A stretch of 33,150 nt of DNA from a virus: positions 1 through 33,150 of the IMG/VR virus record IMGVR_UViG_3300025133_000386; one strand, 5' to 3'. Both the position numbers and the translations under genes were made by a program. The notes beneath the pieces were generated by a model. It made no database searches. It was not told the DNA's origin and saw only the letters and a list, made by a program, of their open reading frames with translations. Of the stretch, positions 1-33,150 are shown piece by piece (positions within the stretch are counted from its first letter, which is position 1; the number at the start of each line of letters is the position of its first letter).

Positions 1-81
1 CCACCGGGAACGGTTCTCCACGTCTTTGCCGTGATTGAGTATCAACCAGGCCCATGGCTGTTGAATGCTGATAGTCTCCAT
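1..81 (-). CDS. ASCH-domain protein, N-terminal fragment (cut by window edge)
   Basis: The minus strand from 81 opens an ATG frame that stays open to base 1, giving 27 residues. These include ISIQQPWAWLIL followed by GKDVENRSRW. The pairing of S-I-x-Q-P-W-A-x-x-I near the N-terminus with K-D-x-E-N-R is the hallmark of ASCH domains, which are PUA-like RNA-binding or nucleoside-processing folds common in phages. The ATG overlaps the TAA stop of the upstream gene by one base (TAATG), and AAGGA lies 8 bases upstream, so this is the translationally coupled last visible gene of the leftward operon. The rest of the protein lies outside the window. The family call is confident. The substrate cannot be stated: ASCH proteins include RNA-binding proteins, an N4-acetylcytidine amidohydrolase and nucleases. 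Confidence 0.85.
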   Translation of the reverse strand, partial: METISIQQPWAWLILNHGKDVENRSRW

Positions 82-389
82 TATTCGCCGTCCTTGACGA
101 ACTGCGCCCAGCCTCCGGCGTAGTGTCGGTTGATGCCTGTGTGAATCTGTGCGTCTGATAGGCTGGCGGTGTCCTCTGGTTCAAGGTCTCCCCAGACACA
201 CTCAGACACCCAGACTCGTGCCTGCTCCAAGGTTTCAGCGTCGGCTGTAATCGTGATGATTGGGCGTGACGCCTGGCATTTGGTGCATTCCTCGCGTGAT
301 ATGTTCCGGCCAGGCTCTGCAATCGTGCCTGTGACGATGTTCGTGTGGTTGCAGTTGTATTGTTTATTTGCCAATGTGTTCCAACCCAT
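81..389 (-). CDS. Small phage protein with Cys/His zinc-site residues, 102 aa
   Basis: A longer reading frame extends to 482, but I chose the ATG at 389. It has a good ribosome binding site (GAGGATTAACC-ATG), and the longer N-terminus only overlaps the 25-codon ORF in another frame. The product has an N-terminal C-N-H and a later C-T-K-C (residues about 12-43), a plausible single zinc site. The middle segment is acidic and the C-terminal tail contains LSDAQIHTGINRHYAGG, which looks like a short conserved module. I do not recognise a characterised family. It sits in the leftward early-type operon between a 25-residue ORF and the ASCH gene, with almost no spacing. It may bind nucleic acid, but that is inference from the zinc-like residues only. 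Confidence 0.75.
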   Translation of the reverse strand: MGWNTLANKQYNCNHTNIVTGTIAEPGRNISREECTKCQASRPIITITADAETLEQARVWVSECVWGDLEPEDTASLSDAQIHTGINRHYAGGWAQFVKDGE

Positions 390-391
390 GG

Positions 392-469
392 TTAATCCTC
401 GCTCGTGTCTGGCTGTGGTAGCCGTGGCATGGTGCCGCCGCCGTAGATGATATCTAGCCAATCGTTCAT
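392..469 (-). CDS. Small ORF of 25 codons downstream of RNA element copy 1
   Basis: On the minus strand an ATG at 469 is preceded by TTGGAGAATCACC, a strong ribosome binding site of the same style as the other genes in this operon. The frame runs 25 codons, beginning MNDWLDIIYGGG and ending PDTSED, and stops with TAA two bases before the ATG of the next gene. The tight junction and good start signal favour a real short peptide or a leader ORF for the downstream zinc-type gene. Its own 5' leader is the 54-base structured element at 498-551. No homology is claimed for so short a sequence. Confidence 0.5.
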   Translation of the reverse strand: MNDWLDIIYGGGTMPRLPQPDTSED

Positions 470-497
470 GGTGATTCTCCAAGTGTGCAAATTCCGG

Positions 498-551
498 CTG
501 ATTCAGCCGCGCCAGAGGCTCAGAATCTGAGCCTCTGAATCAGTGAATCAG
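498..551 (-). ncRNA. Structured leader element, copy 1 (54 nt, unknown class)
   Basis: Read on the minus (gene-sense) strand, the element has an outer 8-bp helix (CTGATTCA with TGAATCAG), then CTGATT, then a perfect 12-1-12 inverted repeat (CAGAGGCTCAGA, T, TCTGAGCCTCTG), then GCGCGGC and the other half of the outer helix. It begins one base after the stop of the 244-residue gene and ends 28 bases before the ATG at 469. Copies 2 and 3 have exactly the same segment lengths with different helix sequences, which argues for conserved RNA structure. No U-tract follows the hairpin, so a simple intrinsic terminator is unlikely. Confidence 0.75.
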
Positions 552-552
552 G

Positions 553-1287
553 TTAGATTTTGACTATCTGACCGTCGATTATTTTGGTCACTAGTCGAAC
601 CACGAATCCCTTTAAGTCTTTTTTCGCCGCGCCTTTAGCCTTGAGACCTACGATTACGCCGACTGGGTCAAGGTGTCGCAAATCGTCGGCGTCTCCGTCT
701 ATCACTGGCCAGCCTTGCCATTCTGTCGGTACTTCGTCAAACACGACGGCCACATTCCGGCCAGCGTCAAACTCTGCCTGGATATCTTCAAGCGTGGTAT
801 TTTCTGACCGGCTAAAAGTCAGATGATAGTTAGCCGGTAGGCGGCTAGCTGGTCGGAACTTTGACGGCCATTTCGTATAGTCGTAAAACTGGATATCTGG
901 GAACAATTCCATAATCGTCTGGCCGTCGAATCGGATATTTTCCCAGGTGACGTCGGAATCTGCGTTAGGGCGTGCCGCTGGCAATACTCCGGCTTTGATG
1001 GCTTTACGCTCAAGCGCGGCCAATTCCTTGATTGCCTGTGTGGCGTAACCTTGACGGTCTGTCATAAATAGCGTTGTGCGCTTGATTCTGGCCGCTTTGG
1101 ACGTGCTGGTAATCATCAGACCGGAAGAGTGACCAAGGCATGCCTCTTCACAGGCTGGTGACCGGAATGGGCACATCTGCCAGCCTGACTCACTAGCCGG
1201 TGACAGGTACTGCGCCAGAGTGTAATAGCCATAGTCGGATTTATTAGATTTTTCGATTTTCGTGCTTGTGCTGTAAAGCTTTGTCAT
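553..1287 (-). CDS. DUF7227 / gp88-like phage protein, 244 aa
   Basis: This product resembles a widespread phage family that I know as DUF7227 or gene-88-like. The hallmarks are an early segment ending in Y-x-x-A-Q-Y-L-S-P, a cysteine cluster with C39, C46 and C50 (CPFRSPACEEACLGH), a central FPDIQFYDYTK, then NYHLTFSRSE, NVAVVFD, and a C-terminal VIDGDADDLR..DPVGVIVGLKAKG. The cysteines could bind metal, but the biochemical role is unknown to me. A GTG nine bases upstream (1296) also opens the frame. I prefer the ATG at 1287 because GGAG sits 8 bases before it and only 1 base before the GTG. It lies in the leftward operon, with structured leader copy 2 just upstream and copy 1 just downstream. 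Confidence 0.88.
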   Translation of the reverse strand: MTKLYSTSTKIEKSNKSDYGYYTLAQYLSPASESGWQMCPFRSPACEEACLGHSSGLMITSTSKAARIKRTTLFMTDRQGYATQAIKELAALERKAIKAGVLPAARPNADSDVTWENIRFDGQTIMELFPDIQFYDYTKWPSKFRPASRLPANYHLTFSRSENTTLEDIQAEFDAGRNVAVVFDEVPTEWQGWPVIDGDADDLRHLDPVGVIVGLKAKGAAKKDLKGFVVRLVTKIIDGQIVKI

Positions 1288-1314
1288 GGTGGACACTCCA
1301 AATTAAATTATCGG

Positions 1315-1368
1315 CTAATCTAGCCGCCACAGCCTCTGAGATTCTCAGAGGCTGTATCAGTAGATTAG
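1315..1368 (-). ncRNA. Structured leader element, copy 2 (54 nt, unknown class)
   Basis: On the minus strand the outer 8-bp helix is CTAATCTA with TAGATTAG. The 5' internal-loop strand is CTGATA. The hairpin is a perfect 12-1-12 inverted repeat (CAGCCTCTGAGA, A, TCTCAGAGGCTG), and the 3' internal-loop strand is TGGCGGC. Geometry is identical to copies 1 and 3. The 5' half of the outer helix overlaps the stop codon of the upstream gene (1365-1367). The element ends 27 bases before the ATG at 1287, so it forms the whole leader between two genes. Confidence 0.75.
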
Positions 1369-1808
1369 AAATAGTGTTTAACGTTCGCGGCGTCGATTTT
1401 GTCGCACGTCTCACATTTTCCGATAGGCTCACGGTCATGAATGAAATGTATCCGCTCTGCGCCTAGGATAGAATTGTGCCTGATTAGGTGGTCAAGCTCG
1501 CGCAGATTGTATTCGTAGCACATTTGAGCCTCACGGTAGTCTGCCACGTACATCCGGCGCAGAGCGTCTGATTTCTTCGTTCGTTGCCCGTGACGGTTCC
1601 AAGTATTAGCCGCCTTGGAATTAAAGCCAGCCTTTGCCACGTTCTTACGCTCAAGCCAGCGATTAATCACGCCCATCTGATTCTCGCAGTCTGCCTCGTG
1701 TTGGCTATAGGGTAATTCGAGCGTCTGATTAAACCTCAATTCTTGAGTCTTGTAATCTTCCACAATCTGTACGGGTAGGTTGTTCCTGAATGATACTGTC
1801 CAAAACAT
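1365..1808 (-). CDS. Unknown phage protein with C-terminal Cys pair, 147 aa
   Basis: I do not recognise a family. The ATG at 1808 is preceded by AGGAGTACACC, an unambiguous ribosome binding site. The product is mostly charged and polar, with a predicted helical middle rich in Arg, Lys and Asn (RWLERKNVAKAGFNSK, then NTWNRHGQRTKKSD). The C-terminus carries H-D-R-E-P-I-G-K-C-E-T-C-D, a CxxC half-site that may bind zinc with nearby histidines (IHFIHD). No signal peptide or membrane segment is seen. It is the first well-supported gene of the leftward operon, about 350 bases downstream of the candidate promoter at 2165-2193, and its leader contains structured element copy 3. A nucleic-acid-binding early protein is plausible but unproven. 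Confidence 0.75.
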   Translation of the reverse strand: MFWTVSFRNNLPVQIVEDYKTQELRFNQTLELPYSQHEADCENQMGVINRWLERKNVAKAGFNSKAANTWNRHGQRTKKSDALRRMYVADYREAQMCYEYNLRELDHLIRHNSILGAERIHFIHDREPIGKCETCDKIDAANVKHYF

Positions 1809-1845
1809 GGTGTACTCCTAAAAAGTTGTATAAGATTTTTCAGCT

Positions 1846-1899
1846 ATTAAATAGCCGCCTCTGGGTACTAGTAACTAGTACCCAGAATCAGTATTTAAT
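1846..1899 (-). ncRNA. Structured leader element, copy 3 (54 nt, unknown class)
   Basis: On the minus strand the outer 8-bp helix is ATTAAATA with TATTTAAT. The 5' loop strand is CTGATT. The hairpin is a perfect 12-1-12 repeat (CTGGGTACTAGT, T, ACTAGTACCCAG), and the 3' loop strand is AGGCGGC. The helix sequences share almost nothing with copies 1 and 2, yet every segment length is the same and the CTGATW and GCGGC loop strands are kept. The element ends 37 bases before the ATG at 1808. Confidence 0.75.
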
Positions 1900-1911
1900 C
1901 GGCTTTTTGTA

Positions 1912-1942
1912 GACTCAGGTTCTAGACGTAATCTAGAGAGTC
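1912..1942 (-). other. Two-part stem-loop in the leftward leader
   Basis: GACTC and GAGTC form an outer 5-bp stem. Inside it TCTAGA pairs with TCTAGA around a 5-base loop (cgtaa), with a 4-base bulge on one side. It lies just upstream, in the leftward sense, of structured element copy 3, in a stretch without a well-supported gene. There is no adjacent U-run, so it is more likely a leader structure than a terminator. Confidence 0.45.
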
Positions 1943-1974
1943 CAACTCCGGCTATATCCAGCCTGATGATATCT

Positions 1975-1996
1975 GCTAGAGCGTAGAGGCTCTAGC
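1975..1996 (-). other. Perfect 8-bp stem-loop in the leftward leader
   Basis: GCTAGAGC and GCTCTAGC flank a 6-base loop (gtagag on the plus strand). The stem covers the TAG that would end the doubtful reading frame at 1976-2125. With the stem-loop at 1912-1942 it makes the leader ahead of the first strong leftward gene unusually structured. The bases between these stems and up to 2164 show no other feature I can support. Confidence 0.45.
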
Positions 1997-2125
1997 CCAT
2001 CGAGTGTATGTAAGACTAGCTCTCGTGTTGTTTCTGTAGTCTGTGCCTTGTGCCGATTCTGTGATGTAGACCGAAAAGTGACGGTCTATTGCGGCGAATC
2101 TGGCGAGGCGTTGACTGGTTCGTAT
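1976..2125 (-). CDS. Doubtful small ORF in the leader, possible ATA start
   Basis: A minus-strand frame is open from 2218 to 1976. Its 5' half overlaps the candidate promoter and has no ribosome binding site. TTGGAG, the same Shine-Dalgarno string used by two other genes in this operon, occurs near 2133-2138, and the in-frame codon at the right distance is ATA (2123-2125). Translation from there would give about 49 residues with an ordinary soluble composition (RTSQRLARFAAIDRHFSVYI near the start). ATA starts are rare, no family is recognised, and the stop falls in a stem-loop. This may be a real small gene, a leader peptide or chance. Confidence 0.2.
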   Translation of the reverse strand: MRTSQRLARFAAIDRHFSVYITESAQGTDYRNNTRASLTYTRWARASTL

Positions 2126-2164
2126 ATGTTTGCTCCAACAAGTAAATTTGAGACTATGTGAGCT

Positions 2165-2193
2165 ATTAAACCATATAAAAACTAGAAATGCAA
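2165..2193 (-). promoter_or_regulatory. Candidate sigma-70 promoter for the leftward operon
   Basis: On the minus strand TTGCAT is followed after exactly 17 bases by TTTAAT, within an AT-rich stretch that contrasts with the GC-rich sequence to the right. It points at the leftward genes, with a structured leader of about 350 bases before the first strong start at 1808. Each hexamer matches its consensus (TTGACA, TATAAT) at 4 of 6 positions. Confidence 0.45.
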
Positions 2194-2210
2194 TACCCCT
2201 TGCAAGCATT

Positions 2211-2615
2211 TTAGACATTGAATAGCCTACTCGCCACGCCTAGCTCGTGCCTAGCAAACGAATTTTCACGAGTTTTTCCCACGCCTAAATTGGTCTGTGA
2301 CGATAGCGGCACAGATACCAGGCGACTAGGCCCTAGCCACGGCCTATTTTCTGGCGGTATCGGCTTGTGGTCTGGTGGCCGGTAGCCGCTAGGATTTGGC
2401 CAGTGGCGGCGAGGCCTGGCCGACTTGGCCGACAGCAAGGGGTGGGTGCTAGTAGCTTGGAAATGTTGACGGGGGGCATCCGGTGGTACCATCAGGGGGG
2501 CGGGTACTGGTGGTGTAGTAGGACTCTCAGCCCCATCTGCTCTCGTTTCTAGTTGTTTTTTCGTGCCTAGCTGTTTCTGGTTTCTGTATCGTCTTTCTGA
2601 AATTTCACGGTTCAT
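2211..2615 (-). CDS. Doubtful proline-rich ORF in the divergent control region, 134 aa
   Basis: The minus strand is open from an ATG at 2615 to a TAA at 2211. The N-terminal 25 residues are strongly basic and helical in look (MNREISERRYRNQK then KKQLETRAD). The rest is rich in proline, serine and arginine and looks disordered. There is no convincing ribosome binding site, and the region also holds repeated CRYGCCTA and CTAG motifs, so it may be non-coding. A DNA-binding regulator is conceivable from its basic start and position beside the operator-like repeats, but no known fold is recognised. If this is not a gene, 2211-2620 is an otherwise empty GC-rich stretch. Confidence 0.25.
   Translation of the reverse strand: MNREISERRYRNQKQLGTKKQLETRADGAESPTTPPVPAPLMVPPDAPRQHFQATSTHPLLSAKSARPRRHWPNPSGYRPPDHKPIPPENRPWLGPSRLVSVPLSSQTNLGVGKTRENSFARHELGVASRLFNV
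2234..2290. repeat. CRYGCCTA repeats in the divergent region
   Basis: Three copies of C-R-Y-G-C-C-T-A lie close together: CACGCCTAGC near 2235-2244, CGTGCCTAGC near 2246-2255, and CACGCCTAAA near 2280-2289. A further CGTGCCTAGC occurs at 2562-2571. The same core occurs once more as an inverted pair at 30566-30593, at the other end of the rightward arm. The repeats could be protein-binding sites, but no known site is recognised. Confidence 0.4.
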
Positions 2616-2630
2616 ATTTTCTGAAGTAGC

Positions 2631-2746
2631 ACCTGAAGTTGCTTCAGGTCTTCAGGTTTGCTTCAGGTTGTGCCTACAGTAACTAGTAACTAGGGTCTTG
2701 GTAGTGGGTACCTGAAGCAGCTTCAGGTTTCATATGAGCTTCAGGT
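2631..2746. repeat. Array of seven CTTCAGGT boxes (operator or iteron-like)
   Basis: CTTCAGGT occurs on the plus strand at 2642-2649, 2650-2657, 2661-2668, 2721-2728 and 2739-2746. Its reverse complement ACCTGAAG occurs at 2631-2638 and 2710-2717. Two pairs form palindromes with three-base centres (2631-2649 and 2710-2728, the latter 9-1-9 if the flanking G and C are included), and two copies are directly abutting. A partial box (CTGAAG) lies at 2621-2626. The array fills the space upstream of the first rightward gene, consistent with cooperative binding of a regulator or a replication initiator. Between the two box clusters there is a GTAACTAGTAACTAG run and nothing else that I can name. Confidence 0.75.
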
Positions 2747-2752
2747 TCGTGT

Positions 2753-2758
2753 TAGTAT
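2753..2758 (+). promoter_or_regulatory. Candidate -10 element for a leaderless rightward transcript
   Basis: TAGTAT (4 of 6 matches to TATAAT) lies six bases before the ATG at 2765, and an upstream TG gives an extended -10 (TGTTAGTAT). No Shine-Dalgarno sequence precedes that ATG, so transcription could start at or next to the A of ATG. No -35 hexamer is visible, and the nearest CTTCAGGT box ends seven bases upstream, which would suit regulator-dependent initiation. Confidence 0.35.
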
Positions 2759-2764
2759 TTGCTT

Positions 2765-3058
2765 ATGACTACGTTAGTTGAGCGATTTGGGGAAGATGAG
2801 CGTTTTGAGGGGATGTTGTTTGTTGATGGGTATGATGAAGCGTTCATCGGGTTAGGGTGGCGGTTCCATGATGGCCCTGTTGCGGTATATGACCGGGAGA
2901 AGATTATGGAGATGCTTATGGCTGATGGTCTTAGTTTTGATGAAGCGATGGAGCATTTCGAGTTCAACATCATAGGGGGTTGGGTCGGGGAGTTCACGCC
3001 TATGTTCGTGGTGATGGCTGATGGGCAGAAGATTCGGGAAGAAGGGATTTACTTCTGA
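2765..3058 (+). CDS. Unknown conserved-looking phage protein, 97 aa
   Basis: This is the first gene of the rightward arm. A TTG two codons earlier (2759) also opens the frame. I prefer the ATG at 2765, which lacks a ribosome binding site and may be leaderless. The small acidic protein has the pattern LFVDGYDEAFIGLGWRF, VAVYDREKIMEMLM, then SFDEAMEHFEFNIIGGWVGE. This resembles a hypothetical protein often seen next to phage packaging genes, whose function I do not know. Its TGA overlaps the terminase ATG by one base (TGATG), so the two are translationally coupled. It has no DNA-binding helix-turn-helix that I can see, so calling it a small terminase would be unsupported. Confidence 0.8.
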   Translation: MTTLVERFGEDERFEGMLFVDGYDEAFIGLGWRFHDGPVAVYDREKIMEMLMADGLSFDEAMEHFEFNIIGGWVGEFTPMFVVMADGQKIREEGIYF

Positions 3059-4563
3059 TGGCGACTACAGCTACACGGCAAGAGATTGAACAAGCGGGTA
3101 GGTTTGCTCGTTTCGAGATGGCGAAGCGTGAGTACCGGAGCTTCATGCCTTTTGTGAAGATTGTGGAACCTGGTACTGGGATGGTGACGTTGGAGGAGTG
3201 GCCGCACCTGATGGAGGTTGAAGCTGCTTTAGCGACTGATACCCGTATCGTGTTGGCGAAGAGTCGGCAGATTGGGATGACTACGCTGTTATCCTCTTAT
3301 GTGTTGTGGCACGCTTCCTTCACGCCTAATGCGTTGGCGTTGGTGTTCTCCAAGGGGGAACGGGACGCTTGGGAATTCCTATCTAAGTCCCGAATGACGT
3401 ATGAAGCGTTACCGCCTGAGCTTCAGATGCCGCTTGGTGTGCCCGACAACAGGGAACAGATGACGTTCGAGTCGGGTTCAAGGGTAATCACCCTCCCGTC
3501 TACCGAAGCGGCTGGTCGTGGGTTGAACCCCACCCTAGTCGTGATGGACGAAGCAGACTTCCACGAATACCTGGACGCCGCTTATAACGCCGTGAAGCCT
3601 GGCCTTGACGACAATGACGGCCAATTGGTACTGACCAGTACCGTCAGCCCCTACAAGATGGGGAGCCTCTTCCAGAAGTTATACCTGGGGGCACCCGACA
3701 ACGGGTTCAAGAGGTTGTTCTACGGGTGGCGTGCCAGACCAGCACGTACTGACGAATGGTACGCGGAGAGGAAATCCCAATACCCAGACCAGGCACTCTT
3801 CCAGAAAGAACACCCTGAGAGCGAAGAAGAAGCGTTCGCTCCCACACGCGCCCTCGCCGCCTTCGACCAGACCATCCTCACCCGCATGAAACAAGACGTG
3901 AAGGAACCGGTTGAGGTATTAACTGTGGGTAATGGTGTACGGGCCAATATCTACCAACCCTTCCAACCGGGAAAAAGGTACTCCGCTGGGACTGACACAT
4001 CACACGGCACCGGCAATGACTATGCCGTGACCGTCATATTGGACGCCGTCACCGGCTATATCGCTGCTGATATCTACTCGCAGGTCGTAAACCCGTCAGA
4101 ACTGGCCGTCGCATCTGTTGAATTATTGAACCAGTACGATTCCCCGATATGGGGCATAGAAGATAACGATTGGGGTATACTTACTATTGCGATGGCGCAA
4201 GAACTTCGTTATAGGAAGTTGTACTACCGCGATTCTGACCATCCTGGTTGGCATACTTACGATACCGCCGGTATGACTAACGGCTCCCGTTACGTCCTCT
4301 GGGGAGACCTTATCGAGGCGGTTCACTCACGGGCCATCACGGTACCTAACGGTGATGGACTCTCTCAGTTCTTCACCGTCATACGGAACCCCGACAAACG
4401 GGGGCGCATCGAAGCGCAGTCCGGTACCCATGACGACTACCCGATGGCCGTAGGCATAGCCTGGCAATTAAGACAGAACGCACGCCCTGCTGGCGGCGAA
4501 AACGGTAGACCGGCACGGAGCGGCGCAAGACGCCGACGCCGTGGCTGGTCAAGATGGGGATGA
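3058..4563 (+). CDS. terL: Terminase large subunit, 501 aa
   Basis: This is the DNA-packaging motor and headful or site-specific nuclease, which docks on the portal. The N-terminal ATPase has a Walker A-like KSRQIGMTT (residues about 68-76), with the Q-x-G-x-T-T form typical of terminases, and a Walker B VVMDEAD (about 160-167) ending in the catalytic acidic pair. The C-terminal RNase H-like nuclease shows acidic strand motifs SAGTDTSHGTGNDYAV (about 308-323), IWGIEDNDWG and a late HDDYPMA, supplying the expected Asp/Glu residues. The tail is Arg-rich (ARRRRRGWSR). Length is normal for the family. The start overlaps the preceding stop and the portal follows three bases after the stop. Codon use moves from T/A-ending in the first 400 bases to C-ending near 3480-3900, a possible mosaic junction. 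Confidence 0.96.
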   Translation: MATTATRQEIEQAGRFARFEMAKREYRSFMPFVKIVEPGTGMVTLEEWPHLMEVEAALATDTRIVLAKSRQIGMTTLLSSYVLWHASFTPNALALVFSKGERDAWEFLSKSRMTYEALPPELQMPLGVPDNREQMTFESGSRVITLPSTEAAGRGLNPTLVVMDEADFHEYLDAAYNAVKPGLDDNDGQLVLTSTVSPYKMGSLFQKLYLGAPDNGFKRLFYGWRARPARTDEWYAERKSQYPDQALFQKEHPESEEEAFAPTRALAAFDQTILTRMKQDVKEPVEVLTVGNGVRANIYQPFQPGKRYSAGTDTSHGTGNDYAVTVILDAVTGYIAADIYSQVVNPSELAVASVELLNQYDSPIWGIEDNDWGILTIAMAQELRYRKLYYRDSDHPGWHTYDTAGMTNGSRYVLWGDLIEAVHSRAITVPNGDGLSQFFTVIRNPDKRGRIEAQSGTHDDYPMAVGIAWQLRQNARPAGGENGRPARSGARRRRRGWSRWG

Positions 4564-4566
4564 TAG

Positions 4567-6417
4567 ATGGCTTATATGAACGGGTTCGAGGAAGAACCGA
4601 CAGCCTCGAAGATAGACCAGTACCGCTCTCATTTGAAGGAGGTCTGGACTAACGCACACCGGAAGTGGGAGAAGTATGACGATTATTACTTCCGTACCTT
4701 CAGCGTCTGGGACGGGGCCGAAGCCCACTCCCGACCAGGCTGGCTCAAACCAGCCCGTGCCACCTCACTGGTGGACAACGCCGTAGACCACCAACTAGCC
4801 TCCGAACCCACACCGCACCGTAACCCCGCTAGTCAGTCTGAGAGTGCGAGACAGAACGCCGACAAGGTCGAAGCAGCACTGAAGGCCATCCTTGACGAAG
4901 CCGCACTGCTCGAACCGTCACTCACCTGGAAGCAACAAGGCAAGAACCTGGTGCATCTGGGCTACTCAATCCACGAACTAGGCTTAGATTCCTCCGTCAT
5001 GCAACGGCGTGCCGACGAACCCACCCGCGCACCGGGGACACCCGACGACGAATGGCGTGCCGCACAACGGCTCTACGACCATTACCGGCGTACCGCCATG
5101 CCCTTCCGCACCCGTTCGCCCCAACCGGCCCGTATCCTGCTAGACCCGTGGGAGAAACGCCCCCGTGTCGCTGTCAGACACGCCCGTCGCTTCTCTCAAG
5201 ACCTCCACGAACTCACATTGGCCCGTAAAGCCCGTGGCCGCACCGCCGATGTCTGGGAAGTCAGGAACAATAGACCCTTTGAACTCATCCTTGTCGATGA
5301 ATACTGGACGGAATGCTGGCACGCTATGATGGTCTCCGGCCACGTGACAGGCACCGGACGCGAATACCACACCATGAAGAAACTCCTCTTCACAGAGAAG
5401 AACACCTGGGGATTCGTACCGTATGCCCACGCCTACGCTGGCTTCGGCCAGGAACCTACCAATTCGGATAGGATTGACCCAGCCAACCTCGCTGTCGGTA
5501 TCCTCGACCCCGTCATGGCCGACATCCGTGCCCAGGCCCAGGCGGTCAGTGGCCGTCATAACGCCCTGATGGACGCCAGCTTCAACCCCATCGGCACCCG
5601 TATGGGCGCAGACGAACTCCGTGACCAACTAGACCAGGGCGACATCATCGAGATGCAAGACCGCTCCGACGTATGGCGCATGGAGATACCCCAACTGCCC
5701 CGCTGGATGTTCCAGACAGAGGAATGGCTCTCCCGTGACATAGAGGAAGGCACCTTCTCCCGCGCCCTGGCCGGTGTGAGAGAGCAAGGTGTCTCCACCG
5801 TGGGCCAGCAGGCCATCCTCTCTACCGCCGCTGGACGTAAGTTCGTGGCGGTGTCTAGACAATTAGAACACCTGGCGTCGGTAGCGTCCTCCCAGATACT
5901 ACAACTGGTAGACCTACTCGACCTGAACCTGACGGTGAAAGGCCACAACATCCGGCCTTCCCACATAGAATCAGACTATTCCGTGGATATCAGCTTCGAT
6001 TTGGTTGACCCTGTCTTGCAACTGCAACAACGGCAACTTGGCCTCCAAGAGGTCGCTGCTGGTCTGAAATCCATGGAGACCTACTGGGCCGCTGACGCAC
6101 GCCTGGAGGACGCCTCTGGTGAGCGTAAACGCCTCCTCATGGACTGGGTCAGGAAGAACCCGATGATTCACCAGGCCCTCGCTATGGAAGTCGCCAGAGA
6201 AGAAGGTATCGAATCTCTGGTGGAACGGGCCATGTCGATGGCCGAAGGCGGCGGGGAAGGACAACCAGGTGCCGCAGGCGGTGCCCCCATCTTAGGCCCA
6301 GACGGTATGCCCCTCGACCAGACCATGGGCGGCGGTGCCCCTGGCGGCGGCATGAGACAAGGACTCACCCCCGATACCATAAATCCAAGCCAGATAGGCG
6401 CGAGTATGGCAGGTTAG
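4567..6417 (+). CDS. Portal protein, 616 aa
   Basis: Its size, its position directly after the terminase and its sequence style match tailed-phage portal proteins, which form the dodecameric vertex ring through which DNA enters and leaves. The N-terminal half is helical with aromatic-rich segments (KYDDYYFRTFSVWDG, SLTWKQQGKNLVHLGYSIHELGLD). The centre has EYWTECWHAMM and the likely stem and crown helices after residue 300. The C-terminal 70 residues are Gly/Pro/Met-rich and probably disordered. Length is above the usual 450-520, closer to podovirus-type portals. GGGG lies upstream of the ATG in the terminase end. Codons are strongly C-ending, unlike the 1857-residue gene downstream. The portal role rests on synteny and general appearance. 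Confidence 0.85.
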   Translation: MAYMNGFEEEPTASKIDQYRSHLKEVWTNAHRKWEKYDDYYFRTFSVWDGAEAHSRPGWLKPARATSLVDNAVDHQLASEPTPHRNPASQSESARQNADKVEAALKAILDEAALLEPSLTWKQQGKNLVHLGYSIHELGLDSSVMQRRADEPTRAPGTPDDEWRAAQRLYDHYRRTAMPFRTRSPQPARILLDPWEKRPRVAVRHARRFSQDLHELTLARKARGRTADVWEVRNNRPFELILVDEYWTECWHAMMVSGHVTGTGREYHTMKKLLFTEKNTWGFVPYAHAYAGFGQEPTNSDRIDPANLAVGILDPVMADIRAQAQAVSGRHNALMDASFNPIGTRMGADELRDQLDQGDIIEMQDRSDVWRMEIPQLPRWMFQTEEWLSRDIEEGTFSRALAGVREQGVSTVGQQAILSTAAGRKFVAVSRQLEHLASVASSQILQLVDLLDLNLTVKGHNIRPSHIESDYSVDISFDLVDPVLQLQQRQLGLQEVAAGLKSMETYWAADARLEDASGERKRLLMDWVRKNPMIHQALAMEVAREEGIESLVERAMSMAEGGGEGQPGAAGGAPILGPDGMPLDQTMGGGAPGGGMRQGLTPDTINPSQIGASMAG

Positions 6418-6418
6418 T

Positions 6419-6664
6419 ATGGCTAAATATAACGAACTCCACGATATCGTCACAGCGTTGGTGGCTGAGAAGAACGCTCTCAAGAAGGACGCTGACAAAG
6501 CCAATGCCGTCCAGTACGGTACCGTGCGCTTCAGCAGCCGTGCCGAAGCCGTAAGGTGGTGGGAGAAACTACCGCCCGTCAAGAAACAAGAACACCTTCA
6601 GAAGAACGGCAATGAGTCCGTCCTCCAGATGCTGAGAGGCAGCGGAACAGGAGGGATGGCCTGA
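6419..6664 (+). CDS. Small helical protein after the portal, 81 aa
   Basis: I do not recognise the family. The product is basic and almost entirely helical in look, with a possible short coiled coil in the first 30 residues (HDIVTALVAEKNALKKDADKAN), a central WWEKLPPVKKQEHLQKNG and a Gly-rich tail. The ATG starts two bases after the portal stop, and its own TGA overlaps the next ATG (TGATG), so it is part of a tightly coupled packaging and head cluster. A minor head or assembly factor is a reasonable inference from context only. Confidence 0.75.
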   Translation: MAKYNELHDIVTALVAEKNALKKDADKANAVQYGTVRFSSRAEAVRWWEKLPPVKKQEHLQKNGNESVLQMLRGSGTGGMA

Positions 6665-9420
6665 TGCCTCACATAGATTTAGATAATCCTAGCGAAGGGC
6701 ATAAGCAAGTTCAGGGTGTCAATCAGATTGAAATAAATGGAACCTGGCGGGTAGCGACTAAAGAAGAAGTCGAGGATGCTGGGGCACTTATCTATCCGGC
6801 GGTTATGTCACCAACCGACTTACTGTTGGAAATCTTTGGAGGCGGGGGCGAAGAATCAAAAGAAGCACCTGAAGGTTGGTTCATATCTCAGTCTAAAGCC
6901 GCTGAAGCCGCTGAAACGTCGGGCTTATATCAAGGTTTCCACCAGACAGGCGTCGGCATAGTCTACCCCTATGACATCATCAGGAATGGTCTTTACTTCA
7001 CCCATGTAGACAAAAAGGTAGACCAACCTGCGGATGCACGGTTCTCATTGGCGGTTTCCTCTGAAGATGGGAATACCTACGCCATTGATATGGCAAACCC
7101 TACTAAGCCAAAGACCAAGGCTGACATCGTCTTTAAAGCGGCTAATGTCCCTGACCCAGGCGCAGTGCCGATAAACGAGGAACCTATACCCTTGGGTAAC
7201 GGCAAGTTTATGACGTTCTATGCCGTGACCGATGCAGCGGGTAATACCACCCGTCAAAGCGTGGTGTCTGAGAAAGACCGTGCCGCCCCGACTTCTGGGG
7301 ATATCATTAAGTTCAGTGAAGCGCAGGGAGGTGGCCGTCTCATCCCTCTGGGTGACGGTAGGTATACTTACGAACCTGAACCTGACGCTCCATTCCAAGC
7401 TAGCCCATCAGATGTCGTAGCCCTGCCTTCTCAAGGCGGCAGCTTGATAAAGACATCAGAGAACCAGTACCAGTTCGTAAGGGACACGTTTGACCCTGGC
7501 CGCAAAGTTGACGCAACCGGCAGGGAATACCTGCAACAGATAGACGGTAGCTGGACTGAACTGGCTCCACGCTTCGAGCCGGAACTGATACGCGCAGACG
7601 GCATGAACCTGTTCCAGCAACGGAGTGGTCAAGTCAGCCAACTTTCAACCGCTACCATGGACGACATCATCACCCAGGCCCTCATAGATGGTGATATCGA
7701 CAAGGCGTTCGCATTTCAGGATTTTCGTGACCGGCCTACCGCTCAAGAGACCTTTGATACAGCCCTTGAGTTCGCACGTTCTCCAGCCGACCAACGCATC
7801 ATCTCTTCTATCGCCCGTGGCATCACACCTGTACAGCCTCCACCAGAAGGCACCATCCAGCGTGTCGGCCCCCAGCCTGATTTCCTAGTCGAGGCATACC
7901 AGGATTTCCAACGCCGTACCCAAGCTGGCCGTGCCCCTACAGACGAGGAAGCCTCTACCCTATCCGCACGCGCAGCGGCAGGGCAGTCTCCATTGACCGA
8001 CACCCTTCAGACACGACTGGAAGAACTGAAGATAGAGAACCAACAGATAAAGAACGAGGCTATCGCGTTAAAGACCCAGCAAGACCAGCAGGTATTCCAA
8101 CAGAACAACCCCACCCTATTCGGAGGGGAAGACCCTGGACTGACCCAGTTCAAGCTAGACCTTGGCCTGTCGTCGGGCAGTAGTATGCCTGAATCCACCA
8201 AGAAGACATTACAGGACTTGATAGCTGCCCTGCCCGAACAACAAAGGCAGTACGGGATGACGCAGGTAGAGTCCATATACAACGGCGGGTTAACCGCTGA
8301 ACAGGTCATCAGTAATCTACGGATGTTCGCTGACCCAGTTGCCGTGGCTGAAGCTAATAGAGGGACTCCTGAAGATAACTGGGCTAAGAGCCTTGCTGCT
8401 TACCCTGATTTAACCAGGGCTACCTTCGACCTCTTTGGCGGGGTGGATTTAAGCCAGAAGACTGCCGACGAGATAAACGTCCATGCAGGTAGTCCAGCAG
8501 GTCAAGACTTTGGCGCAAGTACGATTAGGACAAATCTCCACACTTACCTAGACCCAATAACCAAAGAACGCGTTGAGGAAACATTCTCCAGAGAGTTTGG
8601 TTGGGAATCTCCAGAGCAGAAATCAACTAGAGAATTTAATGAGAAGTTGCTAGCGGCAACTGGCGACGTTGGCGCGACTCTAGAGAGTCTACGGTCAGGT
8701 GCCAAGGAAGTCCTATCATCAAATTTAGGAGGGTCTGGTTCTACTCAGGTATCGTCCAATCCGTCTTCATTCTCGACTGCTGCTGTGAATGAGCCTTTGG
8801 TTCATAAAGCAAATAATCCAGATGTTGTCACGAATATACCCTTAGTCTCTACCTCAGCACCTACAATGACGCCAGCCGTGGCAACGGGACATAAGAGTAG
8901 CCCTCGTCTCGCTGGTCAGCCTGCTGGGATGACCTTCGCAGACCTCGAAAGGTCATTAGGACTTACACCCCGTGCAGGTGGCGGCACCGTCCAATCAGGC
9001 GAGATGACTGTGGTGGGCGAGAATGGCCCTGAGATAGCCATGATGCCCCCAGGCACCCACATCTTGCCTCTAGGTAAAGCAACCAAGCAAGACATCAGAG
9101 CAGCACAGGCGACAGGTCGTGCCTACCAGACAGGCGGCATCGTTTTTGGTGATTTAGCACCAGGCTTACAGCAGCTACAGCGTGGTCGCCCAATCACACC
9201 TCCGCGTGGCTATCTATTCCAGCAAGGTGGTCTGACCTTGCCGTCCATGCAAGCGTTACAGAACCTTACACCAACCGTGCGTGAATCTTTTTATGGTATG
9301 CACGGAGACATAGGCATATCTCCAGCAGATTTCCGTCAAGAGCTACAAACAGCTACGCCACGTGGCACTAGACTTCCGACCAGCAGGATGCTGCCTCTTG
9401 GTCGTAGAGGAGTACGGTAA
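6664..9420 (+). CDS. Large virion-type protein with a tape-measure-like C-terminal motif, 918 aa
   Basis: No family is recognised with confidence. The N-terminal 450 residues contain repeated short Gly/Asp-turn segments (IPLGNGKFMTFYAV, LIPLGDGRYTYEPE, then SLIKTSENQYQFV), suggesting small beta modules. A helical coiled-coil-like stretch follows near residues 450-480 (TRLEELKIENQQIKNEAIAL). Near residues 775-835 lies SGEMTVVGENGPEIAMMP then GTHILPLG and YQTGGIVFGD. This VGE-x-GPE...P pattern usually occurs at the C-terminal end of tape-measure proteins of long-tailed phages. Here it sits directly after the portal, before the scaffold, with no tail-tube or chaperone genes nearby. An internal or ejected virion protein is the likeliest role. 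Start and stop overlap both neighbours (TGATG, TAATG). Confidence 0.7.
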   Translation: MPHIDLDNPSEGHKQVQGVNQIEINGTWRVATKEEVEDAGALIYPAVMSPTDLLLEIFGGGGEESKEAPEGWFISQSKAAEAAETSGLYQGFHQTGVGIVYPYDIIRNGLYFTHVDKKVDQPADARFSLAVSSEDGNTYAIDMANPTKPKTKADIVFKAANVPDPGAVPINEEPIPLGNGKFMTFYAVTDAAGNTTRQSVVSEKDRAAPTSGDIIKFSEAQGGGRLIPLGDGRYTYEPEPDAPFQASPSDVVALPSQGGSLIKTSENQYQFVRDTFDPGRKVDATGREYLQQIDGSWTELAPRFEPELIRADGMNLFQQRSGQVSQLSTATMDDIITQALIDGDIDKAFAFQDFRDRPTAQETFDTALEFARSPADQRIISSIARGITPVQPPPEGTIQRVGPQPDFLVEAYQDFQRRTQAGRAPTDEEASTLSARAAAGQSPLTDTLQTRLEELKIENQQIKNEAIALKTQQDQQVFQQNNPTLFGGEDPGLTQFKLDLGLSSGSSMPESTKKTLQDLIAALPEQQRQYGMTQVESIYNGGLTAEQVISNLRMFADPVAVAEANRGTPEDNWAKSLAAYPDLTRATFDLFGGVDLSQKTADEINVHAGSPAGQDFGASTIRTNLHTYLDPITKERVEETFSREFGWESPEQKSTREFNEKLLAATGDVGATLESLRSGAKEVLSSNLGGSGSTQVSSNPSSFSTAAVNEPLVHKANNPDVVTNIPLVSTSAPTMTPAVATGHKSSPRLAGQPAGMTFADLERSLGLTPRAGGGTVQSGEMTVVGENGPEIAMMPPGTHILPLGKATKQDIRAAQATGRAYQTGGIVFGDLAPGLQQLQRGRPITPPRGYLFQQGGLTLPSMQALQNLTPTVRESFYGMHGDIGISPADFRQELQTATPRGTRLPTSRMLPLGRRGVR

Positions 9421-12400
9421 TGGCTTACGACCTTCCTTTCCTTAGTGGGGGAGAAAAGAAAACACAAAAGTTGCGCTTGCAATACAACGCGCAGACCGAC
9501 CCTATGTTCGCCGCTGACCCACCGTCTATGGCACCTAATCCGATGATGGCCGATATCTTTGGGCGACGCGGTGACGCAAGTCCGATAATGCCTACTGAAA
9601 CGATAGATGTCTTTGATACTCAAGGTGCGCGTCCTCCCAGTCCATCTATCGGGGTGCCGACTCCAAGCGTGCAACCTGCGGCACAACCGGACTCTACGAT
9701 AATGGCCGGTGACGAACAACGGTTCTTGCAAAGCCTGCAAGACGTTCGGGTATACGACCCTAGCGTGATGGCTGGATTAGAAGCAGGAGGGATGTTAGAG
9801 ACACAAAGAGAAGCCGTCGAACGTGAGCGTGTAGAGAAAGAAGTCAGTCAGTTTGAATCACGTTTGAACCGTGATTCTGATTATCTAGAAGATGTCTTAT
9901 ATAACGCGGAACGGGAAGCGGCTGGTTTAGAGCCTCGTCCGTTAGATGCTTTTGAAGCTATCGTTGCTTATGATAAAGAAGTATTAGACCCTATCGTTTA
10001 CGCGCTTCTTTATGGCGGCACAAAATTGCAAGGGCAAGTCACGGATGTGATGGGTGGTATAGCTCAAACTGTCAATCCTATACAGGGTGGTTATGGTAAA
10101 GGGCCTCAGTGGGAATTAGAAAGACGTGTTGATGAACTCCGAAGCACTTCTGTCGATAGGGAAGAAGCCCGTGCGTTAGGCATCCCTTATACAGCTAGTT
10201 TAGAAGGTGCTATCAGGCAAGCTGCGGAAGAAGAAATCGTACCCTGGTATATCACAGAACCACTTAAAGTAATCGCAGACCCAGCAGCTTGGCCGGTTGG
10301 TGGAGTCCCGTTCGTTCGTGGAGTGGTTAAATTGCCGACCATGGTTGGTAATGGCGCGGTGCGATTAAAGAACGCAGGGGCGTCCCATATGCCTCTGAGA
10401 TTTCAAGGTGTTGCTGAGGCACAGGGGCGGCAAGTAGGCGTTGGATGGGGCACCAGTCCAGTGCTATCGGGTAATGCCCCAGAATTACAACGTAACCTAA
10501 TCGACGCTAACCGCGCTTTCTTCGATGTCCCTGATTTTGAGTACAGATTGGTTGGGAACGGACGTATCGAGATAGTAGGCCCTGAAGAAATCTTAGTCCG
10601 TGCCAATGCTTCATCAGAAGAACTGTTTGGAATCCCCGTCTTAAAGAGCGGGTTGTCAGGCACCCAAAGGTTGATGTCAGAATTTAAGCAATCCAATCTG
10701 GGTCAGTTCATACGCGGTATAACGCCTGCAAGGCTCTCTTGGATGATGACCCCAGAGAACAACTATGTCACTCCGGCTATGGAGGCGTGGGTCGTTGGTG
10801 TTCGTAATGTAAAGAGTATAGCAGCGGCTGTAGGTCGGAATGTTTCCGATTTAACCAATAATGCCTTCGATATCAATCCTACGTCAGGGGCTGTTCAAGA
10901 TAGGGCGTTACTAGAGATGGCTGCGGATTACGATGTCACTTTGATGGGTAATGCGCCTACCATCAGTGATATTGCGGCCAGGTTGCCGTACTACTGGGAC
11001 GCTATGACTCCAACGCAGCGGGAAGCGATGGAAGAATTACGCACTATCTTTGGCCGTGTGAATGAGTCGTATACAGCGTCAGGATACCCGAAGGAGATGG
11101 GAACTCGTGCAGATGTGATGACATCTATCGACGAGATAGCTCCGAATCTCATACCACCTGAGTCACGGTATATCGTTGCCGATTTATCGCCCGATGCCCG
11201 TAAGATATCGGGGTTCTATATACCTAGAGGTGAAGCTCGTGTCGTACCTGAAAGGATGCGAATCGGCCCTCTTGAGGTTGCTAGGCCCAGCCGCCAGAAG
11301 ATTGATATAGGCAGTTCTCAATACCAAGGCGCACCTGATTTCACTAAACCGGAAGAGTTTGGTTCGATGTCTGAGGCGATGGCTGGTGTTTTAGATACCA
11401 GCACGAATACTGTTAAAAGATACAAATATAACAATCTACGAGATACGACTACTTCGTATGTGCAGCAGGTAGGTGAGGCTGTTTGGGAGATGCACCTTAG
11501 CAACTATCTGAAGAACCTTATCAACCCTGCGACTGGTGAGGCTTTTGCTATCGCCAATACAACTCGCATCCCGAAGCCGTTACGGGCTAGGTGGACAGCA
11601 CTGAAAAACCGGCTTTCAACAGCCCGTGAATCGAACCGCCGTATCTTAAACCAGATGGTGCCTATAGATGCTGAGATAGCTCGTTTAGTGAAAGACGCAG
11701 AGCGTCGGGCACGGGCCTCTGGTCAAAGTGTGGCGGCTGCTGCGGCGCGTGCTGAAAGAGCAAGGCTTCAAGCAGTCTTAGGAAAGAGTGAGATTGTCCC
11801 AATCAAAGAAGAGATGAGAGTGTTGCACACCAGCTTTGCTGAAGCTGCGACGCATCTTGGTGAAATCCTCAATACGATTAAGACTGACAGAAAATTGTTG
11901 AGCGGGGTACGGAAGTTAGCCCGACCTGGTGATAGACAGTTAGCAAAACTCATAGCCGATGCGGAAGTCGCTTTAGATGATGCCAACCTATATAGGAACC
12001 AGGGCACTTTAGCGAATGTGATAGCAGATACTACTAAAGGGCAACCGTTCCATCAATTCCCAACGGCTGGCTCTGATGCTCTTCAAAGGATAGGCACTCC
12101 TTCAGGTTCCTGGGAAGAATGGTTCGGGTCATTAGAACGCATCGCTGATATGCGCCAAAAGATAGATGACCTTGCTGCTCAAAGCGATAGTCTTCATGCA
12201 GAGATTGATAACCTTATCTCGAAAGGTGCGTTGTATAAAGATGAAGCTATAGAGCTTCGCGGCACGATGGTGGAGAAAAGACGCGCTTTACGAACTTTGA
12301 ATAGTCGTGATAGAGAAATCGCTTTAGCGAAACACGAATACAAGATGCTCGATATCGAGCAAGGTCGTTTAGAACGACTAGCAGCAAAGGATGCAGCGGC

Positions 12401-14993
12401 GGCAGAAAGAGGGGTCGCTGGAGCCAGGGTGCGTAAGACTAAGGCTGATGCTGCATTAGTGGCTAATAAAGAAAAGATACAAGGGTTAAATGATGCCATC
12501 GACGATATGAGTGACCGTTGGCATAACGCCGTCAGTAAAGCACGCGGAAGAGCGGATACAGGCGACATAATCCCTCTCGCTGGGCTAGGAGGTTACTACT
12601 TCCCCGATGCCATGGCTAATGCTGCTCGTGTGTTCATTGCTGAACCTGGTATGAAGAAGTTGTTCGGGCAACCTGCGATAGAAGCATTCAACCAACTTTA
12701 TCGCGGCGCACGAGGCACCTTGGATAATTCACGGTTCCTTATCCAGATGTTACTTCGGCATTATGACGACCCACGAGGTATGCTCGGTGCGTTACGGATG
12801 TCCTACCACGCTTTCGGCGTACCTGGTACAAGGTTGGGAGGAGAGCGTGCGATTGATTCATTCTTCCGTACTTTTGATGACGCCGCCAAAGAAAGTGGCA
12901 GGCTGAACTCGCGTCAATGGGCGCGTCATGGTCTTGTGATTACGGGCGCAGACACAGAATTCCAACTAGGTGGAGGGATGTTAAGTGGCTTGGGTCGGTT
13001 GCCTTTGATTTCAAATGCTAACCGTGCCTTCGGTGCGTTAGGCGATTATGCCCGACTAACCTGGGCAGACGACCTAGTAGAAGGGATGCTGAAGAAGAAG
13101 TCCCTGGATGAGTTAATCCGCAGTGGTGACTTAGAGGATATCGCTCAAACGGTCAACAATGCATCTGGCTGGGCACCTGGCCGGTTCGGCGGTAGCTTAG
13201 GTGATTTAGTCCTATTTGCCCCACGATTCTTACAATCCCGTCTTAATACTTTAGGCCGTGGCTTAGGCGGTGCCGTGTCGTATGCCACCAAACCTTTTGG
13301 TGCTTACGGCTGGGAAAGCGTGCCAGGGAGTGTCGGTCAACGTGCGGCTACTCGTTCGATATTTCGGATGCTTTTATTTGGCACCATGATGACTGTCGGT
13401 ATCAACGAGATGCAAGGACGTAAAACTGACTTTTACCCTGTCATAAAGCGGGACGGTGAATGGGTGAAGAACCCGAACTTCATGCGCTTCAATGCTTTCG
13501 GTAGAGACGTTTCACTCTTCGGGACTTGGGACTCTTTGCTGGGTATGATGATTACATCCACTCAACAGGGGCCTCATCAGGCTGTGCGTAGTATGGCTTC
13601 AGGTGTCACACGAAACGTCTGGGACTTTAGCACTGGTGAAAGTTTCATGGGCGAGAGGACAAGAGATACCTGGGGGCAAGGGACTAAGCACGCGTTGGAA
13701 AACATCACTCCATTCGTGGGAGATGACTTGCAAGAACACGCTGACCATCTGGTAAAGGCGGTAGCACAACAGGACGTTGGCCGTACTATCGGGGCTTCAG
13801 CGATGACCTTCGGCACGCTGCACGGGTTAAAGAGTGCGCCGATGTCCTTGAATGAAGAATTGACTGAATTACGGTTAGACCGTGCCAGAGATATGTACGC
13901 TAGTGGTGATTTTGATGCTGATAACACTGGTAGAGAATTATCTGACAGTGAGTTAGATACCCTCTATGACGCACTTCATGTTGACCCGTGGTTCTTTAAG
14001 GCTAAGGATGTGCCGAAGTGGGCGTTGGATGCGATAGATAATAACGTGGCTATCGGTACTAAGAAAGATGCAATAGAACAACAGCGGCGTGACCGTGGTA
14101 GCGATGTTCAAGTGATGCTTGATGAAGGAGATGCGTTAAAAGAGAATTTCTATTCTGAATTAGATGATGCTTTAGCAGAGATGGGGGTTACTTCAACGGG
14201 TGAGCAGCGAGTAAGCGGTCAATTAAAAGACGCTTTGAGAGATGCTACTACAAGGTACTCTATTCGTGTAGACGGCCATAGGGGAAACCATGTGGAAGTC
14301 ATCGAAAGATTCGATAGATTGAAAGAAGAAGACCGGACTACTGCCGTCTATAACCAGGTCAGAGAAGATATATTCACTAAGTTATATTCTCCCGACAGGG
14401 TAGACGCGCTGGGGCGTTTTGATAGTGACGGCTACCAGGCAGACGAAGATAAGATACGGGCTGATTACGATAAATACACTGACGAGCGAGGTAACAATAT
14501 CGTTGATAGTGTCTTCGCTAATATCCGTGCTGAAGAGCATCCACTTCAGACGAGGTGGAGAGAAGCAAAAGATATCATGGAGCCATGGTTCAACGTCCCT
14601 GACCAACAGGCGACAGCAATCTTAGATTTCCCGCTCATCAGTGACCGTGATAAAAATCTGTTGCGTTTATATATAGACCCCAAAGCGGATAAGAAGGGGC
14701 GTGACATCATAGCAGAGGCTTCTAGAAAGGTTGCAGAAAACAATCCTGATGCCAATCCTATTAACAACGAAGGCGGTATCATTAGTGTGTATAACCAGAT
14801 GGTAGATGCTCAACGAAACCGGTTACGCAATGAGGAGACAACGCCAGGTGCTGTAGCTCTGAATAGAGAATTGGTAGCGTGGGATTTGGCTTCATTGAGT
14901 CTTTCAACTATGCGGCTAGGCAATATCCAAGGGTACATTCAGAATCTTGACCCTCAAGCATTAGAAGATTTGATAGCAACTATTGCACCTTAA
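9420..14993 (+). CDS. Giant virion-associated protein, probable internal/ejection protein, 1857 aa
   Basis: At 5.6 kb this is the largest gene in the window. After a disordered start of about 110 residues come an alpha-helical body, long coiled-coil-like segments (about 700-800 and 890-1040, rich in Ala/Arg/Lys/Glu), and a segment near 1250-1330 with NNASGWAPGRFGG, LFAPRFLQSRL and the hydrophobic stretch RSIFRMLLFGTMMTVG. The NN..G..P...FAPR-x-x-x-S pattern resembles a region I associate with very large phage 'polyvalent' proteins. No lysozyme, transglycosylase, protease or polymerase motif was spotted. Placement between portal and scaffold fits a protein packaged in the head and ejected with DNA, as in short-tailed phages. 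Codons are mostly T- or A-ending (gat, gct, tta), unlike the portal gene. The function is inferred. Confidence 0.75.
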   Translation: MAYDLPFLSGGEKKTQKLRLQYNAQTDPMFAADPPSMAPNPMMADIFGRRGDASPIMPTETIDVFDTQGARPPSPSIGVPTPSVQPAAQPDSTIMAGDEQRFLQSLQDVRVYDPSVMAGLEAGGMLETQREAVERERVEKEVSQFESRLNRDSDYLEDVLYNAEREAAGLEPRPLDAFEAIVAYDKEVLDPIVYALLYGGTKLQGQVTDVMGGIAQTVNPIQGGYGKGPQWELERRVDELRSTSVDREEARALGIPYTASLEGAIRQAAEEEIVPWYITEPLKVIADPAAWPVGGVPFVRGVVKLPTMVGNGAVRLKNAGASHMPLRFQGVAEAQGRQVGVGWGTSPVLSGNAPELQRNLIDANRAFFDVPDFEYRLVGNGRIEIVGPEEILVRANASSEELFGIPVLKSGLSGTQRLMSEFKQSNLGQFIRGITPARLSWMMTPENNYVTPAMEAWVVGVRNVKSIAAAVGRNVSDLTNNAFDINPTSGAVQDRALLEMAADYDVTLMGNAPTISDIAARLPYYWDAMTPTQREAMEELRTIFGRVNESYTASGYPKEMGTRADVMTSIDEIAPNLIPPESRYIVADLSPDARKISGFYIPRGEARVVPERMRIGPLEVARPSRQKIDIGSSQYQGAPDFTKPEEFGSMSEAMAGVLDTSTNTVKRYKYNNLRDTTTSYVQQVGEAVWEMHLSNYLKNLINPATGEAFAIANTTRIPKPLRARWTALKNRLSTARESNRRILNQMVPIDAEIARLVKDAERRARASGQSVAAAAARAERARLQAVLGKSEIVPIKEEMRVLHTSFAEAATHLGEILNTIKTDRKLLSGVRKLARPGDRQLAKLIADAEVALDDANLYRNQGTLANVIADTTKGQPFHQFPTAGSDALQRIGTPSGSWEEWFGSLERIADMRQKIDDLAAQSDSLHAEIDNLISKGALYKDEAIELRGTMVEKRRALRTLNSRDREIALAKHEYKMLDIEQGRLERLAAKDAAAAERGVAGARVRKTKADAALVANKEKIQGLNDAIDDMSDRWHNAVSKARGRADTGDIIPLAGLGGYYFPDAMANAARVFIAEPGMKKLFGQPAIEAFNQLYRGARGTLDNSRFLIQMLLRHYDDPRGMLGALRMSYHAFGVPGTRLGGERAIDSFFRTFDDAAKESGRLNSRQWARHGLVITGADTEFQLGGGMLSGLGRLPLISNANRAFGALGDYARLTWADDLVEGMLKKKSLDELIRSGDLEDIAQTVNNASGWAPGRFGGSLGDLVLFAPRFLQSRLNTLGRGLGGAVSYATKPFGAYGWESVPGSVGQRAATRSIFRMLLFGTMMTVGINEMQGRKTDFYPVIKRDGEWVKNPNFMRFNAFGRDVSLFGTWDSLLGMMITSTQQGPHQAVRSMASGVTRNVWDFSTGESFMGERTRDTWGQGTKHALENITPFVGDDLQEHADHLVKAVAQQDVGRTIGASAMTFGTLHGLKSAPMSLNEELTELRLDRARDMYASGDFDADNTGRELSDSELDTLYDALHVDPWFFKAKDVPKWALDAIDNNVAIGTKKDAIEQQRRDRGSDVQVMLDEGDALKENFYSELDDALAEMGVTSTGEQRVSGQLKDALRDATTRYSIRVDGHRGNHVEVIERFDRLKEEDRTTAVYNQVREDIFTKLYSPDRVDALGRFDSDGYQADEDKIRADYDKYTDERGNNIVDSVFANIRAEEHPLQTRWREAKDIMEPWFNVPDQQATAILDFPLISDRDKNLLRLYIDPKADKKGRDIIAEASRKVAENNPDANPINNEGGIISVYNQMVDAQRNRLRNEETTPGAVALNRELVAWDLASLSLSTMRLGNIQGYIQNLDPQALEDLIATIAP

Positions 14994-14994
14994 A

Positions 14995-15029
14995 TTGACA
15001 GGAATTTACGGAAAGGTTTACACTTTCCG
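14995..15029 (+). promoter_or_regulatory. Stem-loop and -35-like sequence ahead of the scaffold/capsid genes
   Basis: The 73-base gap after the giant gene is one of the few spacers in the rightward arm. CGGAAAG (15009-15015) and CTTTCCG (15023-15029) form a 7-bp stem with a 7-base loop. TTGACA occurs at 14995-15000, with TTACAC 17 bases later inside the stem, a weak -10. There is no U-run after the stem. It could be an internal promoter, an RNA-processing site or a partial terminator that raises capsid expression. The sequence does not decide among these. Confidence 0.35.
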
Positions 15030-15066
15030 CAGTGATTACTCCTATTAAATACATGAGGAGCATCGC

Positions 15067-15816
15067 ATGGTGACAACACCGGCACCCGAAGAGCAGCAGG
15101 TAGAGGAACAGGCACCACAGGAGACTCCTGAAGAAGTGTCTGAAGATACTACCCCAGAGACAACCGAAGAAGATATCAGAGCGCGAAATACCGTATTGGA
15201 GGCTCAGGTCGCTAAGTTAGAGAATGACCTGCGCTCCAAAGACGGTCAACGCCGTAGAGATACGGACAGGGACGCGGAACTGGCTGGTATCCGAGATAGT
15301 GTGGGCGCACTTCAGAAGGTCTTCAGCTTGTACATGGAAGACCGGAAGATGGATATGTCTGATGAAGCGCAGACCCAGATATCGCGGGTGAGTCAGGAGT
15401 TAGCTCAAGGACAGGCGACCAGAGACTGGAACGCCCGTTATGAAAAAGAGCAATCCCGCCTCATGTCCACCGTTCAGGATGAGAGTGACAATATCCTCAT
15501 CAGTGAGGATGATGCACAGAAACTCCAGAGCGATTGGCAGGCAGCTTGGGCAGAAGGCTCTAAAGCTACGCGAGGTGACTTCGAGGATATCATCAATATC
15601 CAGATAGAAGCCGCCAAGATGGTTGCCCAAGAAGAACGCCGCAGGGCGACAGTCGAGCGTCAGAAACTTGCTGATGAAGCAAAGAACGCTGGCAAGAAAG
15701 CCCTGGAGAAAGCAGGCGTAGCTGACCTGGATACAGGTGCGGCTATCGCAGGCGGGAACGAAGAACTCCGTGGTTCAGCCCTCATAGAACGTGGGCTGAG
15801 AAGACGTAACCTATAA
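15067..15816 (+). CDS. Scaffold-like protein, 249 aa
   Basis: This protein probably guides capsid assembly and is then removed or lost. The first 40 residues are almost only Glu, Thr, Pro and Gln. A coiled-coil-like stretch follows (RNTVLEAQVAKLENDLRSKD), then a helical charged middle and a basic Lys/Arg/Ala-rich C-terminus ending RGLRRRNL, which could bind the coat. This architecture, acidic disordered start, helical middle and basic tail, is usual for scaffolding proteins, and it lies ten bases before the major capsid gene. GAGGAG lies before the ATG. No protease motif is present, so a fused maturation protease is not supported. The sequence family itself is not recognised. Confidence 0.8.
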   Translation: MVTTPAPEEQQVEEQAPQETPEEVSEDTTPETTEEDIRARNTVLEAQVAKLENDLRSKDGQRRRDTDRDAELAGIRDSVGALQKVFSLYMEDRKMDMSDEAQTQISRVSQELAQGQATRDWNARYEKEQSRLMSTVQDESDNILISEDDAQKLQSDWQAAWAEGSKATRGDFEDIINIQIEAAKMVAQEERRRATVERQKLADEAKNAGKKALEKAGVADLDTGAAIAGGNEELRGSALIERGLRRRNL

Positions 15817-15825
15817 GGAAATAAG

Positions 15826-16776
15826 ATGCCAACACTTTCTGAATACCAAAAGTTGGCTAATGACGATGTTACGGCTGGTGTGTTTGATAACATCATCACC
15901 GCATCTGAGTTGGCCCCCTTCCTACAGTTCACTAGCTTCAGTGGAAACTCTCTGGTCTATAACAGGGAGAACACGCTGGGAGCCGCTGCTACTCACCAGG
16001 TAGGAGATGTCTGGTCTGACACCGAACCGACATACACGAAGAAGACCGTGTCTCTCACCACCGTGGGTATCCAGCACCCTCTAGACCGGTTTGCCATGCA
16101 GACTGCCGACAACGTGCAGTCTCAGGAAGCCGTCCTCCTTTCCAAGATGGCTAAGTCCGTCGCCCGAAAGTTGGAAGACCTGCTGATTAGTGGTAACTCT
16201 GGTAGCACTTCGACTGAGCCAGAGGGACTGACCTCTCTCCTCATCAGTGACTCTCGTATGCTTATGATGGATGACGGCTCACAGCCTTCCACCATCGCTG
16301 GAGCAGAGACCGAACTTACCCTTGACCGCCTGGACGCCATGATTGACCTGGTGGAGAACGGTAAGCCGGACTTCCTGATGATGAACAAGACCATGCGTCG
16401 TAAGCTGACCTCCCTTGCCAGGGCGACTGGCTCTGGTGTGGTTCTGACTTCGGCTGATATGTTCGGTCACCAGTACACCCTCTACAATGGCATACCTGTA
16501 GTCATCAACGACTACATCTCCAACTCTGAGACCTACGAGAACGCCGGTGGCTGGGGTTCCTCCACTGCTACTACCATCTATGCCTGCAAGACAGGTCAGG
16601 AGAAGCAGGGCTGGACTGTTATCCACAATGGTGCCGTTCTCGACCCAGACATCCAACGCTTGGGCACCAAGTTCGACAAGAACGAGGATGTCTACCGGAT
16701 GGCTGTCTACCTGAACGCGGTAGTCTACTCCGCTAAGTCCTGTGCGGCTTTGGCTGGTATCGACTCCGCTGCCTAA
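15826..16776 (+). CDS. Major capsid protein, HK97-type, 316 aa
   Basis: This forms the icosahedral shell. The sequence matches the style of HK97-fold coat proteins without a long cleaved N-terminal domain: a start with MPTLSEYQKLANDD, a long helix (QSQEAVLLSKMAKSVARKLED), the ELTLDRLDAMIDLVENGKPDFLMMNKTMRR region typical of the A-domain, YNGIPVVINDY, and a late YRMAVYLNAVVYS strand. Length is normal for the group. AAGGAAATAAG precedes the ATG. It follows the scaffold and precedes decoration-type proteins, the expected gene order. No delta domain is visible, in agreement with a separate scaffold. A weak 6-bp stem (16777-16798) follows the stop and may shape the transcript. Confidence 0.92.
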   Translation: MPTLSEYQKLANDDVTAGVFDNIITASELAPFLQFTSFSGNSLVYNRENTLGAAATHQVGDVWSDTEPTYTKKTVSLTTVGIQHPLDRFAMQTADNVQSQEAVLLSKMAKSVARKLEDLLISGNSGSTSTEPEGLTSLLISDSRMLMMDDGSQPSTIAGAETELTLDRLDAMIDLVENGKPDFLMMNKTMRRKLTSLARATGSGVVLTSADMFGHQYTLYNGIPVVINDYISNSETYENAGGWGSSTATTIYACKTGQEKQGWTVIHNGAVLDPDIQRLGTKFDKNEDVYRMAVYLNAVVYSAKSCAALAGIDSAA

Positions 16777-16835
16777 CAACGAATAACCAACCTCGTTGAG
16801 TATAGTTCCGTAATCTGATGATGAGGTAATGAATA

Positions 16836-17651
16836 ATGGCTGACCCACACGTTGAGCAAGCAACTGATAAGTTTGCTGCGACTATCGGTTCTACAGCCGT
16901 AACCGCCGGAGACATGGTTTACTTCGACGGCACCGACTGGGAACTCGCAGACGCAGACGACAACACGAAATACGCGGAGGCTGTGGCTGTCAACAGTTAC
17001 GCTTCTGGCGACGTAGGCGTACTCTGCCGGAGCGGTATCATCAATGATATAGACGCTCCTTACACGCAGGGTAATACGATGTATCTGTCCACTACAGCAG
17101 GTGAAATCACTGCCACCCGTCCTACGGGCGCAGAGAACCTGATGCAGGTGGTCGGGTTCTGTATCGATACTTCCAGGGTGGCCTTTGAGATTAAGGCCCC
17201 TTATGAGGTAACCGTGAACCTCAGTCCTATGACTGACGGCACAGCGGCTTATTCCCAATATGGCGACTTCACCGGTGTTCTCTTGGCTGCTGCCAACGAG
17301 GCGGCTGGTTACACCTTCATGGTGCCCCAGAACACGGTGGGGAACGTCATCCAATACCTGTGGTGGAGCGGCGTTGGTACTACTTTGGACACCTCTGACA
17401 CCTACACCATCGACGTATCGAGCGGTGTGGACGACGAGACCACCACGACCACGACGGACGGTATCTCTGCGGCTTCATTGGCCGTAGCTTCTGCCGACCT
17501 CAAACGTGCAAACGTATCTGCTGCCTTCGACGCTACTGGGATAATCAAACCTGGTAACGTGGTTGCGGTAGACGTAGACAAGGCGGCTGAAGGCTCTGGT
17601 GGGGATGACCCCCTCATGCTCTGTTGCTCTGTCGTATTGCTGGTGGTGTAA
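16836..17651 (+). CDS. Capsid decoration/cement-type protein, 271 aa
   Basis: The N-terminal 110 residues have the character of phage cement or DUF2190-like proteins: VTAGDMVYFDGTDWELAD, YAEAVAVNSYASGDVGVLCRSGIIND, then YTQGNTMYLSTTAGEIT. This is a series of short beta strands with a value/renewal pattern. The C-terminal 150 residues look like a second beta-sandwich (NVIQYLWWSGVGTTLDTSD, then RANVSAAFDATGIIKPGNV) ending in a hydrophobic CCSVVLLVV tail. GAGG lies nine bases before the ATG. The position right after the capsid gene supports an outer-capsid role. I infer decoration; a two-domain organisation is seen, but its fold is not proven. Confidence 0.75.
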   Translation: MADPHVEQATDKFAATIGSTAVTAGDMVYFDGTDWELADADDNTKYAEAVAVNSYASGDVGVLCRSGIINDIDAPYTQGNTMYLSTTAGEITATRPTGAENLMQVVGFCIDTSRVAFEIKAPYEVTVNLSPMTDGTAAYSQYGDFTGVLLAAANEAAGYTFMVPQNTVGNVIQYLWWSGVGTTLDTSDTYTIDVSSGVDDETTTTTTDGISAASLAVASADLKRANVSAAFDATGIIKPGNVVAVDVDKAAEGSGGDDPLMLCCSVVLLVV

Positions 17652-18041
17652 TTGGTCAAGCAAAGGTACTTAGGAGTGCGTCCCGTTAAAGGCGCACTCC
17701 CTTTCGAGTCAGGGAAGTTAGTCCTGAACAGCCTGGTGATAGGTAGCGGCAACGTGTCCTTTCAAGGCAGCAATGTCTACCTGGCTGGCACGGAGTACAC
17801 TCCTGAACAGTGGCTCGAATTACGCAGACGCGTAGATAAGGTGTTGATTGAGCGTGGACAGTTAGAAGAGGTCTCTCCCCCGAAAGCTCCATGGGAGGGT
17901 GAATCTTCAAGTTTCCTGACCAATAACACCATGCCGATACTGGAACACAAGGAAGGTTATTTCAAGCAGCCTCCCTGGTGGCTCAAGTGGCTCTATTCGG
18001 CTGTAGTGACGAAGGAGAAATATCGTGGTGACTCGTACTGA
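17652..18041 (+). CDS. Unknown structural-region protein with PPWW motif, 129 aa
   Basis: The frame starts with TTG immediately after the upstream TAA. No better in-frame start with a ribosome binding site was found, so the exact start is uncertain. The product begins with a beta-rich part (LVLNSLVIGSGNVSFQGSN), then a helix (TPEQWLELRRRVDKVLIERG), then a tail with KQPPWWLKWLYSAVV, an aromatic segment that could lie on a membrane or in a protein interface. A similar SPWWLILGW string occurs in the 33-residue ORF at 23558-23659. The family is not recognised. It overlaps the next gene by 17 bases. Confidence 0.6.
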   Translation: MVKQRYLGVRPVKGALPFESGKLVLNSLVIGSGNVSFQGSNVYLAGTEYTPEQWLELRRRVDKVLIERGQLEEVSPPKAPWEGESSSFLTNNTMPILEHKEGYFKQPPWWLKWLYSAVVTKEKYRGDSY

Positions 18042-18438
18042 TTGCCCATGCGGTAAGACCGACCTAAGCTCTGCCCAGATGACGATGCACAAACGCTCAA
18101 AGGCCCACCAGGATTGGGAGGCCACCCTGAGTGATGCAGGTATCGCCGTCGAAGCTGTAGCTGAAAGCGAAGACCGTGAACTAGAAGGTATCCTGGTAGC
18201 AGCAAGGAAAGGCGAGGATGTACGTCACATCGCCAAGATGGCCAGGTCTATCTTTGCTGCCAGAGACTGGCCTAATGAAGACCATCCAGGTTCTATCCAA
18301 GATTGGTTAGAGTCCCATAACATCCCGACAATCAACGTCCCCCCTCACTCCGACCCTGACGAACAGCGTAAGTACATCAGTGAAGAGACAGAGCGGCTTC
18401 GTCAAGCAGGCTGGGGTAAGGGTTGGACGATTACATGA
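18025..18438 (+). CDS. Protein with an N-terminal C2H2-like zinc finger, 137 aa
   Basis: The GTG start at 18025 is well supported by AAGGAG seven bases upstream, within the end of the previous gene. The first 30 residues contain C-P-C-G...M-H-K-R-S-K-A-H, a compact Cys2His2-like zinc-binding pattern. An acidic helical middle and a segment with GSIQDWLESHNIP and a proline-histidine turn (INVPPHSDPDEQ) follow, then a final helix ending in GWGKGWT. A zinc finger in the head cluster could serve DNA or protein binding. A head-completion role is only inference. No family name is offered. Confidence 0.75.
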   Translation: MVTRTDCPCGKTDLSSAQMTMHKRSKAHQDWEATLSDAGIAVEAVAESEDRELEGILVAARKGEDVRHIAKMARSIFAARDWPNEDHPGSIQDWLESHNIPTINVPPHSDPDEQRKYISEETERLRQAGWGKGWTIT

Positions 18439-18447
18439 GGTGCCTAA

Positions 18448-18843
18448 ATGGCCGAAGTAATCCCTTCCAAAGACGAGATAATCCACGCTGAGTCCCTAGC
18501 TTTAGGGTCTAGCGCAGAAAACCTGGTGGACGCAGGTGCCACCATCCCTCAGAACGCTGGTGATGTTATCGTGGTCTGTCCCTCTGGTGACAGTCTCCAC
18601 TGGGCACCCAGTGTCACCCCTACCTCCTCTCTAGGCCGTCCGATAACCTTGGGTCATCCTGGGCGCATCCCTCACACTTTCAACAAGACTGCTCAACTCA
18701 TCTCCGATGACGGCAGTGATGTGACCTGTGTCCTTATTTACGTCCGTGGCTCTGGTCGTCAAGACCTGGCTTACTCCGTAGCGGAGCCTTTCTACTGCCG
18801 ACAGATAGGAAGCAAGGCTACAGAGCTAGCACATTCAAGATGA
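18448..18843 (+). CDS. Unknown virion-region protein, beta-rich, 131 aa
   Basis: GAGG lies before the ATG, with a normal spacing. After a short helical start (IPSKDEIIHAESLALG) the sequence becomes beta-rich with many small residues (ENLVDAGATIPQNAGDVIVVC, then GDSLHWAPSVTPTSS and VTCVLIYVRGSG). This composition is common in small capsid-surface or fibre proteins with jelly-roll folds. Its stop overlaps the next ATG by four bases (ATGA), and the next protein has a similar composition, so the two may act together. The function is not recognised. Confidence 0.7.
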   Translation: MAEVIPSKDEIIHAESLALGSSAENLVDAGATIPQNAGDVIVVCPSGDSLHWAPSVTPTSSLGRPITLGHPGRIPHTFNKTAQLISDDGSDVTCVLIYVRGSGRQDLAYSVAEPFYCRQIGSKATELAHSR

Positions 18844-19148
18844 TAGACGCCAACGCTATCACGGCAGGCACTGAGGAGACCGTCTGGACACCGCAGTCAG
18901 GGAGCAGGATACGCCTCCTGGGCTGGAGTCTGTCGTCTTCTGCGGCGGCTGCTATCGAGTTCCAAGACAGTTCTGCGTCCGGCACCGTCATAGCCCAGAC
19001 ACCGCTCCTGGCTATCGCTGGCATCCACGATTCACCTGACCTTGGTGACGGCATCTTGCTGTCTGCTGCTGACGGTGTGTTGAAGTTGGATGTCACATCT
19101 GGCTCCACGGTATCTGGTATGGTCTGGGGCATAGAAGAACCAGCATAG
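18840..19148 (+). CDS. Small beta-sandwich-like structural protein, 102 aa
   Basis: The gene starts inside the previous stop (ATGA overlap). The product has alternating strands: TVWTPQSGSRIRLLGWSLS, AAAAIEFQDSSASGTVIAQTP, then ILLSAADGVLKLDVTSGSTVSG. The pattern of a strand with RLLGW...SS followed by 'relative value' strands is common in phage head- and tail-decoration jelly rolls. No catalytic residues are seen. The context suggests a minor virion component; the exact role is unknown. Confidence 0.7.
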   Translation: MIDANAITAGTEETVWTPQSGSRIRLLGWSLSSSAAAAIEFQDSSASGTVIAQTPLLAIAGIHDSPDLGDGILLSAADGVLKLDVTSGSTVSGMVWGIEEPA

Positions 19149-19157
19149 AGAGGACAC

Positions 19158-19766
19158 ATGGCTAACGAGTTCAAGCACAAAGACCCAGGCTCAGAGTTAA
19201 CCCAGGCAGAATTCATTGCGACTGATGGACACGCCTTTGATTCACAGGCACAGGGTGACATCCTGTATGCCAGCAGCACGACTGTGCTATCCCGACTAGG
19301 CAAAGACGCAAACTCCACCAGGGTTCTCACCAACACAGGCACTAACAACAACCCAGCATGGGCGCAAGTCACTCTTACAACGGGTGTCACTGGTGAGCTT
19401 CCAATAGCCAACGGCGGCACTGGCGCGGCCAATCTGAACAACCTCATCACCTTGGGGACGCATACCACTGGCAACTATGTTGCTACAGTAGCTAATGCTA
19501 CCAATGGTGGGACTACGATTGCGAACAGCGGTTCTGAAACTGCGGCAGTCACTATCACCATCAACCTGCATGGTGTAGCGGCTGGAACTGTTGCGGTTGC
19601 CAACGACAGCATCGCTTTTATTGATTCTGATGACAACGCGACTAAGAAAGCATCCATCGCTGACCTAGCAACCGCAATGGCAGGAACTAACCTAACTGCT
19701 TCCAATGGGCAATTAGTAGCCGCCGCCGCTGGCGCAGGACTTGGCCTCGTAATCGCACTCTCATAG
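19158..19766 (+). CDS. Tail-fibre-like appendage protein, 202 aa
   Basis: GAGAGGACAC precedes the ATG. The product contains TGELPIANGGTGAANL near residue 80, a motif that recurs in many phage tail fibres and fibre-like virion proteins, where it marks collagen- or triple-helix-like shaft segments. It is flanked by Thr/Asn/Ala-rich repeats (TTGVTGEL, TTGNYVATVANATNGGTTIAN). The tail is hydrophobic and alanine-rich. At 202 residues it is short for a fibre, so it may be a fibre stub, a head fibre or an adaptor for the glycine-rich proteins encoded next. The motif is seen directly; the attachment point is unknown. Confidence 0.7.
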   Translation: MANEFKHKDPGSELTQAEFIATDGHAFDSQAQGDILYASSTTVLSRLGKDANSTRVLTNTGTNNNPAWAQVTLTTGVTGELPIANGGTGAANLNNLITLGTHTTGNYVATVANATNGGTTIANSGSETAAVTITINLHGVAAGTVAVANDSIAFIDSDDNATKKASIADLATAMAGTNLTASNGQLVAAAAGAGLGLVIALS

Positions 19767-19775
19767 GAGTTTGAC

Positions 19776-20099
19776 ATGGGCGACCTATTAAAGAATAAAT
19801 TCGGCTTAGCTAAAACAGATTCGAACTACGAGGAAACAGTTGGGTCAGGTGAAACGTGGACTGTTCTCAGCATCAGTATGTGTAATACCGAAGATGACGA
19901 CGATGCTACTTTTGACTTGTATGTAGATACCAACGGTTCTGGTGCCGACGCTTATATATATAAAAACCAGAGCCTACCGCGTGACGCTACCTTTATTCAT
20001 TCTGACAAGATAGTTTTGACTACAGGCCAGAAGTTAGGGTTCGTTGCAACAGCAAACCAAGACATTGACGTTTACATCAGCTACTTAGAGCAGACTTAA
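19776..20099 (+). CDS. Small acidic beta-rich structural protein, 107 aa
   Basis: AGGAG lies eight bases before the ATG. The sequence reads as a small jelly roll: GETWTVLSISMCNTEDDDDATFDLYVDTNG, IYKNQSLPRDATFIHSDKIVLTTGQKLGFVATANQDIDVYISYLE. This strand order, 'commonness of response plus offset value', matches small phage structural proteins that I have no name for. It stops two bases before the first glycine-rich adhesin gene, so it may be a connector or decoration partner. No enzyme motif is seen. Confidence 0.7.
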   Translation: MGDLLKNKFGLAKTDSNYEETVGSGETWTVLSISMCNTEDDDDATFDLYVDTNGSGADAYIYKNQSLPRDATFIHSDKIVLTTGQKLGFVATANQDIDVYISYLEQT

Positions 20100-20101
20100 A
20101 C

Positions 20102-21166
20102 ATGGCTGGCCTAGTAACAACAACCAGCCGTAACGGTAGAGGCTCTGGCTACGGTAATACTGGCTATACGTTCAAGCGTTTCACGGAAAGCATTTCTGAT
20201 TGGCCCAAGCCACTCGGTTGCACCATCATCGTGATGGAGGTTATCGGTGGTGGGGGAGGCGGCGGAGGCGGCCAGAATGGGGCCAGAAGTACTGCTGGTT
20301 CAGGCGGAGGCGGCGGTGGCGGTGCGCTTTCGCGGGCGACTTTCAACGCTGATAGCCTGGGTTCAACTTTATCAATCGTCGTGGGCGCAACTGCGGCTGG
20401 CGGTACTTGTGGTGCATCGCCAGCAGTGGGAACGGCTGGCAACACTTCTTCAGTAGAAGATGATGATACAGGTGCAATTATATGCCGCGCATACGGTGGC
20501 GGCGGCGGCGGATATGCCTCTAACAGCGGCGGTGCATCCGGCTCAGGTGGTGGAGGCGGTGGAACTGGCGGCTCAGGAGCCGTCGGCGCAAGCGCACAAG
20601 GGGCGGGGACAGATGCTGGTGGTAACGGAGGAAACCCGACTATCCAAGGCTCATCATGGTCTGGCGGAACTGATGGTCATTCGCTAGGAGGCAGAGGTGG
20701 CAAAGGCGGAGGAACCTGTGACTCGTCAGCAGGTGATGGTAATGGCGGGTGTGCCGAGTATGGTGGTGGCGGAGGAGGTGGCGGCGGAGGAGCCGCCTAT
20801 TCTGATTTCGCCAATGATGAAGAACAGGGTGGTTCCAGTCTTTTTGGCGCAGGTGGTGGCGGCGGAGGTGGTAGCGGTTCAGGCGGTGCGAGTGAGGATT
20901 TGAAACAAGGCAGACCTGGCGGAGATTGGGGAAGTTTTACATCAGGTGCTGGCGGTTCCCTGGTAGCCGCCGCCAACCCAGGTCATGCCGGAACAGACAG
21001 GGAGTTCGGGTGTGGCAGCGGCGGAGGCGGAGGAGGTCGTGACCGTGGTGGTGGAGATGGTGGCATCCCTGGTGGTGGCGGTGGTGGTGGCGCGGCGGTC
21101 AATACTAATGACGAATACACTGGAGGCGATGGGGCTAGAGGCGAAGTCAGGATGTGGTTTTACTAA
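20102..21166 (+). CDS. Glycine-rich adhesin-like protein 1, 354 aa
   Basis: This is the first of three tandem related proteins. After about 55 ordinary residues (with FTESISDWPKPLGCTIIVMEVIG) the chain becomes very rich in glycine, with many runs of 5-10 Gly separated by short polar inserts, and ends in GARGEVRMWFY. The family shares the order: a strand with W-x-K-P, EVIGGGG, ALSRATF, a beta strand with LSIVVGA, AYGGGGGG, PTIQG, GRGGKGG, EYGGGG, GGSSLFGAGGGG, DREFGCGSGGGG, GGIPGGGGGG, and the closing strand. Such glycine-rich domains occur in phage tail-tip adhesins, where Gly-rich helices pack as a sandwich and variable loops contact the receptor. The role is inferred from that known precedent. 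Confidence 0.85.
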   Translation: MAGLVTTTSRNGRGSGYGNTGYTFKRFTESISDWPKPLGCTIIVMEVIGGGGGGGGGQNGARSTAGSGGGGGGGALSRATFNADSLGSTLSIVVGATAAGGTCGASPAVGTAGNTSSVEDDDTGAIICRAYGGGGGGYASNSGGASGSGGGGGGTGGSGAVGASAQGAGTDAGGNGGNPTIQGSSWSGGTDGHSLGGRGGKGGGTCDSSAGDGNGGCAEYGGGGGGGGGGAAYSDFANDEEQGGSSLFGAGGGGGGGSGSGGASEDLKQGRPGGDWGSFTSGAGGSLVAAANPGHAGTDREFGCGSGGGGGGRDRGGGDGGIPGGGGGGGAAVNTNDEYTGGDGARGEVRMWFY

Positions 21167-22143
21167 TGAGCGGCATAACAAGAAAAAATCAAGCTGGCGT
21201 TAGTGGACTGGTTGGGCCAGTCATGGACTTCCAGCGTTTTACTGCGACCAGCGCAACATGGACTAAACCAGACGGCGTTAAGGTTGTCTGGATAGAGTGT
21301 ATCGGGGCTGGCGCAGGTGGAGGCGGTGGCATGGGTTCTGGCGGGTCAACTAGGAACGCAGGCGGTGGAGGCGGCGGGGCTATGGCCTGGGCTTGCTTCT
21401 CTGCTGATGCCTTAGAAGCCACTATGACTATAGTTGCGGGTGCTGGTGGCAATGCTGGTTCTGCTGGAGCCTCTGGCGGTGCTGGAGGGAACGGTACAGC
21501 AGGGAGTACTTCCACTGTAACGAATGACAGTAAAATCATACTGCAAGCATTTGGTGGAGGATTTGGGGCAGGAAGCACCAATGGCACTTACGGTGGTGGT
21601 GGCGGAGGTGGCGGTACTGGAGCCGTAGGTTCCAACGCTTCTGGCGCAACAGAAGGTGATGGTGGTGACCCTACTATACAAGACTCGACAGAGGGAGATT
21701 CACTAGCAGGCCGTGGTGGTAAGGGTGGCGATAATAGTGCCGCTGGTGGCAATGCAGAATATGGCGGTGGAGGCGGTGGTGGTGCCGCCGCTGGAGGAAG
21801 TTCGCTATATGGCGCAGGTGGTGGTGGTGCTGGTGGAACACTTGCAGATAATGGTACTGCTGGAGGGGCTTGGGCAAGCTATGCCGTAGGCGGTGGAGGA
21901 GCCGCTGCTGATACTTTTGAAGTAGCTGGCACAGCAGGCACTTCCCGTGAATTTGGTTGTGGTGATGGTGGCGGAGGTGGAGCATCCAGTGGTACAGGTG
22001 GAGGGCCAGGTGGCGATGGAGGGGCAGGCGGTGTCCCTGGAGGCGGTGGCGGTTCTGGTGGAGTAGGAAGCACAGGTCAAAGTAAAGCTGGCGGCGCAGG
22101 TGGAGCAGGTGGCAGAGGCGAGGTGAGAATATGGGCCTGGTAG
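21166..22143 (+). CDS. Glycine-rich adhesin-like protein 2, 325 aa
   Basis: This is a paralogue of the preceding protein with the same landmark order: TWTKPDG then VWIECIGAGAGGGGG, AMAWACFSADAL, TIVAGAGGN, LQAFGGG, PTIQDSTEGDSL, GRGGKGG, EYGGGGGGG, GGSSLYGAGGGG, SREFGCGDGGGGG, GGVPGGGGG and GRGEVRIWAW. A GTG at 21154 opens the frame four codons earlier, but I prefer the ATG at 21166, which overlaps the upstream TAA by one base. Its variable inserts differ from paralogue 1, so the copies are old or under diversifying change. A receptor-binding or fibre-tip role is likely but not proven. Confidence 0.85.
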   Translation: MSGITRKNQAGVSGLVGPVMDFQRFTATSATWTKPDGVKVVWIECIGAGAGGGGGMGSGGSTRNAGGGGGGAMAWACFSADALEATMTIVAGAGGNAGSAGASGGAGGNGTAGSTSTVTNDSKIILQAFGGGFGAGSTNGTYGGGGGGGGTGAVGSNASGATEGDGGDPTIQDSTEGDSLAGRGGKGGDNSAAGGNAEYGGGGGGGAAAGGSSLYGAGGGGAGGTLADNGTAGGAWASYAVGGGGAAADTFEVAGTAGTSREFGCGDGGGGGASSGTGGGPGGDGGAGGVPGGGGGSGGVGSTGQSKAGGAGGAGGRGEVRIWAW

Positions 22144-23126
22144 ATGCAAACGCAGTAGGTATGTCTGGTCTGGTTGCCGCTCCTGTTACTGCCCATGTAG
22201 TTACAGCCGCTGGCTCTACGACCTATGTGATTCCAGCAGGGTCTACCCGCGTCTACATCGAATGTGTAGGCGGCGGAGGAGGCGGGGGCGGAGGTGCTAA
22301 ACGAGACAGTGGTGATGGCGCATTTGGTGGTGGAGGCGGAGGCGGTAGCGCGCTAGCGCGTGGTATCTACGATGCTCAATCCATCCCAGCATCATTGACT
22401 GTTGTTGTGGGTGCCGCTGGTGCCGCAGGAAGTGGTGCTACATCAGTAGGTAACGGTACTGGTGGTGCTGTTGGAGGAAACTCGTCTGTTACTTCAGGTA
22501 CTTTTACCCTAACGTCCTATGGTGGAGGCGGTGGGGGATTTGGAACCAATAGCGGTTCAAAAGCAGGCGGGGGCGGAGGCGGCGGAGGTACTGGAGAAGT
22601 TGGTGCAAATGGAGGCACTGAAGGCTCCGCAGGTGATGGTGGCAATCCAGATGTACAAGGCTCAACGCAGGGTGATTCATTAATGGGCCGTGGTGCTAAA
22701 GGTTCACCAGGGAATACAACTGCATATAACGCTGAGTTTGGCGGAGGCGGCGGAGGAAGCGGAGTTTCTGACGCGAGCAATAGCACCGTAGGTGGTTCGT
22801 CGATATTTGGTGCTGGCGGCGGAGGAATGGGAGCCAGAAACGGTGGGGCTGGAACCGCTGGTGGTTCATGGAGTACCTACACAAAAGGCAGTGGCGGTGC
22901 TGGAGGGTCAAGCCAAGGCGATGCAGGAACTGCTGGAACTGACCGCAACTATGGATGCGGCGACGGAGGCGGTGGTGGTGCAGGAAATCAAGGTGCCTCT
23001 GGTGGAGTAGGTGGTGCCGGTGGCCTCCCAGGTGGAGGCGGAGGTGGAGGTGGTGGCGGGTCAGGCCAAAATGGGTCTAACGGTGGGGCAGGCGGAGTCG
23101 GGACAGTTCGGATTTATACGTGGTAG
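22131..23126 (+). CDS. Glycine-rich adhesin-like protein 3, 331 aa
   Basis: This is the third paralogue. It overlaps gene 2 by 13 bases, with GAGGTGAGAAT before the ATG. The N-terminal 40 residues (MGLVDANAVGMSGLVAAPV) differ from the others, and the core then follows the shared order: TYVIPAG, VYIECVGGGGGG, SALARGIYDAQ, LTVVVGAAG, TSYGGGGGG, PDVQGSTQGDSLMGRGAKG, AEFGGGGGG, GGSSIFGAGGGG, TDRNYGCGDGGGGG, GGLPGGGGGG and VGTVRIYTW. The conserved Tyr/Phe-Gly-Cys-Gly before a Gly run is kept in all three. It may supply an alternative receptor specificity or join the others in a mixed tip. Confidence 0.85.
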   Translation: MGLVDANAVGMSGLVAAPVTAHVVTAAGSTTYVIPAGSTRVYIECVGGGGGGGGGAKRDSGDGAFGGGGGGGSALARGIYDAQSIPASLTVVVGAAGAAGSGATSVGNGTGGAVGGNSSVTSGTFTLTSYGGGGGGFGTNSGSKAGGGGGGGGTGEVGANGGTEGSAGDGGNPDVQGSTQGDSLMGRGAKGSPGNTTAYNAEFGGGGGGSGVSDASNSTVGGSSIFGAGGGGMGARNGGAGTAGGSWSTYTKGSGGAGGSSQGDAGTAGTDRNYGCGDGGGGGAGNQGASGGVGGAGGLPGGGGGGGGGGSGQNGSNGGAGGVGTVRIYTW

Positions 23127-23133
23127 GTGGATA

Positions 23134-23565
23134 ATGGGCAGATATGCAATGGTAGTTACAGCAACTGGCGCAGTGGATAACGTGATTGTTTATGACGGTG
23201 TAAGTCCATTCAACCCACCCGCAGGCATCGAATTGGTTGAGGATACAGGCAGCGGAGTACCAGCAGAGCCAGGTGGGACTTGGAACGGTTCGGCATTTGT
23301 TCGCGCAGTAGTTCCTGAAGTTCCGACTGATGAAGCACGTACCAGAGTATTAATGCGTGAAGTAACCACTACTAAGAAATTTGATGAAGATACTTTCGTA
23401 ATGGATGAAGATGGTAATGTCACAAATGACGGCATGATAGATAAGACTGCTGATGAGATTGCCGCTGAGAAGGCGGAGCTTAAAACCCTGTTGCTTGCAG
23501 AACTGGATGCTGGTGACCTGGCACATGATAGAACGCAGATGTTGCTCAGGTTAGAGCGTGAGTGA
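23134..23565 (+). CDS. Virion-associated or fibre-assembly-like protein, 143 aa
   Basis: The frame extends back into the previous gene, but AGGTGGATA before the ATG at 23134 fixes the start. The N-terminus reads YAMVVTATGAVDNVIVYDGVSPFNPPAG, a beta-strand pattern frequent in small proteins that accompany phage fibre genes. A loop with GGTWNGSAF follows, then an acidic helical C-terminal half (DEDTFVMDEDGNVT, then TADEIAAEKAELKTLLLAELDAG). It could cap or help assemble the preceding glycine-rich proteins; this is inferred from position. The final bases overlap a 33-codon ORF. Confidence 0.7.
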   Translation: MGRYAMVVTATGAVDNVIVYDGVSPFNPPAGIELVEDTGSGVPAEPGGTWNGSAFVRAVVPEVPTDEARTRVLMREVTTTKKFDEDTFVMDEDGNVTNDGMIDKTADEIAAEKAELKTLLLAELDAGDLAHDRTQMLLRLERE

Positions 23566-23659
23566 GGCTAACGACATACGGTTCCTGCGTTACTACCACT
23601 ACCCGCGCCAATCTCCTTGGTGGTTAATCCTAGGATGGATACAGAATATACGTGGCTGA
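23558..23659 (+). CDS. Small aromatic-rich ORF, 33 aa
   Basis: A GTG at 23558, eight bases after CAGG, opens 33 codons that fill the gap between two genes and overlap both by eight bases (23558-23565 and 23652-23659). The peptide begins MSEANDIRFLRYYHY and continues PRQSPWWLILGWIQNIRG. It is rich in Tyr and Trp, with an amphipathic or membrane-seeking C-terminal half. The overlaps at both ends favour a real coupled gene. Its SPWWLILGW resembles PPWWLKWLY in the protein at 17652-18041. It could be a small membrane or virion peptide; no homology is claimed. Confidence 0.45.
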   Translation: MSEANDIRFLRYYHYPRQSPWWLILGWIQNIRG

Positions 23660-23951
23660 GTTAGATGACATACGAGAAGAACTTGCATTAGCCAGAGAGG
23701 AGATTGCTAACCTTAGAATCAAAGCAACGACAACGCTGTCAGGCACAGAATTTCTGACGCTACTTATGCTGGGGCCAGTCGTGGCAGCTTTCGTAATTTT
23801 AGGCATCATAATTGTTTGGAAAACTACGAGCAACCCTAGTGCAGTTGCTCCTCATCTTGACATAATCTTGGTGGCATACGCTATCTTTGCAACTCCAACC
23901 ACGGCTGGGTTGGCGGCAATAACAGGGCGGTTTAACAAGGAGGAAAAATGA
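23652..23951 (+). CDS. Holin-like membrane protein, 99 aa
   Basis: The GTG start lies inside the end of the 33-codon ORF. The first 25 residues form a charged helix (LDDIREELALAREEIANLRIK). Two membrane segments follow, near residues 36-56 (TLLMLGPVVAAFVILGIIIVW) and 70-90 (DIILVAYAIFATPTTAGLAA), and a short basic tail ends RFNKEEK. Small size, two membrane helices and charged ends are the usual features of class II holins, which time host lysis. It sits among virion genes rather than beside a recognised endolysin, so it could instead be a virion membrane protein. Confidence 0.6.
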   Translation: MAELDDIREELALAREEIANLRIKATTTLSGTEFLTLLMLGPVVAAFVILGIIIVWKTTSNPSAVAPHLDIILVAYAIFATPTTAGLAAITGRFNKEEK

Positions 23952-24823
23952 TATTCAAACTTGGGCCTAAGACCATATCAATACCATCGGCTAGATTGCC
24001 GCAGGTTGGATTACCCTACCTCAAATTGTTAACCGCTGTCAGGATACCGATTCCAAAGATGCTTCGGATTGGAGGTGGTCGTGCCGCACTTATGTCTATC
24101 TTGGTGGTGGCTGGAGGGTTCGGTACCTCTTTTGCTCTGGTTATTAACGGCACATCTGATGTACCGACGTGGCCTGAAGCGGGGGCGGTCTATGCGCTAC
24201 CCAATACAAACGGTCAACGACTCGCGCCTGATGCAAGCGACCCAGCAACGCGCTCGCAGACGCTCCAGATAAACCTGGGGAATGGAGTACGACTGGATAA
24301 GTTGGAACTGGCTAGGCTAGACCTGGGCAAAGCTGGACTGACTAATTCGCTGTACGTGCAAGGTGTGACTGGAGCAAGAGTGAGCGTAGGTCAAATAACC
24401 ATACGTAACTCAGCGGCCCCGACGCTGGACTGGTCACGCATCAACACAGGATGTCTTACCTTGGCTGGTAACGTCGATGGTCACACAAACGCCGTCAGCG
24501 TGGACTCAACTATACCCAAGCTAGTGATTGATAGCGACAGAGGGGCTGGAACCTATACCGCCGCAGATTCCACGGTTGACCGTGTAATCATCAAGACGAC
24601 AGGCGGTGATGCCACTATCGGTGAGATTCTCATTGATGATGTGGACGCTAGCGTAGGTGCCTGGAAGTGGGAAGGCATAGATGCTGGCTGTATCGTGATG
24701 GAGAGTACTAACCAATTCGGTGACGGGACAGGTATTAACTCAGCCTCAGCAGTATTCAACGATACGGTCAAAGCAAGAGTCATAACTGATAACCTGGTAG
24801 ATACGCCAATATCGGTCAAGTAA
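23948..24823 (+). CDS. Membrane-anchored beta-repeat protein, 291 aa
   Basis: AAGGAGGAAAA gives a very strong start that overlaps the previous stop by four bases. After a basic N-terminus comes one hydrophobic segment near residues 46-66 (AALMSILVVAGGFGTSFALVI), then a long region of short regular strands: LQINLGNGVRLDKLELARLDLGKAG, VTGARVSVGQITIRNS, TIPKLVIDSD, VDRVIIKTTGGDATIGEILIDDVD. The spacing of about 20-25 residues per turn suggests a beta-solenoid like those in tail spikes, but no catalytic residues are recognised. A membrane anchor on such a domain is unusual. Alternatives are a secreted lipid-anchored or lysis-related protein. Confidence 0.65.
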   Translation: MIFKLGPKTISIPSARLPQVGLPYLKLLTAVRIPIPKMLRIGGGRAALMSILVVAGGFGTSFALVINGTSDVPTWPEAGAVYALPNTNGQRLAPDASDPATRSQTLQINLGNGVRLDKLELARLDLGKAGLTNSLYVQGVTGARVSVGQITIRNSAAPTLDWSRINTGCLTLAGNVDGHTNAVSVDSTIPKLVIDSDRGAGTYTAADSTVDRVIIKTTGGDATIGEILIDDVDASVGAWKWEGIDAGCIVMESTNQFGDGTGINSASAVFNDTVKARVITDNLVDTPISVK

Positions 24824-24826
24824 GTT

Positions 24827-24832
24827 TATAAT
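24827..24832 (+). promoter_or_regulatory. Consensus -10 hexamer upstream of the 162-residue gene
   Basis: TATAAT lies just after a stop codon, in one of the few spacers of the rightward arm, 32 bases before the ATG at 24865. No -35 hexamer is seen at 16-18 bases upstream, so the call is tentative. The ATG that follows has a near-perfect AGGAGGAACA ribosome binding site, so this gene is set up for strong expression. Confidence 0.35.
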
Positions 24833-24864
24833 GTGCATACGGTGTCAACACACTAGGAGGAACA

Positions 24865-25353
24865 ATGGCTAGATATTTTGCATCTGGGGAGCAACAACTG
24901 ATTGCTGACTTAGCGGCAGCAGATACGGCTCTTACGGTAACCTCTAACGCCAGCACGCCTAACCGTGGCTGGGTGTATGAGGTTAACTTCGGGAACTACG
25001 GGTCTCCTGCCGACCTGACCAGTCTATACCTGGTCGGACGTGTCACTGCTGTCGGAACAGGAACGGCTAGGACTCCGACCAAGTTAGACCCTGCTGATAG
25101 AGCGGCGCAATCAGTGGCAACGGAAGACCACTCAAGTGAGCCGACATATCAGAATACCCAGACGGGTTTAGATGACTTTCGTGAAGGCGACTTGCTCCGC
25201 GTAGCATTGAACCATCGCGGCACGATGCGGTGGGTGGCACCACCGGACGGGGACTTGGTTTACCCTGCTGCAGCGAATAACGGTGTGGGGATTAAGGCCA
25301 GCCATGGGTCAGCAACAACAATGTATTTTGGGTCGTTCCACTGGCGGGAGTAA
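24865..25353 (+). CDS. Beta-rich virion protein, 162 aa
   Basis: AGGAGG six bases before the ATG is the best ribosome binding site in the window, hinting at abundant expression. The product has the pattern of a phage capsid or appendage jelly roll that I have seen in many uncharacterised phages: MARYFASGEQQLIADLAAA at the start, NRGWVYEVNFGNYGSPAD, a central AVGTGTARTPTKLDPADRAAQ with SSEPTYQ, and a closing VALNHRGTMRWVAPPDGDLV then NNGVGIKASHGS. No enzyme motif is present. It may decorate the shell or form a fibre domain. It ends by overlapping the next gene by one base (TAATG). Confidence 0.75.
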   Translation: MARYFASGEQQLIADLAAADTALTVTSNASTPNRGWVYEVNFGNYGSPADLTSLYLVGRVTAVGTGTARTPTKLDPADRAAQSVATEDHSSEPTYQNTQTGLDDFREGDLLRVALNHRGTMRWVAPPDGDLVYPAAANNGVGIKASHGSATTMYFGSFHWRE

Positions 25354-25607
25354 TGGGATTGAAGCCTGGATACGTGATATACGAATCGGAATGGGGTGAC
25401 ATCCAAGAAGCAGATACCTATAGCTGCTGTCACTGCCAGTATGTCGTGCGTATCCAGCCAGGTTCAGGAAAGCAACGAGGTTACTGCACTCTATGTACCG
25501 CTCCAACCTGCGGAGGCGAGCATTGTTTGGAATGTAAACCGTTTATGAAGAAGATAGAAGAGATAGAGGCTAGGGGTAGGCTACACCAGGCGATGGATAG
25601 AGCCTGA
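25353..25607 (+). CDS. Zinc-ribbon protein with eight cysteines, 84 aa
   Basis: The sequence carries C-C-H-C, then RGYCTLCTAPTCG and HCLECKP, which is three or four CxxC/CxxxxC knuckles over 40 residues. This is enough for two zinc sites. The surrounding pattern (VIYESEWGDI, IQPGSGKQRGYC, PFMKKIEEIEARG) resembles a hypothetical protein that is frequent in phage late operons next to structural genes. Its role is unknown. Start and stop both overlap neighbours (TAATG, TGATG), so it is firmly in the structural operon. Confidence 0.8.
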   Translation: MGLKPGYVIYESEWGDIQEADTYSCCHCQYVVRIQPGSGKQRGYCTLCTAPTCGGEHCLECKPFMKKIEEIEARGRLHQAMDRA

Positions 25608-25864
25608 TGTTCTTCCTTGTAGACCAAGAGGAATCCTTTCCCATTACATTTCCAGCACAATTCCAAGCTGGTGTGTTGATGCGTGAAGCCGTGATGCAGC
25701 CAAGAGAGGTAGTGTATCCACCCGACCATAGGTACTGGATGCTAGACTTTACGATGCAATTATCTACGCCTGTGTTCTTACCAAATGGCTCACCTGTCTC
25801 CAACCCGACTAGTACCACCACCTCTGACGTAGGGGTAGGTAGAACATCTACGGAGCCTGTCTGA
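25607..25864 (+). CDS. Unknown small protein of the tail region, 85 aa
   Basis: No family is recognised. The product starts with MFFLVDQEESFPITFPAQFQ, has a central VVYPPDHRYWMLDFTMQL strand region, and ends in a Ser/Thr-rich tail (NPTSTTTSDVGVGRTST) that is probably disordered. One-base overlaps with both neighbours (TGATG) show that it is translated with them. A minor tail component is inferred from position only. Confidence 0.65.
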   Translation: MFFLVDQEESFPITFPAQFQAGVLMREAVMQPREVVYPPDHRYWMLDFTMQLSTPVFLPNGSPVSNPTSTTTSDVGVGRTSTEPV

Positions 25865-26205
25865 TGCCTGAAGAAACCTTTTACATAAAATCAAGTGACA
25901 CCGCTAGTTTCATAACCCGTGACCTGAAGGACGCTTTTGGTGCCCCCGTCAATGTCACAGGGGCCAGTGTGGTCTTTTCCATGAGGGTGAAGCCAGCAGG
26001 TACTATGAAAATAACCAGGGAAACTGGTGTGATAGTTAATGCAGGTATTGGCAGGGTACGCTATGAATGGGCATCGGATGGTAGTGACACCGACACCGCT
26101 GATGAATACGAGGGCGAGTTCCAGGTGACCTACGCCAATGGTAAGATACAGACCTTCCCGAATGACGGGCATATCCCAATCGTAATCACGGATGATGTAG
26201 GCTGA
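25864..26205 (+). CDS. BppU N-terminal-like appendage protein, 113 aa
   Basis: This looks like the N-terminal domain of the BppU baseplate-upper family: an early IKSSDTASFITRDLKDAFGAPVNVTGASVVFSMRVKPAG, a central MKITRETGVIVNAGIGRVRYEWASDGSDTDTADEYEGEFQV, and a closing QTFPNDGHIPIVI. In that family this fold anchors receptor-binding proteins to the virion, and it is also found as a stand-alone protein in other tailed phages. Here it is followed by an adaptor-like protein. I infer a place near the head-tail junction or an appendage base. Confidence 0.75.
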   Translation: MPEETFYIKSSDTASFITRDLKDAFGAPVNVTGASVVFSMRVKPAGTMKITRETGVIVNAGIGRVRYEWASDGSDTDTADEYEGEFQVTYANGKIQTFPNDGHIPIVITDDVG

Positions 26206-27524
26206 TGGCTACGACGACACGCGCTAACCTGAGAAAAGCACTGAGTGAGAAGATAGGTGGCTATCATTCCTTCGCGACTACCGCTGACGGGAATGATGCT
26301 AAGACCTCGTTGGTATCCACCCAGTTGAGGAATTTTGCTAACGGCAATGACGATGCCGCTTTCGAGGGTGAGTTCTTTCTAGGCACGTCAGGAGCCAATG
26401 AAGGTGAACGGAAACGGTGCGCCAGTTATATCGTGAACGCCTCCGATGGCCCCACGGTCATCTTGGAAGATGCTTTCGCGAACCAGACATCGTCAGCGGA
26501 TACCTTTGAGATGCACCGCTACGACCCAAACCTACTCCACGTCGCGTTGTCCCGTGCGTTAGCGGAGGTCTTTCCCACGCTATATAAACCTATCCGTGAT
26601 GAAACCTTGATAGTAGATAACATCCTACTCAATAACGACTTCGAGACAGCCGGTACAGCAGGCACCTTCGCCAATTGGACGGAGGTCAATTCACCCACGG
26701 TTACAGTGGAGACCAGTAGGGTCTACCACGGTACCAATTCTGCCAAAGTGGTGGCAGGCTCCGGCGCGGTGGGTCAGCTTACCCAGACGCTGGATGTGAA
26801 CATCAATGAAGTGGCTGGTAAGACAGCTACATTCAAAGTGAGGGTATGGACAGATGGTTCTTCGCAAGCTAGGCTCAAGATTGACTGGGGTACTTCGACG
26901 GAAACAGGTGATTACCACACCGGAGATTCCTCCTGGCGACTCCTCACCGCCGAAGCCGCCGTCCCAACCGACGCCACCCAAGTCCAAGTCATCTGCGAAG
27001 TCGCAGCCGAAGAAACGGCGTACTTCGACACGGGGTGGGCGGCAGTCGAACAAGTCCACCGGATGACGGTGCCGTCCTCGATTCTTCGGGGGCCGATGCA
27101 CGTCCTTCAACAGTACGATGAGAACATGGTGGACGGTGCCTACTACCCATTACTCCCTGGAGAGTCACCAACACGGGGGCGCATCCTTCGGCTAGATGGT
27201 ATGGGTTTGTTGTCACGTCCAACCACAGAGTCCGGCACCACAGAGATTGAGGAGCCACAACTGAACCTGGTTACCTCGTATGCGGCGATGGTGTTGTTCC
27301 AGACATTGGCCGCACGAGGCAATAACGAACAGCAATCCGGTCATGCCCTGAGTGCCCAGATATACCAGTCAGAGGTGGCGCGTCTTTCCAATCAGATAGG
27401 TATCCGCATGAGGACTCTGGGTTCCAGCCGGGGTAAGAACTCCTGGCATATAGAAGAGGATACCGATGGCAGGTATTTGATATTCGATGTCGCTAGGCGC
27501 GGCGTCGTAGTAGGGAGTACCTGA
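26205..27524 (+). CDS. Head-tail adaptor-like protein with an inserted carbohydrate-binding-like domain, 439 aa
   Basis: The ends of this protein are helical and resemble podovirus adaptor or gp4-type proteins: LRKALSEKIGGYHSF near the start, LLHVALSRALAEVFPTLYKPI near residues 108-130, and a C-terminal QLNLVTSYAAMVLFQTLAARG with a regular HALSAQIYQSEVARLSNQI helix. Between them, roughly residues 138-280, sits a beta-sandwich like a family 4/9 carbohydrate-binding module: LLNNDFETAGT..FANWTEV, RVYHGTNSAKVV, KTATFKVRVWTDGSSQARLKI and AYFDTGWAAVEQ. The domain boundary is seen as a change in composition and strand pattern. It could bind host surface glycans or stabilise the neck. The adaptor call is moderately sure; the inserted domain is surer. 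Confidence 0.7.
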   Translation: MATTTRANLRKALSEKIGGYHSFATTADGNDAKTSLVSTQLRNFANGNDDAAFEGEFFLGTSGANEGERKRCASYIVNASDGPTVILEDAFANQTSSADTFEMHRYDPNLLHVALSRALAEVFPTLYKPIRDETLIVDNILLNNDFETAGTAGTFANWTEVNSPTVTVETSRVYHGTNSAKVVAGSGAVGQLTQTLDVNINEVAGKTATFKVRVWTDGSSQARLKIDWGTSTETGDYHTGDSSWRLLTAEAAVPTDATQVQVICEVAAEETAYFDTGWAAVEQVHRMTVPSSILRGPMHVLQQYDENMVDGAYYPLLPGESPTRGRILRLDGMGLLSRPTTESGTTEIEEPQLNLVTSYAAMVLFQTLAARGNNEQQSGHALSAQIYQSEVARLSNQIGIRMRTLGSSRGKNSWHIEEDTDGRYLIFDVARRGVVVGST

Positions 27525-29776
27525 TGCCATCAGCGGGTGTGACCCACGATATAGTCCTTGAGGATTACGACGCACGTCACCGGCGTGGATTCATGTATGC
27601 CCGTGATAAGCGGGGCAGGCGTCCTTTCGACATCAGAGAAGCGCAACCGATAGCACCCCGCCAACTGACCATGGGTGAACTAACCCAGTCAGAAGACCCA
27701 CCCACCATTGCCCTTAACTGGTTCCAAGATACCTGGATTAAAGGCATCGGTGGTAAGAACTTCAGGGTGCCCGAAGACCGGGGTAAGCTGGCGACCTCCA
27801 AAAAGATTGAGACCTATCCCTACGGTACGCTACGGCCTGCCAGGGAGATGACCAGCACCACCCTGGACGCTGTCCCTAGTGCTGATTCCACCTGGTACAT
27901 CCCGTCTGGTTTCGTGGCCGCTCCAAGGGATACATCGTCTGGTCTGACTGGTGGTTTTGAAGAGACTGAGATATGGTCGTTCATCGGCGGTTTCACCTAC
28001 AGTGGCGGCGATGATAACTGGGTCAGGGGTACCCGTCCCCAGAACGACATCAACTACCGTAACGGCACCAACTACGACAAGTGGGTGGTAGCCCCAGGCT
28101 GGTGGAACGGTACTGACATGGACGACATAGCCATGCCGTACATCTACAAGGAGCCTACAGCCGCCGCCTGGGTAGCCTCGACTGAATCTGAGGGACGCTT
28201 CAAGTACTTCGCTGTTACCAAGAACAATGCCGGTAACGATGTACTGTGGGGCGGTAATAATGTAACGGATACAGGTAAGACTGTCAGCGGTGCCCACAAC
28301 AATAGCACGACCACCATCACAGCGAGTGCCGACATCTCAGGTGACGTATCCGCTGGCGATATCATCGTCTGTGGTGTGGGTGCTGACGCGGAACAAGAAG
28401 CTATGCTGGTCACTGCTGTATCCACCGCCGCAATGACGGTGATACGGGCCTACGGTGATGGTGCCGTGATATACGAGGGCGGCGAGAAGATACACGTCCT
28501 TTACCCCCACGGCATACGCTCCAGTTCTGACCCCACCAACTCTGGCTCGTGGTCATCCCTTACCACCATCGGGCAGAAGGAATCCCCTATCGTCGGACTG
28601 GCGGTGGAAGAGGATACCGATACCCTGCTGATAGCTAAGACCGACGGTCTCTGGCAACAGTACTACGAGCCGTTGGAAGAAGGCGGCAGACTATTTGTGA
28701 GGAACCTCACAATCGACTTCAGGGGTGAGGGTAGTCCTGGTAACTTCAGGGGTATCCACGTTTGGAACAAGATGGTCTACCTCCCCATGGGAAGGGGCGG
28801 TCTGCTGGAGTACAACGTCCAGTCAGGACAGGGCAGGGACATCAGCTTCAGGCTCACGGCAGACGCATTCACTGACCTCCACGGTGTGGTACTGGCGATG
28901 GCGTCCAGCCCGTCAGCCCTGTACGTTGCTTTGAAGGATGCCTCTACCCAGGTGATACACATCCTGGCCGGTCACACGGTCAACGTAGATGGTGAGACCG
29001 ACCTGCGCTGGGACATGATAGGAGAAGTGGGTGCTGGTGCTACTGTCACAGACGCACAGACCACCCTCTGGTACGACTCCACCAGGGGCGACCACTCCCG
29101 TCTGTGGATTGGGTACACAGAATCAGGAGTCAGCGTGACACCGAAGTTCATACCGGTTGGTAATGCTGGTGACGATAAGACCGACGGCTACACCAATGAT
29201 ACGGACTGCGAGGCGGTGTTCACAGCATATGATGGTAACCTGCCGCGTGTGCCCAAGCACTTCTCTGAGATGGAGGTCGAGTCCAAGAACCTGGGGGCCG
29301 GTGGCCGTCAGTGGGCTTTCGACTACCGCCTGGACAATGACCCTACCTGGGTAAGCTGGGACACGGTGAGCATATCGCCTTTCCAGACCATCCCGTTCCC
29401 GCCTGGTACCTCCGGCAATCTGCTGGAGATACGTGCCCGTCCGGCGATGACCAGTGCTGGCACGACCCCACCGGAGATAATCTCCATCAGGGTGAAGTCC
29501 CAGTTGCATCCAGACCCCACCAAGATATTTCCGGTTGAGGTATATCTGGCTGATAACCAGATTATCTTGAACGGTACGGAGGGAGGCAGGGTGCGTGGTG
29601 ACCTGAGCCAACTGGAGACCTGGAACGGTGGCGCGGCTGACCTGACGTTGGCGACACCAGACAAGACATCAAGGCAGGTCATATTCCTGCCTGGTTCCAT
29701 GCAACAGAGGGAATCCCACAAGGAGCATGGGAGACATTCGGAATTCCATGTCTCGTTCTTACTTGCCGAAGTTTGA
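27524..29776 (+). CDS. Large tail protein, beta-rich, 750 aa
   Basis: This is the second large gene of the tail block, starting in a TGATG overlap with the adaptor-like gene. The sequence is almost entirely beta-strand and turn. Many WxxG/WYD/LWIGY segments recur (DDNWVRGTRPQNDIN, DGLWQQYYEPLEEGG, NKMVYLPMGRGGLLEYN, TLWYDSTRGDHSRLWIGY), suggestive of a beta-propeller such as the nozzle protein of short-tailed phages. Near residues 240-320 a small module with SGAHNNSTTTITASADISGDVSAGDIIVCG resembles a conserved insert for surface contacts. Its size fits a tail-nozzle or hub role, but a direct family match was not made. Confidence 0.7.
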   Translation: MPSAGVTHDIVLEDYDARHRRGFMYARDKRGRRPFDIREAQPIAPRQLTMGELTQSEDPPTIALNWFQDTWIKGIGGKNFRVPEDRGKLATSKKIETYPYGTLRPAREMTSTTLDAVPSADSTWYIPSGFVAAPRDTSSGLTGGFEETEIWSFIGGFTYSGGDDNWVRGTRPQNDINYRNGTNYDKWVVAPGWWNGTDMDDIAMPYIYKEPTAAAWVASTESEGRFKYFAVTKNNAGNDVLWGGNNVTDTGKTVSGAHNNSTTTITASADISGDVSAGDIIVCGVGADAEQEAMLVTAVSTAAMTVIRAYGDGAVIYEGGEKIHVLYPHGIRSSSDPTNSGSWSSLTTIGQKESPIVGLAVEEDTDTLLIAKTDGLWQQYYEPLEEGGRLFVRNLTIDFRGEGSPGNFRGIHVWNKMVYLPMGRGGLLEYNVQSGQGRDISFRLTADAFTDLHGVVLAMASSPSALYVALKDASTQVIHILAGHTVNVDGETDLRWDMIGEVGAGATVTDAQTTLWYDSTRGDHSRLWIGYTESGVSVTPKFIPVGNAGDDKTDGYTNDTDCEAVFTAYDGNLPRVPKHFSEMEVESKNLGAGGRQWAFDYRLDNDPTWVSWDTVSISPFQTIPFPPGTSGNLLEIRARPAMTSAGTTPPEIISIRVKSQLHPDPTKIFPVEVYLADNQIILNGTEGGRVRGDLSQLETWNGGAADLTLATPDKTSRQVIFLPGSMQQRESHKEHGRHSEFHVSFLLAEV

Positions 29777-29978
29777 TATACCGGCCAAGCCCGATTGCGT
29801 ATCAGGTAAAGCGCACCACTGGACTCTGGAGACAGCGCAGTCTGCGGCAGATGATGGGCGGGTGGGTACCAGCGATGGAGTTTGCAAGAATTGCCACGCG
29901 ACGTACACATTCTATAATTCTGTCACCGACTACGACATGAGGGCGCACCAACAGATAAGTCTGGGTCGTTATGAATGA
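29727..29978 (+). CDS. Small protein with a CxxC site, 83 aa (start uncertain)
   Basis: The frame overlaps the end of the 750-residue gene by 50 bases. Either the ATG at 29727 or the one at 29748 (giving MSRSYLPKFDIPAKP) could be used; neither has an ideal spacing to the available GGAG strings. The product contains CVSGKAHHW and later CKNCHATYTF, a likely zinc site. The protein ends in DYDMRAHQQISLGRYE. It is encoded between tail and lysis-like genes, and its stop overlaps the following ATG by four bases. The function is unknown. Confidence 0.65.
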   Translation: MGDIRNSMSRSYLPKFDIPAKPDCVSGKAHHWTLETAQSAADDGRVGTSDGVCKNCHATYTFYNSVTDYDMRAHQQISLGRYE

Positions 29979-30157
29979 GTACATCAGACCGGTACTGGGA
30001 GAGACTTGAGAAGAAGATAGATAAATTCTTACTTAATGATTTTCGTCACATGGCAGAAGACGTTGCCAGTCTGAAGGCCCAGATGCGTATCGTCTTCTCA
30101 CTACTCTTGATTATCTTAGCAGCAGCAGTCGGCATCCTTGGGAGAGAGATATTATGA
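29975..30157 (+). CDS. Small membrane protein, XhlA/holin-like, 60 aa
   Basis: A charged helical N-terminus (YWERLEKKIDKFLLNDFRHMAEDVASLKAQM) is followed by one hydrophobic segment at the C-terminal end (RIVFSLLLIILAAAVGILG). This layout, a coiled-coil-like cytoplasmic part with a single C-terminal membrane anchor, resembles haemolysin XhlA-type proteins that partner with holins. It overlaps the next gene by four bases (ATGA), and that gene encodes a two-segment membrane protein, so the pair may form a lysis module. No endolysin is found beside it. Confidence 0.65.
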   Translation: MSTSDRYWERLEKKIDKFLLNDFRHMAEDVASLKAQMRIVFSLLLIILAAAVGILGREIL

Positions 30158-30345
30158 TAGCCAAGATACGGCCACAGATTCTAACCGCCATCATCTGCGC
30201 CACCATCTTCTCCATGTTTGCTTCATACTTGGGGTATAAGATGGGGGCCACTGAGATTCTTACAGCCATCGTTGGTGGTGTGTTCGGATTCCTTGGTGGC
30301 GTTAGTTTGCGTATAATCGAGAATGAAGGCCCAGAAAGTGAATAG
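30154..30345 (+). CDS. Holin-like protein with two membrane segments, 63 aa
   Basis: GGAG lies before the ATG. After a short basic start (MIAKIRPQ) two hydrophobic segments follow: ILTAIICATIFSMFASYLGY (about 9-28) and ILTAIVGGVFGFLGGVSLRI (about 35-54). The tail is acidic (IENEGPESE). Small size and two helices with a glycine-rich turn match holin-type proteins. Together with the upstream single-anchor protein it is the best lysis candidate in the window. It could alternatively be a virion membrane component. Confidence 0.7.
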   Translation: MIAKIRPQILTAIICATIFSMFASYLGYKMGATEILTAIVGGVFGFLGGVSLRIIENEGPESE

Positions 30346-30409
30346 GATATTGAAAGGCAAACACCCCAAAACATTATTAGAAGTCTTTGAGGACTATGAG
30401 GAGGACGAA

Positions 30410-30514
30410 ATGCCAGTGGTAAAAGGCAAACACTACCCCTATACCAAGAAAGGGAAGGCCGCAGCATCGGCAGCGAAGAAAAATAGCGGTAAAACAGGGG
30501 GTAAAAGGAAGTAG
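30410..30514 (+). CDS. Small lysine-rich basic protein, 34 aa
   Basis: A longer frame begins at 30323 inside the previous gene, but GAGGAGGACGAA right before the ATG at 30410 marks the true start. The peptide starts MPVVKGKHYPYTKKGKAAA and ends with a Lys/Gly-rich tail. This resembles a short basic protein of the form M-P-x-V-x-G-K-x-Y-x-Y-T-x-x-G-x-A that is common in phage genomes and whose role is not known to me. Its charge suggests DNA or lipid contact. It is the last rightward gene before the convergent region. Confidence 0.7.
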   Translation: MPVVKGKHYPYTKKGKAAASAAKKNSGKTGGKRK

Positions 30515-30565
30515 CACCTGACCCAGTGACCAGCTACATCCTTTAGACCCGCTTAAATCGGCTCA

Positions 30566-30593
30566 CACGCCTAAAGAACGTAAGCTAGGCGTG
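30566..30593. terminator. Stem-loop in the convergent intergenic region
   Basis: CACGCCTA (30566-30573) pairs with TAGGCGTG (30586-30593) around a 12-base loop. An alternative stem CTTTAG (30541-30546) with CTAAAG (30571-30576) would compete for the same bases. The stem lies between the last rightward gene (ends 30514) and the leftward genes (end 30614), where a bidirectional terminator is expected. No U-run is present on either strand, so it may be a factor-dependent or structural stop. The rest of 30515-30613 holds nothing else that I can support. Confidence 0.45.
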
Positions 30594-30613
30594 GCTCCCT
30601 ACACGTTTGGTTC

Positions 30614-30808
30614 CTAACATCTCTCCTCCTTCGAGTGGGGGTCTGGATGCGCTTCCTCCAGGCTCTCACTTTCATGTTCGGGTACATCCCGTCCCACCGG
30701 AAACGATTCCATACACCAAGGGCAGTGGCCCATCGTCCTCCCAGGATGTGAGATGTCCTGGTAGTACGGCCACCGTAAGATTGGTGGCCCTGAATTAGAA
30801 CAGTCCAT
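30614..30808 (-). CDS. Small CxxC protein, 64 aa
   Basis: The ATG at 30808 overlaps the RusA stop by one base (TGATG), with AAGGAGG seven bases upstream, the strongest ribosome binding site on the leftward side. The product has HCPWCMESF in the middle and an acidic His-rich tail (EHESESLEEAHPDPH), which together could make one zinc site. It is the promoter-distal gene of the replication block. The family is not recognised. A small zinc-binding accessory to recombination is possible from context. Confidence 0.75.
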   Translation of the reverse strand: MDCSNSGPPILRWPYYQDISHPGRTMGHCPWCMESFPVGRDVPEHESESLEEAHPDPHSKEERC

Positions 30809-31221
30809 CAGTCAACCTCCTTCAGCGTTATCATCGTCATCGGCTCCGGCCCGAACCTCTTCTCTGCTGTCAACCTCACCACCACCGTGTCGTCCTTGAT
30901 GATGATTCCTTTCACCCCGTCGATTGCCGCCTTGACCATGTTGTCGAGGTCAGGCTTCCGGCATAACGCTTCCTTCAACCGCCGCTCACGGTTGGCCTCT
31001 CTCTTCGGCAGATTGTTGGGGTAGCTTTTAATGAACACCAGGTTAATCTCAACCGCCGTTTCTATGAGTGGCTTGTTGCGCCATACCTCCAAGCACTTTG
31101 CCTGGATGGTGGCCTGGTACGCCTTGAACTCCAGATACCCAGGCGTAGGGGCTGACATCCTGACCCATACCTGCCACGGCTTGGGTTCTCCAGGGACAGT
31201 CATATTTATGAGTTCACTCAT
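30808..31221 (-). CDS. rusA: RusA-family Holliday-junction resolvase, 137 aa
   Basis: This nuclease cuts four-way DNA junctions formed in replication and recombination, clearing branches before packaging. The family signature is present: RKPDLDNMVKAAIDGVKG at about residues 88-105 and IIIKDDTVVVRLTAEKRFG at 107-124. It supplies the acidic residues D91, D93, D101 and D110/D111 and the basic surface. The N-terminal MTVPGEPKPWQVWVR strand and the VEINLVFIKSYP strand are also typical. Length is normal. The gene overlaps the upstream gene by four bases (ATGA) and the downstream one by one base, so it is tightly coupled. Confidence 0.95.
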   Translation of the reverse strand: MSELINMTVPGEPKPWQVWVRMSAPTPGYLEFKAYQATIQAKCLEVWRNKPLIETAVEINLVFIKSYPNNLPKREANRERRLKEALCRKPDLDNMVKAAIDGVKGIIIKDDTVVVRLTAEKRFGPEPMTMITLKEVD

Positions 31222-31547
31222 AATTCCAGGGTCATCTGTTTACTGTCCAGGGTGCGCCAGTGCTTCAGGGGTAGGACGGTCTGCTTCCCTTCGCCACGGT
31301 CAACCTCTTCACCGTAGGTCTTGAAGGTCTCAAGGGTAGCGGTCAGGCGGGTGCCGTCAGTGGTGCGGAGTTCTACGCCGGTGCCCTTCTGTTTCTCCAG
31401 CGTATCTAGGTGTGCCGTGTCGATAGCCCAGCCAGGTGGATACCTCATCTGGTGCTTGGCTGGGTCTAGTCCTACCTTAAGTAGTATGCCATCGTCATTG
31501 ATACTGCCGGTAATCTGTCGGCGTTGGTTATACAGTGGTGTGTTCAT
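31218..31547 (-). CDS. Unknown small protein of the replication block, 109 aa
   Basis: AGGAGGCGAG precedes the ATG at 31547. The product begins MNTPLYNQRRQITGSINDDG, has a central WAIDTAHLDTLEKQKGTGVEL, a beta-type TTDGTRLTATLETFKTYGEEVDRGEGKQ and a final LPLKHWRTL. The family is not recognised. The mix of strands and Arg/Lys residues would suit a small DNA-binding or accessory protein. It ends by overlapping the RusA start by four bases, and its own start overlaps the stop of the short ORF upstream in the same way. Confidence 0.75.
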   Translation of the reverse strand: MNTPLYNQRRQITGSINDDGILLKVGLDPAKHQMRYPPGWAIDTAHLDTLEKQKGTGVELRTTDGTRLTATLETFKTYGEEVDRGEGKQTVLPLKHWRTLDSKQMTLEL

Positions 31548-31729
31548 CTCGCCTCCTGTAAATAGATGAGAGTGGCGGGGGCCAAAGCGTTTGGAGAAGC
31601 GCGTGACCCCTCTTTAATCAGCCATGTATGCCCAGCCGTTATCGTATGCGTATGAGCCTTGGCTAGCTTATGCGCTCCATTGTGGTGGAGTAACGGCGAC
31701 GTGGAGACACCATGCCTCTGATACGCCAT
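31544..31729 (-). CDS. Possible small His-rich protein, 61 aa
   Basis: The frame ends in a four-base ATGA overlap with the next gene, which is the usual junction in this operon. The product has several histidines (LLHHNGAHKLAKAHTHTITAGHTW), which might bind metal. However, the ATG at 31729 lacks a ribosome binding site, and the last part lies over the next gene's ribosome binding site. The codons at the end could equally be a chance frame. It fills an otherwise empty gap of about 210 bases between the ATPase gene and the next gene. Real or not cannot be settled by eye. Confidence 0.4.
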   Translation of the reverse strand: MAYQRHGVSTSPLLHHNGAHKLAKAHTHTITAGHTWLIKEGSRASPNALAPATLIYLQEAR

Positions 31730-31754
31730 GGTTGGGTGGCCGAACCAGTCTCAG

Positions 31755-33150
31755 TTAATTAGCTTCTATCCACCCTTCTACCTTATAGAGTGTTGGCCCT
31801 GGTTCCTGGTTGCCATTAGAGTCAGTGGCAACGACAAACATATTCCGGTTGTCACTGAATACCTTGTGGATGGTGTTTACCTTCCGGTCAGTGGCGGCAA
31901 CTATCTCCTCCACAGAGGATGGGCCGTTGTCCATCAAGAACTGGTGAACTACCTCTTTGGCTGGTAGACGGGACGCCAGTTCCGGTACGTCAACGATGCT
32001 CTGGGTGTTGAACCTGATGGCGTCCTCGTTGAAGGACACCGATATACCCATCGGTTTCTCCAGCCGTCCGTCGTTAATCTTACGGTGGTACAGTCCCAGG
32101 TTCATGGTGTCCTGACCGGCGTCCTGTTGCCGCTTAATCTCCATGGTGCTTCGGGCCTCGTTAGTCCAGAAGACTGAACCGAACGGTTTACCAGTGTCGT
32201 CATTGCCTTTGGTCTGGTGCCCTATCAGCAGGGCTGTCGTGTCCAGTGCCCGTACCGCATTGCACAGCCTGAGTGCTACGTCAGCACGCTCTGGTTCACC
32301 GCCACAGGCGGCGGCTATGCTGTCTATGATTACCATGTTGCACCCTGATTCGGTTAGATGACGCTTCACTTGCCTGGCTATCTCATGGAGGGGTGCTGAA
32401 CACCGGAGGTAGGCCATGTCTAGCATCGGTTCTGGGTGCATCAGCTTCTTCAACCTGCTGGCGTGGGCATTAGGACTGGCCTCCCAGTCCAGGTACATGG
32501 TCTTGACGTTGCCATTGGGCACCATGCCACTGAGCATACTGTTCTGGGTCTGTAAGCTGACTGCCGCCGCCATGGCGATAAGGGACTTACCGTTACCACC
32601 GTCACCAAAGAGGATGTTTATCTCGTCCTCAAGGATGAGCGGCCAGAGCAACCAGTTCGGTGGGAACCCTTCGTAGTGGGCCAGGTTCAGTAGGCTTGGC
32701 CCCACCTTGAAGTGTGCTATGGCTAGACGGCAGACCGTATCCATCATGGTGGCCCACGCTAACTCAGGCATCTGACCGCCCAGGTATTTCACTAGGCTGT
32801 TGCGTGTTGTGGTACTAGATAGGTTGAAGCGTATCGGGCCGTGGTCTAGGGTCTGCCTGCCAGGCATGATTGCTTCGATATCTAACTCGCAGTGGATACC
32901 GTCACGGTCACGCACCATCTCGTCCACCTTGATGCAGACGCCGCTCTTTCGCCAGGTGTATATCAACTGACCGGCTATCTCTTGGAAGTCAGGTGGGTCA
33001 ACGATATGGTGGTCTGTTATCTGCCTCTCATAACGACAGACACTAGCTACCGTGCGCCTCAGTTCCCGTATGTCCATGGGTGGTGTGCAGGCTTCGGCGA
33101 ACGGGGTCAGGATGGCATAGATTATGTCCTCTGCCACGCCGGACTTATGG
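31755..33150 (-). CDS. Primase C-terminal plus RecA-like ATPase/helicase, partial
   Basis: The reading frame is open through the window end, so this is a 3' part of a longer gene. A GTG at 33137 exists but is probably internal. The first visible part (AEDIIYAILTPFAEACTPPMDIRELRRTVASVCRYE) resembles the PriCT_1 domain found after archaeal/viral primase-polymerase domains. A RecA/AAA_25-type ATPase follows, with Walker A GDGGNGKS (about 176-183 from that GTG), Walker B NMVIIDSIA (about 265-273) and LLIGHQTKG. The last 70 residues look like a winged helix (LMDNGPSSVEEIVAATDRKVNTIHKVFSDN). The likely role is DNA-replication initiation and unwinding. No promoter is visible in the window. Confidence 0.88.
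   Translation of the reverse strand, partial: HKSGVAEDIIYAILTPFAEACTPPMDIRELRRTVASVCRYERQITDHHIVDPPDFQEIAGQLIYTWRKSGVCIKVDEMVRDRDGIHCELDIEAIMPGRQTLDHGPIRFNLSSTTTRNSLVKYLGGQMPELAWATMMDTVCRLAIAHFKVGPSLLNLAHYEGFPPNWLLWPLILEDEINILFGDGGNGKSLIAMAAAVSLQTQNSMLSGMVPNGNVKTMYLDWEASPNAHASRLKKLMHPEPMLDMAYLRCSAPLHEIARQVKRHLTESGCNMVIIDSIAAACGGEPERADVALRLCNAVRALDTTALLIGHQTKGNDDTGKPFGSVFWTNEARSTMEIKRQQDAGQDTMNLGLYHRKINDGRLEKPMGISVSFNEDAIRFNTQSIVDVPELASRLPAKEVVHQFLMDNGPSSVEEIVAATDRKVNTIHKVFSDNRNMFVVATDSNGNQEPGPTLYKVEGWIEAN

Follow-up and report, generated by a model that had tools for sequence, protein, structure and literature searches.

A repeated, covarying RNA element between the genes of an uncultured phage operon and its candidate role in mRNA cutting and refolding

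In a group of uncultured tailed phages, the leftward operon carries cis-acting intercistronic structured RNAs that near-certainly form an RNA family, rated here as a new family within a known kind, the intercistronic processing or regulatory hairpin. The reading that fits them best, with a probability of roughly 0.4, is that they act as processing sites of the phage T7 kind, at which host RNase III or another endonuclease would divide the operon transcript into separately stable mRNAs. Moreover, the predicted refolding of the hairpin suggests a previously undescribed, built-in signal for cutting and protecting (or switching) the mRNA. Three features were missing from the preliminary description of this DNA: an alternative helix (P3) that excludes the basal helix P1, the stop codon of the upstream gene at the foot of P1, and the wide spread of the copies.

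Three copies in the window

The window is the whole stretch analysed, 33,150 nt of an uncultured virus (IMG/VR virus record IMGVR_UViG_3300025133_000386, positions 1 to 33,150). Its relevant features are the following:

392..469, minus strand: 25-aa ORF (MNDWLDIIYGGG...) behind W1, with a homologue behind element K4 of contig L085
467..497, minus strand: leader of W1, an A/T-rich stretch with a TTGGAG ribosome binding site and an ATG at 469-467; this leader type is also found in relatives
498..551, minus strand: element W1, of type 1 and 54 nt long, flanked by the GP88-family gene and the 25-aa ORF
553..1287, minus strand: GP88-family gene (phrog_1617 / Pfam GP88) between W2 and W1, listed as 553-1296, with its start corrected to the ATG at 1287
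1315..1368, minus strand: element W2, type 1, 54 nt; gene 1365-1808 ends within it, with the stop codon TAA at bases 2-4 of the element
1365..1808, minus strand: 147-aa gene between W3 and W2, without family match
1846..1899, minus strand: element W3, type 1, 54 nt; the first element of the operon, without an upstream gene or leader ORF ending at its base
3058-4563: large-terminase gene

The preliminary description had placed three 54-nt segments at 498-551, 1315-1368 and 1846-1899 of the minus strand, all of which lie there and align without gaps. They follow, as it had proposed, a common plan of an 8-bp P1, CTGATW, a 12-1-12 inverted repeat, NNGCGGC and the partner strand of P1. The inverted repeat is perfect as sequence and amounts, as RNA, to an upper helix (P2) of 11-12 bp with a 3-nt loop. 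Likewise, the CTGAT and GCGGC strands are kept, as claimed, but the "internal loop" ascribed to them is not all loop: because CUG (left strand) and CGG (right strand) are predicted to form three pairs, the middle one a U-G wobble, with the last C bulged, it resolves into a 3-bp core and a 2x2 loop between this core and P2. The minimum free energies of W1, W2 and W3 are -33.6, -33.5 and -25.8 kcal/mol (z = -6.2, -8.5 and -6.6 against dinucleotide shuffles, with equally good folds in 0 of 200 shuffles). The window contains three exact matches to the loop pattern, always on the minus strand, and the reversed control contains none. The distance from the end of the element to the ATG is 28, 27 and 37 nt, in line with the 27-37 given earlier, and no U-tract follows any of the three, again as described.

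Elsewhere in the window, the gap that separates the leftward operon from the terminase operon holds a cluster of the octamers CTTCAGGT/ACCTGAAG, direct and inverted (2631-2746), which may be an origin or a regulator site; at this gap, the relatives L068 and L072 show long inverted repeats that are A/T-rich and include CAGGTC. Three long glycine-rich ORFs in a row (20102-23126) are possibly tandem paralogous tail or fibre proteins. The leftward genes at the right end (30808-33137), which include a RusA-like resolvase (30808-31221) and an AAA_25/helicase-like protein (31755-33137), hold no element copies.

Distribution among related contigs

IMG/VR was searched with DNA patterns and with a covariance model built from the three window copies, as the preliminary description had proposed, and the family thus obtained comprises 29 distinct sequences in related contigs, up to eight per contig and every one running with the genes. 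Copies per contig are as follows:

G001 (IMGVR_3300030382_002450): 8
L085: 8
G013 (IMGVR_3300030090_003584): 7, one of them cut by the contig end
L005: 5
L044, L046 and L060: 2 each, with identical flanks
L034: 1

Copies are also carried by L004 and L059, both near-identical to the window. In the covariance-model search of 577 kb, family matches have E <= 5e-4 and the next-best match has 0.047; many loci reached by the DNA patterns are chance matches, with covariance-model E values of 0.047 or worse outside the family. Alongside type 1, a type-2 variant (CCAATC...GWGTGGGYC or CTGCC...TATCGGGCC) sits in the downstream part of the operon. In one copy (G5, L061 9431-9487), the two halves of P1 resemble two different subtypes and hold one A-C mismatch, as if they had been joined by recombination within the element.

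Outside this group, isolate phages have no DNA match to the first 2.8 kb of the window or to the array of G013, and among 84,980 prokaryote genomes scanned by pattern there is a single match, in a Deltaproteobacteria MAG (L083), that is taken as chance, being located in an apparent coding start and without pairing. The Rfam 15 covariance models have no match in the window at gathering score, and L085 gives a chance-level match only at a relaxed threshold; riboswitch, ribozyme and known leader are therefore rejected, in agreement with the earlier statement that none of those described fits. No description of repeated covarying phage spacers was found in the open-access literature. An intrinsic terminator and a sigma-70 promoter are rejected as well: scans for both stay at chance level, and the hairpin is not directly followed by a U-tract.

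Covariation and strand

The nineteen type-1 copies align almost without gaps and were tested over 22 pairs, that is, 418 cells, of which 95.7% are paired, compared with 24-41% in slid controls. Counted without regard to kinship, both sides change in 16 of the 22 pairs, double changes fill 59 cells against 14.0 +- 2.7 in shuffles, and covariation is scored at 0.452, as against 0.123, with none of 500 shuffles reaching any of these measures. P2 of type 1 is the most regular part (99.5% paired; 10 of 11 pairs covary), while the eight type-2 copies are 92.2% paired, with covariation in 10 of 21 pairs when kinship is likewise ignored. Copies at equivalent positions before or after the same gene (W3/G8 and W2/G7) also differ by compensated changes. 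The earlier claim of a functional RNA as opposed to a DNA palindrome is borne out in relatives, in which the helices change and the pairing is kept.

The core bears on the strand: every type-1 copy has exactly one U-G and never A-C in CUG/CGG, at the same position in 18 of 19; this conserved pair fits the sense strand. P2 holds two G-U and no A-C pairs in type 1, and four G-U and three A-C in type 2. Conversely, the departures in type-1 P1 are seven A-C and no G-U, so that P1 alone is no proof of the sense strand.

An alternative helix

The CGGYY stretch, made of the 3' strand of the core and the start of the 3' strand of P1, can pair in nearly all copies with RRCCG just downstream, before the ribosome binding site, to form the helix P3, so that P3 and P1/core are mutually exclusive. 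In the window, it is located as follows:

495..509, minus strand: P3 of W1, CGGCTG-AAT-CAGCCG
1312..1326, minus strand: P3 of W2, CGGCTA-GAT-TAGCCG
1841..1857, minus strand: P3 of W3, CGGCTAT-TTA-ATAGCTG

Type-1 pairs are CGGCU/AGCCG and CGGUC/GACCG, and in type 2 the partner is GRCCC, with the pairs GGGUC/GACCC and GGGCC/GGCCC; P3 thus covaries, CU/AG being exchanged with UC/GA in the former and the two pairs with each other in the latter. The mean P3 score is 12.96 with the copy's own partner, 10.09 with swapped partners (0 of 2000 as high) and 7.5 with shuffled sequence. The P3 loop varies from 3 to 18 nt, and P3 is weak in copies T2, K7 and K8. In predicted energy, the long fold is favoured over the P3 fold by a mean ddG of 2.6 kcal/mol (range 0 to 6.3), and the difference is zero in four copies.

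L069, a close relative as judged by its terminase (94%), lacks the long element at its gene boundaries, and the full element is therefore dispensable. At about position 2951 of its minus strand, L069 has a half element, GCGCCTAACCT-GCGGTCAGATTAGACCG, from which P2 and most of P1 are gone; the GCGGTCAGATTAGACCG retained in this one leader amounts to P3 and the leader without P2.

Stop codons and gene rearrangement

The register between genes and elements was assessed at 33 places, taking for each element the longest open frame that ends there. The upstream stop codon falls at element positions 2-4 in 17 of the 33 places, at 3-5 in four and between -8 and +1 in nine, hence within -8 to +5 in 30. 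The exceptions (W3, its counterpart E1 in L005, and G8) are the first elements of their operons and have neither an upstream gene nor a short leader ORF ending at the base of the element; P1, P2 and P3 are all present in such first elements. At the opposite end, the last copy of G013 (M6) follows the last rightward gene of its array, with a convergent gene 10 bp beyond, and lacks a convincing P3.

W1 recurs unchanged, at 54 of 54 positions, in L004, L005, L034, L044, L046 and L060, and these identical copies have different neighbour genes in the window, in L005, in L034 and in L044/L046/L060. Between the equivalents of W2 and W1, L005 contains an extra 104-aa gene with its own element (2554-2945), whose P2 differs by compensated changes. 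Leaders follow the element and not the gene: one leader is common to K2 and the first copy of G013 (1-40), which precede different genes. On sequence comparison, this pattern suggests recombination at spacers that the phages have in common, and not the insertion of cassettes at specific sites.

Proposed function and alternative explanations

From the computed structure, covariation, P3 and stop-codon register, we infer a route of cutting and protection by an endonuclease. Host RNase III or another such enzyme would cleave the 3' strand of the internal loop immediately ahead of CGG. P2 would then remain as a protective hairpin on the 3' end of the upstream message, and processing in T7 similarly leaves a hairpin on the upstream product. 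The cut would also free CGGYY, allowing P3 to close right at the 5' terminus of the downstream message, which it would shield from 5'-end-dependent decay, and the operon would be converted into separately stable mRNAs. If the cut is placed before CGG, the product is predicted to begin directly with P3, at its nucleotide 1, in almost every type-1 copy. Among the functions offered in the preliminary description, processing or decay control fits best, and a self-cleaving ribozyme is unsupported because there is no Rfam ribozyme match and the conserved core is very small.

The processing model accounts for the conserved core, for helices that vary but stay paired, for the start of P3 at the core and for the presence of an element before the first gene. 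It is favoured by the first element, which keeps all three helices, and by the L069 leader that retains P3 without P2. Against it stand the stop-codon register, which processing alone does not explain, the weak P3 of T2, K7 and K8, the A-C departures in P1 and the lack of the full element in L069. The phage contigs encode no RNase III domain, and a host enzyme must therefore be assumed.

A translation-coupled switch, in which P1, with the stop codon in it, would be melted by a ribosome that terminates there and P3 could form, so that the downstream gene would respond, through the spacer's state, to translation of the gene before it (by way of initiation, polarity or decay), is rather unlikely but would make sense of that register and of two exclusive, nearly isoenergetic helices. 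It is opposed by the first elements, which have every helix and no upstream ORF, and by the modelled accessibility of the ribosome binding site, which barely differs among the long, ribosome-melted and cut forms; the register, moreover, may merely reflect compact gene packing. Simple masking of the Shine-Dalgarno sequence is therefore not the point, and its sequestration by either fold is rejected. Processing and a translation-driven switch are not mutually exclusive. A tentative, possible further reading is a new class of phage RNA, a modular bistable intercistronic spacer (upstream stop, recognition core and two exclusive helices) that would couple termination on one gene to the processing, stability or initiation of the next gene; the element would then be a repeated part, kept by covariation while genes shuffle around it. 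It is unlikely that the hairpin acts without cutting, as a translational insulator against read-through reinitiation or as a stabiliser of mRNA ends against 3' exonucleases: its start at the stop codon, its high stability and copy M6, with no gene behind it, agree with such a role, which leaves the conserved core (CUG/CGG and bulged C) and the covarying P3 unexplained.

Explanations at the DNA level carry still less weight. A double-stranded site (an operator, a promoter-like element or a recombination anchor, resembling the ESAS repeats of cluster K mycobacteriophages), with the RNA structure incidental, would be suggested by the near-perfect palindrome of P2, by the A-C departures in P1, and by the identical 54-nt copy between different genes together with the gene-plus-element gain in L005, since these two observations indicate that recombination happens at element sites. 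This reading is improbable, as the arms vary widely with their pairing kept, the orientation is always that of the genes, the core U-G is a mismatch on the other strand and the P3 loop ranges from 3 to 18 nt. More improbable by far is an array of gene cassettes with integron attC-like, single-strand recombination sites, which an imperfect hairpin with a bulged base and a variable top stem, one per small ORF in a single direction, and one gain of a gene with its element would recall; paired R' GTTRRRY and R'' RYYYAAC boxes are found in no copy, no tyrosine integrase (PF00589) is encoded in G000, G001, G003 and G013, contigs that may be incomplete, and leaders travel with elements, not genes (K2 and the G013 copy at 1-40).

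Relation to known systems

The part of the phage T7 account used here (PMC8708148) provides, with R1.1, the precedent of an RNase III processing site and describes such sites as irregular hairpins of about 50 nt between early genes, with two stems, an internal bulge or loop and several copies per operon. The present elements share these traits, being irregular stems with an internal loop between genes whose order suggests a polycistronic transcript; relative to the T7 sites as that part presents them, they differ in a cleavage that is so far putative, in the stop codon in the lower stem and in the covarying 5' hairpin P3. For the latter, a likeness is the cspA leader of S. aureus, in which a small hairpin can form at the 5' end once RNase III has cut, with a rise in half-life from <2.5 to >16 min (PMC3386247). 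In both designs, cutting a long hairpin would set free a short one at the 5' end, before the ribosome binding site; this short hairpin is predicted here in nearly all copies on the assumption of a cut before CGG; cspA is a single bacterial gene, whereas the present design is repeated between phage genes.

Repeats near start codons are known from other phages. The nearest described counterpart, the SAS/ESAS of cluster K mycobacteriophages (TM4 group; PMC3203893), similarly combines a repeated inverted repeat with a conserved leader directly before the start codons of many small non-structural genes in one phage group only. However, ESAS arms hold a consensus sequence, and the departures in the repeats were judged by their authors not to support RNA pairing, with no support for a hairpin (PMC3203893). 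No such single consensus of the arms within a phage was found in the present elements, whose arms differ and covary and are joined by a conserved core and P3. The 13-bp SAS located at the start codon (GGGATAGGAGCCC) is absent, at up to two mismatches, from the window, L061, L085, L005 and L046, and the scan at two mismatches gives only one site, unrelated, in L087. The start-associated repeats of cluster O and EG actinobacteriophages (PMC4351075, PMC7302621) are also short inverted repeats, many of them intergenic and upstream of start codons, but consist of a fixed 17-18-bp DNA sequence with invariant arms and no reported covariation.

The family is thus unlike the ESAS repeats, which have long gone unexplained and for which pairing as RNA was rejected, and with its many paralogous copies per genome it supplies its own comparative evidence. 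It provides an example of a phage operon built with a repeated RNA part between its genes and gives a clean test of cut-and-refold against ribosome-driven switching.
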